Assembly: GCA_026391455.1 (NCBI GenBank)
Contig: JAPLEH010000023.1
Coordinates: 1-64,000, forward strand
DNA length: 64,000 nucleotides
From: Bacteroidota bacterium
GTDB lineage: Bacteria; Bacteroidota; Bacteroidia; Chitinophagales; Chitinophagaceae
Direction: 5' to 3'
This document shows positions 1 to 64,000 of the stretch, in pieces. A model generated the notes under the pieces. The model had not been told where the DNA came from, did not search any database, and worked only from the letters and a program-made list of their open reading frames with translations. Both the position numbers and the translations under genes were made by a program. Position 1 is the first letter of the stretch. Each line of letters begins with the position of its first letter.

Positions 1-249
1 TCCGATGAGTGAATTCAAAATTTTAAAGGTGGAGGCTGGAGTATAGCTGCTGTCGCGATAGCGGGACAGGTTATATACAGTAAATTTTCCGGTGGCATTG
101 TCCATCAGGGCAAAGCAACCTTCGACTTTATTTTCATCAAAATATTTTTTCAGGCTTTTATCCTGTTTGATATTATTCGGGGAGCAGGCCACCAGTAATA
201 TACCTGCTAAATTCGCCAACAGAAATATCCGGAAAGCATCAATTCTCAT
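1..249 (-). CDS. Class D (OXA-type) beta-lactamase, 5' part only
   Basis: The reverse strand encodes 83 residues from an ATG at 249 to the window edge, so the gene continues leftwards outside the window. The N-terminus is a lipoprotein signal (hydrophobic run, lipobox L-V-A-C, Cys22). Residues 70-82 read T-P-A-S-T-F-K-I-L-N-S-L-I. This is the class D serine beta-lactamase active-site motif S-x-x-K (Ser73, Lys76) in its usual context, about 50 residues after the signal. Enzymes of this class acylate beta-lactams through that serine using a carboxylated lysine. A lipobox implies membrane anchoring rather than free periplasmic location. A perfect TAnnTTTG box lies 17 nt upstream. The remaining motifs (S-x-V, Y-G-N, K-T-G) are outside the window, so activity and spectrum cannot be judged. 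A BlaR/MecR-type sensor domain is a less likely alternative because only a short signal precedes the domain. Confidence 0.82.
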   Translation of the reverse strand, partial: MRIDAFRIFLLANLAGILLVACSPNNIKQDKSLKKYFDENKVEGCFALMDNATGKFTVYNLSRYRDSSYTPASTFKILNSLIG

Positions 250-266
250 CGTGTCAAAAATTTGCA

Positions 267-274
267 CAAAGTTA
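267..274 (-). promoter_or_regulatory. Putative promoter -7 box for the beta-lactamase gene
   Basis: On the reverse strand the bases read TAACTTTG, a perfect match to the Bacteroidota -7 consensus TAnnTTTG, 17 nt before the ATG. No convincing -33 TTG was found at the expected 19-21 nt spacing, so this is a single-element call. Confidence 0.4.
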
Positions 275-358
275 ATCCCAAACGGGGGGTTAATAAGGCC
301 ATTGGTAAAATAAAAAAAGCAATTTTTTATACCGGTTAGCGTTATAAAATAAACAGCC

Positions 359-1291
359 ATGCTCAACATTTCGAATTGCCGACTTCTCCTTTCTGTATCA
401 TTGTTCAGTGCATTTCTTTTTATGGGTTGCCAGAAAGAAAACGGTGATCCGCAAGTGAGCGGTCCTAATCTGGTGTTGAAGTTCAAATTCGATTCCACTC
501 AGGTAAGGCTCAACAATGTGGGACTGCCACAGCCGGTACCCGCTGGCAATGCCGGACAGAGCCCTTTATTTAACAAGATGAGCGCCCATTATGCAGAGCT
601 CGCCCCTACGGCCTTTACCGCGTTGGGTGCTGGCGCTGTATTATACCATGCCCCGGAAACGAACGCAGGGGGATCAACGGCCATCGATTTTGAAAAATCG
701 ACATTTGCAGGCAATAATGAAACCTTTTTATCTATTCCGCTAAAGAATATTGCTGCGGGAGAATATGAGTGGTTACGCGTATCGCTGGCCTATCAGAATT
801 ATGATATAAAATACTATGTCGATACGGTGATTAGTGGCGTAACTATCAAACAGGAATTTCCGGCCACCACTGCCAGTTTCATTGGTTATAAAACATATAT
901 CAAAAATCACCTGATTAAAACCCAAACCCTTACTGTAAATGCCAATAAGTTGCAGGGGTTCTGGGGATTTGAGACCACGGTAAATGTTGGAGGGGTTAAT
1001 TTCCCTTATAGTTCATCCGGCCAGGCACCTCCGGGTGCAACTACCGTACCCAATCCCATATTTGCCACATCGCCAATACCGGCAGGCTCCTGTGTGGTAA
1101 CGGCCGCCTTTACACCCGGAAAATTAAAAATTACCGGCAATGAAACCGCTGATATTGTGGTGGAAGTTTCGCTGAGCACCAATAAAAGTATTGAATGGAC
1201 AGAAGTAATCCATGATGGGCGCTGGGAGCCCGGCAAGGGCGAACAGGTGGTGGATATGGGTATCCGGGGTATGATTCCTAAAATAAAGTAA
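359..1291 (+). CDS. Putative lipoprotein of unknown function
   Basis: The product has 310 residues with a clear lipoprotein signal peptide: hydrophobic residues 8-22, lipobox F-M-G-C and Cys24 as the acylated residue. The mature part is rich in beta-prone, Gly/Pro/Thr-containing segments and lacks further membrane helices, which suggests an all-beta, surface- or periplasm-facing lipoprotein. I recognise no family motif. The stretch N-L-V-L-K-F-K-F-D right after the signal faintly recalls MbnP-type beta proteins, but that is only an impression. It is divergent from the beta-lactamase and convergent with the next gene, so neither neighbour suggests a pathway. The start is fixed by the signal peptide. 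Confidence 0.7.
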   Translation: MLNISNCRLLLSVSLFSAFLFMGCQKENGDPQVSGPNLVLKFKFDSTQVRLNNVGLPQPVPAGNAGQSPLFNKMSAHYAELAPTAFTALGAGAVLYHAPETNAGGSTAIDFEKSTFAGNNETFLSIPLKNIAAGEYEWLRVSLAYQNYDIKYYVDTVISGVTIKQEFPATTASFIGYKTYIKNHLIKTQTLTVNANKLQGFWGFETTVNVGGVNFPYSSSGQAPPGATTVPNPIFATSPIPAGSCVVTAAFTPGKLKITGNETADIVVEVSLSTNKSIEWTEVIHDGRWEPGKGEQVVDMGIRGMIPKIK

Positions 1292-1302
1292 ACTACCTTC
1301 TT

Positions 1303-1824
1303 CTACTCTCTGATCAGTACAGCCCGTTGGTAGCTCCCGAGGCGATAGCTGTCTACTTTGGGTATTTCATCGGTACCATCGCCGGTGGTGGAGATGGGTT
1401 TACTTCCAATGCTGTAAAATTCGATCATCATTTTTCCATTCTCAATCCAATAAGTATTGAAAAGGGTGACATTCATTACGGTAAAGGCCCCTGATAATTT
1501 GTTGCCCACCCAGTATTGATCTAAAACGATCCCGTTCTTTTCATCGACGGCCCAATGTACGCCGGCAGAATCTTTTGGGATAAGGATATATGGACGGTTA
1601 TCTTCACCACCTGCACCATAGATCAGTTGCCAGGTATAGCAGCCGGCACTATCGGTGGGGTGTATGCGCAATTTCATCGTTACTTTTTGTGCGGTATCCA
1701 CTCCGGTCTTATACCAATGCAGTTGACCTTTCCAGTTGCCCGCCCAGTCGCGGGGAAAAACAGCAGACTGACCAAAGATCGCGGCCTGAATAAAGAAAGA
1801 CAGCAGGAGCAGGTTCCGTTTCAT
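1303..1824 (-). CDS. Putative exported protein
   Basis: The product has 173 residues. The N-terminus is a Sec signal (M-K-R-N followed by a hydrophobic run, likely cleavage near A-I-F-G-Q-S). The mature protein begins with a W-x-G-x-W pattern (D-W-A-G-N-W-K-G), then predicted beta strands, and has no other membrane segment. The W-x-G-x-W start is reminiscent of small calycin-like or lipocalin-like beta barrels, but the other hallmark residues are not evident, so function is unassigned. The gene lies tail-to-tail with the upstream lipoprotein gene, 11 bp apart. A palindromic terminator separates its start from the small lipoprotein gene further upstream on the same strand. Confidence 0.65.
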   Translation of the reverse strand: MKRNLLLLSFFIQAAIFGQSAVFPRDWAGNWKGQLHWYKTGVDTAQKVTMKLRIHPTDSAGCYTWQLIYGAGGEDNRPYILIPKDSAGVHWAVDEKNGIVLDQYWVGNKLSGAFTVMNVTLFNTYWIENGKMMIEFYSIGSKPISTTGDGTDEIPKVDSYRLGSYQRAVLIRE

Positions 1825-1837
1825 ACTATAGATTTAG

Positions 1838-1869
1838 ATAAAAATAAAAAATCCCGGTTAACCGGGATT
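1838..1869 (-). terminator. Rho-independent terminator
   Basis: Positions 1850-1869 are a perfect 20-nt palindrome (AATCCCGGTT / AACCGGGATT). On the reverse strand a T-rich tract follows it. It lies just downstream of the 42-residue lipoprotein gene that ends at 1903. Confidence 0.8.
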
Positions 1870-1902
1870 GGTGGAAATACAGTTATTTATATACTATATG
1901 TC

Positions 1903-2031
1903 CTATAAATAAAAACCGCCCTTTTGCTTATAATGTTTATTTCCCTGGCAATCTCTTTTGGTGGCTGCGCATGAACTGAATAAAACCACTACGGTGGCCA
2001 TGAGGGCAAGACTGAGCAACAATTTTTTCAT
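1903..2031 (-). CDS. Small lipoprotein, 42 residues
   Basis: A short reading frame starts at ATG 2031 and stops at 1903. Its N-terminus is a textbook lipoprotein signal: M-K-K, a Leu/Ala/Val-rich run and lipobox F-S-S-C with Cys21. The 21-residue mature tail is basic and hydrophilic (A-A-T-K-R-D-C-Q-G-N-K-H-Y-K-Q-K-G-G-F-Y) and has one further cysteine. A strong terminator lies 34 nt past the stop. Signal plus terminator argue for a real gene despite its size. Such tiny lipoproteins are frequent in this phylum and mostly uncharacterised; I do not assign a role. Confidence 0.65.
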   Translation of the reverse strand: MKKLLLSLALMATVVVLFSSCAATKRDCQGNKHYKQKGGFYL

Positions 2032-2340
2032 GTTGTTTAAAAAATTTTGGGCGCCTGTTGCAATGCAAGGGCGTACGGGTCAACAATTAATTAAGGAAAT
2101 TCCAGAGGAAAATGGTGGGTAGAGTTTTATTCCATCGTAGTAGGAAACGAAAATAATACCCCCTTATTGTTTTTCATAATTTTTATGGCTTTTTTTTAGC
2201 GAAAGCGCACTAAATATTGAGAAAGGTCAAATTAATCGTAAATCTCCTATTACAGACTATTACTATTTGTAATACAAGCGGCTAATAATATGGCAGAAAA
2301 TTGTTTTTATAGTAATTTTACGAACTCAAAATTTCAACGA
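2032..2340. other. AT-rich divergent intergenic region
   Basis: About 309 bp lie between the divergent small lipoprotein and the next lipoprotein gene. The region is strongly AT-rich and probably carries both promoters. I found no clean TTG-N19-TAnnTTTG pair, no structured RNA and no credible reading frame. Confidence 0.4.
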
Positions 2341-2934
2341 ATGAATAAGATATGTTTGTTTATCTGCAGCCTGGTATTGGTTTTGGCCTCTTGTAATAAC
2401 AGTGGTGACGCCAATAAAGGTGATGCTGCAACAAAAGATTCACTGACCCAAACCGGCGATAAGAAGCAAGCCGATGCTGCGGCTGCAATGGAAAAGCAAA
2501 AAGAAGAACTGGAAAAAATGACACCGGTATCACTCGATGCATTGAAGGCCATGCTTCCGGAAACATTTATGGGCGGCAAACTCGCCAACCCCGATGCCAA
2601 TGCAAATAATGGAGCCAGTCTGGCCAGTGGCGAATATGCCATCAATGATTCGATGCAGGTGGTGCTGAATATCTTTGATTGTGCCGGTGCCGGTGGTGCA
2701 GGCATCTATACCATGCAGTTTCAAAGCCTGGAAAATGCCCAACAGGAAACCGCGGATGAGTATACCAAATCCACTACTATCAATGGCAATAAAGGATTTG
2801 AACATTGTGATAAAGTAAGCAATGAATGTACCGTTACCTTTTTCTCCGGTGGACGTTACCTGGTAGTATTGGAAGGAACAGGTGTGGGAGCTCCTGCATT
2901 AAAAGCTGCGGCGGGTAATTTGAACGTTAAATAA
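2341..2934 (+). CDS. Putative lipoprotein with Ala/Lys/Glu-rich linker
   Basis: I place the start at ATG 2341, not at the in-frame ATG at 2290, because the frame from 2341 begins directly with a lipoprotein signal (M-N-K-I-C, hydrophobic run, lipobox L-A-S-C, Cys18). The 197-residue product continues with a low-complexity acidic/basic helical linker (about residues 20-65, many K, E, A and Q). A globular domain of about 120 residues follows, with Cys pairs near D-C-A-G-A and H-C-D-K-V-S-N-E-C. The domain could be disulphide-stabilised in the periplasm. I do not recognise the family. It is convergent with kbl, with a shared terminator between them. Confidence 0.7.
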   Translation: MNKICLFICSLVLVLASCNNSGDANKGDAATKDSLTQTGDKKQADAAAAMEKQKEELEKMTPVSLDALKAMLPETFMGGKLANPDANANNGASLASGEYAINDSMQVVLNIFDCAGAGGAGIYTMQFQSLENAQQETADEYTKSTTINGNKGFEHCDKVSNECTVTFFSGGRYLVVLEGTGVGAPALKAAAGNLNVK

Positions 2935-2994
2935 TACAAGATCCACTACTGGCTGATGGATGAATATCCCGGTCGTATGTGATTGCAATAAGCG

Positions 2995-3025
2995 AAAAAA
3001 GCTGGGCCAGAGGCTCAGCTTTTTT
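2995..3025. terminator. Bidirectional terminator
   Basis: A hairpin GCTGGGCC / GGCTCAGC (3001-3019, one G-T pair) is flanked by A6 on the left and T6 on the right. It lies between two convergent genes, so it can serve both strands. Confidence 0.85.
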
Positions 3026-3049
3026 ATATTCTTTATGAAATATTTCTGC

Positions 3050-4240
3050 TTATGATTTCAACACCCCCAACTCCTTACCGATCTTGGTAAAGGCCGCAAT
3101 AGCTTTGTCGATATGCGCCTGCTCGTGTGCCGCACTCAACTGCACCCGAATACGAGCCTGGCCTTTTGCCACTACGGGGAAAAAGAAGCCAATTACATAA
3201 ATACCTTCTTCCAGCAATTTGGCCGCCATGGTTTGTGCCAGCACTGCATCGTACAGCATTATTGGTACAATAGGATGATCGCCGGGTTTGATATCGAATC
3301 CGGCTTCGGTCATTTTGCTCCGGAAATATTGTGTATTGTATTCCAGTTTATCCCGCAATGTGGTGGTCTCGGTAAGCATTTCCAAAACGGCGATAGAAGC
3401 ACCTACAATAGAAGGTGCCAGTGTATTGCTGAATAAATAGGGCCTTGATTTTTGCCGGAGCATATCAATAATCTCTTTTCTTCCGGAAGTAAAACCACCC
3501 GATGCGCCGCCCAATGCTTTGCCCAATGTACCGGTAATGATATCTATTTTTCCCATCACCCCTCTGTATTCGTGGGTACCCCGACCATTTTTCCCCAGAA
3601 AACCGGAGGAATGACATTCGTCAATCATAATAATGGCATCGTATTTTTCTGCCAGTACTACAATTTTATCCAGTTGTGCAATGGTACCGTCCATACTGAA
3701 AGACCCATCGGTAACGATAATACGGCCGCGGCAGGAGGCAGCTTCCTGCAGTTTTGCCTCCAGATCCTGCATATTATTATGCTCATACCGGAATCGCTGG
3801 GCCTTACAAAGCCGTACTCCATCGATAATAGATGCATGATTGAGTGCGTCTGAAATGATCGCGTCCTGCTCATTGAATAACGGCTCAAACACACCCCCAT
3901 TGGCATCAAAGGCGGCGGCATACAGGATGGTATCTTCTGTGCCCAGAAACTGGGATAGTTTTTCTTCCAGCTCCATATGTATATCCTGGGTACCGCAAAT
4001 GAACCGTACACTGCTCATGCCATAGCCCCGGTGATCGATGGCTTTATGGGCCGCTTCGATCACTTTGGGATGGGAGGAAAGACCCAGATAATTATTTGCA
4101 CAAAAATTCAATACGTTTTTACCACCCACTACGATCTCCGCACCCTGCGGACTCGCGATGATCCGTTCGGTTTTATATAAACCCGCATTTTTGATCTCAT
4201 TCAACTCGGTGGCTATCCGTTGTACCAACTTTTCATTCAT
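3050..4240 (-). CDS. kbl: Glycine C-acetyltransferase (2-amino-3-ketobutyrate CoA ligase)
   Basis: The 396-residue cytosolic PLP enzyme matches the alpha-oxoamine synthase family closely (the E. coli protein is 398). It interconverts 2-amino-3-ketobutyrate plus CoA with glycine plus acetyl-CoA, the second step of threonine breakdown via threonine dehydrogenase. Visible hallmarks are N-F-C-A-N-N-Y-L-G-L near residue 46, D-E-C-H-S-S-G near 207, and the PLP-binding lysine in T-G-T-L-G-K-A-L-G-G (Lys241). I chose ATG 4240 over the in-frame GTG at 4258. The shorter form aligns with the family N-terminus, and a perfect TAnnTTTG promoter box overlaps the GTG, which would put that codon upstream of the transcript. 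No threonine dehydrogenase gene is adjacent. Confidence 0.95.
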   Translation of the reverse strand: MNEKLVQRIATELNEIKNAGLYKTERIIASPQGAEIVVGGKNVLNFCANNYLGLSSHPKVIEAAHKAIDHRGYGMSSVRFICGTQDIHMELEEKLSQFLGTEDTILYAAAFDANGGVFEPLFNEQDAIISDALNHASIIDGVRLCKAQRFRYEHNNMQDLEAKLQEAASCRGRIIVTDGSFSMDGTIAQLDKIVVLAEKYDAIIMIDECHSSGFLGKNGRGTHEYRGVMGKIDIITGTLGKALGGASGGFTSGRKEIIDMLRQKSRPYLFSNTLAPSIVGASIAVLEMLTETTTLRDKLEYNTQYFRSKMTEAGFDIKPGDHPIVPIMLYDAVLAQTMAAKLLEEGIYVIGFFFPVVAKGQARIRVQLSAAHEQAHIDKAIAAFTKIGKELGVLKS

Positions 4241-4257
4241 ATACAAGCGTTTGATCA

Positions 4258-4265
4258 CAAATATA
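4258..4265 (-). promoter_or_regulatory. Putative kbl promoter -7 box
   Basis: On the reverse strand the bases read TATATTTG, a perfect TAnnTTTG, 17 nt before the chosen kbl ATG. It overlaps the alternative GTG start at 4258 and so helps to decide the start. No -33 TTG is evident. Confidence 0.45.
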
Positions 4266-4347
4266 GGGCGTGGCGGGGGTTCTGCCCGCTCGCTCAGTAA
4301 AACTAACCGTCGGCTAAATTATAAGAGAACTGTAACATTTTGAGGAC

Positions 4348-4355
4348 TACTTTCG
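4348..4355 (+). promoter_or_regulatory. Putative promoter -7 box for the 4377 gene
   Basis: TACTTTCG has one mismatch to TAnnTTTG and lies 21 nt before ATG 4377, in the divergent region with kbl. Confidence 0.3.
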
Positions 4356-4376
4356 TCAAAGACAAAAACCAAGACC

Positions 4377-4592
4377 ATGCAGCGGAAACATATTATTATT
4401 TTCGGGTTTATATTATTATTACTCACCTCAGGATTTGTGGCCCTCCGAACAACAGCTTCTGTAACAGTTGAAGAATCAACCTGTTGTAAAAAAATCAACA
4501 ATGAGTTTGTGGAGGAACCTAAAAAAGCCGACAACCTGGCACCGGAAAACCTTTCGCAGCAGTTTATCAGTATCATGGCCACCATGCACTGA
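4377..4592 (+). CDS. Small exported or membrane-anchored protein
   Basis: The product has 71 residues. Positive N-terminus M-Q-R-K-H is followed by a long hydrophobic segment (about residues 6-22) that could be a signal peptide or single membrane anchor. A short hydrophilic tail carries an adjacent Cys pair (T-C-C-K-K). The gene is framed by a promoter-like box 21 nt upstream and a clean terminator downstream, which supports reality as a monocistronic unit. No family is recognised. The Cys-Cys pair could bind metal or form a disulphide, but nothing else supports this. Confidence 0.55.
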   Translation: MQRKHIIIFGFILLLLTSGFVALRTTASVTVEESTCCKKINNEFVEEPKKADNLAPENLSQQFISIMATMH

Positions 4593-4630
4593 CAATATGT
4601 AATTTTTAATAAATACCTGTAACTTTTTAG

Positions 4631-4666
4631 AACCCTGCCCGTTTTATTTCCGGAGCAGGGTTTTTA
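4631..4666 (+). terminator. Rho-independent terminator
   Basis: The stem AACCCTGC (4631-4638) pairs with GCAGGGTT (4655-4662) and is followed by a T run. It closes the small gene ending at 4592. Confidence 0.8.
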
Positions 4667-4752
4667 AATTAATTTAGCACTGCTTTCCGGCAGTTTTTAC
4701 CTCAACCAAATGCACCCGGTATACAGGCAAAAGCCCGGTTACGCCACACCGC

Positions 4753-5238
4753 ATGACTGAAAGAGAATATAATGAATGTGTAAACACGTACGCAGATAAT
4801 GTGTACCGCTTCATCCTGAAAAATCTTCGCCATGAAGAAGATGCCCGGGATGTGGTGCAAACGGCGTTTGAGAAAATGTGGCGCAACCGCGACGATGTGG
4901 ATCCGGGCAAAAGCAAATCCTATTTATTTACCGTTGCCTATCACCAGATGATCGACCATATTCGTAAAGTAAAAAGGATTCAACTGAAAGAAGACTTCAA
5001 TGAAGATACCCGTGTTCAGCACCAGCCCGTGAATAACCTGAAAAAAGTGCTGGACGAAGCTTTGAACCGGTTGAATGAGACCCAGAAATCACTCGTACTC
5101 CTGAAAGATTATGAAGGGTACAGTTATGAAGAGATAGGACAGATCATGAACCTGAATGCCAGCCAGGTAAAAGTATACCTGCACCGTGCGAGGTTGCAAC
5201 TGAAAGAGTACCTGGTAAAAATGGAAAACGTAATTTAG
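4753..5238 (+). CDS. ECF-type RNA polymerase sigma factor
   Basis: The product has 161 residues, the normal size of an extracytoplasmic-function sigma factor. Region 2 covers about residues 8-75: Y-A-D-N-V-Y-R-F, then the -10-recognition stretch E-E-D-A-R-D-V-V-Q-T-A-F, then the Y-L-F-T-V-A-Y-H-Q-M-I-D-H-I-R segment. Region 4 covers about 100-155, with the helix-turn-helix Y-S-Y-E-E-I-G-Q-I-M-N-L-N-A-S-Q-V-K-V-Y-L. It should direct RNA polymerase to a specific promoter set when released from its anti-sigma factor. It is the first gene of a three-gene same-strand unit with an anti-sigma-like membrane protein 42 bp downstream and an outer-membrane barrel after that, the usual layout of an envelope-sensing circuit. 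Confidence 0.92.
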   Translation: MTEREYNECVNTYADNVYRFILKNLRHEEDARDVVQTAFEKMWRNRDDVDPGKSKSYLFTVAYHQMIDHIRKVKRIQLKEDFNEDTRVQHQPVNNLKKVLDEALNRLNETQKSLVLLKDYEGYSYEEIGQIMNLNASQVKVYLHRARLQLKEYLVKMENVI

Positions 5239-5280
5239 AAATTTAAAAGAAGCCCGACGGTACAGCCGTCTGCTGAAACT

Positions 5281-6453
5281 ATGCAAATAGACCGCCATAA
5301 TTACGAAGAATATTTTATCCTGTACATGGATAATGAACTGAGCGCCGCCGGGCGCCGGATGGTGGAGTCCTTTGTGCAAAACAATCCTCATCTGAAAGAG
5401 GAACTGGAGAGCCTGATCCAATACAAACTGGAACCAGATACCCAAATCACTTTCGATGGTAAGGAAGAATTGCTGAGAATGAACGGTACGCCAATGATGG
5501 CAAACCCAGATCACGAAACATCGCTTTTCCTCTATGCCGACAATGAATTGAATGATCAGGATCGTGCTGCTGTGGAAAGCCTTATCAGCACCCAACCTGC
5601 TGTACAAAAAGAATGGGAACGGATTCAACAAACCAAATTAAGGGCGGATGAATCCATCGTATTCCCCGATAAAGAAAGCTTATACCGCCGCGAAGAAAAA
5701 GTACGTCCGATCATCTGGTGGAGGTTCGCCGCTGCTGCGGTAGTACTGATAGCAGCCGGGCTGATCACTAACCGGATCGTGAATACGACAGGTAAACCTA
5801 CGGGCACAGAGCCAGTTGTGGCAGTGGCTGATGGAAGCAAGCCATCAGGTGTTGCACCATCAAAAACTAACTTGCCAGACGGACCTGACACGAAGAATAC
5901 AGTTGCTGTACCATTGAATGTACCAAATGAACCTGTTGTAACCGACAACAGTGGCAGTGAAACAACGGTAAGTGTAAATAAAAAAGAACAGACAACCGGT
6001 ACGAATAACGCTAAAGCAGCTTTGGCCCGTCAGCAAGTGAAACAAAATACCCGCGATCAAAAGAAACCAATAGTGCCTGTACCTGATCAGACACCGAAAC
6101 AAGATATCGCTATTGCTGAAACGAATACGACTTTGCCTTCCAACAACCTGGCAAAGCCGGAAAAGAATCCGTATTATGCTGCTGGTATAAAAAACAATGA
6201 TGCGATTGCAAGTACACAACAACTGCCCGATGTTAAAAATCCGGAAAATGCTTTAACAAACAGATTTGTAACAACTCAACCTGGTAAAACGTCCGATATA
6301 GTACAAGCATCTTTCCCGGATGATAGAAAAAATAACAAGCTCCGTGGTCTATTCCGTAAAGTAGCCAGGACCTTTGAAAAAAGGACGAACACCGAACCTT
6401 CAGAAGGCAATGACAGATTATTAATAGCCGGCTTATCTTTTAAAATGAAATAA
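5281..6453 (+). CDS. Putative anti-sigma factor with duplicated N-terminal domain
   Basis: The product has 390 residues. Residues about 4-50 and 77-125 are two copies of one motif, (Y/F)-x-L-Y-x-D-N-E-L followed by a helix ending in E-L/E-W and K-L. This resembles the cytoplasmic sigma-binding helices of anti-sigma factors but lacks the zinc-binding His/Cys motif. A single transmembrane helix (W-W-R-F-A-A-A-A-V-V-L-I-A-A-G-L-I) lies near residues 147-165. After it comes a low-complexity Thr/Pro/Asn/Lys-rich periplasmic segment and a basic C-terminus. Position immediately after the sigma gene supports an anti-sigma role: cytoplasmic N-terminus, periplasmic sensor tail. The function is inferred from context and topology. 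Confidence 0.7.
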   Translation: MQIDRHNYEEYFILYMDNELSAAGRRMVESFVQNNPHLKEELESLIQYKLEPDTQITFDGKEELLRMNGTPMMANPDHETSLFLYADNELNDQDRAAVESLISTQPAVQKEWERIQQTKLRADESIVFPDKESLYRREEKVRPIIWWRFAAAAVVLIAAGLITNRIVNTTGKPTGTEPVVAVADGSKPSGVAPSKTNLPDGPDTKNTVAVPLNVPNEPVVTDNSGSETTVSVNKKEQTTGTNNAKAALARQQVKQNTRDQKKPIVPVPDQTPKQDIAIAETNTTLPSNNLAKPEKNPYYAAGIKNNDAIASTQQLPDVKNPENALTNRFVTTQPGKTSDIVQASFPDDRKNNKLRGLFRKVARTFEKRTNTEPSEGNDRLLIAGLSFKMK

Positions 6454-6535
6454 ACTGTCAGACGTTTTTTATGTTTCACCTTTCGTCTCCCACTCCGGAA
6501 ATGCGCTTATCAAAAAATTAATTCATCAACGAAAA

Positions 6536-7411
6536 ATGAAGAATATGAAAAGGTTATTTACCCTATGCCTCGGCTTATGCTCCATGATGGCGGGCTTTGC
6601 ACAAACGGATTCCACCAGCAAACAAAACCCTGCCCCCGCTGAAGACACGATCCGTATCGGAGGCATGGTCATCATTCGTAAGGCCGGCAGCAAGGATACT
6701 GAAATGAAGGAGGATAAAGAGTACAAACTCCGCAACCGCAAAAGTGATAAGCCCTCTAATCTTACTACCAACTGGTGGATATTCGATTTCGGCTTCTCCA
6801 ACTTTAATGATCAAACCGATTACAGCAGTGCAGGGGCACAAGCCTATGCTCCGGGCAGCAATAAAACCTGGTTTGACCTGAAAGATGGCAAATCCCGGAA
6901 TATGAATATCTGGTTCTTTATGCAAAAACTGAATGTGGCCAAGCATGTGCTGAACCTGAAATATGGGTTGGGTCTGGAACTGAACAATTACCGGTTCAAA
7001 CAACCGATCCGTTTTCAGGAATCCACCGCCCCGGTAGCCAATCCTCCCCGGGTGATTCTGGATGGTACAGTCGGTCGCAGTTATGATAAAAACAAACTGG
7101 CCGCAGATTATCTAACCGTACCCATGATGCTGAACCTGAATTTTACCCCGCAGCGTAAAAAAGGTTTTGGTATCAGTGCCGGAGTGAGCCTGGGCTACCT
7201 GTACAGTGCGCGCAACAAGACCATCACTTCAGATGAAGGAAAGAAAAAAGCAAAAGATGATTTTGAGCTGCAAAAATGGAAATATGCTTATGTAGCCGAA
7301 TTGTCCCTGGGCTCTGTACGCTTCTATGGTTCGTACACTCCCAAATCCCTCTTCGAAAGAGGGCTGGACATCAAGCCGTATACATTCGGCTTCCGGTTCA
7401 GTAATTGGTAA
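6536..7411 (+). CDS. Putative outer-membrane beta-barrel protein
   Basis: The product has 291 residues with a Sec signal ending near A-G-F-A-Q-T. An in-frame ATG at 6545 is an equally good start. The mature N-terminus is a charged stretch (K-D-T-E-M-K-E-D-K-E-Y-K-L-R-N-R-K). After it come alternating amphipathic strands rich in aromatic and Gly residues, ending with Y-T-F-G-F-R-F-S-N-W. A terminal aromatic after a beta strand is typical of barrels inserted by the Bam machinery. It is the third gene of the sigma/anti-sigma unit. It may be a sigma-regulated or signal-feeding outer-membrane component; that part is inference. Confidence 0.7.
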   Translation: MKNMKRLFTLCLGLCSMMAGFAQTDSTSKQNPAPAEDTIRIGGMVIIRKAGSKDTEMKEDKEYKLRNRKSDKPSNLTTNWWIFDFGFSNFNDQTDYSSAGAQAYAPGSNKTWFDLKDGKSRNMNIWFFMQKLNVAKHVLNLKYGLGLELNNYRFKQPIRFQESTAPVANPPRVILDGTVGRSYDKNKLAADYLTVPMMLNLNFTPQRKKGFGISAGVSLGYLYSARNKTITSDEGKKKAKDDFELQKWKYAYVAELSLGSVRFYGSYTPKSLFERGLDIKPYTFGFRFSNW

Positions 7412-7431
7412 AAAAGCCACCACCCTATACC

Positions 7432-7467
7432 AAATGGTTTCGCCCAACAGCGAAACCATTTTTTTTG
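7432..7467 (+). terminator. Rho-independent terminator
   Basis: The stem AATGGTTTCGC pairs with GCGAAACCATT (7434-7460) around a 5-6 nt loop and is followed by T6. It ends the sigma-factor operon. Confidence 0.9.
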
Positions 7468-7690
7468 CCGGACATGCACTCGCATAAGTAACACGTATTT
7501 TTTCATTGCCGTTTTTGTAAAGGCCACGTTAAAAACCACTTTCTTTGCCAAACAGGATATCCACTATGTATAATAATATTCTGTGGCACAGCGTTTGAAT
7601 GATTGGACAGTTACTGATTATTAGCCATTAAAGTTGCTTACCCACCTTACAAGCAGGTTACATGTGGCCTTACTGAAAACACTAAAGAAA

Positions 7691-8251
7691 ATGAAAAACT
7701 GGTTTGTGTTCACTTCTGTATTGCTGGGTAGCAGTTTATTGGCAGCAGACGCCAATTCCCCATTCCTGAAATCACATAAACGAACCCATCGGAATAATGC
7801 CGGCCCGGTGGGTACCGTTACGATTGTGATCGACAAGTCGGATTATGAATTGAGTGTATATGATTCCAAGGGTTGGTATGCCACTTATCCCGTAGTGTTT
7901 GGCAACAGCAGCCTGTCTGATAAAAAAATGGAAGGCGATAAGAATACACCGGAGGGCGAATTCCGGATCACAGCCAAGCGGGTGCATGAAAAGTGGTGCC
8001 GCTTTCTTTCTCTGGATTATCCCACGGCAGCCGATCGTGAAAAATTCAACCAGCGTAAACAAAGAGGTGAAATTCCACAGAGTGCCAGTATCGGTGGTGG
8101 TATCGGCATCCATGGCACCTGGCCACATGAAGATTTTGTTGTGGACCGCTATAAGAACTGGACTCTCGGGTGCATTTCCATGAAGAATGATGATGTGATC
8201 GAAATATATGGTTTTACCGGGGCGGGTAACAAAGTTTCCATTCGTAAATGA
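7691..8251 (+). CDS. L,D-transpeptidase family protein (YkuD domain)
   Basis: I start at ATG 7691 (M-K-N-W-F-V-F, signal peptide to about A-A-D-A) rather than at an in-frame ATG at 7634, because the signal begins there. The 186-residue product has the YkuD core. Residues about 42-90 are the beta-rich entry (V-T-I-V-I-D-K-S-D-Y-E-L-S-V-Y). The catalytic pair is His141 in I-G-I-H-G-T and Cys161 in W-T-L-G-C-I-S-M. Such enzymes form 3-3 peptidoglycan cross-links or attach proteins to the wall in the periplasm. The catalytic region keeps Gly-Cys but has T-L-G-C instead of the common S-H-G-C, a known type of variation. It is tail-to-tail with the next gene without a gap. Confidence 0.88.
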   Translation: MKNWFVFTSVLLGSSLLAADANSPFLKSHKRTHRNNAGPVGTVTIVIDKSDYELSVYDSKGWYATYPVVFGNSSLSDKKMEGDKNTPEGEFRITAKRVHEKWCRFLSLDYPTAADREKFNQRKQRGEIPQSASIGGGIGIHGTWPHEDFVVDRYKNWTLGCISMKNDDVIEIYGFTGAGNKVSIRK

Positions 8252-9247
8252 TCAGTTAGGATCATGCTTACTCAAAAATGATATGACCTCCTGATCCCAT
8301 TTTACCGGATCGTTTTGCTGCAGAGATTCATGCCCGGCATTTTCATATCCCACTTTCTTTTTATCGGCAGCGTGTATGGCATCAAATACACGATCGGTCT
8401 CCCTGTTCAATACATAGGTATCTTTTAACCCGTATTGTAAGAGTACCGGGCAGTTGATTGCCTGCACGTAGTCGGTCGTTTTATGCTTTAACCCATTAAA
8501 GCCCCGCTCCCAACCCATCCAGCAGGCAACAAAAAAGCTAAACGGCTTTTCGGGCAATCCCTGGAAGCCCAAAGCCCTCGCCCTCGCCCGCAGATGTGTT
8601 TGCAGGGATGCAAACGGCATCTCTAATATGATTCCAGATGGCTGTAACTGATAATCCCTGACTGCCTTTGCTACCACCACCGCTCCCATGGAACTGCCCC
8701 AGATAAATATATTCTTCTCCCCTTTTCCGCGAATATGGTCCCATGCCAATTTTACTTCTTCTGCTTCGCGCACTCCCAATGTAGTGGTGTTTCCGCTGCT
8801 GTTGCCATGTGCACGGAAGTCGATCAGCAGTACATTGTACCCAAACGACCTGAATGCGGCTGCTTCGGATAATACCATGCCTTTATTGGACATGAGGCCA
8901 TGAAAAAGTAATACCGTACCACGGGATGTGGCGGAATCCGTTTTACTGTACCAGCCATCGATCATAATACCTGATGCAGTGGTAAGCGTAACGGTATCAA
9001 ATGGGAAGGCAGGATATTCATTGAGAATGGCTCTGGGTTGGCGCGGGCCGGAAAAGAGTCGCCAGGTTTTGACAAATACATTTCGGGATGATGGATTAGT
9101 CCTGAGTGAAGGATCGTCATATACATGGGTAAATTTCCATGCATATAAAGCTGCGCTGATATTGAGCAGGATCAACTGCACCAACAGCACCCAAAAAACC
9201 CAGCGAAGAACTGTTCGGGTTTTATTTTTCAGGGTTTGATTATTCAT
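8252..9247 (-). CDS. Membrane-anchored alpha/beta hydrolase
   Basis: The product has 331 residues. One N-terminal transmembrane helix (about residues 14-36) anchors an alpha/beta-hydrolase domain. Seen motifs are the oxyanion region L-L-F-H-G (113-117), D-F-R-A-H-G-N-S-S-G near 143-152, the nucleophile elbow W-G-S-S-M-G with Ser186, an acid in Y-G-L-K-D-T, and the catalytic His in N-A-G-H-E-S. This matches the serine aminopeptidase S33 / YfhR-BEM46-like group often annotated as alpha/beta hydrolase. Substrate is unknown. The catalytic domain probably faces the periplasm or cytoplasmic face of the inner membrane. Confidence 0.85.
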   Translation of the reverse strand: MNNQTLKNKTRTVLRWVFWVLLVQLILLNISAALYAWKFTHVYDDPSLRTNPSSRNVFVKTWRLFSGPRQPRAILNEYPAFPFDTVTLTTASGIMIDGWYSKTDSATSRGTVLLFHGLMSNKGMVLSEAAAFRSFGYNVLLIDFRAHGNSSGNTTTLGVREAEEVKLAWDHIRGKGEKNIFIWGSSMGAVVVAKAVRDYQLQPSGIILEMPFASLQTHLRARARALGFQGLPEKPFSFFVACWMGWERGFNGLKHKTTDYVQAINCPVLLQYGLKDTYVLNRETDRVFDAIHAADKKKVGYENAGHESLQQNDPVKWDQEVISFLSKHDPN

Positions 9248-9360
9248 AGTCTATTGCCCTCATGGGTGCGCCAAAAGTAATTTTTACAGGGCAAACACGC
9301 TAGTAAATCCGCCTTTTTTTTGGCGGCAGAAAAAATACGCTCGTGTTTTAACGATGTACG

Positions 9361-9455
9361 GTATAATTTTTGGACGCTTGGCGCGTTAGAAGCATATAAA
9401 CTTATTGAATCGAAAAACCGATCAAAGCAGCCCATCCGTGCTGCTTTGTCTTTTT
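9361..9455 (+). ncRNA. Candidate small RNA ending in a terminator
   Basis: This gap between two reverse-strand genes holds a G/C hairpin (GACGC / GCGTT around 9374-9388), a small ATCG/CGAT hairpin and a strong terminator (AAAGCAGC / GCTGCTTT, then T5 at 9451-9455) on the forward strand. A promoter-like TATAATTTTTG sits at about 9361. No reading frame fits. The terminator could instead serve the reverse-strand C1 peptidase gene, so the RNA is speculative. Confidence 0.2.
9424..9455. terminator. Terminator hairpin
   Basis: AAAGCAGC (9424-9431) pairs with GCTGCTTT (9440-9447). T5 follows on the forward strand, and a looser T run follows on the reverse strand after a few bases. It lies directly past the stop of the reverse-strand peptidase gene. 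Confidence 0.6.
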
Positions 9456-9459
9456 AGGG

Positions 9460-10554
9460 TCAACTCCTGAGTTTCATTTTTTTAAGAATGGCAGGCGGTA
9501 TAGCTTTTTTATTCACAATGATTGCCAGGGTGCGCATTTTAAAATAATCTTCACGCATATAGAGATATCCTCCCAGTTGATTGGACGTACTGCCCCATGA
9601 GTTTTTTATATAATACCAGGTGACACCCATTTTTCGGGTTTTGCCGGTAATATGCATCATATGGTTGAGCAGGGTGCTCTGGTCTTCAAATGCTTGCTGA
9701 CGTGCTTCCTGGAATTTACTGACGGGCTCCGGCATGTAGGCCAGGCCTTCTGCATAGTCGAAATAGTCATCCTCTGCATCTCCATCCCATCCTACGGAGT
9801 AGCCATTTTCCAGTGCCATATCGGTGATGGCCTGAAAATCTTCGATCGGAACGTTATAATAAGCATCACCGGTCCAGTTGTATTTATCTTCCAGTACAAA
9901 TGTGGAGTAAAATGGGTGATGGGTATAGGAAGTAATCTCCACATAATCGTCCGGGCGCAGGCCGAGATAGCCGCTCAGATAGGTTTTGGGTGTATAGGGC
10001 CTGCCATTGTACATAAACTGTGCAGGTATTTTTCCATAGTAATGGTCCAAAGTACTGTCGATAAAGGTTCGCTGTGCTTTAGTCAACATAGTAATGCCCC
10101 TGCGTACACAATCGCTTACAAAATGACTGAGCAGGGTATCCATTTCACTGTGATCGTGGCTTTTTTCACCTCTCCCTTTACCATTATAGATTATTTCGGG
10201 TACCATCCCATAGTTCTTCATTACCCATACCACATCATGAAACTGCCCGCCGGGTGTAAAGAAGTTTCCGCCCTTCATTGCCAGGTGCCGTTCTATTTTT
10301 CGCAGCATGGAGTAACGGGCTACAAACATTTCGCTGATGTCTTCCTGTCCTTTTCCTATTCGTAATAATTCGCTTTCCAGCAGTGATGTGCTGGCAAAGC
10401 TCCAGCAGGTGGATGACATAAACTGGTCTTTCACAGGTGTACAAGCCACTTTATCCGGCATAAATAATCCCAGCTCATTGCGCGTGAGCCGCTGCCCGAT
10501 AACAGGAAGGCAAGCGACAAAAAGAAATAGTATAAGGTAAATCCGCTTCATCAT
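9460..10554 (-). CDS. C1 family (papain-fold) cysteine peptidase, bleomycin-hydrolase-like
   Basis: The product has 364 residues with a Sec signal ending near P-V-I-G-Q, so it is exported. The papain-fold triad is visible: V-K-D-Q-F-M-S-S-T-C-W-S-F-A-S gives the oxyanion Gln44 and nucleophile Cys50, H-M-M-H-I-T-G near residue 300 gives the histidine, and Y-I-K-N-S-W-G about 18 residues later gives the asparagine. The spacing, with long insertions between Cys and His, resembles the PepC/bleomycin hydrolase branch rather than plain papain. The family normally acts in the cytosol, so a signal peptide marks a secreted aminopeptidase-like variant. Two consecutive ATG codons start the frame; either may be used. 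Confidence 0.85.
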   Translation of the reverse strand: MMKRIYLILFLFVACLPVIGQRLTRNELGLFMPDKVACTPVKDQFMSSTCWSFASTSLLESELLRIGKGQEDISEMFVARYSMLRKIERHLAMKGGNFFTPGGQFHDVVWVMKNYGMVPEIIYNGKGRGEKSHDHSEMDTLLSHFVSDCVRRGITMLTKAQRTFIDSTLDHYYGKIPAQFMYNGRPYTPKTYLSGYLGLRPDDYVEITSYTHHPFYSTFVLEDKYNWTGDAYYNVPIEDFQAITDMALENGYSVGWDGDAEDDYFDYAEGLAYMPEPVSKFQEARQQAFEDQSTLLNHMMHITGKTRKMGVTWYYIKNSWGSTSNQLGGYLYMREDYFKMRTLAIIVNKKAIPPAILKKMKLRS

Positions 10555-10575
10555 ATAGCTAAAATTAAGAGTACT

Positions 10576-10605
10576 TACCCAACTGGTAATACCCCCTGTT
10601 GGGTA
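10576..10605. promoter_or_regulatory. Inverted repeat between two reverse-strand genes
   Basis: TACCCAAC (10576-10583) and GTTGGGTA (10598-10605) form a perfect 8-bp inverted repeat with a 14-nt loop. It has no T tract, so it is more likely an operator or mRNA hairpin than a terminator. Confidence 0.3.
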
Positions 10606-10629
10606 TATTCGGTAAAAAAGGCTATAACA

Positions 10630-11313
10630 TTATTGAAAAGCAAATATCAGAATACGTGGAATGGCAAAGAAGAAAGCAACAAGGCAATACAACCACAACA
10701 ACCGTGAGGTAAGCGCCACATATTTAAACCCCGAGTCAGGCCGGATATTGATACCGTGGGTGATGGATACAAAAAAAGTAAATACCAAGCAGCATACCCA
10801 GAGATAACCGTTCCCGTAGCTGACCGGTGCAGCCAATTCGTAGGATAAGCCGGCAGACCATTTTATATTGAGCACCAGTACTTTTAAACTGTAACATCCG
10901 GCAGTAAAAAGAATTCCATGCAATATCAGTTTGGTTGCTTTATGGGAAATGGTCCTGATACTTCTCAATAATAAATAATACAAGGCTATTAGCAGGGAAG
11001 CAGCAAACAGCAACTTCAGCGGGAAAATATCGGGCGTATCTATATCCTTTTTACCCAGTACATAGTGACCAAACAATGCTGCGAGTTTTATATACAGAAA
11101 CCGGAATTGAATTACGGCATAACAAAATAAAAAAGCCGCATGTAATCCCAATGGTATATAGGGAAAGATATGTTGCAGGCTTGCACCGAATGTTTCCCGT
11201 TTTTCAGCAGTCCGGAGCGAACGGATATACAAAAATCTGAACCAAAAAAACAGGGTTCCTGCAAGAATCAGCCCGAGAAAAGCCATTAACCGGATGGTGT
11301 TTGAACGCTCCAA
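10630..11313 (-). CDS. Integral membrane protein of unknown function
   Basis: The product has 227 residues, mostly hydrophobic, with about six transmembrane helices (near residues 8-28, 50-70, 100-118, 130-148, 168-188 and 205-224). Loops are short and basic on one side. No catalytic or transporter signature is recognised. It lies 75 bp upstream of the C1 peptidase gene on the same strand and may be cotranscribed with it, but an inverted repeat separates them. Fold and role remain unassigned. Confidence 0.65.
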   Translation of the reverse strand: MERSNTIRLMAFLGLILAGTLFFWFRFLYIRSLRTAEKRETFGASLQHIFPYIPLGLHAAFLFCYAVIQFRFLYIKLAALFGHYVLGKKDIDTPDIFPLKLLFAASLLIALYYLLLRSIRTISHKATKLILHGILFTAGCYSLKVLVLNIKWSAGLSYELAAPVSYGNGYLWVCCLVFTFFVSITHGINIRPDSGFKYVALTSRLLWLYCLVAFFFAIPRILIFAFQ

Positions 11314-11342
11314 TTGATCGTTGTTTGAATTTGCCTTGAAAT

Positions 11343-11460
11343 GACCTCTCCCCTAACCCCTCTCCGAGGGAGAGGGGAACGCAAGATTCATTTTAATTTA
11401 CTATCCTTTATTTCATGCTCGACTCCGCAACCGACCGCTCCCTTAACACCTCACCGAGGA
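11343..11460. repeat. G/C-rich hairpin repeat with degraded acs-tail-like flank
   Basis: CCCCTCTCC (11357-11365) and GGAGAGGGG (11369-11377) form a perfect 9-bp hairpin within a C-T-C-T-C-C-C-C-T-A-A-C-C-C-C context. It is followed at 11392-11432 by a segment about two-thirds identical to the acs 3'-terminal sequence seen at 15883-15924. The same hairpin type recurs three times at 15.7-15.9 kb, so this is an outlying copy of that repeat. Confidence 0.6.
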
Positions 11461-11503
11461 ACTACTATGTGGACATACGTTGGGGTTAAGAAACCAAAAA
11501 CGC

Positions 11504-12673
11504 TCACCGAGCCATGATAATTGAAAACTGTTCACCATCCACATCATTTATAAATCTGGTATTGGGATGATGTTTGATAATCCTGGGCACACCGGAACCA
11601 ATTCCCGAATAAGGCAGCATCTTTGTGGCAAAAGACACAATCGTGGGGTTTCGGATGACAGAATTGCCATTCAGTATATTATCAATGGTAAGGTGATTGG
11701 GCAAACTACCAGGGCTGATTATTTCAACTCTATCCCTAAATATGAGCAATCGAATCACCGCGTTTTTGGAATAATCACGGTGCAACAAGGCATTTACAAC
11801 TGCTTCTTCCAATGCACGCTCATCAATTTCCAATCTGCCTGCCTGATTAAAGGAACCGCCCGTTTCCTGTACAACTGACAGGTTATTTTTCAAAAAATTC
11901 ATCGCACCCCTATACTGATCATCCAATCCGCCTAAACAGTCGGCCTTGTCTTTAAACCGGTCGTCACTGATTTCCGTTCCAAAATAACTTACCGCCCTGA
12001 TAATACAGAATGGCTTAACGGACTGCGGGTTTTCAGCGAACAACAATAATCCCGCTAATGTAAACTTACCCTCTCTGGCCAGATTCATATTTTCAAAAGC
12101 CTTCTCAACCGTTATCCCAGAATTGGAAAATACACTACCTCTGCTCCGTTCATAAAATGTATAAAACTTAGCCAGATTTACAGCCATCTCGCCCGTATCA
12201 GGGTTTTTGATTCCGGCAGAGGTAACCGTTTCATCCAGGTACATTTGACTGCTCTGCTGAAACATCCGGAGCAATTCCTGCGGCGAAGCTTTTCGTTTGT
12301 CGCTACCACTTTTTACCCAGTAAACGCCGGCACTGGTACAGTAAGGTTTGGAAGGGCCATCCGATACCTGGATCAGCAAGATCAATTTTCCATCAATCTC
12401 TATAATACTGGTTTGCGGATATATCGCCGGTTTAATATTCTCATTTGCTGCATTGGAGATATACTGATTGTATTTGCCAATTTCTTCTTGCGTAAGCCCT
12501 GCAATAGTTTTATCATCTTTCACCCCTACGTAAATTACGCCTCCGCGGCTGTTGCTCAGGGCGCACATTTCGTCTGCAAGCTTTGCGGCTGTATCCATTT
12601 TCTCCTTGAACTGGCGGGATGAATCTTCCCCCAAAGAAATTTCTCTGATGATATCTTCGACACTGAAATTCAT
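11504..12673 (-). CDS. AlbA_2 (Schlafen-type) DNA/RNA-binding regulator with HATPase-like C-terminus
   Basis: The product has 389 residues. The N-terminal domain (about 10-135) carries the AlbA_2 pattern: E-D-S-S-R-Q-F-K-E, A-D-E-M-C-A-L-S-N-S-R-G-G-V-I-Y-V-G-V-K-D-D and K-P-Y-C-x8-W-V-K-S-G-S. The C-terminal part has R-A-L-E-E-A-V-V-N-A-L-L-H-R-D-Y (near 280-295), V-E-I-I-S-P-G-S-L-P and R-N-P-T-I, the hallmarks of the COG2865 putative ATP-binding domain. Members are annotated as transcriptional regulators or helicase-like proteins; some AlbA_2 proteins occur in phage-defence contexts. It lies 35 bp downstream of the ROCO GTPase gene on the same strand, so the two are probably cotranscribed. 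The biochemical role is not established. Confidence 0.85.
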   Translation of the reverse strand: MNFSVEDIIREISLGEDSSRQFKEKMDTAAKLADEMCALSNSRGGVIYVGVKDDKTIAGLTQEEIGKYNQYISNAANENIKPAIYPQTSIIEIDGKLILLIQVSDGPSKPYCTSAGVYWVKSGSDKRKASPQELLRMFQQSSQMYLDETVTSAGIKNPDTGEMAVNLAKFYTFYERSRGSVFSNSGITVEKAFENMNLAREGKFTLAGLLLFAENPQSVKPFCIIRAVSYFGTEISDDRFKDKADCLGGLDDQYRGAMNFLKNNLSVVQETGGSFNQAGRLEIDERALEEAVVNALLHRDYSKNAVIRLLIFRDRVEIISPGSLPNHLTIDNILNGNSVIRNPTIVSFATKMLPYSGIGSGVPRIIKHHPNTRFINDVDGEQFSIIMAR

Positions 12674-12707
12674 GCGCCAAAACTAACTAAAATAAGCGGA
12701 TTCATTT

Positions 12708-15392
12708 CTATGAAAACCATGCCAGCACATTATCGAGATTAAAATGGCCAGCAAGGTTTTTGATACTCTTCAGTACACCTGAAAGTACTTCACTGCCTTC
12801 GCTGATATTTTTTATTTGTTCGCCGGCAGAACCAAGTGTATCCAGTACGCCCTTGAGTTTTCTGCCCCATCCTTTTTCTTTTATATCACCAGTATTTCGG
12901 GCTGACCTGGCATCTTCTGCAAATTGTATTGCCTTTTGTAGTGCCTCTCTCAGGGCTTTATTCGATTCACCCAGGGCCTCCAGCAGAATCCCGGCATCGC
13001 CTTTTAATTCGGCACCCAACTCATTTACCACCTGTATATCAATATTCACCTGTACATTCACTTGTGTACTCACAACAGGGTTGTTGTTATTCAGTATATT
13101 GATTACATATGGCGGGACGTTAGCAGGTACAACATTTCTTTCCCGATCCCCCAATATGATTTCCCCCCGTACAATTTTATCGGTGGTATTTTCCTTTGGT
13201 TCAAATAAATTCATCAGGTAACCAACATTAAAGTCACGTTGCAGTCTGGGGTGAAAATATTGGGTCTTTTGTGCTTTAATATGGCTTACCAGGTCAAGAT
13301 AGGTGACAGTGCTGCCCGACTTTTCATCAAGCTGTACCAGTTCATCATAGGGTATGCGGGCATAGCTGGAAGCAATGGTTGCAAAATCACGGCGTACCTG
13401 TTCCCATATTCCCAGTTTAGATTCACCTTTAATACGGACATATATCCGTTTTGCCTCCTTATCGGCATGTACCATCGCAACGGCATCCGTAATCCGGTCT
13501 TTTATCACAATACCGGTGTACCAATAATTATTATCCAATACATCCGGCATTTTTTGGGCCGTAAAGCGGTGGATCAGGGCCAGGGGCATATAATCCCTGA
13601 ACTGAAGTATATATGTTCGCACATCATCTCCCTTAAAATCACTGTATTCCAGTTTGGGTTCTTTTCCAAACGCCGAAGGTATCAGCAGATTAGCATCGTC
13701 GGAAGTATAGCAAAGGCTAAACTTCTTCATCATACTCAGCAGGTAGGCATAATGCGCTTCATCGTAGGTATAATCTCCCTTACTTACCGGCTGCAGCAAT
13801 TCTGTAAAGTCACTTACTTTTATCTGCCCGAAAAGATGAGCCGTTTTTGTGGCTGTCAGTATTTTATATACGCCCTGTGTAATCCATGCAGGATTCAGCA
13901 CATGCATGAATTTCAAGTAGGTATCTTCCCCGAACCAGGTCACCGTGCCAATCGTATTAAAGTATCTGAGTAATAATTGCTGGGCCTGCTCAGTTACCAA
14001 CTGATTTTTTTTGCAAATTTCCTTGTATGCTTCGTAGGTCAGGTAATGGTGGCTGCCCGTGGTGTTTTCCTCAATTGCTTTCTTTACAGCCAGCCAGTTG
14101 TTGGGAAATTGTTCCGCCACTGTACGCAAGTTCGCCACTTCTTCATACATTCTTTTTTTAAAATCCTCTATACCAAAGCCGGATTTGCAACTGGTATTGA
14201 AAAAACCTACGATATTCGGGTACTTTTCTTTCAGGTATTTGCGGTCCGTGGTTTCCACAGCGTTTTCATCCTGCTTATTAAAGACCACCAGTACGGGTGC
14301 ACTGCCACCGAGGCTCTCTATCTGTTGCAGCCAGTATTCCGGTTCTTCCTCTTTTCGATTATCTAACACCAGTACATAGAGGCAGCCTTCGGTAAAGAAG
14401 AATTTATGCACGGCATGTTGTATTTCCTGCCCGCCAAAATCCCAGATATGAAAGTTCAGGTTTCGTCCGTCATCCGGATGCGCAAGGCTGAAATGTTCGA
14501 TCTTGATACCATTGGTTTGCTCACGGCCCAAAGTGAAGGTATTGTACAAGGTCTTCTCTACAATACTGGACTTACCTGAGCTGCCATCGCCGATAAAGAT
14601 GATGCGGCCTTCTGATAGTGGGGCATGGCCGTATTGCTCTGCATCTTCGTAGTATTTTTGAGTGGTGTCGGGACCTAATTCGATAACTGAGGCGGGAGGG
14701 AATTCAAGAGGGTTACCAGTAATTAGCATCATCCGATCTAATGAAAAAATATCACTATCCAAAACACCATTTAACCAGTCATATTTTTGAGCAAGGTCTT
14801 TGGGAATAAATCTGATTTGATTGCCACGTAAATCGATAGTTAGATTAGGCACAGAACTCAAAGGAATTAAATCCTTGATTTGATTATCATTCGCAAGAAT
14901 CGTAGTAATCTTCGGCAGATTTTTCAGGAATGTCAGATCCGTAAAGCCACATTCTGAGCAATAAAGCACTTCCAGGTTTTCAAGCCGACTCAAAGGTGAG
15001 AGATCATTAATCTGGTTATTAATAATTCCCAATCGACTCAATTCAGGCAATTCGCCTAAGTCGCTGATATCATTTATTTTGTTATTATGCAGAAATAAGA
15101 TTTTTAGCTTTTTCAGATGCCGCAAACCTGAGATATCATTGATATCATTTTCAGAAAGATTAAGTGCTTCCAAATCTTTAAAGTTACAAATCGGTTTTAT
15201 ATCGGTAATGTAATTTTTAATATTAAGACCGTTTATTTTACACTCATCATTCAACCAATAGGCATTTATAAAAGAAGATACAAGATATCCATTTACCACT
15301 TCCTTTCTTTCATCAAGAAGAATATGATAAGTCTTCTCTAAATCTATAACTTCCTTTGGCTTCTCATTTGTCTCATTATTCTGACTATTCAT
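12708..15392 (-). CDS. ROCO-family protein: LRR - Roc GTPase - COR
   Basis: The product has 894 residues. Residues about 50-230 are leucine-rich repeats of about 22 residues (L-x-x-L-x-x-L-x-L-x-x-N-x-I-x-D-I/L). The Roc GTPase (about 262-420) shows the P-loop G-D-G-S-S-G-K-S-S (268-276), switch II D-F-G-G-Q-E (318-323) and N-K-Q-D (372-375). A COR dimerisation region follows (about 430-680). The C-terminus (about 740-894) holds a beta-prone V-N-V-Q-V-N-I-D-I-Q strand and amphipathic helices of unknown role. Bacterial ROCO proteins are dimeric GTP-dependent switches related to LRRK2; their physiological jobs are mostly unknown. The LRR-coding part (from about 14,700 up) is visibly more AT-rich than the rest, suggesting separate origin or faster change. 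The AlbA_2 regulator gene lies immediately downstream. Confidence 0.93.
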   Translation of the reverse strand: MNSQNNETNEKPKEVIDLEKTYHILLDERKEVVNGYLVSSFINAYWLNDECKINGLNIKNYITDIKPICNFKDLEALNLSENDINDISGLRHLKKLKILFLHNNKINDISDLGELPELSRLGIINNQINDLSPLSRLENLEVLYCSECGFTDLTFLKNLPKITTILANDNQIKDLIPLSSVPNLTIDLRGNQIRFIPKDLAQKYDWLNGVLDSDIFSLDRMMLITGNPLEFPPASVIELGPDTTQKYYEDAEQYGHAPLSEGRIIFIGDGSSGKSSIVEKTLYNTFTLGREQTNGIKIEHFSLAHPDDGRNLNFHIWDFGGQEIQHAVHKFFFTEGCLYVLVLDNRKEEEPEYWLQQIESLGGSAPVLVVFNKQDENAVETTDRKYLKEKYPNIVGFFNTSCKSGFGIEDFKKRMYEEVANLRTVAEQFPNNWLAVKKAIEENTTGSHHYLTYEAYKEICKKNQLVTEQAQQLLLRYFNTIGTVTWFGEDTYLKFMHVLNPAWITQGVYKILTATKTAHLFGQIKVSDFTELLQPVSKGDYTYDEAHYAYLLSMMKKFSLCYTSDDANLLIPSAFGKEPKLEYSDFKGDDVRTYILQFRDYMPLALIHRFTAQKMPDVLDNNYWYTGIVIKDRITDAVAMVHADKEAKRIYVRIKGESKLGIWEQVRRDFATIASSYARIPYDELVQLDEKSGSTVTYLDLVSHIKAQKTQYFHPRLQRDFNVGYLMNLFEPKENTTDKIVRGEIILGDRERNVVPANVPPYVINILNNNNPVVSTQVNVQVNIDIQVVNELGAELKGDAGILLEALGESNKALREALQKAIQFAEDARSARNTGDIKEKGWGRKLKGVLDTLGSAGEQIKNISEGSEVLSGVLKSIKNLAGHFNLDNVLAWFS

Positions 15393-15664
15393 GGTTAGGT
15401 AATAATTAAGTAACGGAATGTTTATAAATTATTTTCAAAAAAATATCGGTTTATTTCATAACGCGCTTACTATTGTTTTCTTTATTAAACTATATTATTA
15501 TCCCCATTCAGTCAAGTGTACCCTACTAGGTTTTTTTTCAGCATTACTAACTTCACCATAGAAACTAAAATCCGGCCCGAACCTGCTGATTTCTATTTCA
15601 GTATCGAATAACGGAGCAAGTTCGCCTATATTTCATACACTTATAATAGAAGGAAAATATTCCT
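15393..15664. other. AT-rich non-coding region upstream of the ROCO gene
   Basis: About 270 bp contain no credible gene, hairpin or RNA. The segment nearest the ROCO start is very AT-rich and presumably holds its promoter. Confidence 0.4.
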
Positions 15665-15882
15665 AACAATTTACCATTCTTTATTCCTTTTGCCAACCCG
15701 GGATCCAGCTCTTCGCTAACCCTTTTCCCAGGGAGAGGGGAGTATAAGACTAATTACAATTTCCCATTCTTTATCTCATTCACTACTCCGGGAGCAACCT
15801 CTCCCCTAACCCCTCTCCAAAGTAGCGGGTAATGACCTCTCCCCCTAGCCCCTCTCCAAAAGAGAGGGGAGTAAAGGACTAA
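15665..15882. repeat. Repeat cluster: hairpins alternating with copies of the acs 3' end
   Basis: Positions 15754-15795 plus the 20 nt before them match the genuine acs 3' end (15863-15924) at 56 of 62 positions. That includes a 28-nt identical block spanning the last codons and stop. A third, weaker copy (about 31 of 42) lies at 15665-15706. Between the copies sit C/T-rich and G/A-rich hairpin arms; the best is CCCCTCTC / GAGAGGGG at 15849-15869, next to the acs stop. Read on the acs strand, the copies would encode V-A-P-G-V-V-N-E-I-K-N-G-K-L and L-D-P-G-L-A-K-G-I-K-N-G-K-L, against L-D-P-G-V-V-D-E-I-K-N-G-K-L in acs. Confidence 0.8.
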
Positions 15883-17820
15883 TTACAATTTCCCATTCTT
15901 TATCTCATCCACCACTCCCGGATCGAGTAAGGTGGTGGTATCTCCCAGATTCTCCGTTTCGCCTTCGGCAATTTTGCGGAGTATGCGGCGCATGATCTTG
16001 CCGCTTCGGGTTTTGGGAAGACCGGATACAAATTGGATCTTGTCAGGTTTTGCGATTGGCCCGATAATACGTGTCACTGTAAGCAGGATATCCTGGCGGC
16101 GAAGGTTATCATCGCCGTGATGGCCATTATAGATTACATAGGCATATATACCCTGTCCCTTTACATCATGCGGATAACCCACTACGGCACTTTCCACCAC
16201 GCCCGCATGCATGTTGATCGCATTCTCTACTTCGGCGGTACCAATACGATGGCCGCTCACATTCAGTACATCATCCACCCGGCCTGTAATGCGGTAATTG
16301 CCCTGTTCATCGCGCAGCGCACCATCACCGGTGAAGTACAGATTTTCATACGTGGCAAAATAATTCGTTCGGCAACGCTCATGATCGCCATAGGTGGTGC
16401 GTAAAATCGATGGCCAGGGTGCTTTGATACAAAGATTTCCTTTGGTAATGCCGTGCTCATCTTTCTCTGTAACCTCTTCTCCTTTTTCATCTACCAGCAC
16501 GGGTTGTACTCCCGGCATGGGCAAGGTAGCCCAACTGGGTTTGGCCGGTGTAATACCGGCAAAGTTGGAGATAAGACAACCGCCGGTTTCTGTTTGCCAC
16601 CAGGTATCTACAATGGGACATTTTTTCTTTCCAATATTTTCATCGTACCAATGCCAGGCCTCTTCATTGATGGGTTCTCCTACGGTACCCAGCGTGGTAA
16701 GTGAAGACAGATCTTTTCCTTGCAGGGGTTCCAGTCCAAAACTCATCAGGCTGCGGATGGCAGTGGGTGCTGTATAGAGAATATTCACTTTATGCTTGTC
16801 AATGATATCCCAGAAGCGACCGGCATCAGGCCAGGTGGGTATGCCTTCAAACATCATGGATGTGGCTCCGGCACATAATGGACCATATACAATATAACTG
16901 TGGCCGGTGATCCATCCGATATCGGCAGTACAAAAATGAATGGCGCCCGGTTTATATTGAAATACGTTCACAAATGTATAGGTGGTCCATACCATATAGC
17001 CTGCACTGCTGTGTACCACGCCTTTGGGTTTGCCGGTACTGCCGGAAGTATATAAGATGAACAGCGGATCTTCGGCATCCATTTCTTCTGCCGGAAATGT
17101 TACCACCCCGTTTTTTTCCACCTGATCTTCGGCAATATCCATTTCATCTTCCCACCATATATCCCGCCCCTTGATCATACTCACCGGTGTGCGGGTACGG
17201 GTATAAACGATTACTTTTTTCACGGTTTTATTGCCGATCAGGGCATCATCGATCACGCTTTTCAACGGAATATCTTTACCGCCGCGGTAAGCTCCGTCGC
17301 AGGTAATGATATATTCCGCTTTGGCATCATCGAGCCGGTCGGCAATACTTTGAGCAGAAAAGCCACCAAAGATCACACTGTGTATGGCGCCGATACGGGC
17401 ACATCCCAATACTGCATAGGCCAGTTCGGGCACCATGCCCATATAAATACATACCCGATCGCCCTTCTTCACACCGTTATTCTTCAGCATTTGTGCCACC
17501 TGGCATACGCGTTTATGCAGTCGGTTGTAGGTTACGACCCGCACCCGTTCTTCAGGGTTATTGGGTTCCCAGATGATGGCGGGCTTTTCGCCCAGCGTGG
17601 CAAGATGCCGGTCAATGCAATTCTCGGTGATATTGAGCTTTGCACCTGCAAACCATTCTACTTTGGGTTCTTTGAAATTCCAGTTGAGTACGGTATCCCA
17701 TTTTTTACGCCATTGAAAATGTTCCGCCACTCCTGACCAGAAGCCTTCGGGGTCTTCCACGCTTTTCTTATAATCTGCTTTGTATTGTTCCAGTGAAGTG
17801 AGCTGATACGGGTAAGCCAT
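15883..17820 (-). CDS. acs: Acetate--CoA ligase (acetyl-CoA synthetase)
   Basis: The 645-residue cytosolic enzyme activates acetate with ATP and CoA through an acetyl-adenylate. Visible signatures are the adenylate-forming loop L-Y-T-S-G-S-T-G-K-P-K-G-V-V-H, D-T-W-W-Q-T-E-T-G, Y-F-T-G-D-G-A, V-S-G-H-R-I-G-T-A-E-V-E, and the C-terminal catalytic lysine in L-P-K-T-R-S-G-K-I-M-R-R, the residue regulated by acetylation in other bacteria. I start at ATG 17820 (M-A-Y-P-Y-Q-L). The open frame extends 24 codons further up to 17892, but that extension has no homologous look. A one-mismatch promoter box (TACATTTA on the reverse strand, 17839-17846) supports the shorter form. The last codons lie inside a sequence duplicated just downstream. 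An MFS symporter is divergent, hinting at acetate or organic acid uptake coupled with activation. Confidence 0.96.
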   Translation of the reverse strand: MAYPYQLTSLEQYKADYKKSVEDPEGFWSGVAEHFQWRKKWDTVLNWNFKEPKVEWFAGAKLNITENCIDRHLATLGEKPAIIWEPNNPEERVRVVTYNRLHKRVCQVAQMLKNNGVKKGDRVCIYMGMVPELAYAVLGCARIGAIHSVIFGGFSAQSIADRLDDAKAEYIITCDGAYRGGKDIPLKSVIDDALIGNKTVKKVIVYTRTRTPVSMIKGRDIWWEDEMDIAEDQVEKNGVVTFPAEEMDAEDPLFILYTSGSTGKPKGVVHSSAGYMVWTTYTFVNVFQYKPGAIHFCTADIGWITGHSYIVYGPLCAGATSMMFEGIPTWPDAGRFWDIIDKHKVNILYTAPTAIRSLMSFGLEPLQGKDLSSLTTLGTVGEPINEEAWHWYDENIGKKKCPIVDTWWQTETGGCLISNFAGITPAKPSWATLPMPGVQPVLVDEKGEEVTEKDEHGITKGNLCIKAPWPSILRTTYGDHERCRTNYFATYENLYFTGDGALRDEQGNYRITGRVDDVLNVSGHRIGTAEVENAINMHAGVVESAVVGYPHDVKGQGIYAYVIYNGHHGDDNLRRQDILLTVTRIIGPIAKPDKIQFVSGLPKTRSGKIMRRILRKIAEGETENLGDTTTLLDPGVVDEIKNGKL

Positions 17821-18025
17821 ACATTCATTTTTGTGGCTTAAATGTACTACATCGTTGGTATTTATCTGTTGACGACTGCACCCGGCCTGCAAAAATTTTT
17901 ATCCCTAGCATTAAATCTATTCGTATTTTAACGGGCGATGCACCGGTGGTCATTTTCTTTGCCAGTGCAATGTGATTGTTATCTAATCATACGTCAGCAT
18001 TCAAAACCAACGCCAATATTTCTGC

Positions 18026-19591
18026 ATGAATGAAACAAAAACCAGTGGCCAGATTCGCCAGGTCATTGCGGCTTCTTCGGTGGGCACCATGATCGAATGG
18101 TACGACTTTTACATATTCGGTATGTTGTCCACTACCATTTCCACGCAATTTTTCCCTAAAGACAATCCTACGGCTGCATTGCTGAGTACCCTGGCCATTT
18201 TTGCTGCCGGCTTTATTGTACGCCCGTTTGGTGCCCTCGTATTTGGCCGGCTGGGCGATCTGGTGGGAAGAAAATATACCTTCCTGCTTACACTTGTATT
18301 AATGGGCGGTTCCACGTTTTTGATTGGCTGTGTGCCCAGTTATGAAACCATCGGCATTGCGGCACCCATCATCGTATTACTGTTACGTTTGTTACAGGGA
18401 TTGGCATTAGGTGGTGAATATGGCGGAGCCGCCACCTATGTAGCCGAACATGCACCCATTGGTAAAAGGGGCTATTATACCAGCTGGATACAAACCACGG
18501 CCACATTGGGTTTATTCCTTGCACTTGGGGTGATCTTGCTGGTGAAATCAGGCATGCCAGATAAAGCGTTTACTGCAGAATGGGGCGGATGGCGTTATCC
18601 GTTCTGGTTATCTATCTTACTCGTGGGTGTATCCGTGTATATCCGGATGCGAATGAAAGAGTCGCCTTTATTTTCCAAACTGAAATCGGAAGGTAAAACA
18701 TCGGCCAACCCGCTGAAGGAAAGTTTCAGGCATAAGGCCAATTTCAAAATGGTCTTACTGGCATTATTCGGAGCGGTAATGGGGCAGGGTGTGGTGTGGT
18801 ACACCGGGCAATTCTATGCGCAAACTTTTCTGGAAAAAAATTGCGGAATCGAATTTGAGCAAAGCCGCACCATCTTATTATGGGCGATATTATTTGCTAC
18901 TCCTTTCTTTATTTTCTGGGGATGGCTGAGTGATAAGATCGGAAGGAAATGGATCATGATGGCGGGCATGGCATTGGCTGTATTTACCTACCGGCCCATT
19001 TTTGAAACATTTTTGAAAGACTCCAATCTGTATGGAGCTATGGTGAAAAAGCAAATCCCGTTAGAACAAGTAAGGGCTGAAAATACACTGGTGAAAAGTG
19101 ATACCATCCGGTCAAAAGATGCGGAGTCGATCATCAGCCTTTCCAATATCCGAATGACTTTACCGGATGGCGGAAAATTTACCGTGGTGCAAACGGATAC
19201 CCTGATCAGCTATGCAAATGGGAAAGAACATGAAACAAAGTATGGGCAACCCTCTTATATCAATAACAAATTACCGCAATCGCTTTACATCAAATTCATC
19301 GGCCTTGTATTCCTGCTCATTTTGTATGTAACCATGGTGTATGGACCGATCGCAGCATTCCTGGTGGAAATGTTCCCCACACGTATCCGCTATACATCCA
19401 TGAGCTTACCCTATCATATCGGCAATGGAGTCTTTGGCGGATTGGTTCCCTTTATTGGTTTACTGCTCACCAGTACCTATAAAACCGATCCGCTGGTGGG
19501 GCTTTGGTATCCCATTGGGGTGGCGGCGTTTTGTTGTATGGTGGGTATTATTTACCTGCGGAATAAAATTGATAAGAATATAAAGGATTAA
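18026..19591 (+). CDS. MFS transporter, metabolite:H+ symporter (MHS) type, with large loop insertion
   Basis: The product has 521 residues. The N-terminal half shows MHS-family features: G-T-M-I-E-W-Y-D-F-Y-I-F-G, G-R-L-G-D-L-V-G-R-K-Y between TM2 and TM3, and L-L-R-L-L-Q-G-L-A-L-G-G-E-Y-G-G-A. About 12 transmembrane helices are expected in the inner membrane, and typical members transport proline/betaine, citrate, alpha-ketoglutarate or shikimate. The usual size is about 430 residues. The excess is one hydrophilic insertion of about 95 residues (near 325-418), between a helix after D-K-I-G-R-K-W and the helix I-K-F-I-G-L-V-F. Divergent placement from acs suggests a carboxylate substrate, which is inference. 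ATG 18026 is only 4 nt after a TATTTCTG promoter-like box, so the transcript may be nearly leaderless. Confidence 0.88.
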   Translation: MNETKTSGQIRQVIAASSVGTMIEWYDFYIFGMLSTTISTQFFPKDNPTAALLSTLAIFAAGFIVRPFGALVFGRLGDLVGRKYTFLLTLVLMGGSTFLIGCVPSYETIGIAAPIIVLLLRLLQGLALGGEYGGAATYVAEHAPIGKRGYYTSWIQTTATLGLFLALGVILLVKSGMPDKAFTAEWGGWRYPFWLSILLVGVSVYIRMRMKESPLFSKLKSEGKTSANPLKESFRHKANFKMVLLALFGAVMGQGVVWYTGQFYAQTFLEKNCGIEFEQSRTILLWAILFATPFFIFWGWLSDKIGRKWIMMAGMALAVFTYRPIFETFLKDSNLYGAMVKKQIPLEQVRAENTLVKSDTIRSKDAESIISLSNIRMTLPDGGKFTVVQTDTLISYANGKEHETKYGQPSYINNKLPQSLYIKFIGLVFLLILYVTMVYGPIAAFLVEMFPTRIRYTSMSLPYHIGNGVFGGLVPFIGLLLTSTYKTDPLVGLWYPIGVAAFCCMVGIIYLRNKIDKNIKD

Positions 19592-19594
19592 ACG

Positions 19595-20689
19595 CTAACG
19601 TAAGCCTCCATTGTATATATCCAGTTCATACGTTTTCAATTCAGGGACCCACTTGTGCATTTTTTTGGTTAATCCGAATAATGAGAAAATCTTGAATGGA
19701 TTCGTATATATAAAATATAACGATGCCACGTTCATCGCCTTTGACACGGCTTTGGAACCCAACCGGTTTATAATCTCTACGGTTTCGGGAGCGGTAACAT
19801 AAAAATGTTTTCCGGATGGATCAAGACGATAATAAAAACTATCGATGTGTATATACATGTTGATAGCATCCGAAAACCCCCAGGCTATATCTTCTGTTGT
19901 ATCGGCCGGATCCTTATACCGCATTGTAACACCGAATTTTGCCGGTTTGTATTCGAATGGTGTATTTATGGGCGCATTATTCAGAAACTGTTCAAAACTG
20001 AAGAAAATCCCTTTTGGATGCTCCTTAGTGAGAAGTACCGGTGGCAAAGCAGGTCCGGAAGTAATTGTCTCAAATTGAGCAGTAGTTAGATTTTCGAATA
20101 CAGCAGAATCAATAGCTTGAGCTGAAGTAAGCGTATATTTGAGCATTCGTTCCGTGAGTTTTGCAGCATTATCCGGCATCCAGCGCATAGCTGTGAAGAC
20201 CGTATCAATATTTCCGATCTTTTGCACTCCGTTTTTGGCTGACAAGTACAAATCTGCATTGTAATGAAGGTTGCTGGTTATTTTCTCGCTGCTCCCGGAT
20301 ATAGCTGACCCAAACCATCCGGCTTGTGTAATGCCTTCCTTGTAATCAAGGTCTTTAAGTATCACGTATAAAGTTTCTTGTCCCAACCCTTCCCCTGCAA
20401 GTGCATTGAATTTACCCTGCAGATAATTCAGCGTGCCCCCCATAAACCGCAATTCCTGTGGGGGAGATTGTATTTCAAGCCAAACACTTCCCATACTGAA
20501 ACTATCGATCCTGCAATCATATAACACCACTTTGTTGTAGTTGGTGGCAGCAATCAGGTCTTTTTTGGAAACTTTTACTTCTATATAAAAAGGTTGAACA
20601 ATCCGTTGTTCTTTTGGCTTTTTTTTCTGCGCGGATAAAGTATTTGAAAAAAGAATAAAGGGAATTAATATCTTTAATACGTAGGACAT
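19595..20689 (-). CDS. Exported protein of unknown function
   Basis: The product has 364 residues. A signal peptide covers residues 1-20 (hydrophobic I-L-I-P-F-I-L-F, cleavage after T-L-S-A). A short basic K-K-K-P-K-E-Q-R follows, then a globular mixed alpha/beta protein with no membrane segments and no motif I recognise. It could be periplasmic or surface-exposed. The gene is tail-to-tail with the MFS transporter (3 bp apart) and divergent from a small membrane protein gene. A TATCTTTA box on the reverse strand (20723-20730, one mismatch) may be its promoter. Confidence 0.65.
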   Translation of the reverse strand: MSYVLKILIPFILFSNTLSAQKKKPKEQRIVQPFYIEVKVSKKDLIAATNYNKVVLYDCRIDSFSMGSVWLEIQSPPQELRFMGGTLNYLQGKFNALAGEGLGQETLYVILKDLDYKEGITQAGWFGSAISGSSEKITSNLHYNADLYLSAKNGVQKIGNIDTVFTAMRWMPDNAAKLTERMLKYTLTSAQAIDSAVFENLTTAQFETITSGPALPPVLLTKEHPKGIFFSFEQFLNNAPINTPFEYKPAKFGVTMRYKDPADTTEDIAWGFSDAINMYIHIDSFYYRLDPSGKHFYVTAPETVEIINRLGSKAVSKAMNVASLYFIYTNPFKIFSLFGLTKKMHKWVPELKTYELDIYNGGLR

Positions 20690-20742
20690 AAGTCAATCGA
20701 TTTGATTTATAATGGCTCTGGTTAAAGATACAAAATGGTAAT

Positions 20743-20988
20743 ATGAATGCATTCAAACGCTATTTCGGCCTGCTCTTTCTGATTATTGCCCCGTTTGTGA
20801 TCTACGAACTGATAAACGGAGCTATCACTAATATTGACTCCGCCGGAAAAAAAGACATCAACAACCCGGTGATCTGGATCATCATCATTGCCATCTTCAC
20901 CCCTATCGCCATCGGTCTTGTCATTTTTGGCTGGTACGCCTTCCGGGGAGAATATGACCACCTGCCGGAAAAATCGAAGGAACTTTAA
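20743..20988 (+). CDS. Small two-helix membrane protein
   Basis: The product has 81 residues with two transmembrane helices (about 8-27 and 46-67). They are separated by a polar loop (I-T-N-I-D-S-A-G-K-K-D-I-N-N), and the tail is charged (R-G-E-Y-D-H-L-P-E-K-S-K). From memory, similar short proteins occur beside MHS-type MFS transporters in Bacteroidota. Here the MFS gene lies about 1.1 kb away with one reverse-strand gene between. An accessory transporter subunit role, like the small partners of acetate symporters, is possible but unproven. Confidence 0.6.
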   Translation: MNAFKRYFGLLFLIIAPFVIYELINGAITNIDSAGKKDINNPVIWIIIIAIFTPIAIGLVIFGWYAFRGEYDHLPEKSKEL

Positions 20989-21177
20989 TACATACGGTGT
21001 ATACAAACACCCCCTGCTTTTACCTTGGCATTACTTTCAGTCCGGGTTTAAAATTAAACCCGGTAACCAGTGTTGAAAATGCTGCAAACCACCCTTGCAA
21101 GTTATTGATAATCAATTTTTGAATTAATTTTTTACAATCTCACAACAATTGAAGCGTCTTGCTGTTGTAGAAGGAAT

Positions 21178-21185
21178 TACCTTTG
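21178..21185 (+). promoter_or_regulatory. Putative promoter -7 box, very close to the start codon
   Basis: TACCTTTG is a perfect TAnnTTTG and ends 6 nt before ATG 21192. This predicts a leaderless or near-leaderless transcript for the exporter operon. The nearest TTG triplets are at non-ideal spacing. Confidence 0.5.
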
Positions 21186-21191
21186 CACACG

Positions 21192-21473
21192 ATGAAAAAA
21201 GCCGCCTTGATATTTCTCTTTATTTTTTCCCTGGTTCAGGCCCTGCCGGCGATGTATGCCTGGTGCAATAATACATCCATAGCTTTTATCATCGATGAAG
21301 AGAAGAGTGACGATAAAAAAGAAGCAGATACGAAAGTCAAAAAAGAGCTGTTGCCTTATACCAAAACAGATAGCAGCCTTGATAATAAAGTGCATACCGC
21401 CTTTATTTCTGTTGAGACCTTATTCCCACCCCCCTGTCTGAAAAAACTGGTACCTCCTCCGGATCATTGCTGA
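21192..21473 (+). CDS. Small exported protein preceding the ABC exporter operon
   Basis: The product has 93 residues from ATG 21192, preferred over an in-frame ATG at 21183 because the signal M-K-K-A-A-L-I-F-L-F-I-F starts there. The predicted mature part is short, with a charged Asp/Lys/Glu stretch and a proline-rich end (L-F-P-P-P-C-L-K-K-L-V-P-P-P-D-H-C). The gene lies 81 bp upstream of the ABC transporter gene on the same strand, probably in the same transcript. A similarly built small protein with a P-P-P end sits before the SulP gene at 26068. I do not recognise a named family. Confidence 0.6.
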   Translation: MKKAALIFLFIFSLVQALPAMYAWCNNTSIAFIIDEEKSDDKKEADTKVKKELLPYTKTDSSLDNKVHTAFISVETLFPPPCLKKLVPPPDHC

Positions 21474-21554
21474 TCATCTTCGGATACATACTTATGCAAT
21501 ACCTTTGATTATTGCGCTACCCAACATTTTATTCACTGAATAACTATAATTGTT

Positions 21555-23219
21555 ATGCCTGCTACTGCAAGTCCGGTTACGCGAATCCTTGATCTGGTGA
21601 AACTGGACCGGAAAGAAATTACTGCCATTTACTTCTATGCTGTACTGAATGGACTCATACAACTTTCTGTACCACTGGGCGTACAGGCCATTATTGGTTT
21701 TGTACTGGGGGCCTCTATGCGGGCTTCCCTGGTGGTGCTTATTTTACTGGTGGTGCTGGGCGTTTTCAGCGCAGGCATTATGCAGATCAATCAGATGAAA
21801 CTGATCGAGAAAATTCAACAAAAAATATTTGTCCGTTACTCGTTCGCTTTTGCAGAGCACATACCCAAACTGGATATGAAAAAAACGGACAATGTGTACC
21901 TGCCTGAACTCATCAACCGGTTTTTCGATATTCCCGTATTGCAGAAAAGCCTGTCGAAAATCTTACTGGATATTCCGACCGCCAGTATTCAGATCCTTTT
22001 TGGTCTGCTGCTGCTTAGCCTCTACCATCCGGCTTTTATATTTTTTGGACTGATACTGTTGCTCATTCTTTGGTTAATCCTCCGCTTTACTGGCAGGCAT
22101 GGGTTGCAAACCAGTCTTGAAGAAAGTACATTTAAATACCGGGTGGCTGCGTGGCTGGAAGAAATGGCACGTATCATCCGGCCGGTAAAGCTCGCCCGGG
22201 TACATGAACTGCATCTTCGCAAAACAGATGAAATGGTAACCGGATACCTGGAGGGCCGCAACAGCCACTTTAAGGTATTACTTTTTCAATCCCATGTACT
22301 GGTACTTTTCAAAACGGTAATTACTGCGGCCATGCTGATCGTAGGTACCTTCCTGTTAGTTAATCAGCAGTTGAATATCGGTCAGTTCATTGCCGCCGAA
22401 ATCGTGATACTGCTGGTGCTTAATTCCGTTGAAAAACTGATCATGACGCTGAGCAATGTGTACGATACGCTTACAGCAGTTGAAAAACTGGCCAACCTCA
22501 CGGAAAAACCCATTGAAAACAGTGGCTCTCTCCCTTTTCCTGATGGCAAAGAAGGCATAGGCATTGTAATGAAAAACCTGAGCTTTGGATACACCAATGA
22601 TAAAATAATATTGCACGATGTGCAACTGCAGATAAAACCTGGTGAAAAAGTATTGGTAACCGGATCCGAAGGCGCTGGCAAATCCACGCTCCTACGGGTG
22701 ATGTCTGGTTCCTATACTGACTTCACCGGATCATTGCTGTTTGATGGTGTACCCGCCGGCAATTTTGATATAGCATCATTTCGTGCGCAAACCGGAGTAC
22801 TGCTCAGTCAGCAGGATATTTTCCAGGGCAGTTTGTGGGACAATATCACACTGGGCAACGATGCTATTCGCCTGGAAGATGTGCAAAAATTATGCACCTG
22901 TGTGGGACTCGAGGATTATATCACTTCGTTGCCGCTTGGATACGACACCCTGCTTGACCCCACCGGCAAACGCTTATCTAAAACAACCGTACATAAAATA
23001 TTGCTCGTACGTTCATTGGTTCCTAAACCGAGATTGCTTTTACTCGAAGATCCACTGTTATTGCTCGATGAGAAACACCGCCTTCTGACCTTGCAGTTGC
23101 TGTTAGAATCTTCGAATACTACAGTAGTAATGTCGGCCGACGACCACCAGTTCAATGATCGTTTCAATAAAATAATCGCGGTAAATGATGGCAAGGCAAC
23201 CGTTGCCAAAAATCGTTAA
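21555..23219 (+). CDS. ABC exporter (membrane plus ATPase domain) with degenerate catalytic motifs
   Basis: The product has 554 residues. A type I secretion-like transmembrane domain with about 5-6 helices (residues 20-310) is fused to a nucleotide-binding domain (335-550). There is no N-terminal C39 peptidase. Walker A is intact (G-S-E-G-A-G-K-S-T, 370-378) and the Q-loop is present (S-Q-Q-D, 418-421). The ABC signature reads L-S-K-T-T instead of L-S-G-G-Q. Walker B reads L-L-L-L-E-D, with Asp and Glu exchanged (Glu498, Asp499). The switch histidine is replaced (V-V-M-S-A-D-D). Such changes should strongly reduce ATP hydrolysis in a homodimer. HlyD and TolC partner genes follow at 17 bp and with a 4-bp overlap. 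Cargo is unknown. Confidence 0.88.
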   Translation: MPATASPVTRILDLVKLDRKEITAIYFYAVLNGLIQLSVPLGVQAIIGFVLGASMRASLVVLILLVVLGVFSAGIMQINQMKLIEKIQQKIFVRYSFAFAEHIPKLDMKKTDNVYLPELINRFFDIPVLQKSLSKILLDIPTASIQILFGLLLLSLYHPAFIFFGLILLLILWLILRFTGRHGLQTSLEESTFKYRVAAWLEEMARIIRPVKLARVHELHLRKTDEMVTGYLEGRNSHFKVLLFQSHVLVLFKTVITAAMLIVGTFLLVNQQLNIGQFIAAEIVILLVLNSVEKLIMTLSNVYDTLTAVEKLANLTEKPIENSGSLPFPDGKEGIGIVMKNLSFGYTNDKIILHDVQLQIKPGEKVLVTGSEGAGKSTLLRVMSGSYTDFTGSLLFDGVPAGNFDIASFRAQTGVLLSQQDIFQGSLWDNITLGNDAIRLEDVQKLCTCVGLEDYITSLPLGYDTLLDPTGKRLSKTTVHKILLVRSLVPKPRLLLLEDPLLLLDEKHRLLTLQLLLESSNTTVVMSADDHQFNDRFNKIIAVNDGKATVAKNR

Positions 23220-23236
23220 CCAACAAATCTGCAATC

Positions 23237-24562
23237 ATGAGTAATTATCCTATACAATCTTATACCCGCATTTACCTGCATAACCGAAAGAGCCAGGTCA
23301 AGAAATGGTTTTTCGGATGCGTGGCCGTCTTTATTGTTTTTCTATTCCTCCCCTGGACACAGAATATACGGGCCAAAGGAACAGTGACCACCCTGTATCA
23401 GGATCAGCGTCCGCAGGAAGTGAACACCGTCATTGGCGGACAGGTGATCAAATGGCATGTGAAAGAAGGTGATTATATACACAAAGGCGATACCCTGGTG
23501 CAACTGAGCGAGGTGAAAGTGGATTATCTCGATCCCAACCTGCTGGAACGTACTCAGGAGCAGCTCACCGGGAAAAAGCAATCCATTGAATTTTATAAAA
23601 GCAAAGCCGGTGTGGCCGATCTGCAGATTAATGCACTGAACAATGGTTTGCAACTCAAGCTGAACCAACTGGTGAATAAGATCAGTCAGTTGCAGCTTAA
23701 AGTACAGGCCGACAGTGCCGAAGTGGTGGCAGCCAACAATGACTACAGTATTGGCAATAAACAATACCAGCGTCAGAAAGCTATGTACGACAGCGGCCTC
23801 GTATCGCTCACCCAACTGGAAACCCGCAATCAGCAAATGCAGAATGCCCTGGCCAAAAAGATCAGTGCCGAAAACAAGCTGGCCAACAGCAAACAGGACC
23901 TTACTATTACCCGCATTGAAATGAGCGCGATACAACAGGAAAATATGGAAAAAGTAGCCAAAGCGCAGGGAGATCAGTTTCAGTCGCTCACACAGATCGC
24001 AGGTGGACAGGCAGATGTGGCCAAGCTTGAAAATCAATACTCCAGCTATACAATCCGGAATGGGATGTATTTTATTATCGCCAGTCAGAGCGGGCAGGTA
24101 GTGCGGGCACAAAAAGCAGGTATTGGTGAATATGTAAAAGAAGGGGAAATGATTGCACAGATCGTACCCGATCATATACAATATGCCGTGGAAATGTATG
24201 TACGTCCGATTGATCTTCCGCTGATTAATAACGGACAGAAAGTACGTTTTCAATTTGATGGTTTCCCTGCGATAGTATTCAGCGGATGGCCTCGTGCCTC
24301 TACCGGTACATTTGGCGGACTGGTGGCGGCTGTGGAAAGCAATCTCAGCACGAACGGAAAATTCCGTGTGCTGGTAAAAGAAGACCCGGCCGATAAACCC
24401 TGGCCCAAAGAATTGAAAATCGGTGCGGGAGCACAGGGCATTGCTTTGCTGAAAGATGTACCTGTATGGTATGAACTCTGGCGGAATATTAACGGTTTCC
24501 CCCCTGATTATTATTCAAAAGATGATGCTGCAAAATCATCCACAAAATCTGACAAGAAATGA
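23237..24562 (+). CDS. HlyD-family membrane fusion protein
   Basis: The product has 441 residues. One N-terminal transmembrane helix (about 22-38) is followed by the first half of a biotinyl-lipoyl-like domain (V-I-G-G-Q-V-I-K-W-H-V-K-E-G-D-Y-I, near 68-84). Next comes a long alpha-helical coiled-coil hairpin (about 105-275, rich in Q, L and K), then the second lipoyl half (S-G-Q-V-V-R-A-Q-K-A-G-I-G-E-Y-V) and a C-terminal beta domain. These proteins bridge an inner-membrane exporter and an outer-membrane channel in the periplasm. It sits between the ABC and TolC genes in one operon, completing a tripartite exporter. Confidence 0.92.
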   Translation: MSNYPIQSYTRIYLHNRKSQVKKWFFGCVAVFIVFLFLPWTQNIRAKGTVTTLYQDQRPQEVNTVIGGQVIKWHVKEGDYIHKGDTLVQLSEVKVDYLDPNLLERTQEQLTGKKQSIEFYKSKAGVADLQINALNNGLQLKLNQLVNKISQLQLKVQADSAEVVAANNDYSIGNKQYQRQKAMYDSGLVSLTQLETRNQQMQNALAKKISAENKLANSKQDLTITRIEMSAIQQENMEKVAKAQGDQFQSLTQIAGGQADVAKLENQYSSYTIRNGMYFIIASQSGQVVRAQKAGIGEYVKEGEMIAQIVPDHIQYAVEMYVRPIDLPLINNGQKVRFQFDGFPAIVFSGWPRASTGTFGGLVAAVESNLSTNGKFRVLVKEDPADKPWPKELKIGAGAQGIALLKDVPVWYELWRNINGFPPDYYSKDDAAKSSTKSDKK

Positions 24563-25968
24563 TCACTCGCATATATATACTTTTTGGGCTGCTTTGTTTG
24601 GCACATGTTGAAACGGCGGCACAGGATACGCTGAAACAACTCTCCATCGAACAAGTGATGGAGATCGTAAAGCGAAATCATCCGGTGGCTAAACAGGCAT
24701 CCCTGCTTATCGACAAAGCGAAAGCCGATGTAACCATTGCCAGGGGAGGTTTTGATCCGCAATTTAAAAATGAACACGCACAAAAAACTTTCGATGGCGT
24801 GGATTACTATAATTATAACCGTCCGGAGATCACGATCCCCACGTGGTTTGGTATTGAGCTCAGCACAGGAATAGAAAACCTGAATGGCGCACGCACCGAT
24901 CCGCAGGAAACCAATGGCCGAACCAGCTATGCGGGTATCAGTATTCCGCTGGCCAAAAACCTGCTGATGGATAAACGCCGGGCGGCTTTGAAGTCAGCAA
25001 AAATATTTGTTGGTGCATCCGTAACGGAGCAAAGGAATATATTGAACAACCTGTTGCTGGATGCGGCGAAAGCATACTGGTATTGGATACAGTATTACCG
25101 CGTTTATAATATCCTGAATGAAGCGGTGATCGTAAATGAAAAAAGGGCAGAACTGGTAAAGACCGGCTACCGTCTTGGCGACAGGCCTGCCATTGATACC
25201 ACGGAAGCGCTCACCCAATTGCAAAGCTTCCAGGTAATGCGTGAAAATGCCTGGATGCAATACCAGAATGCAGGTCTTGATCTGTCGGTGTATCTGTGGT
25301 CAGCCGATAATCAATTACTCACTATACCGCAGGACGCCCTGCCGGCAGATGCCACCCGCATCGATGCCATCAGTAAAGATACCCTTCCGGTTTTGGAGAA
25401 CCTGTTGGATGCCGCAAGAAAAAATCATCCGGAATTGCGACTCTATGATTTCAAGTTGGATGTATTGGAAGTGGAACGAAAATTAAAATTTCAGCAATTG
25501 CTGCCTTCAGTCAATTTTCGTTTCAATCAGCTTGCGAAAGGGTATAATGTATGGAAGACCAGTGGCCCGCTGCTGGAAAACAACTTCCGGTATGGTTTTT
25601 ATGTAGGTATACCGCTCCGGTTTTCTGAAGGAAGAGGAGAGTATAAAAAAGCAAAACTTAAGATCACCGAAACAAAACTCGGGCTTGATTTGAAAAGAGC
25701 CAACGTGGAATTAAAAGTAAAGAGCTATTTCAATGAACTGATGGCGCTTAAAAATCAGGTCGTACTTCAGGAGCGGGCCTATTCCAACTACCTGGTATTG
25801 CAGCGCGGTGAGGAGACCCGTTTCAGGGCCGGTGAAAGCTCCCTGTTTTTGGTGAATGCACGGGAAAATAAAACCCTCGAAGCCATTCAAAAATTACAGG
25901 AATTGAGAACAAAGTACGTAGTAACGCTCAATGCGCTGCAATGGGCGGCAGGTTTGCTGGTTCCCTGA
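24559..25968 (+). CDS. TolC-family outer-membrane channel protein
   Basis: The product has 469 residues with a signal peptide ending near V-E-T-A-A-Q-D. It shows the two long helical repeats of outer-membrane efflux proteins: the first starts at L-S-I-E-Q-V-M-E-I-V-K-R-N-H-P, and the second contains P-E-L-R-L-Y-D-F-K-L. Beta-strand parts contain G-I-E-L-S-T-G-I-E and G-F-Y-V-G-I-P-L-R-F. Trimers form a channel-tunnel through the outer membrane and periplasm. The start codon overlaps the HlyD stop (ATGA), indicating translational coupling and a dedicated partner for this exporter. Confidence 0.92.
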   Translation: MITRIYILFGLLCLAHVETAAQDTLKQLSIEQVMEIVKRNHPVAKQASLLIDKAKADVTIARGGFDPQFKNEHAQKTFDGVDYYNYNRPEITIPTWFGIELSTGIENLNGARTDPQETNGRTSYAGISIPLAKNLLMDKRRAALKSAKIFVGASVTEQRNILNNLLLDAAKAYWYWIQYYRVYNILNEAVIVNEKRAELVKTGYRLGDRPAIDTTEALTQLQSFQVMRENAWMQYQNAGLDLSVYLWSADNQLLTIPQDALPADATRIDAISKDTLPVLENLLDAARKNHPELRLYDFKLDVLEVERKLKFQQLLPSVNFRFNQLAKGYNVWKTSGPLLENNFRYGFYVGIPLRFSEGRGEYKKAKLKITETKLGLDLKRANVELKVKSYFNELMALKNQVVLQERAYSNYLVLQRGEETRFRAGESSLFLVNARENKTLEAIQKLQELRTKYVVTLNALQWAAGLLVP

Positions 25969-25996
25969 GTGCTGAATAAATAACCTGCATAAAGAA

Positions 25997-26039
25997 GTGT
26001 AAATAGTACCGGACATGTAATCTTGTTGTACATTTACAC
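25997..26039. promoter_or_regulatory. Inverted repeat overlapping a promoter-like box
   Basis: GTGTAAAT (25997-26004) and ATTTACAC (26032-26039) are a perfect 8-bp inverted repeat with a 27-nt spacer. The right arm overlaps TACATTTA (26029-26036), one mismatch from TAnnTTTG, upstream of the gene at 26068. An operator is possible. Confidence 0.3.
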
Positions 26040-26067
26040 CTATTAATTTTTGTTGCTGCTAAAACAA

Positions 26068-26403
26068 ATGACGGTCAAAAGAAATAAAAGGCATTGTCGG
26101 CTTTCGCTGACAGGTGGTATATTTTTACTGCTGATACTCTGCTGGCTGTCGGTATGCCTCCCCTTTCAATATCAGTCGCAACATCAAACTAACCGGTTCC
26201 AGACCGAAGAGCAGGATGTCAATTGTGGCATCTTGTTAGAAGACCTGGATGAAAAAGCGCCTTTCACAACGGAAGAGTTCCTTTCTTTCGCGAATTCCGC
26301 TTCGGTGCATCAGTCAGCACCGTTATGCTTTTCAGACAACGGGGCCGTCATCATCAATGCCTGTCACAGGGAATTATTCTCGCCCCCTCCCAATCGGGCC
26401 TGA
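26068..26403 (+). CDS. Small exported protein preceding the SulP transporter gene
   Basis: The product has 111 residues from ATG 26068; the frame is open to a TTG at 26050, which is less likely. A basic N-terminus (K-R-N-K-R-H-C-R) precedes a hydrophobic segment (about 15-33) acting as signal or anchor. The rest is hydrophilic with a C-terminal H-R-E-L-F-S-P-P-P-N-R-A. The general build (signal, acidic middle, Val-His motif, P-P-P tail) is like that of the 93-residue protein at 21192. It lies 75 bp upstream of the SulP gene on the same strand. Function is unknown. Confidence 0.55.
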   Translation: MTVKRNKRHCRLSLTGGIFLLLILCWLSVCLPFQYQSQHQTNRFQTEEQDVNCGILLEDLDEKAPFTTEEFLSFANSASVHQSAPLCFSDNGAVIINACHRELFSPPPNRA

Positions 26404-26478
26404 TCTGATTTTCAAATTGTCTTGTATTTTTTATACGGTCGCATACGGCGGCTTTATTCCCTTTATAAAAAAGAAACT

Positions 26479-28104
26479 ATGATGTTACGTCCAAAAGATT
26501 ATGTAAAAAGCCTGGCGAATGATATACCCTCTTCCATTGTTGTATTTCTGGTGGCATTGCCATTATGCCTGGGAGTAGCACTGGCCTCCGGAGCTCCATT
26601 GTTCAGTGGTATCATTGCCGGTATTGCCGGAGGCATAGTCGTTGGTTTATTCAGTAAATCGCACCTGAGTGTGAGTGGCCCTGCAGCAGGTCTCACTGCT
26701 ATTGTTGCCGCTTCCATTGGCAAACTTCCTTCTTACGAAACATTCCTTGCTGCCGTGGTGATCTGTGGTTTTATACAGATAATACTGGGCTTTCTTAAAG
26801 CGGGAATTGTTGGAGACTATGTACCCAGCAGTGTAATCAAGGGGATGCTGGCTGCTATCGGACTCATTCTGATTCTCAAACAATTTCCCCACCTGATCGG
26901 ATATGATAAAGATTTTGAAGGGGATGAAACGTTCATTCAAAAAGACAATGAAAATACCTTTTCCGGATTATTCAAGGCACTAAGATATGTAACACCCGTA
27001 GCTGTATTGATTGGTGCATCTTGCCTGCTTCTTTATTTCTTATGGGAAAAATTTACAAGCAAACGATCCGGTTTTATCAAACTGATTCCAGCTCCCCTGC
27101 TGGTGGTATTTCTGGGTGTCGGCATTAATGAATTGTTCAAAAGCACCACTTCTTATGGGATAGACCCGGAGCATATGGTAAATCTGCCGGTAGCAGGCTC
27201 AGCGGAAGAGTTCTTTTCTTTTTTCAGTTTTCCGGACTGGACGCATGTAATGAGTAAAGACGTACTGATCACCGCTGCTACGCTGGCCATAGTAGCCAGC
27301 CTGGAGTCTTTGTTGAGTATCGAAGCGGTGGATGATCTGGACCCCTACCAGCGGGTAACCCCCACTAACCGGGAATTGAAAGCACAAGGTATTGGTAATA
27401 TGGTGTCCGGATTTTTCGGTGGATTACCTGTAACCAGTGTTATTGTCCGTTCCTCTGCCAATGTAAATGCCGGTGCAAAAACAAAAATGTCCACGATATT
27501 ACACGGATGCCTGCTATTGATATCCGTTGCTTTTATACCGGTACTGCTCAATCATATTCCTAAATCAGCACTGGCAGCCGTACTCATTTACACGGGGTAC
27601 AAACTCGCCAAACCCTCTCTGTTCAAAGCGTTTTATAAAAAAGGATGGGATCAGTTTATTCCGTTTGTATTGACCATCGTCGCTATCTTATTTACTGATC
27701 TGCTCAAAGGCGTATTAGTGGGTATCGGAGTAGGTTTGCTCTTTGTACTCCGGAGTAATTTCCGTTCCTCTGTATTTGTGGTAAATGATGATAACAAATA
27801 CCTGTTCCGCCTGCGGAAAGATGTATCTTTTCTGAACAAGCCGATCATCAAGCATAAACTGGAACAAGTACCTGAAGGCTCGCATGTGCTGATTGATGCA
27901 GGTCGTGCCGATTTTATAGACAAGGATGTGATCGAAGTTATTGAAGATTTTATTATTGCCGCACCATTGAAAAAAATAACGGTAGAAGTAAAAAGAAGTA
28001 TCTATAAAGAACAGGGCTTTGACCCCGAACTGGTACCTGCCGGAAATGACGGGCGCTATGCGTACGCCGGGAAAAAAGAAACGCCAACAGAACTAAAACC
28101 CTGA
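26479..28104 (+). CDS. SulP-family inorganic anion transporter with STAS domain (probable bicarbonate transporter)
   Basis: The product has 541 residues. I start at the paired ATGs 26479/26482, where the family N-terminus begins (K-D-Y-V-K-S-L-A-N-D-I-P-S-S-I-V-V-F-L-V-A-L-P-L). The core has about 12-14 transmembrane helices with the P-L-C-L-G-V-A-L-A-S-G-A-P-L substrate-site stretch and S-G-P-A-A-G-L-T. Residues about 440-530 form a C-terminal STAS domain (V-L-I-D-A-G-R-A-D-F-I-D). SulP proteins carry sulfate, bicarbonate or other anions. The beta-carbonic anhydrase gene 53 bp downstream makes bicarbonate the likelier substrate, as in BicA-like systems. Confidence 0.9.
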   Translation: MMLRPKDYVKSLANDIPSSIVVFLVALPLCLGVALASGAPLFSGIIAGIAGGIVVGLFSKSHLSVSGPAAGLTAIVAASIGKLPSYETFLAAVVICGFIQIILGFLKAGIVGDYVPSSVIKGMLAAIGLILILKQFPHLIGYDKDFEGDETFIQKDNENTFSGLFKALRYVTPVAVLIGASCLLLYFLWEKFTSKRSGFIKLIPAPLLVVFLGVGINELFKSTTSYGIDPEHMVNLPVAGSAEEFFSFFSFPDWTHVMSKDVLITAATLAIVASLESLLSIEAVDDLDPYQRVTPTNRELKAQGIGNMVSGFFGGLPVTSVIVRSSANVNAGAKTKMSTILHGCLLLISVAFIPVLLNHIPKSALAAVLIYTGYKLAKPSLFKAFYKKGWDQFIPFVLTIVAILFTDLLKGVLVGIGVGLLFVLRSNFRSSVFVVNDDNKYLFRLRKDVSFLNKPIIKHKLEQVPEGSHVLIDAGRADFIDKDVIEVIEDFIIAAPLKKITVEVKRSIYKEQGFDPELVPAGNDGRYAYAGKKETPTELKP

Positions 28105-28112
28105 TACATTTG
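28105..28112 (+). promoter_or_regulatory. Putative internal promoter -7 box before carbonic anhydrase
   Basis: TACATTTG, a perfect TAnnTTTG, begins immediately after the SulP stop codon and 53 bp before the carbonic anhydrase ATG. The gene could thus be transcribed both with SulP and on its own. No good -33 TTG was found. Confidence 0.35.
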
Positions 28113-28157
28113 TAAGAGCAAAACAGTCATAACATCAATCATAACTAAAATTAAAAT

Positions 28158-28790
28158 ATGAAATCATACGAAAAATTATTGCTTGAAAATAAAGCCTGGG
28201 CCAGTGAAAAAGTGGATACGGATCCTGAGTTTTTCAACCGCCTGGCTCACCTGCAAACACCGGAATTTTTATGGATCGGTTGCAGCGACAGCCGGGTACC
28301 TGCCAATGAAATTACCGGTACACAGCCCGGTGAAATATTTGTTCACCGCAATGTGGCCAACATGGTAGTACATACTGACCTGAACCTGCTGACCGTGCTG
28401 GATTATGCAGTCAATCACTTGAAGGTAAAACACGTGATCGTGTGCGGTCATTACGGATGCGGTGGGGTGATCGCCTCTATGACCAATCATAATTTTGGCA
28501 TCATCAACAAATGGCTGCGTAATATCAAAGATGTATACCGTTTTCACCGGGAAGAAATAGACAGTATTCAGGACGAAACGACCAAACGTGACAGAATGGT
28601 GGAACTGAATGTGCAGGAACAGGTGATGAACCTGGCCAAAACGTCTATTGTACAAAAAGCCTGGGCACACGAACAGCGTCCGCATCTGCATGGATGGGTT
28701 TATGGATTAAAGGATGGCCTCATTAAACCCGTATTTGAAATGCCGGCAGGTACACATATTGATCCCTTGTACGAATTTGATGATCTCTGA
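28158..28790 (+). CDS. can: Beta-class carbonic anhydrase
   Basis: The 210-residue zinc enzyme interconverts CO2 and bicarbonate in the cytosol. The zinc ligands and catalytic dyad are explicit: Cys42-Ser-Asp44-Ser-Arg46, then His98-Tyr-Gly-Cys101 followed by G-G-V. Length and motif spacing fit the Can/CynT group. The SulP transporter upstream and the SbtA symporter and NhaD antiporter further down place it in an inorganic-carbon module that supplies bicarbonate to carboxylases. The next gene is convergent and ends one base after this one. Confidence 0.95.
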
Positions 28791-29714
28791 TCAATAGTTT
28801 TCTGACCAATTGAATTTATCGCGTATTATATGCTGTTTTTCGCGGCGGAGGTACGTGAGAAATCGATCAGCTACCGGTGAGAGTTTTTTCCCTTTCAGCC
28901 AGATAAGATTCCAGACAGACTGAATGGGAAGGCCTTTCACCGGTATTATTTTCAGATCACCGTTCTTAAGTTCATTCTTTATACCGATAAGTGGCATAAT
29001 TGAATAGCCAAGGCCTTCGATCACCGCCTGTTTCACCGCTTCATTCGACGTAAGCTCCATTTTCTTTTTAACCTGTAACCTGTTCCGTTCCAGGAATTTT
29101 TCCATGGTATGCCGGGTTCCCGAACCGGGTTCACGGAAAATCAGCGGTATATTATCCAGTATGCTTTTATCATAGGTCTTCCGGTGAAAAGGGTGCCCTC
29201 CTTCGCCCACCAGAAAGAGTTTATTGCGGAGCAATTCCAGTTTCTCCACTTTCAGGTTTTCCGGCAATACCGAAACCAATGAAAAATCCACTTCATTTTC
29301 TTCCAGTGAAATGATTACTTTGGCTTTATTCGTAACATCCATTTGCAATTCGGCCTCCTCATATTGCTTCATAAACCCGGAAAGAAATGAAGGCATGATG
29401 TACTTACCTGTCGATACGATGGATAACTTCAGCCTGCCCGATAGTTTTCCCCTGAATGCCTGCGAGCGGTAATTGATCGCATGCACTTCATCCAGGATAT
29501 TGCGTGCGGCAATGGCAATTTCTTTTCCAAAATCCGTAATGTAGAGGCGCCGGCCCACCACCTCCGTAAGCGGTACATCAAACTGGTCCTGAAAATTCTT
29601 TAACTGAATGGATACAGCGGGCTGTGTGAGGTGCAGCTCCTCCGAGGCACGGGTAATACTTTTCAACTCGGAAACCTTGAGGTAAACGGCCAGTTGATGC
29701 AGGGTGTAGTTCAT
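28791..29714 (-). CDS. LysR-type transcriptional regulator (CbbR/CynR-like)
   Basis: The product has 307 residues. The N-terminal winged helix-turn-helix (about 1-60) reads L-H-Q-L-A-V-Y-L-K-V-S-E, L-H-L-T-Q-P-A-V-S-I-Q-L-K. A linker helix and a periplasmic-binding-protein-like effector domain (about 90-295) follow. The gene is divergent from isocitrate dehydrogenase (83 bp between starts) and flanked by bicarbonate-handling genes, so it probably controls one or both divergent units. LysR regulators usually act on a divergent neighbour. Related regulators (CbbR, CmpR) control carbon-assimilation genes, which fits but does not prove the target. Effector unknown. Confidence 0.93.
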   Translation of the reverse strand: MNYTLHQLAVYLKVSELKSITRASEELHLTQPAVSIQLKNFQDQFDVPLTEVVGRRLYITDFGKEIAIAARNILDEVHAINYRSQAFRGKLSGRLKLSIVSTGKYIMPSFLSGFMKQYEEAELQMDVTNKAKVIISLEENEVDFSLVSVLPENLKVEKLELLRNKLFLVGEGGHPFHRKTYDKSILDNIPLIFREPGSGTRHTMEKFLERNRLQVKKKMELTSNEAVKQAVIEGLGYSIMPLIGIKNELKNGDLKIIPVKGLPIQSVWNLIWLKGKKLSPVADRFLTYLRREKQHIIRDKFNWSENY

Positions 29715-29738
29715 AAATTTTTTTTATGTATATCATCA

Positions 29739-29746
29739 CAAAGATA
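29739..29746 (-). promoter_or_regulatory. Putative promoter -7 box of the LysR gene
   Basis: On the reverse strand the bases read TATCTTTG, a perfect TAnnTTTG, 24 nt before the LysR ATG. The opposite strand carries GATATTTG (29772-29779, one mismatch) toward the dehydrogenase gene. Confidence 0.4.
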
Positions 29747-29797
29747 AATAAACATATATGAAAAAGCGGGCGGATATTTGCATCCTAAACCAGGGAT

Positions 29798-31240
29798 ATG
29801 TCAACACAAAAAATCACTATAATTAAAGGGGATGGAATAGGCCCGGAAATCATGAACGCCACGCTCGCCATTCTGCAGGCAGCCGGAGCGGACATTGAAA
29901 CGGAAGAAACAGAAGCCGGTGAAAAAATTTATCTCTCGGGCATTACCAGCGGTATCGCCCCGGACGCATGGGACATTATCCGGAAAAACAAAGTACTTCT
30001 CAAAGCTCCCATAACAACACCTCAGGGAAGCGGATACAAAAGTCTGAATGTAAGTATCCGCAAATTCCTGGGGCTCTATGCCAATGTGCGTCCTTGTATC
30101 AGCCTGCATCCCTTTGTACGCACCAAGCACCCGAATATGGATCTCGTGATCATTCGTGAAAATGAAGAAGATTTGTATGCAGGTATCGAACATCAGCAAA
30201 CGGATGAAGTGGTGCAATGCCTGAAACTCATAAGCCGGCCGGGTTGTGAAAAAATAATCCGGTATGCTTTTGAATATGCCAAACTCTACGAGCGTAAAAA
30301 GGTAAGCTGTTTCACCAAAGACAATATCATGAAACAAACCGATGGGTTATTTCATAAGGTCTTCAATGAAATAGCCGCCGAATACCCGGAGATTGCCAAC
30401 GAACACATGATCATTGACATTGGCACAGCGAAACTGGCCGATACGCCTGAGCAATTTGACGTGATCGTAACACCTAATCTCTACGGTGATGTAATATCGG
30501 ATGTGGCCGCACAGATCACGGGTTCTGTAGGACTGGCCGGCTCAGCCAATATTGGTGAGGAATGTGCCATGTTTGAAGCCATTCACGGATCGGCCCCGCT
30601 TATTGCCGGTACCGGCACAGCTAATCCTTCGGGACTCTTACAGGGAGCGGTACAGATGCTCAACTATATCGGGCAAACGGAAGTGGCGGCTGCCATTCAA
30701 AATGCCTGGTTGAAAACGATTGAAGATGGTATACACACGGCTGATATCTATAAAGAAGGTTTTAGTATAGAAAAGGCAAGTACGCAGCGATTTACGGAAG
30801 CAGTAATCGCAAATCTGGGTCAGCTTCCTGCTACGTTTCCGGTGGCCTATTTTGGAAAAAATCAAACCATACAACTGCCCGCCTATAAACGTAAGCCCGC
30901 AGCACATAAAGAACTGGTAGGGGTAGACCTCTTTGTACATTGGCAAAAAACCAATCCTGAACAATTGGCCGCGCAGATAAAGCAACTGGAAACCGAAGAG
31001 ATCAAACTAACCATGATCACCAACAGGGGTATTAAAGTATGGCCGGATGGATTTAAAGAAACTTTTTGCACAGACCACTGGCGTTGCCGCTTCAAACCGG
31101 TATCCGGTGCCAGTATCAAAAAAGAACATATCGTAAATCTGCTTTCAAAAGCAATTCACGAAGAAACAGATATTATTAAAACAGAAAACCTGTACACATT
31201 CGATGGAGAGCCCGCCTTTTCACTGGGGCAGGGGCAGTAA
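29798..31240 (+). CDS. icd: NADP-dependent isocitrate dehydrogenase, Thermus-type long form
   Basis: The product has 480 residues. The isopropylmalate/isocitrate dehydrogenase core (1-335) shows I-K-G-D-G-I-G-P-E-I, the substrate loop S-L-N-V-S-I-R-K, I-I-R-E-N-E-E-D-L-Y-A-G, and the metal-binding T-P-N-L-Y-G-D-V-I-S-D. An extra C-terminal domain of about 140 residues follows, as in the Thermus-like subgroup that is longer than the E. coli enzyme. The reaction oxidatively decarboxylates isocitrate to 2-oxoglutarate and CO2. The gene stands in the middle of bicarbonate transport genes and is divergent from a LysR regulator. A strong terminator follows the stop. Confidence 0.9.
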   Translation: MSTQKITIIKGDGIGPEIMNATLAILQAAGADIETEETEAGEKIYLSGITSGIAPDAWDIIRKNKVLLKAPITTPQGSGYKSLNVSIRKFLGLYANVRPCISLHPFVRTKHPNMDLVIIRENEEDLYAGIEHQQTDEVVQCLKLISRPGCEKIIRYAFEYAKLYERKKVSCFTKDNIMKQTDGLFHKVFNEIAAEYPEIANEHMIIDIGTAKLADTPEQFDVIVTPNLYGDVISDVAAQITGSVGLAGSANIGEECAMFEAIHGSAPLIAGTGTANPSGLLQGAVQMLNYIGQTEVAAAIQNAWLKTIEDGIHTADIYKEGFSIEKASTQRFTEAVIANLGQLPATFPVAYFGKNQTIQLPAYKRKPAAHKELVGVDLFVHWQKTNPEQLAAQIKQLETEEIKLTMITNRGIKVWPDGFKETFCTDHWRCRFKPVSGASIKKEHIVNLLSKAIHEETDIIKTENLYTFDGEPAFSLGQGQ

Positions 31241-31307
31241 TTCGCTCAATGTGTGTGAACGATACGTCTATACACTCGTCAATTAGTATAGTAGTTTTAG
31301 CAGCAGA

Positions 31308-31357
31308 AGTCCGGAGGCCGGTTGTTTTTACTCCCGTCCCTTTCCGGACTCTTTTTT
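31308..31357 (+). terminator. Rho-independent terminator after icd
   Basis: AGTCCGGA (31308-31315) pairs with TCCGGACT (31343-31350) and is followed by C-T6. It separates icd from the sbtA-like gene that starts at 31380. Confidence 0.8.
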
Positions 31358-31379
31358 GCAACCAAAATTGTAACCGCGA

Positions 31380-32342
31380 ATGGATTATTCCCTGATTCTT
31401 AGTAATCTTACTAACCCGACTCTGCTTTTTTTTATTTTGGGCGTGGTGGCTATCCTGATCCGCTCTGATCTGGAAATACCGGCTCCCAGCTCCCGGTTTA
31501 TTTCACTCTACCTGCTCTTCTCAATTGGTTTCAAGGGAGGCATGGAGCTCGCCCACAGCGGCATCAATGCGGAAGTGGCGCTTACGCTGGGGCTGGCCAT
31601 TGTTTTTGCATTGCTGGTGCCTCTTTATACTTTTTTCATTCTCCGTAAAAAACTTGATGTATATAATGCCGGGGCAGTGGCAGCCACGTATGGATCGGTG
31701 AGCGCAGTAACTTTTGTAACCGCCTGTAGTTTTCTGGCCGATAAAAACATTTCATTTGGTGGTCATATGGTGGCAGCCATGGCATTAATGGAATCTCCTG
31801 CCATCATCATTGGTGTGATTCTGATCCGTAAATTCAGCAACGGAAAATCCGGCACCCATTCAACCGGTCATATCATAAGAGAAGCATTCAGCAATGGCTC
31901 CGTATTAATGATTTTGGGTAGCCTGATCATCGGCATCGTGGCCGATGAAAAACAAGCGGAAGGGATTAAGCCTTTTACCAGCGATATATTTAAAGGATTC
32001 CTGGCTGTATTCATGCTCGATATGGGCATGACCGCCACCAAACGGATCCAGGCTTTTAAACAGGGAGGATTATTTCTGACGCTCTTCGGGATACTGATAC
32101 CTGTATTTAATGCCTGCCTTGCCATATTGCTGGCGCATAGTTTCGGTATTGCGGATGGTAATGCCTTTCTCCTTGCGATTCTGGCTTCCAGTGCGTCGTA
32201 TATTGCTGTACCGGCCGCCCTTCGACTGGCCGTACCGCAGGCAGACCCGGGGTATTATATTCCTATGGCTCTCGCTATTACCTTCCCCTTTAATATTGTA
32301 GTTGGCATCCCATTATATTATGGGTTACTTGCGATTCTGTAG
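31380..32342 (+). CDS. sbtA: Sodium-dependent bicarbonate transporter, SbtA family
   Basis: The product has 320 residues with about ten transmembrane helices arranged as two inverted halves. Typical sections are N-L-T-N-P-T-L-L-F-F-I-L-G, F-S-I-G-F-K-G-G-M-E-L, A-A-T-Y-G-S-V-S-A-V-T-F-V-T-A, A-L-M-E-S-P-A-I, the mirrored F-L-D/M-L-D-M-G-M-T-A and A-S-S-A-S-Y-I-A-V-P-A-A-L-R. Cyanobacterial SbtA imports HCO3- with Na+ and is inhibited by the PII-like SbtB. I see no sbtB gene in the window. The ATG lies 22 nt after the icd terminator. Its convergent neighbour, an NhaD antiporter, could maintain the Na+ gradient that this symporter needs. Confidence 0.92.
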   Translation: MDYSLILSNLTNPTLLFFILGVVAILIRSDLEIPAPSSRFISLYLLFSIGFKGGMELAHSGINAEVALTLGLAIVFALLVPLYTFFILRKKLDVYNAGAVAATYGSVSAVTFVTACSFLADKNISFGGHMVAAMALMESPAIIIGVILIRKFSNGKSGTHSTGHIIREAFSNGSVLMILGSLIIGIVADEKQAEGIKPFTSDIFKGFLAVFMLDMGMTATKRIQAFKQGGLFLTLFGILIPVFNACLAILLAHSFGIADGNAFLLAILASSASYIAVPAALRLAVPQADPGYYIPMALAITFPFNIVVGIPLYYGLLAIL

Positions 32343-32372
32343 CAGGATTACGTTAGCCATTGTACTGTTTCA

Positions 32373-33659
32373 TTATACGCTTGCCAGCAGGTAATGTTGC
32401 AAAATAAAAACCGCCGCACCTGCCAGATAGCCAATAAGCGCGAGCCATCCGATCTTTTTGAGGTACCAGAAGAATTCTATTTTCTCTAACCCCATGGCGG
32501 CTACGCCTGCCGCTGACCCAATAATGAGGCAACTACCCCCGGTGCCTGCACAATAGGCGAGAAACTCCCAGAAGAAATGCCCGGTGGGATATTGATCGAG
32601 TCCATACATGCCCTGTGCTGCAGCTACCAACGGTACATTATCCACCACCGATGACAGCAAACCGATCATCATGGTAATAATCTTAATGTTTCCAATGGTC
32701 TCGTTCATACTGGCAGCCAGGTCGGTGAGCACACCGGTAACCTGGAGCGCTGCAATACTAAGCAGTATGCCCAGGAAGAATAATATACTTGGCGTATCTA
32801 TTTTCCGCAGTGCGTGATTCACCGAATACAATCCTTTTTCTGCTTCATCTTTTCCACTGTGGATCATCTCCGTAATCACCCACATTACGCCCAATCCCAG
32901 CAATACACCCATATAGGGAGGTAAATGCGTGATTGTTTTAAATACTGGTACAAATAATAAACTGCAAAGCCCCACCCAAAACACCGTGTTGCGTTCCCGG
33001 CGGGTATTGTCAAACGGTTCAATATCCTGTTTGCGCTCCGTCTGCTCCACCTGCCCGCTTACCTGCCGGCTGATGATATAAGCCGGTACTACAAAACAAA
33101 CCAGGCTGGGCAGAAAAGTCTGTACGATGATACTTCCCGCCGTGATCTGACCGCCAATCCAGAGCATGGTGGTGGTTACATCTCCAATGGGGCTCCAGGC
33201 ACCTCCGGCATTGGCAGCAATGATGATGAGGCCGGCAAATAGAAGCCGTTCTTTTTTATCGGGAATAATGATACGCAGCAGGGATATCATTACGATGGTG
33301 GTGGTCAGATTATCGAGTATGGCGGACAGGAAAAAAGAAATGAATCCAACGATCCATATCAGTTTTTTCTTGTTCGTGGTATTGATGCGGCGGGTGATGA
33401 TCTCAAAGCCATCGTGTGCATCGATCAGCTCCACGATCGTCATGGCGCCGAGTAGAAAAAACAGGATGCCCGATACTTCACCCAGGTATTCAGTAAGCTG
33501 GTGCGCCGGAGAAGCTGCTTCGGGGGCCATCATTGCAAATACGGTCCAGCACAACACGCCGGTTATTAAAGCAGTAGCCGCTTTGTTGACTTTCAGCGGG
33601 TGCTCCATGGCAATTGCCAGATAACCGAGGATGAATATGATACTTATGATGATGATCAT
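32373..33659 (-). CDS. nhaD: Na+/H+ antiporter, NhaD type
   Basis: The product has 428 residues with about 12 transmembrane helices (ArsB/NhaD superfamily). Diagnostic stretches are A-I-L-D-N-L-T-T-T-I-V-M, G-G-A-W-S-P-I-G-D-V-T-T-T-M-L-W, S-S-V-V-D-N-V-P-L-V-A-A and T-G-G-S-C-L-I-I-G-S-A-A-G. The first two carry the D-N-x-T-T and S-P-I-G-D residues used for cation and proton exchange. It exports Na+ in exchange for H+ across the inner membrane. The gene is convergent with sbtA (30 bp between stops), and together they suggest a sodium cycle that drives bicarbonate uptake. Confidence 0.92.
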   Translation of the reverse strand: MIIIISIIFILGYLAIAMEHPLKVNKAATALITGVLCWTVFAMMAPEAASPAHQLTEYLGEVSGILFFLLGAMTIVELIDAHDGFEIITRRINTTNKKKLIWIVGFISFFLSAILDNLTTTIVMISLLRIIIPDKKERLLFAGLIIIAANAGGAWSPIGDVTTTMLWIGGQITAGSIIVQTFLPSLVCFVVPAYIISRQVSGQVEQTERKQDIEPFDNTRRERNTVFWVGLCSLLFVPVFKTITHLPPYMGVLLGLGVMWVITEMIHSGKDEAEKGLYSVNHALRKIDTPSILFFLGILLSIAALQVTGVLTDLAASMNETIGNIKIITMMIGLLSSVVDNVPLVAAAQGMYGLDQYPTGHFFWEFLAYCAGTGGSCLIIGSAAGVAAMGLEKIEFFWYLKKIGWLALIGYLAGAAVFILQHYLLASV

Positions 33660-33689
33660 TGTTAACTATTAACGGATTGGCTTACTGTT

Positions 33690-33965
33690 TGAAATCCTCT
33701 TTCAAAATAGGTCTTTACTTTTTTGTCTTAACACAAAAAAGTAACCTGCCTGCCGGCAGGCAGGCAAAAAAAGTCAAGGCTGCGGAAAAATGACTAAAAA
33801 TTTTGAAATAAGCCTAAACCCGGCAAACTCGCCGCCGGTTTTTTCCTGGTTGAAGATACTGCTGGCTCATATCCCGAAGTATGTTCTTCGGGACAGGCTT
33901 TTTTCGGCTTATTTCAAAATTTTCTTAACGTCATTTTTCCGAGGCCCGTGCTAAATTTCTTTAGC
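33690..33965. repeat. Structured intergenic repeat with long inverted arms
   Basis: This non-coding stretch contains an imperfect inverted repeat: left arm 33782-33814 and right arm 33906-33943 share G-A-A-A-A-A-T-G-A-C and A-A-T-T-T-T-G-A-A-A-T-A-A-G-C-C. Nested inside is a perfect hairpin TCCCGAAG / CTTCGGGA (33872-33893). To the left, CCTGCCTGCCGGCAGGCAGG (33745-33764) is a 20-nt perfect palindrome between A-rich runs. No reading frame fits. The wording is like mobile non-autonomous intergenic repeats that I recall from this phylum; no transposase is adjacent. Confidence 0.7.
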
Positions 33966-34029
33966 TTAACCCTCTGATCGCAATAAAAATAAGCATTTCG
34001 CGGGGTGTTCATTAATTTCCCGATTTACG

Positions 34030-34037
34030 TAGGTTTG
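34030..34037 (+). promoter_or_regulatory. Putative gldA promoter -7 box, 4 nt before the start
   Basis: TAGGTTTG is a perfect TAnnTTTG and ends 4 nt before the gldA ATG, which predicts a leaderless mRNA. No TTG at the expected -33 spacing was found. Confidence 0.4.
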
Positions 34038-34041
34038 CAGT

Positions 34042-34944
34042 ATGTCAATAGAAGTAAAAAATCTGCTGAAGGAATATGGCGAGCAGAAAGCGGTAAACAA
34101 TATCTCCTTTGAAGTAAAACAGGGAGAGATCGTGGGTTTTCTGGGACCCAATGGTGCCGGCAAATCCACCACCATGAAAATCATCACCGGTTACCTGGCA
34201 CAAACCGGAGGTGAAGCCTATGTGTGTGGCATCAATGTAGCCGAGCAGCCGCTGGAAGCGAAAAAGAAGATAGGCTACCTGCCGGAGTTGAATGCGCTCT
34301 ATTATGACATGTACGTAAAGGAATACCTCGGCTTTGTGGCCGAAGTGCATGGGTTGCCCAATAAAAAAGAAGCGATCGCCAAAGCCATTGAAACCGTAGG
34401 CTTAGCACTTGAAGCAAAAAAGAAGATCGGCCAGTTATCCAAAGGGTATAAACAACGGGTGGGTCTGGCAGCCGCCCTCATTCATAACCCTGAAGTGCTG
34501 ATACTGGACGAACCCACATCCGGCCTTGATCCGAACCAGATCGTGGAGATACGGGAAGTAATCAAAAAACAGGGGCTCAATAAAACAGTGCTTTTCTCAT
34601 CGCATATTTTACAGGAAGTGGAAGCAATGTGTGAACGCGTGATCATTATCAATAAGGGAAATATTGTGGCAGACGATACCATCAACCACCTGTTGAAAAA
34701 CAAATACCAGAGTGAACTGCGACTGGAAATAAAGGAAGTAGTGGACGCTTCGATATTTGAAGATATTCAAAACTGCACCGCTATCAACAGCCATATCTGG
34801 TTGTTTCGTACCGATAACCCCGAAGCCCTGAAAAGAAGATTACTGGAAATATCACTTGCCAAAAACCTGAATATCATCTCACTGCAAACAGGAAATACGA
34901 GCAGCCTTGAGGATGTGTTCAGAAACCTGACGAAGAGTGAGTAA
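34042..34944 (+). CDS. gldA: Gliding-motility ABC transporter ATPase GldA
   Basis: The 300-residue soluble ATPase has all ABC motifs intact: Walker A G-P-N-G-A-G-K-S-T-T, signature L-S-K-G-Y-K-Q-R, Walker B L-I-L-D-E-P-T-S-G-L-D and switch histidine S-S-H-I-L. The signature L-S-K-G-Y and the C-terminal extension of about 85 residues (E-V-E-A-M-C-E-R-V-I-I-I-N-K-G) are typical of GldA, which partners with the membrane subunits GldF and GldG needed for gliding in Flavobacterium. The gldF and gldG genes are not in this window, so the call rests on sequence alone; another ABC-2 type ATPase is possible. Confidence 0.85.
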   Translation: MSIEVKNLLKEYGEQKAVNNISFEVKQGEIVGFLGPNGAGKSTTMKIITGYLAQTGGEAYVCGINVAEQPLEAKKKIGYLPELNALYYDMYVKEYLGFVAEVHGLPNKKEAIAKAIETVGLALEAKKKIGQLSKGYKQRVGLAAALIHNPEVLILDEPTSGLDPNQIVEIREVIKKQGLNKTVLFSSHILQEVEAMCERVIIINKGNIVADDTINHLLKNKYQSELRLEIKEVVDASIFEDIQNCTAINSHIWLFRTDNPEALKRRLLEISLAKNLNIISLQTGNTSSLEDVFRNLTKSE

Positions 34945-34948
34945 TGTT

Positions 34949-35539
34949 ATGAAAATACTTTTCAACCTCTTCTGCTTCATTTCGATTTCCACTACCGGAT
35001 GCAGCCAGAAAACATCCCCCTATCCCCCGGGAGTAACGATTGATGGATCGATAGCACGAAGATGTAAAGAGGAAAAAGAGCTCAATTATTTTTATACAAC
35101 CCTCCGGCTGAATGATTCTGTGATAAAAAACCCGTTGGCCCTGCTTGGCGATAAACCGAAATTGGCGCACTTGGTAACTATCAGAAATAAAGATACGATC
35201 ATCTCCTTTTTCGGCCTATTGGTACCTAATGGGTTTGAGATTAAATTAAATGGCCGGGATATTCAAGTACAAACATTTGCAGCAAGTAAAAGTTGTCGTT
35301 GTTTTAAAGAAAACCTGTCCGATACGCTATTGAGTTATGGAGCCGGTGCCAGGCCCGTATCAATGACATTGGTCCTGAACAAACGAAATAATATCGTTCG
35401 TGGAGAAAAGATTTATGGGTATATCCAAACAATGGGTGGGGACATATTCCGTTCACGTGGAGAGGATGGTATGTTTGATAAATGGAATTTTGAATACGAG
35501 GGCTTTTTTGAAATCGAATTTAACCCCGGAAAATATTAG
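34949..35539 (+). CDS. Putative lipoprotein of unknown function
   Basis: The product has 196 residues. I use ATG 34949, where a lipoprotein signal starts (M-K-I-L-F-N-L-F-C-F, lipobox T-T-G-C). An upstream GTG at 34937 would overlap the gldA stop. The mature part holds Cys-x-Cys (S-C-R-C-F) and alternating beta strands. It follows gldA by 4 bp and is probably cotranscribed, though I know of no gliding protein with this sequence. A bidirectional terminator lies downstream. Confidence 0.65.
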   Translation: MKILFNLFCFISISTTGCSQKTSPYPPGVTIDGSIARRCKEEKELNYFYTTLRLNDSVIKNPLALLGDKPKLAHLVTIRNKDTIISFFGLLVPNGFEIKLNGRDIQVQTFAASKSCRCFKENLSDTLLSYGAGARPVSMTLVLNKRNNIVRGEKIYGYIQTMGGDIFRSRGEDGMFDKWNFEYEGFFEIEFNPGKY

Positions 35540-35612
35540 CTTGCTGTAATTATTGTCCAGGTCAACAAACAGATAAATCCATTCTGACAGCAATATTGAT
35601 TATTGCACGGCA

Positions 35613-35646
35613 TAAAAAAAGGAGACGGATACCCGCCTCCTTTTTT
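35613..35646. terminator. Bidirectional terminator
   Basis: An A7-GGAG stretch pairs with CTCC-T6 around a CGG/CCG inner stem, with T runs on both sides. It lies between the lipoprotein gene and the convergent M16 peptidase gene. Confidence 0.75.
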
Positions 35647-35683
35647 ACAAACATACTTGAATGCCGTTATAAACGAATCTTCC

Positions 35684-38437
35684 TTAAAACCCTTTCTTCT
35701 CCAACGGCTTATCGGTTTTACCTTTTTCGAAATCGCCGCCATACACCATTACCAGTTTGGATTTATCGAAGTATTTCCGCAGGGCCGCATTTACTGCATC
35801 GGGCGTAAGCTGCTTTACCCTGGTTTGAAAGCTTTTGTATTCATCCAGAGTGCGGTCAGTCATCATGTACGCATGTACCAGCCCTACCAGGTTTTGATTC
35901 ACGCCCAACGTGGATTTCATTTGTTCTTCAAAACTTCCGATAGCAAGCTTGAGTTCTTCAGCCGAAAATCCGGATGCCAATGCTTTATCCACTTCCTGAC
36001 GCATGGCACTATCCAACCTTCCTTTGTACAGGGGATTAAAGTATGCATATACACCCCATGTACCCGTATTATATTTGGGGTCGATACCAATATAGCTGCC
36101 CGCACCGTAGCTCATCCCTTCTTTTTCACGGAGCCGTTGCGGAATCCGGGAAGAAAGAAATGCGCCACCGCCCAGCATATCATTCGCCATTACCACAGCC
36201 GGATAGTCGGGATGTTTACGGGATATATTCACATTGATGGCGCCAAACACTACGGCATTGGTTTTGTCGGGCGTATTGATGGATTCGGTCACGGCTTTTG
36301 ATTCAAAATACTTTTTCTCAATGGGCGCGTAGGGAAGTTTACTGTTCCATTTGCCCAGGGTGTTTTGCAGAAAATCGGTGATGGCCTGCTTATCATTTTC
36401 ACCAATAAAAGTGGATACTGAATTATTGCCGCCATAAAAATCAGCATAATATTTTTTCAGGTCATCCAATTTTACTTTGGCCAGTTCTTCGAGTGTCTCA
36501 TCTACACTGGCTGCATACAGGGGGTGATCTTTTGGATAAGCGGAAGTCAGTTTACTCATTTTTTCAGAGGCCAGGTTGTCCGGCTCATTCTTCCTCGATT
36601 CGTAAGCTGCTTTTGTTTCCGCCATGATTTTGTCGAACTCTGCCGGATCAAATTTGGGGTGCTGCAGCATATCCTGCAGGAGATTCAGTGCAGCGGGAAG
36701 GTTCTTTTTATCGGTGTTGATGCTGATACTTAATCCACCTGCATCTCCGGCAAAATTAATATCCGTTTTAATACGATCCAGTTCATCCGCTATCTGCTCC
36801 CGGGTGCGGGTAGTGGTGCCCTTCATCAGTATTTCTGCCAGCAGGCCGCCCACTTCATTCTTATTGGAGAGGCTGTTTACATCGCCAAAACGAAGGGTAA
36901 TGGAAGCGTTTACCTTATCCCCTTTGGTGGGTTTTTGTAAAAGCGCATACTTGCCACCGTTAGATAGTTTTCCGTATTCGATATTCTTCTGGATATTCTC
37001 AATGGTATTTTCAAAATTGGCTTTTTGTGCAGCCACTTCTTTGCCTTTATAACCATTCAATAATTTACCAATATCCGGTGTTTCATTTACTACGGTTCTG
37101 TCGGGTGCTGCATCGGGAATAAACAATCCGTAGGTTCTGTTAGAAGGTTTGTAATAACGTATGGCTACTGCCTGCAGATCGGCAATGGTGAGTTTCTCCA
37201 CCTGATCGCGGTAGTAAAACCAGAGGCGCCAGTCACCAGCGCCAATGAATTCCGTAAGGCCGATGGACCAATTGATGGTTTTGGCCATATTGTCTTCCAC
37301 GCCTTTCAAAATCAGGTTTTTTGCCCTGGTAAGATCTTCTTCGGTGATGTTGAGCGACATCACACCATCTGCTGCATTGAGCAAGGCGATGCGGGCGCTG
37401 TCGATGCTTTTATCTTTTGGAACCTGGCATTCGAAATACGTGAAACCAGGGTCATATAACGTTTGTGAATAACCGTAAATGCCGGTGGCTAGTTTGGTAT
37501 CCACCAATTTTTTATAAAACACACCGGAGGGCTGGTTGGTGAGTACCTGAATCAATGCATCATTGGCTGCATAATCCTTATCAGCCACCGGGGGAGTATG
37601 ATACCCCATAGCGATGTACTGTATATCTCCGGTACGGCGGAGAACGACCTGGCGCTCTCCATCCTGGGGCGGCTCCACCGTATAAGTGGGCTGCAGCACG
37701 CGGGTGGGCCGGGGTATGGGGCCGAAGTATTGCTGTACATAGGCCAGTGCTTTCTTCTCATCAAATTTTCCTGCGATGATTAGTACGGCATTATCCGGCT
37801 GATAATATTTTTTATAAAAGGCCCGGAGGTTATCGGCCTTTACTCTTTCAATATCTTCTTTGCTGCCGATGGTGGATTTACCATAGTTGTGCCAGAGATA
37901 CATGGCGGAAAGCACCCGCTCGTTCAGCACCCCGCTGGGTGAATTCTCTCCGATCTCAAATTCATTGCGTACCACGCTGAATTCTTTCTTCAGTTCATCG
38001 GCCAGAATTTTGGAATTGACCATACGGTCAGCTTCCATATCGATGGCCCAGCGCAGGTTCTCATCGGAAGCTGACAGTATTTCATAATAATTGGTGCGGT
38101 CGTACCAGGTGGTGCCATTGGCCTGAGCTCCTTTATCGGCAATGGCCTTTTTGATGTCGGTGAATTTTTTACATTGTTTGAACAGCATATGTTCGAGCAG
38201 GTGCGCCATCCCACTTTCACCATATCCTTCGTGGCGGGATCCGACTTTATATACAATATTTACTGCGATATTGGTTTGGGATTCGTCGGGCATGAGTAAT
38301 ACCCGCAACCCATTGCTGAGTTCAAATTCTTTGATCCCTTCTACAGTGGTTATTACTTTGGGTGTTGTTTGTGCGGTTGCCTGACGGGTATAAAATACAG
38401 ATAGGAAAAGGCAGGCAGTTAGAACGATCTTGCGCAT
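35684..38437 (-). CDS. M16 family zinc metallopeptidase (two-half, pitrilysin type)
   Basis: The product has 917 residues with a signal peptide (to about A-T-A-Q), so it is periplasmic or envelope-located. The N-terminal half carries the inverted zinc motif H-L-L-E-H (His79, Glu82, His83) and the distal ligand region V-V-R-N-E-F-E. The C-terminal half repeats the fold but has L-L-A-E-I in place of H-x-x-E-H, so it is the inactive half. It keeps the R-E-K-E-G-M-S-Y-G substrate-binding segment. One chain therefore combines both halves that are separate in some PqqL/PreP-like families. These enzymes degrade peptides inside a closed chamber. Confidence 0.93.
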   Translation of the reverse strand: MRKIVLTACLFLSVFYTRQATAQTTPKVITTVEGIKEFELSNGLRVLLMPDESQTNIAVNIVYKVGSRHEGYGESGMAHLLEHMLFKQCKKFTDIKKAIADKGAQANGTTWYDRTNYYEILSASDENLRWAIDMEADRMVNSKILADELKKEFSVVRNEFEIGENSPSGVLNERVLSAMYLWHNYGKSTIGSKEDIERVKADNLRAFYKKYYQPDNAVLIIAGKFDEKKALAYVQQYFGPIPRPTRVLQPTYTVEPPQDGERQVVLRRTGDIQYIAMGYHTPPVADKDYAANDALIQVLTNQPSGVFYKKLVDTKLATGIYGYSQTLYDPGFTYFECQVPKDKSIDSARIALLNAADGVMSLNITEEDLTRAKNLILKGVEDNMAKTINWSIGLTEFIGAGDWRLWFYYRDQVEKLTIADLQAVAIRYYKPSNRTYGLFIPDAAPDRTVVNETPDIGKLLNGYKGKEVAAQKANFENTIENIQKNIEYGKLSNGGKYALLQKPTKGDKVNASITLRFGDVNSLSNKNEVGGLLAEILMKGTTTRTREQIADELDRIKTDINFAGDAGGLSISINTDKKNLPAALNLLQDMLQHPKFDPAEFDKIMAETKAAYESRKNEPDNLASEKMSKLTSAYPKDHPLYAASVDETLEELAKVKLDDLKKYYADFYGGNNSVSTFIGENDKQAITDFLQNTLGKWNSKLPYAPIEKKYFESKAVTESINTPDKTNAVVFGAINVNISRKHPDYPAVVMANDMLGGGAFLSSRIPQRLREKEGMSYGAGSYIGIDPKYNTGTWGVYAYFNPLYKGRLDSAMRQEVDKALASGFSAEELKLAIGSFEEQMKSTLGVNQNLVGLVHAYMMTDRTLDEYKSFQTRVKQLTPDAVNAALRKYFDKSKLVMVYGGDFEKGKTDKPLEKKGF

Positions 38438-38457
38438 GGCTTATTATTAATTTGGAG

Positions 38458-38465
38458 CAAAGGTA
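38458..38465 (-). promoter_or_regulatory. Putative promoter -7 box of the M16 gene
   Basis: On the reverse strand the bases read TACCTTTG, a perfect TAnnTTTG, 20 nt before the ATG at 38437. No -33 element is clear. Confidence 0.4.
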
Positions 38466-38512
38466 ATTGCTTTCAGAGGAAAGTAATGGCCGCTTATCCT
38501 GCTAAATTCACG

Positions 38513-40978
38513 TTAACGTATAAGTGTAATGGTACCCTTTTCGGTAATCAGTTTACCATCGTTGTTGTAAAACTCCAGCATCCATACGTATACGCCGGTA
38601 TCGAGATCTTCTCCGTTATTTTTCCCGTTCCAGGTTTCCCCTTCTTTGGTGGAGAAAAACACGAGTTGACCCCAGCGGTTGAATACCGAGAAACTCTTCA
38701 GTGATTTCATTCCCACGAGATAGGGTCGTACCACATCATTGAGCCCGTCGCCATTGGGAGTAAAGGCGGTGGGAAGATAATATCCGGGTTTCTTCAACAC
38801 CTGCATAAGGATAGTGTCAGTAGTAACACAGGTGTGGGGGTCGGTGATGTCTATGTAATACAGCACATCATTGCCGGTGGCAAAAAATTCAGTGTATTGG
38901 GCATTATAGTTACTCAGTTGTATACGGGGGCGCCACGAATAATTTTTTCCCACGGTATCCCGCACATGTATGAACTGGCTGGCATTTTGCGGCACAGTAA
39001 TGTCGCGGTATCGTACCGGTGTATGAAGCGGGTTCGCCTGAATTTTTTTGGTAACAATTTGCGGATCATTTTCACAACCGAGGTTCACGAGTTGCAATGT
39101 TACATCGACCGTACCTGGTGTTGTGTATATAACCGGTGGCGGATTTTTTATCATGTAACCCGGGCCTCCATTTTGAAAATCCCAGGTGTAATCTGTTTTA
39201 ACGGAACCGTTTTCAATACTTCGGTTTACAAATTGCACGGGTCTGTTCACACAGATGGAATCCCAGGTAAAATCTGCTTTGCCATTGGGTAATACATACA
39301 CATCTGTTGAAGCACTGTCTTTGCAACCAAAAGCAGTAGTGGTAATGAGTTTGATATTAAATATACCGGTAGCCGTAAAACTTTTAGTGGCATGAAGCGC
39401 TTGCGATGTTGTGCCATCACTGAATAACCAGTTGTAAGTCATGGTTGCATTATCCGGAGCCGAAGACGTATTGGTAAACAGAAATGTGTTTTTAGTAACG
39501 CAGGAGGTATCAGTATCCGGAAAGAACGATACCAGCGGAATGGCATGTACATTGATGGGAATAGTGGCCGTGGAATCCGTGCAGCCGTTTTGCACCAACT
39601 GTGCCCAGTAATTACCCGATACCGTTGGTTGATAGGTAGCTGAGGTGGCCCCGGGTATGGGCGTATTACCATCATACCATTGTATAGAAGTGGAGCTGCT
39701 GTTTACAGAAAGCAGGGCTTCGTTTTCTCCATCGCAAAAATCAGCATTGCCGGTAAGCCGGATCGCTGTGTCAACCACTATACCGCTGAGGTACATGGTG
39801 TCTTCGGAATAGCATCCGGTTAATATATCAGTAGTCTTTACAATAAACTCATTGGGGCCCGGAGGTACCAGCCATGCCATCGGATCAGATACATTGGTAC
39901 TGTTTACCTGGCCTGCCGGTGTCCATGCATAGGTATAACCCAGGGTTGGCGGGCCGCCTATTTGTATCGATTGGTCACTGCATACAAGTAAATCGGGTCC
40001 TGCCACCGATACAGGCTTGGGAGAAACGGTAATCGTAGCATACAACGTATCTTTGCAACCGAAGCCGGGGAAAGGATACACAATGAGTGGTATGATCGTA
40101 CCTACGGCAGGTGCCGGATTCATGGGAAGCGTTTGATTGGTACCCAGTAACGTAGTAAAGGTATTGTCCGAATACCATTCATACGATTGAAAACCGAATG
40201 GCGCGGTCAGGGTAATTGCATTGTCACCCTGACAAATCGTAGTACCGGATATGGCACCATTACAATTTGAATTCACATCTACATAAGCATATGCGAAATG
40301 ACCTCCCTGGGTACATTCGGTTACAATGAACTCCAGTTCGATGGTTCGGCCTGCCAAACCGGTAAGGTTGAGTGTAACCGGTGTCCAGTCTTTATAGAGC
40401 ACAGCAGGATTTACTGGTGATGGCTGAAAACCGCCTAATGCACCGCCAGCGATAAAATCAAAAGTGACGCAAGGCAAAGTAAGTCCGGTTGTTAAATCTC
40501 TGATACGTGCCCTGAAACGGGGTTGTGCTTCCGGCAGGTGACCGGGATTTTGCAATACCACCGCATATTGAAAAAAGACAGAGAATACAGGTATTCCCGC
40601 CGGAATGGTATAGGTATAGGTTATGCCACTTGCCTCCCACCCAACACCGCCATTGGTGGTAGCGGTTTCATTGCCCAGTTTTACACTGAAATTACTGCCA
40701 TTGGGACAAGTCTCCGGAAAGAGGCCGTATGCATCAACTCCTGCTCCTGCTGCCGGAATGATCGTATGGCGGTTGGCCGTTTGTCCAACTCCCGCCCATG
40801 TAATGGTATTCACCCCACCCGGTGTGGCAACTGTACCGGTTCGGCATAGCCAATTGCGGAAATCGCCAAATTCAAAATCAAGATTAGGAGGACATAATCC
40901 CGCTTGTCCACGGGCAAAGCCGGCAACAAAAAGGAACAACAATATTCCCAAAAAGCGGTTAGTGATACGTAGTGGCAT
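38513..40978 (-). CDS. Secreted PKD-domain protein with gliding-type T9SS C-terminal domain
   Basis: The product has 821 residues. A signal peptide (M-P-L-R-I-T-N, hydrophobic run, A-R-G-Q) is followed by a lectin/jelly-roll-like N-terminal region, Ig-like repeats with Cys and W motifs, and two PKD-like modules (Y-N-W-L-F-S-D-G-T-T near 520; Y-T-W-D-F-Q-N-G near 600). The last about 85 residues form the type B sorting domain: A-F-T-P-N-G-D-G-L-N-D, then F-N-R-W-G-Q-L-V-F, W-N-G-K and the final K-G-T-I-T-L-I-R. It should be exported by Sec and carried through the outer membrane by T9SS to the surface or medium. Probable adhesin or polysaccharide-binding protein. Confidence 0.9.
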   Translation of the reverse strand: MPLRITNRFLGILLFLFVAGFARGQAGLCPPNLDFEFGDFRNWLCRTGTVATPGGVNTITWAGVGQTANRHTIIPAAGAGVDAYGLFPETCPNGSNFSVKLGNETATTNGGVGWEASGITYTYTIPAGIPVFSVFFQYAVVLQNPGHLPEAQPRFRARIRDLTTGLTLPCVTFDFIAGGALGGFQPSPVNPAVLYKDWTPVTLNLTGLAGRTIELEFIVTECTQGGHFAYAYVDVNSNCNGAISGTTICQGDNAITLTAPFGFQSYEWYSDNTFTTLLGTNQTLPMNPAPAVGTIIPLIVYPFPGFGCKDTLYATITVSPKPVSVAGPDLLVCSDQSIQIGGPPTLGYTYAWTPAGQVNSTNVSDPMAWLVPPGPNEFIVKTTDILTGCYSEDTMYLSGIVVDTAIRLTGNADFCDGENEALLSVNSSSTSIQWYDGNTPIPGATSATYQPTVSGNYWAQLVQNGCTDSTATIPINVHAIPLVSFFPDTDTSCVTKNTFLFTNTSSAPDNATMTYNWLFSDGTTSQALHATKSFTATGIFNIKLITTTAFGCKDSASTDVYVLPNGKADFTWDSICVNRPVQFVNRSIENGSVKTDYTWDFQNGGPGYMIKNPPPVIYTTPGTVDVTLQLVNLGCENDPQIVTKKIQANPLHTPVRYRDITVPQNASQFIHVRDTVGKNYSWRPRIQLSNYNAQYTEFFATGNDVLYYIDITDPHTCVTTDTILMQVLKKPGYYLPTAFTPNGDGLNDVVRPYLVGMKSLKSFSVFNRWGQLVFFSTKEGETWNGKNNGEDLDTGVYVWMLEFYNNDGKLITEKGTITLIR

Positions 40979-40994
40979 TTAGAGTTGGAAGAGT

Positions 40995-41002
40995 CAAACT
41001 TA
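40995..41002 (-). promoter_or_regulatory. Putative promoter -7 box of the T9SS cargo gene
   Basis: On the reverse strand the bases read TAAGTTTG, a perfect TAnnTTTG, 16 nt before the ATG at 40978. Confidence 0.4.
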
Positions 41003-41091
41003 TTCAAAAAAAGTGAGCTTTCGAAAGAAAATTTGGCGAACAGTCGTTCAGTTTTTCCAACTTAAGTAACATTACATATCCTATCCATTTG

Positions 41092-41124
41092 TTGTGATTT
41101 ATCAGTCAAAACATCGTTTCTTTG
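41092..41124 (+). promoter_or_regulatory. Candidate enolase promoter
   Basis: TTG (41092-41094) is followed after 22 nt by TTTCTTTG (41117-41124), one mismatch from TAnnTTTG. The spacing is slightly longer than usual. This leaves a leader of about 50 nt before the eno ATG. Confidence 0.35.
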
Positions 41125-41172
41125 CAGCACGAAAGCCTGCCAGGTGGAAATATTGTTCACCCAAAATTTTAA

Positions 41173-42471
<1,299 letters not shown>

Positions 42472-42481
42472 AGAAGCGGGC

Positions 42482-42510
42482 GGAAGTAAGCGGCTGAGCT
42501 GCTTACTTCC
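42482..42510 (+). promoter_or_regulatory. Intercistronic stem-loop between eno and the division gene
   Basis: GGAAGTAAGC (42482-42491) and GCTTACTTCC (42501-42510) form a perfect 10-bp stem with a 9-nt loop, 10 nt after the eno stop. A C-A-C-C-C-T-T-T sequence follows instead of a T run. It is more likely an mRNA-stabilising or attenuating hairpin than a full terminator. Confidence 0.5.
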
Positions 42511-42536
42511 CACCCTTTCTTCAGCCTCCTGATATT

Positions 42537-42851
42537 ATGAAAATACTGACCCATATCCCCGCTTTTCTTAAAAATAAATACCTGATCTCCTTTGCGGCTT
42601 TTTGCGTGGTCATCCTTTTCCTGGACAAAAATGATTTTTTTACACAGCAGGAGCGCCGGAAAGAATTGCGGGAGCTTAACCAGAGCAAAGCCTACTATAC
42701 CGAACAAATCGCCACAGAAAAGAAAGAATTAGAAGCACTTAGGAATAATCCTGCCACCCTGGAAAAGTACGCCCGGGAAAAATACCTCATGAAAAAAGAT
42801 GGTGAAGACATCTTTCTGGTATCGGAAAAACCCGATAAAACAAAGAATTAG
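42537..42851 (+). CDS. Septum formation initiator family protein (DivIC/FtsB-like)
   Basis: The product has 104 residues: a short cytoplasmic N-terminus, one transmembrane helix (about 18-33, I-S-F-A-A-F-C-V-V-I-L-F-L), and a periplasmic coiled coil (about 38-75, rich in E, L, K and R). The family C-terminal motif follows (L-E-K-Y-A-R-E-K-Y-L-M-K-K-D-G-E-D-I-F). FtsB/DivIC proteins join FtsL and FtsQ/DivIB in the divisome and recruit or activate late division proteins. Its place right after eno matches the conserved neighbourhood. Confidence 0.9.
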   Translation: MKILTHIPAFLKNKYLISFAAFCVVILFLDKNDFFTQQERRKELRELNQSKAYYTEQIATEKKELEALRNNPATLEKYAREKYLMKKDGEDIFLVSEKPDKTKN

Positions 42852-42965
42852 TACTTTATACACAATAACGCAAACCTGCCCCCGTTTATAACACGGACAT
42901 TCTAACTATCACAGCTACCAAGGACATTATTCATCTAATTACTGGACAAATTAATCGGTTTGCCA

Positions 42966-43196
42966 ATGACCAACTTTACTCCTGAGGACCTTTTATTGTA
43001 TCTCTACAAAGAGACCTCCGACCAAGAAACGAAGGCTATTGAAGCCGCATTGCAAAAAGACTGGACACTTCGTGAAAAACTGGGTGTGCTGAAAACTTCT
43101 ATGGAACGTCTTGACAAAATTGTCACTACGCCCCGCACAGAAGTAGTGTTAAATGTACTGAATCACGCCAGGGAACAGGCTACGGAAGAAGTTTAA
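42966..43196 (+). CDS. Small anti-sigma-like soluble protein
   Basis: The product has 76 residues from ATG 42966 (a TTG two codons upstream is unlikely). It consists of a motif P-E-D-L-L-L-Y-L-Y-K-E-T followed by two helices (E-A-A-L-Q-K-D-W-T-L-R-E-K-L). This is the same pattern as each N-terminal repeat of the anti-sigma-like protein at 5281. It has no membrane segment. It may be a free-standing sigma-binding or adaptor helix bundle. TCGGTTTG, one mismatch from the promoter consensus, lies 4 nt before the ATG, so it may be transcribed independently as a near-leaderless mRNA. Confidence 0.6.
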   Translation: MTNFTPEDLLLYLYKETSDQETKAIEAALQKDWTLREKLGVLKTSMERLDKIVTTPRTEVVLNVLNHAREQATEEV

Positions 43197-43327
43197 CAGC
43201 CCTTCCCTGTTTGCAAAGAGTTTGCATTCTGATTCGCATCAGGATGCTTTTTTTTGCCCCATTCTTCCTGTTTATGCTGCCATTTGCCTGCCTGTTTACA
43301 GAAGGGCCGGTTTCCCTATCTTGCAAT

Positions 43328-43969
43328 ATGACCCGGACCGAACGTTATCAATTCGTAATCGATTACTTTGAAAAAAATATGCCCGTAGCGGAAACGGAGC
43401 TGACCTTTCACAACCCGTTTCAATTGCTGGTGGCGGTTATACTCTCTGCCCAATGCACCGACAAAAGGGTGAACATGACCACCCCTGCCATCTTTGAAAA
43501 ATACCCAGATGTGTATGCGTTGCGTGAAGCCACTTTTGATGAATTGTTTCCATTGATTAAGAGTATTTCCTATCCCAACAATAAGACAAAACACCTGATA
43601 GGAATGGCGAATAAAGTAGTGGAACAGTTCAACGGTGAAATACCCATGACTGTGGATGAACTGGTGCTGCTTCCCGGCGTGGGTAGAAAAACCGCCAACG
43701 TAATTACATCTGTAATAGACCAACAGCCCAATATGGCGGTAGACACTCATGTATTCCGGGTGAGCAAACGTATCGGGCTGGTGCCGCAAACCGCTTCTAC
43801 TCCTCTGGCGGTTGAAAAAGTATTGATAAAAAATATTCCTGAATCGCTGATCCATAAAGCTCATCACTGGCTGATATTGCATGGGCGTTATATTTGCCTG
43901 GCCAGAAATCCCAAATGCGAGGGGTGTGGATTGAGGGAAGGATGCAGATATGGATTGAAGCATTCATAA
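43328..43969 (+). CDS. nth: Endonuclease III (DNA glycosylase/AP lyase)
   Basis: The product has 213 residues from ATG 43328; the frame is open 39 codons further up, but that hydrophobic extension is not part of the family. It removes oxidised pyrimidines and nicks at AP sites in base excision repair. Visible are Q-L-L-V-A-V-I-L-S-A-Q-C-T-D near 30-44, the helix-hairpin-helix L-P-G-V-G-R-K-T-A-N, catalytic Lys in that hairpin and Asp in A-V-D-T-H-V-F-R, and the [4Fe-4S] motif C-x6-C-x2-C-x5-C at the C-terminus. All active-site residues are present. Confidence 0.96.
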   Translation: MTRTERYQFVIDYFEKNMPVAETELTFHNPFQLLVAVILSAQCTDKRVNMTTPAIFEKYPDVYALREATFDELFPLIKSISYPNNKTKHLIGMANKVVEQFNGEIPMTVDELVLLPGVGRKTANVITSVIDQQPNMAVDTHVFRVSKRIGLVPQTASTPLAVEKVLIKNIPESLIHKAHHWLILHGRYICLARNPKCEGCGLREGCRYGLKHS

Positions 43970-44020
43970 TGGTCATTAGGAAATATTTTTACTGTTTATG
44001 CTGATATCTTTTTCAAGTTC

Positions 44021-44554
44021 ATGAAATCAACTTTCCCGATCATATTAATGTTTGCATGGTGTGGCTTTGCTTCTTTGGGAAAATCAGAAGCGGTGAAAAA
44101 TAATTCAACAACAAAATCGCCTGTTTTTATTTCCTATCTTAAAAAAACTCCACCAGACAGTATTCAGGATTTTGTAAAGGTTTATTTACAAACTAAAAAG
44201 CTTGACGTAATTGATTGGGAATCCGTAATGCAGCTTTTCAATCAAGAGATGAATGAAAAAATGATGTTATGGATAAAATCAGGAAAAATTGATAATAATA
44301 AAACCAAGTCGGAAGAATTTGTAAAATCGTTAAATTCAGTTTGTACTGTTTTAGCGGTCGACCTTTACCAGGATTCAACCAAACAAAACAGCTTCGTCAT
44401 TGATAGTATTTTATGGCATACAGGTACCATGCCTGTAAAAGACTCCAATTTTACCATTTACAAATTCATTTCCCCATTGGAGCAAAAAATAAACCCCTAT
44501 TTAATTTTAAAATCATTTGCCGACGAAGTTATCATATCCGGCAAGCTGAATTAA
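44021..44554 (+). CDS. Putative exported protein
   Basis: The product has 177 residues with an N-terminal signal (M-K-S-T-F-P-I-I-L-M-F-A-W). A mixed helical protein rich in Lys, Ser and Asp follows, with no further membrane segments and no recognised motif. Its codon use and AT content are higher than in the surrounding core genes, which may point to a recently acquired or fast-evolving gene. No neighbour is functionally linked: nth lies upstream and a T9SS cargo gene 200 bp downstream. Confidence 0.55.
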   Translation: MKSTFPIILMFAWCGFASLGKSEAVKNNSTTKSPVFISYLKKTPPDSIQDFVKVYLQTKKLDVIDWESVMQLFNQEMNEKMMLWIKSGKIDNNKTKSEEFVKSLNSVCTVLAVDLYQDSTKQNSFVIDSILWHTGTMPVKDSNFTIYKFISPLEQKINPYLILKSFADEVIISGKLN

Positions 44555-44754
44555 TTAAAAAAAATCAACAAGGACATTTTTATTAATCCGAAGTCCGAAT
44601 TATCATAAGCGGCAGAAAAACTCCTTCGTATTTCCAACAATGTTACTGTGCAATTCAAACCTGTCTCCGGGTTTTTATTACTATCATTCAAAACTTATCC
44701 ACAGAAATCAAAGTTTAGCATAATCCTTGCATTAGTTGGCATACTGTTAATTCT

Positions 44755-46704
44755 ATGAACCGCCAACAAATGAGAAATACGCTCAGCATACTGGGCACAG
44801 TATTCTTTTGTGCCTGTACGATTACTGTATCTGCACAACTGCCTCCCAAACATTGGGCACTCCATTATGGAGGTAATGATGTGGACATACCTTTCACCAT
44901 AAAGTATACTTCTGATGGAGGCACGGTAGTGGCCGGGTATACTGATTCAAAAAATGGTGATGTAAGTCCGCAGCCCAATCGCGATTATTGGGACCTCTGG
45001 ATCGTAAAGCTCGATTATTGTGGCATCATACAATGGGAGAAATCCTTTGGCGGTACCGGTTATGAAAGTGCCAGAGATCTGGTACAAACCAATGACGGCG
45101 GTTATATGGTGTTGGGTGAAACAAACTCGACAGATGGCGGTGTGATTGGTGGTTATGGTGGTACTAAAGATATCTGGTTGCTGAAACTCCGTGCCGATGG
45201 TACACTCGAATGGCAGAAAAGATATGGTGGTAGCGGATTGGATATCGGCAATCATATTGCATTAACGCCCGAAGGCAATTTTCTCATCGCCGCTTCCTCC
45301 ACATCCAATGATGGCGACATACGGGGCAATCATAGTACCGGTACTTTTACCGATGGTGTGTTGCTGAAGATCAGCTCCACCGGTAGCGTATTATGGAGCA
45401 AATGTTATGGCGGCACCAAAAATGAAGAGCTGTTTGATATTGAAGTGATCAATGGCATAACTTTTCTCGCCGGCTTTACCAACTCTATTGATGGAGATAT
45501 ACCTCCCAATCAAAAGAATTATGACATGTGGTTGCTGGCATTGGATGGTAATGGCAATAAAGTATTCAGTAAAATATACGGTGGCTCACAAAATGATGTG
45601 GCCTATACCATGTGCCGTGGTGCAGATGGAACGCTTACGTTGGCTGGTTATACCACCTCCTCCGATGGTGATGTGAGAGGGGCTAAAGGCAGTCAGGACT
45701 ATTGGGTCATTAATGTAGACCAGCGGGGCAAACTGAACTGGCAAAAAGTATTGGGTGGTACCGATGCAGAATATGCCAAGACCATTATTACCGATGAAGA
45801 CAGCAGTTATATCATTGGCGGCATCAGCTATTCGGTAGATGGTGATATCAATGGTGCAATGGGTGATGGTGATTTTTGGGTGGTAAAGTTGAGTCCCGGA
45901 GGCACCCTGGTATGGAAAAGAAATTTGGGCGGCAGCAACAACGATCATCTCCGTACGATGGTACGCAATCCTGCAAAGAAAGAATATTATATGGCAGGGG
46001 ATTCTGAATCCGGCGATGGTGATTTCAGCAACGGGCAGGGCGATGCGGATTTTGCCGTGATCAAATTCCGGATACCCGAAAAGATTAATCAGGATTCGGT
46101 GGTATGTAATATCAATGCCTTTATTCCTTATACCGATACATTGCCCGACAGATGCGGTTACGACTCTGCCATCGTTACTTATAAACCTGTGCCAGTAAGC
46201 GGGCCATTCGATAATATACGCAAAGCCGATACCATTTTCGTAGGGCAAAGCATTACCCTGCATGCCGGCGGTAATGGAACTATAACCTGGGCTGCACATG
46301 CCACACTCAGTTGTACACAATGCGATAGTCCGGTTGCGAATCCGGTAATCACCACGTTCTATACCGCTACCAATACATCGGCCGACGGATGCGAGGTATC
46401 CGACCGCTTTACCGTAGTGGTGCTTAATGATGCAGTGGTAAAAGTGCCCACCGGTTTTACACCCAATGGCGATGGGTTAAATGATTATTTCGGCCCGTTG
46501 GGAAAAGTACCCAATGATTATTTACTGCAGGTATACGATCGCAGCGGTACAGTCATTTTCAAAAGCAATGCCATCAATCAGCGCTGGAATGGATATTTCA
46601 ATGGCAAGCCCCAACCATCCGGTGTATTTGTGTACCTGGTAAACTATAAAGACATGCAACAAAAGACACAACAGCAAAAAGGAACATTTGTGTTGATTAG
46701 GTAG
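44755..46704 (+). CDS. Secreted repeat (propeller-like) protein with gliding-type T9SS C-terminal domain
   Basis: The product has 649 residues. After a signal peptide (A-C-T-I-T-V-S-A-Q-L) come about seven repeats of about 50 residues (near 30-430). Each has a G-G-S/T-G-x-D/E core, T-x-D-G-G-Y or similar, A-G-x-T-x-S-x-D-G-D-V and W-x-x-K-L/V, a pattern compatible with a beta-propeller. A Cys-containing Ig-like region (about 470-560) and a type B T9SS sorting domain follow (G-F-T-P-N-G-D-G-L-N-D-Y-F, V-Y-D-R-S-G-T-V-I-F, R-W-N-G, final K-G-T-F-V-L-I-R). The protein is expected on the cell surface or in the medium; ligand unknown. Confidence 0.88.
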   Translation: MNRQQMRNTLSILGTVFFCACTITVSAQLPPKHWALHYGGNDVDIPFTIKYTSDGGTVVAGYTDSKNGDVSPQPNRDYWDLWIVKLDYCGIIQWEKSFGGTGYESARDLVQTNDGGYMVLGETNSTDGGVIGGYGGTKDIWLLKLRADGTLEWQKRYGGSGLDIGNHIALTPEGNFLIAASSTSNDGDIRGNHSTGTFTDGVLLKISSTGSVLWSKCYGGTKNEELFDIEVINGITFLAGFTNSIDGDIPPNQKNYDMWLLALDGNGNKVFSKIYGGSQNDVAYTMCRGADGTLTLAGYTTSSDGDVRGAKGSQDYWVINVDQRGKLNWQKVLGGTDAEYAKTIITDEDSSYIIGGISYSVDGDINGAMGDGDFWVVKLSPGGTLVWKRNLGGSNNDHLRTMVRNPAKKEYYMAGDSESGDGDFSNGQGDADFAVIKFRIPEKINQDSVVCNINAFIPYTDTLPDRCGYDSAIVTYKPVPVSGPFDNIRKADTIFVGQSITLHAGGNGTITWAAHATLSCTQCDSPVANPVITTFYTATNTSADGCEVSDRFTVVVLNDAVVKVPTGFTPNGDGLNDYFGPLGKVPNDYLLQVYDRSGTVIFKSNAINQRWNGYFNGKPQPSGVFVYLVNYKDMQQKTQQQKGTFVLIR

Positions 46705-46707
46705 AGG

Positions 46708-46795
46708 CAAGCTGCGAGCTACAAGCTGTCAGCTACAAGCTGTCAGCTTCGAGCTGCAAGCTGCAAGCTGTCAGCTTCGAGCTGCAAGCTGCAAG
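46708..46795. repeat. Short tandem repeat array after the T9SS cargo gene
   Basis: A 28-bp unit occurs twice in tandem without mismatch (46740-46767 and 46768-46795) and is preceded by degenerate C-A-A-G-C-T-G / T-C-A-G-C-T-A units. It starts a few bases after the stop codon. The AGCT-rich units can pair with each other. No coding role is apparent. Confidence 0.8.
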
Positions 46796-46820
46796 AAAAC
46801 AGCCAGCAACAAGCAACCAG

Positions 46821-46847
46821 CCCAAAAGAAGGAAAGCCTCTTTTGGG
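46821..46847 (+). terminator. Hairpin between the repeat array and the DUF1800 gene
   Basis: CCCAAAAGA (46821-46829) and TCTTTTGGG (46839-46847) form a perfect 9-bp stem with a 9-nt loop. There is no following T run, so termination is uncertain; it may be an mRNA hairpin in the leader. Confidence 0.4.
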
Positions 46848-46878
46848 TGGACAAACAACAACCAGAAACCAGTAACTC

Positions 46879-48495
46879 ATGGATAGAAGAGAATTTTTTA
46901 AATCAACGCGTAAGACCCGGACTGCAAAAAGAAAATATTTTGCAGGGCTTACACCGTACACCGGTACATGGTCGGTAAATGAAGTAACGCATCTGCTGAA
47001 GCGAACCATGTTTGGTGCAAAAAAAACCGATGTGGATCATTTCCTGGCTATGTCGCCGGGAGCCGCCGTAGATGAATTGCTGAATAACATCAGTAGTCCT
47101 GCCCCACCGGTTCGGGATTATGGATTGCTGGAAGATGATGGCGTGTTTTACGATGATCTGGGTGTGGCCATTGGTCAAACCTGGGTGAACGATCCTAATA
47201 TAGCCAGTGCAGTAGAGATCAGGGGACAGATCAACAACCGGCGCGTGGAAAGTTTGAAGAAATGGTGGTCGGGTCTCATCATTAATCAATCACGGAGCAT
47301 CCAGGAAAAAATGGTGCTCTTCTGGCATCATCATTTTTCGGTAATGGAATCCGAGATCGACAATGCACAATTCCTTTACCGCCATCACCAGTTGCTTCGC
47401 TCCAATGTGCTCGGCAATTTTAAAACCCTGGTACGGGAAATTACCATTGACCCTGCCATGCTGGTACACCTCAATGGATACCTCAACTCGCGGCAGGCCC
47501 CGGATGAAAACTACGCACGGGAGCTGCAGGAGTTATTCACCATTGGAAAAGGCAATGATTCGTTGTACACAGAGAATGATGTGATCGCTGTGGCAAGAGT
47601 GCTGACCGGATGGCGCATCAATAGTATACCGCTGGGTGTATACCTGGATGCAGGCTCGCATGATACCGGCGCCAAAACCTTTTCTGCTTTTTACAATAAT
47701 ACTACAATTAACGGCAGTACCGATCCCGATCAGGAACTGGATGCATTGATGGATATGCTGTTCAATACAACAGAAGCCGCCCGTTTTATCTGCCGGAAAC
47801 TGTACAAATGGTTTGTGTATTATGATATTGATGATACGACAGAAGCGGAAGTGATCATACCGATGGCAGATGTATTGCGCAATAATAATTACGAAATAAA
47901 ATTCGCGCTGGACGCGCTGTTCAAAAGTGAGCATTTCTTTGAAACACTACACCATGCCTGTTATATTAAAAATCCATTCGATTTTATTGCGGGCACCCTG
48001 CGTGAATTCAATGTATCCTTTCCGCCCTATACGGATTATACCAACGGTTACCCCTTATTCTATTCAATATATAACAACGCTGCCCAAATGCAGCAACAGC
48101 TTTTTCAGCCGCCTGATGTATCCGGTTGGCCCTCTTATTATCAGGAACCCATGCATTATGAATTGTGGGTGAACAGCAATTCATTACCAAAGCGGGCCGA
48201 TTTTACCGATGCGCTGGTCAATGATGCAGTGATCGATGTACGGGCGTTTGCCGGCAACACGTCCAATCCCGCAGATCCCAATCAACTGATCAACGATATT
48301 ACGGCGCTGCTGCTGCGATACCCGCTGTCTGCGAACTCGAAGAGATATGTAAAAACGCAATTTTTAACCAACAATACAACGGACGACACGATCTGGACCA
48401 ATGCCTGGAATACAAACAATAACGGTGTGATCAATTCATCGCTGAATAACCTGTTTAAATTCCTGATGAATTTGCCCGAATTCCATTTGTGTTAA
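46879..48495 (+). CDS. DUF1800 family protein
   Basis: The product has 538 residues. The N-terminus M-D-R-R-E-F-F-K resembles the shortened twin-Arg-type start common in this pair. The body shows the DUF1800 order: H-L-L-K-R-T-M-F-G-A near 40, W-W-x-G-L-I-I and M-V-L-F-W-H-H-H-F-S near 145-160, N-x-x-x-A-R-E-L-x-E-L-F-T-I-G, A-R-V-L-T-G-W, F-I-C-R-K-L-Y-K-W-F-V and P-P-D-V-S-G-W-P. The biochemical function is unknown. The gene almost always lies next to a DUF1501 gene, as here (66 bp downstream), and the two are thought to act together in the envelope. An A/C-rich leader of about 22 nt before the start is repeated before the DUF1501 gene. Confidence 0.93.
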   Translation: MDRREFFKSTRKTRTAKRKYFAGLTPYTGTWSVNEVTHLLKRTMFGAKKTDVDHFLAMSPGAAVDELLNNISSPAPPVRDYGLLEDDGVFYDDLGVAIGQTWVNDPNIASAVEIRGQINNRRVESLKKWWSGLIINQSRSIQEKMVLFWHHHFSVMESEIDNAQFLYRHHQLLRSNVLGNFKTLVREITIDPAMLVHLNGYLNSRQAPDENYARELQELFTIGKGNDSLYTENDVIAVARVLTGWRINSIPLGVYLDAGSHDTGAKTFSAFYNNTTINGSTDPDQELDALMDMLFNTTEAARFICRKLYKWFVYYDIDDTTEAEVIIPMADVLRNNNYEIKFALDALFKSEHFFETLHHACYIKNPFDFIAGTLREFNVSFPPYTDYTNGYPLFYSIYNNAAQMQQQLFQPPDVSGWPSYYQEPMHYELWVNSNSLPKRADFTDALVNDAVIDVRAFAGNTSNPADPNQLINDITALLLRYPLSANSKRYVKTQFLTNNTTDDTIWTNAWNTNNNGVINSSLNNLFKFLMNLPEFHLC

Positions 48496-48561
48496 CGAAA
48501 ATCTGTTGCTGGTTGGCTTGCCCGCAAGAAACCAGCAACCAACAACCAGAAACCAATAACC

Positions 48562-50163
48562 ATGAACAGAAGAAATTTTTTACGTAACACCGTTCCTGCG
48601 GCAGTAACCCTGCCAGCATTTATCAATGGATTCTCCTTTACTGCACAGGGAGCTGAAACCCCGCTGGCGAAATTACTGGAGCAAACGCTAACCGATACAG
48701 ACCATGTATTTGTACTCGTGCAACTGGGTGGAGGCAACGACGGGTTGAATATGGTGATCCCGCTGGATATTTATGGAAATTATTATAACGCCCGTACCAA
48801 TGTGGCCATACCGCAAAGTCAGGTATTGCGGCTCGATGGTACGGACAAGTCAGGTTTGCATCCGGCCATGACGGCCATGCAGCGTATGTTCAACGAAGGA
48901 AAGATGAGTATCGTGCAATCGGTAGGATATGAAAACCCGAGTTTCTCACACTTTCGTGATACCGACATTTGGAACAGTGGCGATACGCGGCGCAATCGTC
49001 GGGAGCGTGTAAAGACCGGTTGGATGGGTCGTTACCTCGAATCAGAATACCCGGGCTACCCCGATGCTTATCCGAATGCAGATATGCCGGATCCCCTCGC
49101 CATTCAGATCAGCAATTTTCCCACGCTGGTCATGCAGGGATCGATTTATTCAATGGGCTTATCTATTACCAATCCGGAGAAAATTTATACGTTTGTCAAT
49201 CCGTTTTCTGATTATCCCTTGAATGCCGCTCCGGCCAACAAAGAATTACGTTTTCTGCGGGTTATTTCTGAAAAAACAAAGATCTATTCCGATATCATCC
49301 GGGCAGCATATCAGCGGGCAGCCACGATGGCCACTTACCCCAACAATAACAGCCTGGCTGATCAGTTAAAAATAGTGGCCCGGCTGATCAAAGGGGGATT
49401 AAAAACCCGTGTGTATACGGTCAGCATGGGCGGATTTGATACCCATAAGCGGCAAGTGAACGCGGGTGATACCACTACTGGCAACCATGCCAAATTGCTG
49501 AAAGATCTGTCTGCAGGCATTAACGCTTTTCAGCAGGACCTGGAAATGATGGGACTGGATGAGCGGGTAATGGGGATGACCTATTCTGAATTTGGAAGAA
49601 GGATAAAATCCAATGCCAGTCTCGGTACCGATCATGGTGCGGCGGCCCCCCTGATCCTATTTGGAAAAAATGCTAAAAAAGGGATACTGGGCACCAGCCC
49701 GGAAATACCCGCCGATATACAGGTAGTGAACAATATTCCGTTTCAGTATGATTTCAGAAGCGTTTATGCATCAGTGTTAGAGCAATGGTTTTGTGTAAAA
49801 CAACCTGCCCTCAACAACATCCTGCTTCAAAATTATCAATCTCTCCCATTAATTACCGGGCCTTGCGGTGTTCAAGATGACCCCGAAGTGATCAATGGAA
49901 ATTCGGAGGATTTGTTGCTGAAATTATGGCCAAATCCTTATACCATCAACGCCACTTTACAATTTTCCACCCGTGGGGGGAATACCCAGATTCAGCAGAT
50001 CAATGCGCTGGGGCAAGTGGTGAAAGTACTGGCCAGCGGCGAATACGCGGCCGGTGTACATAATATAGACATATATAATGACGGACTTCCCTCCGGAGCC
50101 TATTTTATCCGACTGCAAAATCAAAGCCTGCAAAAAGTAATCAGTGCCATGAAAGTCAACTGA
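48562..50163 (+). CDS. DUF1501 family protein with T9SS type A sorting tail
   Basis: The product has 533 residues. The N-terminus M-N-R-R-N-F-L-R-N with a following hydrophobic stretch is Tat/Sec-signal-like. DUF1501 (about 45-425, sulfatase/alkaline-phosphatase-like fold) shows V-L-V-Q-L-G-G-G-N-D-G-L-N, H-P-A-M, S-H-F-R-D-T-D-I-W, G-G-F-D-T-H and the D-H-G-A-A-A-P region. The C-terminal about 80 residues (L-W-P-N-P-Y-T, N-A-L-G-Q-V-V, Y-F-I-R-L-Q) form a Por-secretion-system type A tail, so the protein is probably exported by T9SS. It forms a conserved pair with the DUF1800 protein upstream. Enzymatic activity is not established. Confidence 0.93.
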   Translation: MNRRNFLRNTVPAAVTLPAFINGFSFTAQGAETPLAKLLEQTLTDTDHVFVLVQLGGGNDGLNMVIPLDIYGNYYNARTNVAIPQSQVLRLDGTDKSGLHPAMTAMQRMFNEGKMSIVQSVGYENPSFSHFRDTDIWNSGDTRRNRRERVKTGWMGRYLESEYPGYPDAYPNADMPDPLAIQISNFPTLVMQGSIYSMGLSITNPEKIYTFVNPFSDYPLNAAPANKELRFLRVISEKTKIYSDIIRAAYQRAATMATYPNNNSLADQLKIVARLIKGGLKTRVYTVSMGGFDTHKRQVNAGDTTTGNHAKLLKDLSAGINAFQQDLEMMGLDERVMGMTYSEFGRRIKSNASLGTDHGAAAPLILFGKNAKKGILGTSPEIPADIQVVNNIPFQYDFRSVYASVLEQWFCVKQPALNNILLQNYQSLPLITGPCGVQDDPEVINGNSEDLLLKLWPNPYTINATLQFSTRGGNTQIQQINALGQVVKVLASGEYAAGVHNIDIYNDGLPSGAYFIRLQNQSLQKVISAMKVN

Positions 50164-50183
50164 TGAATAGGAGGAAATTCCTT

Positions 50184-50246
50184 TATCCGGCAATCTGCAA
50201 CAGTTATTTCAGAGATGGGAAATGACCCAAACAGGTTTGCCGGATA
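50184..50246 (+). promoter_or_regulatory. Long-loop inverted repeat downstream of the DUF1501 gene
   Basis: TATCCGGCAA (50184-50193) and TTGCCGGATA (50237-50246) are a perfect 10-bp inverted repeat with a 43-nt loop, starting 21 nt after the stop. There is no T tract directly after, so it may be a 3'-UTR structure or a weak terminator. Confidence 0.4.
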
Positions 50247-50466
50247 GTTGTATTTGCGTATTTTCCTTGATTTTAAGGTCTTTTTCACCGGAAATGGGGA
50301 TAAAAATCTGCCATAAAACCCATTATGTTTACACAATAATTTAAACCTTCGGAAAGCTTAGAATTCTGAGATTTAATTGCTATTTTTCCGATTCCGATCC
50401 CTGAAAATCCCCGAATCCACCCCCTCTGCGAAAGCCATTATTATTCATTAAATGCAATTTTTTAGG

Positions 50467-51384
50467 ATGAGAAAATTTTCACTGGGGGCACTGGTGTGTG
50501 CTATTTTTTTTTCCCAATCGCTGAACGCACAGAACTACTATTACAACGACAAATACTTTGAAAACTCCGTAGTTTTTGAAGTAGGCGCACATTTTGGAAT
50601 CATGAACTCTTTTACAGACCTGGGTGGTAAAAAGGGCATTGGTAAAAAATTCATTAAAGATCTTCGCTGGCAAACGGTTCGCCCCAGTTTCGGGGTATAT
50701 GTTTTGGCCAATTATCAGGATAAACTTTGTCTCCGTCTGGAAGGAACTTTCGGTCAGGTGACCGGTTACGATAGTATTTTGAAAAAGGTAGGCCCCTCTA
50801 CTTTTGGGCGGTATGAAAGAAACCTGAGTTTCAAATCCAAAATAGCGGAAGTACAACTGGGTCTGGAAATACATCCGCTTATGTTCAAAGACTATGAAGA
50901 TACTGACCCGCCTCTGCTTTCTCCTTATGCTTTGGTGGGCGTAGGATATTATTCTTTCGACCCTCAGGCCAAACTGAATGGCCAGTGGTATTCTCTGCAA
51001 CCCCTCCGCCTCGAAGGTCAGGGCTTTAAAGAATATCCGGATCGTAAAACATATCAACTGAGCCAGATCAATTTTGCTACGGGAATAGGGGTCCGGTATC
51101 AGGTAAGTCCCCTCCTCACTGCCCGTATGGAGTTTGTACACCGCACGCTTACTACCGATTACCTTGATGATGTAAGCGAAATGGACTATATCGATCCCAC
51201 GTTATTTTACAGCTATCTGCCTACCAACAAAGCAGCTATTGCGCAGCAACTCGCAGACAGAAGGGGTGAATTAAGTGGTGATGTGGTCAATCCCAATCAG
51301 CAAAGGGGTAATCCCAAAAACAACGATTCTTATTTTACAGTACAACTGAAAATAGGTATGACGATCGGCCGTCAGCGCAGATAA
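50467..51384 (+). CDS. Putative outer-membrane beta-barrel protein
   Basis: The product has 305 residues from ATG 50467 (an in-frame ATG at 50452 adds five residues before the signal). Signal peptide M-R-K-F-S-L-G-A-L-V-C ends near L-N-A-Q-N. The mature chain is made of alternating, aromatic-rich strands (V-V-F-E-V-G-A-H-F-G, Y-A-L-V-G-V-G-Y-Y-S-F, F-A-T-G-I-G-V-R-Y) and ends with S-Y-F-T-V-Q-L-K-I-G-M-T-I-G, consistent with an 8- to 12-strand barrel. From memory, similar proteins are annotated as outer-membrane or DUF6089-like in Bacteroidota; the exact family is uncertain. A strong terminator follows. Confidence 0.65.
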   Translation: MRKFSLGALVCAIFFSQSLNAQNYYYNDKYFENSVVFEVGAHFGIMNSFTDLGGKKGIGKKFIKDLRWQTVRPSFGVYVLANYQDKLCLRLEGTFGQVTGYDSILKKVGPSTFGRYERNLSFKSKIAEVQLGLEIHPLMFKDYEDTDPPLLSPYALVGVGYYSFDPQAKLNGQWYSLQPLRLEGQGFKEYPDRKTYQLSQINFATGIGVRYQVSPLLTARMEFVHRTLTTDYLDDVSEMDYIDPTLFYSYLPTNKAAIAQQLADRRGELSGDVVNPNQQRGNPKNNDSYFTVQLKIGMTIGRQRR

Positions 51385-51410
51385 AATTCTCATACCACAC
51401 CAACCTAGCA

Positions 51411-51437
51411 GGGCCCGCTTTCGAGCGGGCCTTTTTA
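51411..51437 (+). terminator. Rho-independent terminator
   Basis: GGCCCGCT (51412-51419) pairs with AGCGGGCC (51424-51431) around a TTCG tetraloop, followed by T5. A textbook terminator for the barrel gene. Confidence 0.93.
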
Positions 51438-51462
51438 TTCCTGCCTTCATTCTATAACCTGT

Positions 51463-51492
51463 TTGTGGTATGGGGCTACCGTTATTATTTTG
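51463..51492 (+). promoter_or_regulatory. Promoter with both -33 and -7 elements
   Basis: TTG (51463-51465) is followed after 19 nt by TTATTTTG (51485-51492), one mismatch from TAnnTTTG. The spacing is the expected one. The gene start is 54 nt downstream at 51547. Confidence 0.5.
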
Positions 51493-51546
51493 TAGCTTTA
51501 CTTAACCTCGACCTATTCATAAAACAGCTTTTGTAAATCGCTCCTT

Positions 51547-53934
51547 ATGCAGGAAAACACCTTCCCACTGGATGATTCTATGTTCAACAGCCGTCTTTCA
51601 TTCCGGCGGCTGGTGGCTATGCTCAAAAAAAACATTGCAGAAGGAAACCCCGGCATGCAAAAACTGTATGGCCAGGTGGTGGCCGAATTTGACAAATATC
51701 CACACCTGCTGGAAACCATTCATGAACTGTCTGTACTCCAACCACATAAAGAACTGATCGAAGAATTATTATCGGCTGTATTTCCCCCCACTACTGCCAA
51801 TTATATGTACGGCATTTTGTTCCCGTTCAAAAACCTGGCAGTCTATGCATCCCCGCTTTTTAAACAATTATTGGTGAAGCCGGGCACCAATCAGATCGTT
51901 ATCCCCTTTCACCAGAGCTATGAGAATATGGACCGGGAAAAACTGCAATTCGCTTACGGGATGATTCTCAAAAAATACATGGGGTACGATAGCCCGGAAA
52001 CCTCCCGCTCTATCTATCCGTTTGATGATGAAAAAACAGGTCTTACCCGGTACATGGAGCTCCGGCTCGATGGACGTTTTATTGATGTACTTCCGCTGGG
52101 TGAAATGCCCGAAATGCCACATAGCATGCTCGACCAGGTGTATAACCGCATCCTTACGCTGGAAGAACTGATGCAGCATATTCCGCTGAATAAATTTGTA
52201 TTTGAAGGTCTCACTGTAATCCGAATCAATGATGTAACAAGAGAAGCGGTGATCGCAGAAATGAAGAACCGCCTGCTTGATATCAATGCCTTGCCGGAAG
52301 CCACCAACTTTGCCGAACTGGAAAAACATATACAGGATCTCATCGGGCTAAAAGACCTGACCATTGGGGTAACTCCCTTTTTTAAAATCAAGGGGCACTA
52401 TGTGTATTCGGATATGCATGACCACAACAGTCTTTTGTTCCGCCATGTTCTGCATGGTGCTGAAAAAGATGAGATCAGTGATTATTGTAAACTGCTGTTT
52501 CGTGAAAACAGTCAGCCTATACTCTTTGAAACGCTGGATGAACAGGTGGCCAATGAAGTACAATGCCTCCCTTACTATTATAAAAATGGCGCCCGCAGTA
52601 TCATCATTTGTCCGTTGAAACAAAACAATGAATTGCTGGGCATGCTGGAGATAATGGCGCCTATACCGGGTCATCTGCGACCACCGCATATTGGCAAAAT
52701 TGAAGACGCACTTCCGCTTTTCACATTAGGATTGGAAAAGAGTCTGGAATTGCTCAATAACGAAGTGGAAAGGGTCATTCGTAAAAAGTTTACAGCGGTG
52801 CAGCCATCCGTGGAATGGAAATTTACGGAAGCCGCGCTGAACTATATCATTACCAAACGCAAACGCGATGATGTAAAGATCGATCGCATTTCTTTTCCGG
52901 ATGTATATCCGCTGTACGGTGCCATTGATATTCGTAATTCCAGTACAGAACGGTCGCGATCCATACAGCGGGATATACTTGACCAGTTGCATATGGCAAA
53001 AAAAGTGGTGGTGAAAGCACAGCAGGAAACCTCCTTGCCCTTATTGCAGGAAATCGAATTCAAGCTGGATAAGTTCATACATGCGGCATCTGACGTGTTG
53101 CAATCAGAAGAAGAACTGAGCATTCGTGAATTCATGCAGATACAGGTTACGTCGGTGTTTCATCACCTGCGGGCAGCGGGAGCCAAATTGAAAAATGAAA
53201 TTGACGAATACTTTGCCGCACTGGATCCGCAATTGGGTATGCTGTATCATCACCGCAAAGCCTATGAGCAAAGTATTTCCCGGATCAATGATACATTGGC
53301 TCATTTCATTGATAAAGAGCAGGCCGCTGCGCAAAAAGTATATCCGCATTATTTTGACCGGTTTGTAACCGACGGGCTGGAGTTCAATATTTTTATGGGG
53401 CAAAGCATCAGCCCCCGTAAAAAATTTGATGAGATCTACCTGCGCAATATGAAGATGTGGCAACTGACAGTACTGGCTAAAGCGGCCCGGGTAACGTATG
53501 AATTGGAAAGAGATCTCAGTCACCAGCTCAGTACCACCCAATTGATCCTGTCGCACAGCGAGCCGCTGGCGATCCTGTTTCGTACCGAAGAACGCAAATT
53601 CGATGTGGACGGAGCCTATAATATCCGGTATGAGATCGTAAAGAAGCGGATCGACAAAGTGCGTATCAAAGACACGAATGAACGTCTTACACAACCTGGC
53701 AAGATCGCAATCGTGTATTCACAATCACGCGATGCCGCCGAGTATTCCGAATACATTGAATTTCTCCAGAACAAAAAACTATTATCTCCTGGTATTGAGC
53801 ATCATGATCTGGAGGAGCTGCAGGGGGTGTCGGGTTTAAAGGCCCTGCGGGTAAATGTACATCTGGAAGATATCAAAAAGCCACAAGCCGTAGAATTGTC
53901 GGAAACAACAAGTGATCAGTTATTAGGGAAATAA
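51547..53934 (+). CDS. Large GAF-domain-containing protein of unknown function
   Basis: The product has 795 residues with no signal peptide or membrane helix, hence cytosolic. The region about 265-420 resembles a GAF domain (S-I-I-I-C-P-L-K-Q-N-N-E-L-L-G-M-L-E-I near 360-378 is the typical strand-turn-strand). Flanking parts are largely alpha-helical (F-N-S-R-L-S-F-R-R-L at the N-terminus; coiled-coil-like 540-720). No histidine-kinase, cyclase or phosphodiesterase motif is visible, so the GAF-like module probably senses a ligand without a known output. It is monocistronic, with its own promoter. I recognise no closer family. Confidence 0.65.
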   Translation: MQENTFPLDDSMFNSRLSFRRLVAMLKKNIAEGNPGMQKLYGQVVAEFDKYPHLLETIHELSVLQPHKELIEELLSAVFPPTTANYMYGILFPFKNLAVYASPLFKQLLVKPGTNQIVIPFHQSYENMDREKLQFAYGMILKKYMGYDSPETSRSIYPFDDEKTGLTRYMELRLDGRFIDVLPLGEMPEMPHSMLDQVYNRILTLEELMQHIPLNKFVFEGLTVIRINDVTREAVIAEMKNRLLDINALPEATNFAELEKHIQDLIGLKDLTIGVTPFFKIKGHYVYSDMHDHNSLLFRHVLHGAEKDEISDYCKLLFRENSQPILFETLDEQVANEVQCLPYYYKNGARSIIICPLKQNNELLGMLEIMAPIPGHLRPPHIGKIEDALPLFTLGLEKSLELLNNEVERVIRKKFTAVQPSVEWKFTEAALNYIITKRKRDDVKIDRISFPDVYPLYGAIDIRNSSTERSRSIQRDILDQLHMAKKVVVKAQQETSLPLLQEIEFKLDKFIHAASDVLQSEEELSIREFMQIQVTSVFHHLRAAGAKLKNEIDEYFAALDPQLGMLYHHRKAYEQSISRINDTLAHFIDKEQAAAQKVYPHYFDRFVTDGLEFNIFMGQSISPRKKFDEIYLRNMKMWQLTVLAKAARVTYELERDLSHQLSTTQLILSHSEPLAILFRTEERKFDVDGAYNIRYEIVKKRIDKVRIKDTNERLTQPGKIAIVYSQSRDAAEYSEYIEFLQNKKLLSPGIEHHDLEELQGVSGLKALRVNVHLEDIKKPQAVELSETTSDQLLGK

Positions 53935-54107
53935 TCTGACTGAAATGCTAAATTTTCACCTCACCTGCGGGCTTTTTGAACGGGATAAAATATCTTGCAC
54001 GAATTCTATTATCAATTAGTATCATTTTCACCCAATTAACATGTCCAATCTGGGCTGCCAGTTTGCTGATAGCGCAGGAGGTACATTAACAAAACACCAT
54101 CCATCGA

Positions 54108-55031
54108 ATGAAAAAAATCATCACCCTTACTGCTGTTCTGGGAATGGCTTTGTCAATTACTGCCCAACCAAAAAAGAACATACCTCCTCCCAAACCAAAA
54201 CCAGTAGAAAGCAAAGTGTATTTGCACGAACTGCTGAACAGTGATTATTCTGTACTTAGCCAGGATGAGATCACGAATGTAAAGAAATCCATCTGTACCC
54301 AATTTGCAAGTGAACTGCAGCAGTACCTGGGGCTTGGTGCCAGCCAGAACTATAAGATACGTATTGCCTATATCAATGCCGGGGGCATCATGAAAGGGTA
54401 TTCTTTTTTCAATGAGTTATATGAAGGCAACAAATCCGCGGGTGCGAATATATTATTTGGTGCGAACCCCGGCAGTCCCGATGCCTTTATAAAACTGAAG
54501 GTGGAAGGTGAGAATATTACACAGGTGGAAGTAACCAATATTAAAACGGGGGAAAAGACCACTGCAAAGATGAATGAGCCGACTTACAGCATGAAAAGCG
54601 TAGTATACAAACAAACACAACTACTGGTGAATAAAAATATATTGAGTGGTACAGAAAAAGCAACGCAAACAGGTTTTGCCGACCGTCCTTCACTTGACCC
54701 TATGGAAGACATACTCAGGAAAAAGCATAGCGTAATCCTGATCAGCGACTTTCTGGATTTTCAAACGCCGGGTGGCAGCAAGGGGATGATCTATAAGCAT
54801 CCTACCGAGAAAGGCAACTATACGAAATACACGCATTATGTAACAGATATGAAAGGGAATCCACTCATCAATGGATTTGTAGCTCCTACCATGCCCAAAT
54901 ACGGAGAAGTGTTTGACCTCACCTATACAACTATTTCAGATGGCAAAAGCCATAACCTGAAAGTACCTTATGGTGGTTCTTTCTGTGGCATGGTGATTCA
55001 GCAACTGATTGCGGAGGGGTATTTGAAGTGA
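54108..55031 (+). CDS. Putative exported protein
   Basis: The product has 307 residues with a signal peptide (M-K-K-I-I-T-L-T-A-V-L-G-M-A, cleavage near I-T-A-Q). A Lys/Pro-rich stretch (P-K-K-N-I-P-P-P-K-P-K-P) follows, then a globular part without membrane helices. A late Cys lies in G-G-S-F-C-G-M-V. No family recognised. Ends before a strong bidirectional terminator shared with the convergent barrel protein gene. Confidence 0.6.
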   Translation: MKKIITLTAVLGMALSITAQPKKNIPPPKPKPVESKVYLHELLNSDYSVLSQDEITNVKKSICTQFASELQQYLGLGASQNYKIRIAYINAGGIMKGYSFFNELYEGNKSAGANILFGANPGSPDAFIKLKVEGENITQVEVTNIKTGEKTTAKMNEPTYSMKSVVYKQTQLLVNKNILSGTEKATQTGFADRPSLDPMEDILRKKHSVILISDFLDFQTPGGSKGMIYKHPTEKGNYTKYTHYVTDMKGNPLINGFVAPTMPKYGEVFDLTYTTISDGKSHNLKVPYGGSFCGMVIQQLIAEGYLK

Positions 55032-55076
55032 GGTTGGGGGAAGTAATTCAATTATTCAGGTAATATGAAATATAAA

Positions 55077-55110
55077 AAAACCGGTTCATCATTGAACCGG
55101 TTTTACTTTT
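55077..55110. terminator. Bidirectional terminator
   Basis: AAAACCGGTTCA and TGAACCGGTTTT form a perfect 12-bp stem with a TCAT loop, flanked by an A run on the left and T-rich sequence on the right. It serves the two convergent genes. Confidence 0.93.
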
Positions 55111-55127
55111 ATATCTATCTAGTTGGT

Positions 55128-57686
55128 TTAAAACTTAAATCCTAATCCCACCAGCGGAAGTTTATCCTCATCAGATATAGCGTAACTAACGGTGAGGACT
55201 ATGCGCCGCAGCGGTGAGAACCAGATACCACCGCCATAACCCACTCGCATCTTACTGTCTGCATCGTTTTTCACCCATACCCTTCCCGCATCCACAAAAG
55301 CATGAATACCGAATGCAGCCGGGAATAAATACGTTTTGAAATTGGCCAGACGTAAACGCATTTCGGCCTGGTTGTAAAATTTGGATTTGCCGGCAAACCT
55401 GAACTTACGATAGCCGCGCAGGTTATCTTCCGTACCTAAATACTGCGCCTGAAAGAATTCAAACTCATTGCTGTTGAATCCGGCTCCGATGCGATCGGCA
55501 AACGTAAGTCGGTCATGTATCAGGTCGAAGTAAAAGCTGATATCCGTATTCATTTGGGTAGTCTTGAATTTGGTACCGCCAATGCCTGACAAATGACGGA
55601 TCTTCGTTTCCCAATACACCCCTTTTTGCGGCAATGAGCGGTGGTCGCGCGTGTCCACATTCAACTGTACCAATGCACCGAAATATTTTTGCTTCGTAAA
55701 TATGGTAGCCGGATCAAGGCCATTCGCTCCTGTATTGGAAATAAAACGGGTCGCGTTGAACTTATCATCCGAATCCATTTCGTAATACTGGAATGTGGGA
55801 CCAAAACTCAACGATACCTTATCGGAAAAGCGCTGGCGAAGCAGCAGGGACGCATCGGCCAGATCATACCGTGCCCGATAAAACCGAAACTGCCCGGGTT
55901 GCGTTTTGTCATACACCGTATTGATACCATACCCGAAGAAATTGGTGGTATTATTGGGCGAACGCACATCAATATCCATGGTCAGATCAATCGATTTGCC
56001 GATCACGCTCATAAATTCATTGCTATAGCGGAAACGAAATGCATTGGTGGCTATTGAATGATTAGCGGCAAAAGAATGAGTGGCTTTGTACGGCTCCTTT
56101 CTGAATCCATGCCGCGTCAATTTAAAAGCGAGGCCAAGCGAAAGGCCATCATCCGGGTTGAAGCCGAATGAAATACCGGGGGCAAACCGGTTGTAGTTAT
56201 AATAAATACGCTTAAACGCATTTACATCCGTGTCATTCGACATATGATCCCTGAAGTTTCCCAGGATCTTGTTATTGCCGTCTTTGCGGTCATATACCAA
56301 TCCGCTTACCGATGATTTAGCCGTGTTCTCATACAGGTCTTCCCCGCCACCGCCAATCATACGTACTTTTATCTTATCGTTGGATCCCTTCATTACAAAC
56401 TGGTCATCGCCACCAAAACCATACAGACGTATTTCTTTGGTGTGCTGCGGATCATAAGTACGTTCATACATTTTTGATGCTTTGTTGCCGTCTTTATCCA
56501 ATTTGTATACTTGCAACAGGGTGGATCCATCTGCATTACGGGTAATCTCAAACAATTCTTTCTTATCACTTCCGGTTACTGTCACGATCTCGCTGAGAAA
56601 ATAGAAATACTCCAGCGTTTCCCGAAGCAGATGTTTACGGCGTTCTTTCAGTGTTTGAACGATCTTTGGTCCTGAGATATTCCTGATTTCAGCCGGCTGT
56701 TGTGCCAATGCTTTTTCCAGCGTTTCATCGGTCATTTGAGAAAGCAGTTTTTCCGTTGCATTCTTCCAGTCCTGCTCATTCAATTCATTTAAGAAAAAAC
56801 GATCGAGGTTACGCGCCGCAAAATTGAAAAGCCGGATACTGTTGGCAGCCGGTTTAAATCCTTCGATCTGGGGTACAAAGGATCTTCTTTTGGCAATACC
56901 CGGAAGCAATCCCTGGTTGATATAAAAAGCCTGATCGCGGTCGCGGGGTATGGGAAAAAATGTTTTGCCTTTCCCATTGGCATTATCCCTCGCACCCCAT
57001 TGCCATTGATCTTCGTGACGGTCGAGGTCCATTACATACATATCCATGATACGCGCGGTAAGCAATGCCTGCTGATCCACCCGGTTGTCATTATCCTCTT
57101 CAAGCTTTTCGGCCACTTCATCTGTATCATATCCTTTCTTCACCCCTTCCGGCAATACTTCTTCCAGTGTGGCCATCATATTGGCAAATTCTTTGCGAAA
57201 TTCTCCCAGCTTCGGATCATCGGGTATGTATACCAGTTTTACTTTCCCATATGGAATACCTGCAGCATCCTGCAGTGTTTGCATTGACAGACAGGCATAG
57301 GGATAAGAGGCCGATACCCCATCCGACACCAGATCGGCAGCGGCTTCACTTTGCAGATCACCCGGCAGGGTTTTACTGGTAATGAATTTTTCGATGGAGC
57401 GGATCTTAAACTGTCTGCCATCTACAGTTTCCAGCCGAAGCGATTTGGTTTGTTTACCACCCCCTCTTTTTACCGGTGTAAGGCCGCCCTGTTCCGTAGC
57501 CAGATTGATCACCGGCACTTTTACCGGGGTAGTCCATTCTTTGCGATAATTGGTTCCCATCCAGAAAGTGCGCGAGGATTTCATGTTGAAACTCGACCCT
57601 TTCCTGGATATGGAATCCATGGGCTGTGCATAAGCCGTATATGCGGAAAATAAAAAGCATAGTGTTAGCAGGGAGATTACTCTCAT
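55128..57686 (-). CDS. Outer-membrane Omp85-like barrel protein with N-terminal kinase-like domain
   Basis: The product has 852 residues with a signal peptide to about A-Y-A-Q. Residues about 40-400 form a domain shared with the divergent 1217-residue protein: a Gly-rich G-G-G-K-Q-T-K-S-L-R-L (75-85), Y-I-P-D-D-P near 153, M-D-L-D-R-H-E-D-Q-W-Q-W (219-230) and P-I-P-R-D-R-D-Q-A-F (245-254). The last two recall the catalytic and metal-binding loops of HipA/CotH/FAM20-type atypical kinases. Two RTX-like turns follow (G-F-G-G-D-D, G-G-G-G-E-D). The C-terminal half (about 500-852) is a D15/BamA-like 16-strand barrel ending in V-G-L-G-F-K-F. Kinase activity is unproven; the barrel call is firm. 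Confidence 0.8.
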   Translation of the reverse strand: MRVISLLTLCFLFSAYTAYAQPMDSISRKGSSFNMKSSRTFWMGTNYRKEWTTPVKVPVINLATEQGGLTPVKRGGGKQTKSLRLETVDGRQFKIRSIEKFITSKTLPGDLQSEAAADLVSDGVSASYPYACLSMQTLQDAAGIPYGKVKLVYIPDDPKLGEFRKEFANMMATLEEVLPEGVKKGYDTDEVAEKLEEDNDNRVDQQALLTARIMDMYVMDLDRHEDQWQWGARDNANGKGKTFFPIPRDRDQAFYINQGLLPGIAKRRSFVPQIEGFKPAANSIRLFNFAARNLDRFFLNELNEQDWKNATEKLLSQMTDETLEKALAQQPAEIRNISGPKIVQTLKERRKHLLRETLEYFYFLSEIVTVTGSDKKELFEITRNADGSTLLQVYKLDKDGNKASKMYERTYDPQHTKEIRLYGFGGDDQFVMKGSNDKIKVRMIGGGGEDLYENTAKSSVSGLVYDRKDGNNKILGNFRDHMSNDTDVNAFKRIYYNYNRFAPGISFGFNPDDGLSLGLAFKLTRHGFRKEPYKATHSFAANHSIATNAFRFRYSNEFMSVIGKSIDLTMDIDVRSPNNTTNFFGYGINTVYDKTQPGQFRFYRARYDLADASLLLRQRFSDKVSLSFGPTFQYYEMDSDDKFNATRFISNTGANGLDPATIFTKQKYFGALVQLNVDTRDHRSLPQKGVYWETKIRHLSGIGGTKFKTTQMNTDISFYFDLIHDRLTFADRIGAGFNSNEFEFFQAQYLGTEDNLRGYRKFRFAGKSKFYNQAEMRLRLANFKTYLFPAAFGIHAFVDAGRVWVKNDADSKMRVGYGGGIWFSPLRRIVLTVSYAISDEDKLPLVGLGFKF

Positions 57687-58040
57687 GTTGAAAGGTTTAA
57701 GCAGTTATTTTTTGGTTATGGTTAGTCCTGAAACTAAAAGATACGTTTTTTTAATAAAACCCAAAAAAACGTCATTTAACCTTAAACAAAGATAATCACA
57801 CCCCCTTCTTACACAATACCTTAATAGTGGTATTTACAGAGATGCCCTAAAAACATTTTTGGGCCGGTCACCCCAATTGGAGCAACTTTTTTGTAAATTG
57901 AAAACTTTATAGGCCGGGCAACGTTAAAAGGCCAGCATGCTGGCACTGTTTGCAACAAGTCGAAAGGTATATTACCTGCCACTTTCTCCTGGTTACAAAA
58001 GCAAAGAACTGAACCTGAACACAATTATCAACAAAGGGTA
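57687..58040. other. Divergent promoter region between the two barrel paralogues
   Basis: This 354-bp gap has no credible gene. It contains the reverse promoter at 57736-57764 and a perfect palindrome GCCAGCATGCTGGC at 57932-57945, 95 nt before the forward start, a possible operator. No other structure was seen. Confidence 0.5.
57736..57764 (-). promoter_or_regulatory. Promoter of the 852-residue barrel protein gene
   Basis: On the reverse strand TTG (57762-57764) is followed after 18 nt by TATCTTTT (57736-57743), one mismatch from TAnnTTTG. The leader is about 40-50 nt. Confidence 0.45.
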
Positions 58041-61000
58041 ATGAAAAAAAAGGCTGTACTGATCACCTGTTTAATATTGTTGCACTTTCCGCTTTTCGCC
58101 CAGGATACCATCAGCCAGCGTATCGTGCTGATTGGTGATGCCGGGCAACTCACCAATGGTAAGCACCCGGTGGTAGACGCGGTTCGCAATATGATCCCGC
58201 TTGATAATAAAACCACTATCCTTTTTTTAGGCGACAACCTCTATAAACATGGCTTGCCCGATGATCAGAATAAAGAATATTATAATCAGGCCAAAGCAGT
58301 ATTAGATTCACAATTATCCGTAGCCGATAATACCCCTGCCAAAGTGTATATGATCCCGGGAAACCACGACTGGGAAAACGGCAGCCGCAACGGCTTCGAT
58401 GCCATCGTCCGTCAGCAATTGTATGTGGACTTTCTCGGAAAGCCCAATGTAAAATACTATCCCGAAGATGGCTGCCCCGGCCCTGTAGAACTCATATTGG
58501 GAAAAGACAGCAGCGTAGCCGTTATCCTTTTCGACAGCCAATGGTGGATACACGCTTATGATAAACCCGAAATAGAATCCGATTGCTCCTGCAAAACCAA
58601 AGACGAATTAGTGACACAGATTGGTGACCTGCTGGCACGAAACTCCAAACGCCTGGTATTGATCGCCTGCCACCACCCTTTTGAGAGCAATGGTATGCAT
58701 GGCGGGTATTATACTCTTAAACAGCATATCTTTCCTTTTACTGATATAAAAAAATCCATGTACATACCGCTGCCTGTTTTGGGTTCCATATACCCGATTG
58801 CCCGCAGCGTGTTTGGCACCCCGCAGGATCTCAAGCACCCCAATTATGCCAACATGGTAGAGCAGATTACTGAAGTAGTAAAAGCTTCTTCTCCCAATGT
58901 GATTTTCGTATCGGGACACGACCATAATCTGCAGTACATTAAGAAAAATGGCTATAACTATATTGTGAGCGGCGGCGGATGCAAACAAAACCGCACATCG
59001 AAGAACAGGGCCAGTATGTACAATTCCACTGCCACCGGTTTTTCGGTAATGGAGATTTCAAAAAACAAAAATGTGACCGTTACCTTTTACACCGTGTCGG
59101 ATACGGCGGTACATAAAGATTATTCATCCACCATGATGAATTTTTCGACTCTGGCAGAAGCTCCCGTTGCTGCTAAAGAAGAGTCGGTACCTGTATTCAA
59201 AGACACGGTGAACAGAGCGGCCCGAAAAGATTATAAGCCGATCGGTGGATTGAAGAAATTTTTCATGGGGCAAAATTACCGGCCCGAATGGTCCACCCAG
59301 GTAAACATGAAAGTACTTCATCTCCGCACGGAAAAGGGCGGATTGAAAATAAAAAGCCTGGGAGGTGGTAAACAAACCCGCACCCTGCAACTCACCGACA
59401 AGCATGGCAAAGAATGGATATTGCGCAGCAGTATAAAAAACACCGCCAATATCATTCCGGATGTATATCGTAGTGAAATGGCGAAAAATCTGGTGACTGA
59501 ACTCAGTTCCGCCTCTCATCCCTATGCCTCACTGGTGATTCCCGAACTTGCCAATGTCCTCCATATTGCCGTACCGCATCCTGAATTATTTTTTGTACCC
59601 GATGATCCGGCATTGGGCATCTACAGACCCCTCTTTGCCAATACGGTATGCATGCTCGAAGAAAAAGAACCTTCCTTCGATGGCTCCAATACCAAAACAA
59701 CTGCGAAGACATTTAATAAGATGCTGGAAGAAAATGATCACCGCCCCGATCAGCCGGCTGTGCTGAGAGCCCGGTTACTCGATATGGTTCTCGGCGATTT
59801 TGACCGCCATTTCGATCAATGGAAATGGGGAAGTACCGACACCGGTAAAGGCAAGATCTATTATCCCATTCCCCGCGACCGCGATCAGGCTCTTTTTTAC
59901 TCAGATGGATTCCTGTTGCGGGCCATCAGCGGAAGGGCCATGCCATTTCTGAAAGGGTTCCGGTATCAGATTCCAAAGGTGAACTGGCTGGGGTATACCG
60001 CCCGCGACTTTGACCGGTTTTTCATGGCAGAGCTTAGTAAAGATCAGTGGAAAGAAACTATTTCAGCCGTACAGGAAAAATTGAGTGATACTGTGATCCG
60101 TTTCGCACTGAAAAAAATGCCTGTTGAAATACAATCGCTGCGTAATGAAAAAATTGCCGCTAAACTCATCAGCCGGCGCAACTTGCTTACCAGCGAAGGA
60201 ATGAAGTATTATAATTTCATTTCGCGGAAAGTAAATGTGGTGGGCAGCAACCTGAAAGAATATTTTAAAGTAAGCAAACAGGAGAATGGCCAACTACAGG
60301 TAAGGGTGTATGCACGCAATAAGGGAAATGATACCAGCTTCATTATGTACAACCGCATATTTGATCCGGCGGTGACGAAAGAAATTCGCTTATTTGGTTT
60401 GCACGATAATGATGTATTTGAAATAGATGAAGATGCCGTATCGCGCATCAAAATCCGTATTATTGGCGGCAAAGGAAGTGATACGTTTGATATACGCGGA
60501 CGTACCGAAGCTATCTTGTATGACCAGAAAGATGGAGGCAATGTGATCCGGCACAGCAACCATGCAAAAAACCGCTTCTCCCTATTTGAACCGGGTAACG
60601 ACAAGACCATCGTAGGCTTCAACTACAACACCACCCGCTTACCACAACTGATCATGGGTTACAATTCCGATGATGGCATGATCGTAGGAGCAGGTATTGC
60701 CCGCCGGACTTTTGGATTCCGCAACCTTCCTTATGCATCCGATCAGAAACTGGGGGTATTATATGCACCCGGCAGCAATGCCTGGCAACTCAACTATAAA
60801 GGGGAGTTCAATCACATCACACGCGGATATGACCTGCTGGTGAATATGAACTATGCCTCTCCTTCGCTGCATAATTTCTTCGGACTTGGTAACAATTCTG
60901 TTGCCCTGGAGGGAAAAGAAGAAAAATTCTATCAAACCCGCTATAAAACCTTTGAAGCAGAAGTGCTTGCAAGAAAGCGTGTGTTCGATAAACTTCACTT

Positions 61001-61694
61001 TATGATCGGCCCTTCCTATTTTCAATACAGCGCCAGCCGTGCCGATAACCTGAATAATATTTTAACGGACCGTAATCTGTCGGGACTGAATCAGGAAAGA
61101 ATATTCTCGCAAAAGAAATACCTGGGTGCCAAAGTGCTGATGCGTCTCGATAACCGCAACAATGAATTCTTTCCCACGCGCGGTATGCTCTGGAACAATC
61201 AATTGGTATCCATGGCCGGTATTGGAAGCGGCAGTAATAATATCACCAGTATCAGTTCTGATATGACCGTATATGCCAGTCTGAGTGACCCTGCCAAAGT
61301 AGTGGCGGTATTAAAATTCGGAGGTGGTAAGTTATTAAACAAGAACTATGAATTCTTTCAGGCCATGAATTTCGGTGCCAACAATGGCTTGCCAGCATTC
61401 CGCAAAAACAGGTATGCCGGCAGGGCTTCCCTCTATTCCGGCATTGAAATGAAATTCAAATTATTCGACCTTAATTCCTTTATGCTGCCTGGCACAGTTG
61501 GTATATCCGGCTTCTACAATACAGGAAGGGTATGGCAACCCGGAGATAACAGAGGTAGCTGGCATGGTGCTTATGGATGCAGTTTATATATCAATCCACT
61601 CAACCTGTTTACTATTTCCGGCAGTGCCGGGTTTATGGATAAAGAACGCTTTTACAATATTACCATTGGTACTAAAATGAACCTGACGTTTTAA
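58041..61694 (+). CDS. Fusion of metallophosphatase, kinase-like domain and Omp85-like barrel
   Basis: The product has 1217 residues with a signal peptide to about L-F-A-Q. Domain 1 (25-360) is a calcineurin-like metallophosphatase with every metal motif: G-D-A-G (32-35), G-D-N (64-66), G-N-H-D (107-110), C-H-H-P (210-213) and G-H-D-H (292-295). Domain 2 (400-780) is paralogous to the 852-residue neighbour: G-G-G-K-Q-T-R (441-447), G-D-F-D-R-H-F-D-Q-W-K-W (585-596), P-R-D-R-D-Q-A-L-F (611-619). Next come RTX-like turns (G-G-K-G-S-D-T-F). Residues about 860-1217 form the barrel, ending K-M-N-L-T-F. A phosphatase and a kinase-like domain held at the outer membrane in one chain is unusual. The partner gene is divergent, 354 bp away. 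Confidence 0.83.
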   Translation: MKKKAVLITCLILLHFPLFAQDTISQRIVLIGDAGQLTNGKHPVVDAVRNMIPLDNKTTILFLGDNLYKHGLPDDQNKEYYNQAKAVLDSQLSVADNTPAKVYMIPGNHDWENGSRNGFDAIVRQQLYVDFLGKPNVKYYPEDGCPGPVELILGKDSSVAVILFDSQWWIHAYDKPEIESDCSCKTKDELVTQIGDLLARNSKRLVLIACHHPFESNGMHGGYYTLKQHIFPFTDIKKSMYIPLPVLGSIYPIARSVFGTPQDLKHPNYANMVEQITEVVKASSPNVIFVSGHDHNLQYIKKNGYNYIVSGGGCKQNRTSKNRASMYNSTATGFSVMEISKNKNVTVTFYTVSDTAVHKDYSSTMMNFSTLAEAPVAAKEESVPVFKDTVNRAARKDYKPIGGLKKFFMGQNYRPEWSTQVNMKVLHLRTEKGGLKIKSLGGGKQTRTLQLTDKHGKEWILRSSIKNTANIIPDVYRSEMAKNLVTELSSASHPYASLVIPELANVLHIAVPHPELFFVPDDPALGIYRPLFANTVCMLEEKEPSFDGSNTKTTAKTFNKMLEENDHRPDQPAVLRARLLDMVLGDFDRHFDQWKWGSTDTGKGKIYYPIPRDRDQALFYSDGFLLRAISGRAMPFLKGFRYQIPKVNWLGYTARDFDRFFMAELSKDQWKETISAVQEKLSDTVIRFALKKMPVEIQSLRNEKIAAKLISRRNLLTSEGMKYYNFISRKVNVVGSNLKEYFKVSKQENGQLQVRVYARNKGNDTSFIMYNRIFDPAVTKEIRLFGLHDNDVFEIDEDAVSRIKIRIIGGKGSDTFDIRGRTEAILYDQKDGGNVIRHSNHAKNRFSLFEPGNDKTIVGFNYNTTRLPQLIMGYNSDDGMIVGAGIARRTFGFRNLPYASDQKLGVLYAPGSNAWQLNYKGEFNHITRGYDLLVNMNYASPSLHNFFGLGNNSVALEGKEEKFYQTRYKTFEAEVLARKRVFDKLHFMIGPSYFQYSASRADNLNNILTDRNLSGLNQERIFSQKKYLGAKVLMRLDNRNNEFFPTRGMLWNNQLVSMAGIGSGSNNITSISSDMTVYASLSDPAKVVAVLKFGGGKLLNKNYEFFQAMNFGANNGLPAFRKNRYAGRASLYSGIEMKFKLFDLNSFMLPGTVGISGFYNTGRVWQPGDNRGSWHGAYGCSLYINPLNLFTISGSAGFMDKERFYNITIGTKMNLTF

Positions 61695-61805
61695 AGGAAT
61701 ACATCTGTGAAAGGCAGTTGTAAAAAATATTTGCGAGCAGGTGATCCCCGACCCGGTATAGTACTCGTTTCTTTGTTTGATTCAAAAACCGTGTAACCCA
61801 TTTGC

Positions 61806-62459
61806 ATGAAACCCTCATTCAGAAAGCTACAGGCAGGCCGGACCGGTTTATTTGTGTTTGCCTCCCTGTTATTTATCACAATTACGATACTGGTGTTTGT
61901 ACAACACAGCCAGTGGCCGGATGATCCTGTATTTGCTTTCATCTCCCCCTACCGGAATGCAGACTTTACCCGCAGCATGAATTTCGTTACTTTTTATGGT
62001 AATCATGATTTCCTGGTACCCGCAAACTTGCTGCTGGTGATCCTGTTCTTTGTACGAAAAAACAAAGGGCTTGCATGGTTTACCTTAGTTACGGCGCTCA
62101 GCAGCCTGGGTCTCATGTCGCTGATCAAAAACCTCGTCCAGCGTCATCGCCCTGTAGCGCCATTGGTATCGGGCGTAACGAATTATAGTTTTCCCAGCGG
62201 CCATGCCTTTATGAGTGTGGCTTTTTACGGGTTGCTGATCTGGCTGGCCCTCACCTATTATAGTAAAGACAAGTGGAAACAGCGGCTCCTGATTTTGTTT
62301 TTATTGTTGCTGATATTTACCATCGGTTTCAGCCGCATCTACCTGCGACTGCATTATACCACCGATGTAGTTGCAGGATTATGTCTGGGCACGATGTGGT
62401 TGCTGATCCTGCTTACATTGGCGGAAATATGGTTATTCCGGCAAAAAAAAAGAAGCTGA
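61806..62459 (+). CDS. PAP2-family membrane phosphatase
   Basis: The product has 217 residues with about six transmembrane helices. The three phosphatase motifs are present: K-N-L-V-Q-R-H-R-P (K-x6-R-P), F-P-S-G-H-A-F (P-S-G-H) and S-R-I-Y-L-R-L-H-Y-T-T-D (S-R-x5-H-x3-D). Members dephosphorylate lipid phosphates such as phosphatidate, undecaprenyl diphosphate or lipid A precursors at the outer face of the inner membrane. The gene follows the metallophosphatase fusion by 111 bp on the same strand; shared transcription is possible. A TTTCTTTG box (61768-61775, one mismatch) could be its own promoter. Confidence 0.92.
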   Translation: MKPSFRKLQAGRTGLFVFASLLFITITILVFVQHSQWPDDPVFAFISPYRNADFTRSMNFVTFYGNHDFLVPANLLLVILFFVRKNKGLAWFTLVTALSSLGLMSLIKNLVQRHRPVAPLVSGVTNYSFPSGHAFMSVAFYGLLIWLALTYYSKDKWKQRLLILFLLLLIFTIGFSRIYLRLHYTTDVVAGLCLGTMWLLILLTLAEIWLFRQKKRS

Positions 62460-62461
62460 AT

Positions 62462-64000
62462 TTATTTCTTATAAACAAATTTCAATATAGTGGCAATTCC
62501 TTCCCCACCCTCATTGGAAATATACAAATCGCCGTTGGGCGCAAAGGTCATGCCCTCGGGCTGATTGTACAGTACGGGATCCAGTCGTATGGCCTGTTCC
62601 GGTTTGCCGTCTTTACTGGCCACTACCAGCAATTTTCCCACTGAAGCCACGATATACAACTTCCCATTTACCGGATTGATACCCGCCGCAGAAGGTTTGA
62701 ACTCCGCCATTTCATCCTTGAGCATTTTTTGTATTTCGCTGATCTGAATGGTATATACCGGGGAAGGACTGAATGTTTTGGTGGCCAGATCGAAGCGATA
62801 GGCGGCACGTATTGCATCTTTCTCATGATGGCAATCCTTGCACAACAATATCAGCGATTTGCCATCTCCATCGAGGTACATGGTTTCGAATTCATTTTTG
62901 GGAATACCCAATGAATAGGTTTGGGTGGAGAAGGTACTGTCCTTAGTATCCACCTGTACTACTTCACCTGTACTGACTAGCATATACACGGCGTCCGGGG
63001 TATATACGATATCTTCATAATCACTCTTACCCCCGAATTTTATTTTGCCGGCAGCATTGTCATTTTTGTTTGCAAAATCAATTGTAAAAATATCGCCTTT
63101 CTCATCGTTTTCACCAAGTATCACATCCCTGCCGGGAACCCACGCCATACCGGAAATCTCATGCAGGTGTTTACCCAGTTCCATTTTATCATCTGGAGTA
63201 GCAAAGTTGTACCCGGAACTGTCCGTTGTTTTATTTTCAGTCGCGCTGTTTTCATTGTACCGGAATTTTAAAATGGTGGGTTTTGAATTCACCCCTTCAT
63301 TGGTAATGTACAGGTCGCCACGGGGAGAAAAAGTGATGCCTTCCGGTTGCGGGAACATTTTAGGTGACAGACGATACACGGCTTCCACTTTACCATTGAG
63401 ATCGGCAATCGCCAGTTGGTTACTCGCAGAAGAAAGAATGAATAATTTTTTCAACCTCGGGTGAATGGCTGCGGCGGAGGGTTGAAACTTTGAAGACTTA
63501 GCCGGTGCCATTTCCTTCACTTTAGCCGCATCGATGGTAAATATCGGTTTATTGTCAAACCCGATAGAATCCGGGTAAAAAGCAAAAGCGCTTACCGAAT
63601 TGCTGTTGTCGGAGCCACAATTCTTACAGATCAATACGAGTGCATGGCGGGATGGATCGGTATACAATGTTTCAAAATCATTGTCGCCGGCAATTTTGAT
63701 ACTGGCTTCATCTACCGGGGGCAGCATTTTACCAGTTAAGTCGCGGGTGAGTTTTACGAGGTGACCTTTGCTTTTTAAAATATAGACAGATGCACCATAG
63801 ATGGCCACATCTTCATAATCTTCGGTTGAATTTCCGATAGGTGGCTCTTCGGTAGAAATACGAAGGTCTTTATCCAGAATGAACAGGCGGCCGGTTTCAT
63901 CGTTCACTGCATAGAATACCTTATTCACAGAATCATACACGAGCCCGGAAATTTCGCGCAGTTTAAGGTCCATTTTGGTGACCACTGCTTCGGAAAAATT
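62462..64000 (-). CDS. Tandem SdiA-regulated-type propeller protein, 5' end outside the window
   Basis: The reverse-strand frame is still open at the right edge (it reads N-F-S-E-A-V-V-T-K-M-D-L-K-L at its visible start), so the N-terminus and any signal peptide are outside. A GTG at 63985 and ATG at 63973 are internal candidates only. The 513 visible codons encode two similar halves. Each starts with L-R/H-E-I-S-G-L/M and a V-N-D-E-x-G or E-N-D-E-x-G motif, then has an L-I-C-K-N-C or L-L-C-K-D-C motif and ends with P-E-G-I/M-T-F-S/A-P-x-G-D-L-Y-I-x-N-E-G. This fits the YjiK/SdiA-regulated propeller family, here duplicated. Function unknown. It is convergent with the PAP2 gene. Confidence 0.8.
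   Translation of the reverse strand, partial: NFSEAVVTKMDLKLREISGLVYDSVNKVFYAVNDETGRLFILDKDLRISTEEPPIGNSTEDYEDVAIYGASVYILKSKGHLVKLTRDLTGKMLPPVDEASIKIAGDNDFETLYTDPSRHALVLICKNCGSDNSNSVSAFAFYPDSIGFDNKPIFTIDAAKVKEMAPAKSSKFQPSAAAIHPRLKKLFILSSASNQLAIADLNGKVEAVYRLSPKMFPQPEGITFSPRGDLYITNEGVNSKPTILKFRYNENSATENKTTDSSGYNFATPDDKMELGKHLHEISGMAWVPGRDVILGENDEKGDIFTIDFANKNDNAAGKIKFGGKSDYEDIVYTPDAVYMLVSTGEVVQVDTKDSTFSTQTYSLGIPKNEFETMYLDGDGKSLILLCKDCHHEKDAIRAAYRFDLATKTFSPSPVYTIQISEIQKMLKDEMAEFKPSAAGINPVNGKLYIVASVGKLLVVASKDGKPEQAIRLDPVLYNQPEGMTFAPNGDLYISNEGGEGIATILKFVYKK

Follow-up and report, generated by a model that had tools for sequence, protein, structure and literature searches.

The type Vd autotransporters PlpD and FplA carry a patatin domain together with POTRA, and PlpD is said to export its N-terminal domain to the cell surface. 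Among kinases, CotH and FAM20 are secreted or lumenal, and the metal site of purple acid phosphatases of the tartrate-resistant (TRAP) type is composed of GDxG, GDxxY, GNHD, H and GHxH with a tyrosine ligand. The closest described group is the Omp85 subfamily "Metallo," which is defined by PF00149 N-terminal to the barrel, lacks POTRA, and was termed a metalloprotease (Heinz and Lithgow, 2014; PMC4104836). The same source names the type Vd autotransporters and a "noNterm" group, which is described without an N-terminal extension and whose barrel is related to that of "Metallo."

The stretch of Bacteroidota DNA analyzed here (64,000 nucleotides; the window) contains an open reading frame exactly where the earlier note had placed a single 1217-residue chain (Table 1). 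Computation shows that a TRAP-type metallophosphatase, a predicted kinase-fold domain, and a BamA-type barrel are combined in one chain that is conserved across Bacteroidota, that the catalytic residues of both domains are mostly kept across relatives, and that the gene is linked to those for an inner-membrane protein of PycTM type and for a β-propeller lipoprotein. The protein has PF00149 N-terminal to an Omp85 barrel without POTRA and, compared by description, likely belongs to the "Metallo" group; it differs from that group as described in its predicted kinase-fold domain and in the identity given to PF00149, which is the family of calcineurin-like phosphoesterases. The earlier note had taken the architecture to be undescribed, but the combination of phosphatase and Omp85 barrel had already been catalogued in 2014; the description of "Metallo" in that source makes no mention of a kinase-like domain (PMC4104836). 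Our literature search did not turn up any account of the kinase-fold domain.

Table 1. Coordinates of features in the window.
Feature	Position	Strand	Basis
Whole gene, 1217 aa: phosphatase, predicted kinase-fold domain, β domain, Omp85 barrel	58041..61694	+	ORF and Pfam
Signal peptide, residues 1-21	58041..58103	+	By eye; ends ...LFAQ, without lipobox
Purple-acid-phosphatase/TRAP-like metallophosphatase domain, residues ~22-365	58104..59135	+	PF00149, PDB sequence matches, metal-site conservation, GAP50 fold match
Predicted kinase-fold domain, residues ~400-729	59238..60227	+	Model, Foldseek, CotH profile, conservation
Glycine-rich loop GGGKQTRTL, residues 441-449	59361..59387	+	Conservation; role by analogy
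Putative catalytic-loop motif D-F-D-R-H-F-D-Q-W, residues 586-594	59796..59822	+	Conservation and CotH alignment
Putative metal-binding (DFG-like) motif P-R-D-R-D-Q-A, residues 611-617	59871..59891	+	Conservation and CotH alignment
β-rich domain located between kinase fold and barrel, residues 730-850	60228..60590	+	Strands in model
16-strand Omp85/BamA-type barrel, residues ~864-1217	60630..61691	+	Pfam, full-length model, fold matches
Divergent paralogue, 852 aa: predicted kinase-fold domain and barrel, no phosphatase	55128..57686	-	Sequence identity, Omp85 match
PAP2-family membrane phosphatase, directly downstream	61806..62459	+	Pfam
SdiA-regulated (PF06977) β-propeller lipoprotein, two propeller stretches, continuing beyond window edge	62462..64000	-	Pfam
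Conserved neighbor, 795 aa, no Pfam family	51547..53934	+	Relative in 18/52 loci

Phosphatase domain and Omp85 barrel

Two Pfam families match the chain over cut-off, Metallophos PF00149 at residues 27-227 (E = 1.2e-7) and Omp85 PF01103 at residues 929-1173 (E = 1.2e-6), in agreement with the earlier note's account of a phosphatase with five metal motifs, D-R-H/D-R-D motifs, and an Omp85-like barrel, all of which are present. Between these two segments, neither Pfam (E up to 1) nor NCBIfam returned a family; the β-rich domain, which has no Pfam match, contains a GGKGSDTF stretch (residues 809-816) that, by eye, we take to be RTX-like. Promoter and terminator scans gave counts close to those of shuffled sequences (17 vs. 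16.1 and 11 vs. 8.4, respectively).

The motifs GDAG, GDNLY, GNHD, CHHP, and GHDH all lie in the phosphatase-domain sequence and make up a metal site of the purple acid phosphatase/TRAP type with its tyrosine ligand. In a PDB sequence search the domain matches purple acid phosphatases and GAP50, and it matches GAP50 also by fold; the metal motifs are held in common with these enzymes, including GDNxY and GHDHNLQY, whereas the window phosphatase is one part of a larger membrane protein. Among 42 aligned domains, D65, H211, H212, and H293 are invariant, H295 is kept in 40, D33 in 39, and Y68, N108, and H109 in 37 each; five of the rows are degenerate. The metalloprotease identity given in the literature (PMC4104836) was rejected because PF00149 comprises phosphoesterases and the metal motifs correspond to the purple acid phosphatase type. 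PADLOC returned a weak "Endonuclease effector" match on the phosphatase region (E = 1.2e-5).

The barrel places the protein in the Omp85 superfamily. The full-length model, which is of moderate quality (pLDDT 71.5, pTM 0.56), has 16 long barrel strands as counted from its strand list, and its best PDB fold matches are to BamA (E = 1.3e-8). No POTRA family was found before the barrel by Pfam at E up to 1; POTRA is a feature of classical Omp85 members and not a defining trait of the "Metallo" group. As in PlpD and FplA (named in PMC4104836), an enzyme and an Omp85-type barrel share one chain, but the window protein differs from both in having no detectable POTRA.

The predicted kinase-fold domain

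The AF2 model of the middle domain (pLDDT 84, pTM 0.83) predicts a two-lobed, protein-kinase-like fold. Foldseek matches in the PDB are led by CtkA (E = 1.1e-6) and include RIO2, Golgi casein kinase (FAM20), CotH, and PI4KII; all 50 matches listed are, by title or known family, kinase-fold proteins, although the resemblance is remote (TM by target at best 0.54, with an rmsd > 7 Å). None of 100 shuffles reached the score of the CotH profile against the domain, and both catalytic-Asp motifs are in register, with D588 opposite the aspartate of N-x-D in CotH and D613 opposite the CotH W-D motif; the hhalign probability of this match is only 6.5%. As a yardstick, HipA scores 24.8 against the CotH profile, below the 30.5 of the middle domain. 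Since the predicted fold is that of a kinase and the motifs are in CotH register, the earlier note's proposal of a kinase-type domain is supported by model and fold search, and the non-kinase fold that would have counted against it did not occur.

CtkA ranks first by fold, but the domain was not filed under HipA, because the profile comparison was no better than shuffles (11/100 as good) and the window protein has no Pfam match to HipA (PF07804). CotH is the better supported comparison on profile evidence; as Pfam finds no CotH family (PF08757) in the window protein or in the kinase-only relatives, the domain is regarded as working like CotH rather than as a member of that family. The kinase-like fold is common to CotH, CtkA/HipA, FAM20, and the predicted middle domain, which differs from them in having no Pfam match and in being fused to a phosphatase and an outer-membrane barrel. 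A PDB sequence search with a 21-row profile of the domain found no kinase (best E = 0.93). The 14 BFVD matches at E up to 0.001 include several named kinases; the top three are phage proteins of large size, of which one is named ADP-ribosyltransferase and the other two have no known function. An hhalign match between the middle domain and the phosphatase alignment was an artifact of their shared linker.

In the 82-row alignment of the domain, D586 is invariant, and W594 and R614 are kept in 81 rows, R589, H590, D613, and D615 in 80, D588 in 78, and Q593 in 77, the remaining five having N. The glycine-rich loop is conserved at G442 (81 rows), G441 (78), G443 (76), Q445 (75), and L449 (74). With sequences down to ~30% identity, this conservation is far beyond chance. 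The domain might nevertheless only bind a ligand and so control the phosphatase or the barrel, as the earlier note had considered in proposing a pseudo-enzyme; the periplasm is not expected to contain ATP, a catalytic Asp is changed in 6/82 rows, and both enzyme domains of a single chain are degenerate in the genus pair L038 and L069. However, the catalytic and metal positions are retained in at least 76/82 rows, and since the majority of relatives keep them, we do not favor a pseudo-enzyme in general; we consider such a ligand sensor quite unlikely.

Relatives and gene neighborhood

The kinase-fold domain occurs in 148/392 Bacteroidota genomes. It is found also in kinase-barrel and kinase-only proteins. 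Kinase-barrel proteins without a phosphatase are common (26/81 rows), and therefore the opposed activities on one chain are not essential. The paralogue in the window is of this type (34% identity over 827 aa; Omp85 E = 6.9e-20); neither it nor the conserved gene neighborhood had been noticed in the earlier note. This type is probably included in "noNterm" (PMC4104836), although the paralogue has a 480-residue N-terminal part with the predicted kinase-fold domain, in contrast to the description of that group. In two genomes (L054, L055), the middle domain (MID), the metallophosphatase (MPE), and the barrel are three adjacent genes, the enzymes being separate lipoproteins, and at a further locus (L081) a separate phosphatase gene lies in the same gene run as a kinase-barrel gene; the three parts thus belong together. 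No match was found in the phage records searched, and the five plasmid records with a match are, by name, presumably all from Bacteroidota.

These relatives also bear on the side of the membrane at which the enzymes act. An enzyme placed N-terminal to a BamA-type barrel, with POTRA lacking, would be compatible with type Vd-like display, in which the barrel exports the N-terminal domains to the cell surface to act on outside substrates, with PlpD as precedent and a similar suggestion for "Metallo" (Heinz and Lithgow, 2014; PMC4104836). By eye, however, four kinase-only relatives start with a single membrane anchor and several others are lipoprotein-like without an acid-rich export signal, the split operon encodes its enzymes as separate lipoproteins, and the linked PycTM protein belongs to the inner membrane; surface display is thus rated as rather unlikely, and the starts of the kinase-only relatives would favor a periplasmic location.

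Without regard to kinship, PycTM is present in 129/148 genomes with the kinase-fold domain against 25/244 without it, lies within 10 kb of the kinase-fold gene in 96/116 cases, and is near in 23/27 selected loci (chance 0.17), and an SdiA-type propeller is near in 16/27 (chance 0.10). In 12/52 loci, the propeller frame and the beginning of the three-domain gene overlap; at the window gene's own locus (L060), the full-length propeller lipoprotein has 548 aa. PADLOC matches two neighbors to PycTM (E = 6.2e-17) and PycC (E = 1.3e-14), and a cyclase gene and a PycTM reference match are found in 10/13 and 12/13 near relatives, respectively. A Pycsar-type anti-phage system was considered because of these PycTM and cyclase neighbors, which match the families of both the Pycsar cyclase and its effector. 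Unlike a roaming defense island, however, the linkage to the outer-membrane protein is stable across the phylum, PycTM is fused to an HD domain in each of the three proteins tested, and the stretch scanned around the window's own gene (L060) has no cyclase, so that participation in such a system seems highly improbable.

Phosphate metabolism is also represented among the neighbors. PPK1 (polyphosphate kinase) adjoins in 6/27 loci (chance 0.18; kinship ignored) and in 4/13 near relatives, a PAP2 gene lies downstream in 5/13 near relatives as it does in the window, and the propeller family also matches the phytase-like family PF13449 (E = 5.8e-8). The chain and its neighbors might accordingly serve to harvest polyphosphate, inositol phosphates, or lipid phosphates of the envelope, or to remodel them; however, PPK1 lies elsewhere in 19/25 genomes that have it, including the window's own, and harvest needs no kinase fold, and we regard this role as unlikely.

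A predicted phosphotransfer protein of the envelope

The explanation that we prefer, for which we see about an even chance, is that the protein is a bifunctional, outer-membrane-anchored, periplasm-facing phosphotransfer protein, as predicted from computation. The barrel would anchor it in the outer membrane, with both enzyme domains facing the periplasm; the kinase-fold domain would add phosphate, or a related group, to an envelope substrate from which the phosphatase would strip it, and the resulting state may serve envelope homeostasis, with the propeller lipoprotein and the PycTM protein of the inner membrane taking part in its readout. The kinase-fold domain and barrel would form the persisting core, from which the phosphatase is separable. 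It is plausible that a single chain carries opposing activities and that the phosphate comes from a donor other than ATP. It is also tempting to speculate, although we hold it decidedly unlikely in this specific form, that the kinase-fold domain uses polyphosphate or a related donor and is reversed by the TRAP-type phosphatase, such that the phosphorylation state gates the BamA-type barrel and is relayed to the inner-membrane HD-PycTM protein as a trans-envelope phospho-switch of Bacteroidota.

If the kinase-fold domain is active, a phosphorylation system would exist in a compartment thought to be free of ATP and would be spread over a large phylum, having been overlooked because no family model exists. 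A testable function would then be available for the Omp85 "Metallo" group, until now classed as a metalloprotease, and doubt would fall on taking every PycTM gene for anti-phage defense.

Domains of the chain and a predicted kinase fold

The earlier note was right to read the open frame as a single chain of metallophosphatase, middle domain and Omp85 barrel, on the evidence of the frame itself, Pfam and motifs. Pfam places PF00149 at residues 27–227 and Omp85 at 929–1173, with no family between them, and NCBIfam adds only an Omp85 model below cut-off and one weak unrelated match. The phosphatase domain bears the motifs GDAG, GDNLY, GNHD, CHHP and GHDHNLQY, and a sequence comparison with the PDB relates it to purple acid phosphatases of mammals and to GAP50 of Plasmodium. 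A full-length model built from 20 sequences (pLDDT 71.5, pTM 0.56) ends in 16 long strands (counted by hand); in a PDB fold search it matched BamA chains best (E from 1.3e-8), and GAP50 came 42nd in the ranking. The beta domain ahead of the barrel contains GGKGSDTF (residues 809–816, about 60465–60488), an RTX-like stretch with no Pfam match.

Features of the locus, in window coordinates unless a contig is named
Feature	Position	Strand	Remarks
795-aa protein without Pfam family	51547-53934	+	relatives near the gene in 18/52 loci
Kinase-barrel paralogue (no phosphatase)	55128-57686	-	34% identical over 827 residues; divergent from three-domain gene
Three-domain open frame	58041-61694	+	1217 residues
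SdiA-regulated propeller gene	62462-64000	-	doubled, with PF06977 present twice; 548 aa in L060 (this locus)
PycTM-domain gene	G000 (this genome) contig C11:65064-65396 (L060), just past the window		adjoins propeller gene, on its far side

For the middle domain, a kinase-type fold had been guessed, and structure prediction with a fold search supports this, kinase-fold proteins being the top matches. The model of residues 390–850 (alignment of 21 sequences; pLDDT 84.0, pTM 0.83) has 865 Foldseek matches in the PDB at E ≤10 and 23 at E ≤0.001, and the best 50 of the 865 are kinase-fold proteins, as judged by their titles or known folds. CtkA comes first (E 1.1e-6, TM by target 0.51–0.54), and RIO2 (1.1e-5), Golgi casein kinase (2.4e-4) and CotH (1.2e-3) are also matched; the similarity to PDB kinases is distant (rmsd >7 Å), and a PDB search by sequence with the middle domain as query returned no kinase. 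Against a CotH profile made from 20 proteins, the middle-domain profile scored 30.5, higher than any of 100 column shuffles (best 22.8), at an hhalign probability of only 6.5%, while its score against HipA (19.9) was equalled by 11/100 shuffles. The CotH alignment pairs D588 and D613 with the Asp residues of the N-x-D and W-D motifs, respectively.

Across 82 aligned middle-domain rows D586 is invariant; K466 is conserved in 81, D613 and D615 in 80 each, D588 in 78 and Q593 in 77 (Asn in 5). D588 or D613 is gone in six rows, by D613N (L012, L013), D588G (L038, L069) or D588S (the kinase-only paralogues L052, L053). In L038 and L069, the catalytic residues of both kinase and phosphatase are degenerate in one chain; in L012 and L013, D613 and D615 are gone from the three-domain copy and kept in the adjoining kinase-barrel paralogue.

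The claim that this architecture is undescribed stands only in part. A survey of ten Omp85/TpsB subfamilies describes a PF00149-bearing subfamily, “Metallo” (labelled metalloprotease), which like the three-domain protein combines PF00149 with an Omp85 barrel, and “noNterm,” whose barrel is related (Heinz and Lithgow, 2014; PMC4104836). In the titles and abstract openings listed from the open-licence literature, neither the kinase-fold domain nor the gene neighbourhood was found to be described, and passages of PMC10281475, PMC12611786 and PMC12045153 deal with matters other than this protein.

Relatives and architectures

A scan of genome contigs found 13 loci with near relatives of the whole protein (48–75% identical) in Chitinophagaceae and other Bacteroidota, six with the divergent pair of three-domain gene and kinase-barrel paralogue. 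The middle domain occurs in at least 148/392 Bacteroidota genomes and 76/178 genera, a lower bound, as the genome count rests on one query sequence. The loci examined hold three protein types, namely three-domain, kinase-barrel and kinase-only (a few counted pieces being locus ends). On a quick tree of 81 rows (43, 26 and 12, respectively), the three-domain label requires nine changes, seven of them forced by well-supported branches, so the phosphatase has been gained or lost more than once. Kinase, phosphatase and barrel are also found as three adjacent same-strand genes, two of them lipoprotein-like (L054:838-4793 and L055:3129-7097), and L081 has a separate phosphatase gene in a run with kinase-barrel, propeller, polyphosphate kinase (PPK1) and HD-PycTM genes. 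The frame of the three-domain gene in L009 is broken within the barrel (7468-7577) on a MAG contig, which could be an assembly error.

Conserved gene linkage

A conserved gene linkage is a further finding, beyond what the earlier note observed. Neighbours of the 13 near relatives, whose identities were checked by Pfam on examples, include a match to the reference HD-PycTM protein at 12 loci and an SdiA-regulated propeller likewise at 12; a nucleotide cyclase is present at 10 and PPK1 at 4. L005, without HD-PycTM and propeller matches, stops just past the cyclase. At about 200 residues, some PycTM frames are too short to contain an HD domain as well. Most of the propeller relatives listed have about 285–300 aa, as against 548 aa here, and the nine listed starts look lipoprotein-like by eye. 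In 12/52 loci, the three-domain gene begins within the propeller frame (starts by first ATG).

A set of 27 genomes that carry a three-domain gene comprised that of the window and 26 others chosen to span families. PycTM (PF18967) occurs in 26 of the 27, in 33 copies, and lies ≤10 kb from the chosen gene in 23, against 0.17 expected by chance; including a second middle-domain frame in genomes G072 and G219 makes this 25/27. PF06977 is present in 18 and near in 16 (chance 0.10), and PPK1 is present in 25 and near in 6 (chance 0.18). Across the 392 genomes, middle domain and PycTM are found together in 129, the middle domain only in 19, PycTM only in 25 and neither in 219 (odds ratio 59; Fisher p 8e-56, shared ancestry ignored). 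Among the matches listed, which give both positions for 116 genomes, they lie ≤5 kb apart in 77 and ≤10 kb apart in 96.

A possible envelope system

The barrel would anchor the chain in the outer membrane. Since Omp85 N-termini by default face the periplasm, this is the most likely site of action for both enzyme domains; kinase-only proteins that by eye start with a membrane helix (L048, L049, L056, L057) or, in several others, a lipobox-like sequence also place the kinase-fold domain in this compartment. This domain would act on a substrate in the envelope, and the phosphatase would reverse the modification. By loose analogy with BamB beside BamA, the propeller lipoprotein could serve as a partner, and the PycTM protein could have a reporting or responding role at the inner membrane. 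The periplasm is not expected to contain ATP. Because of the PPK1 linkage, polyphosphate is a candidate phosphate donor, although in most genomes PPK1 lies elsewhere, away from the gene. Across Bacteroidota, PycTM and the kinase-fold domain are linked, and PycTM genes of such loci may therefore be mislabelled as Pycsar defence.
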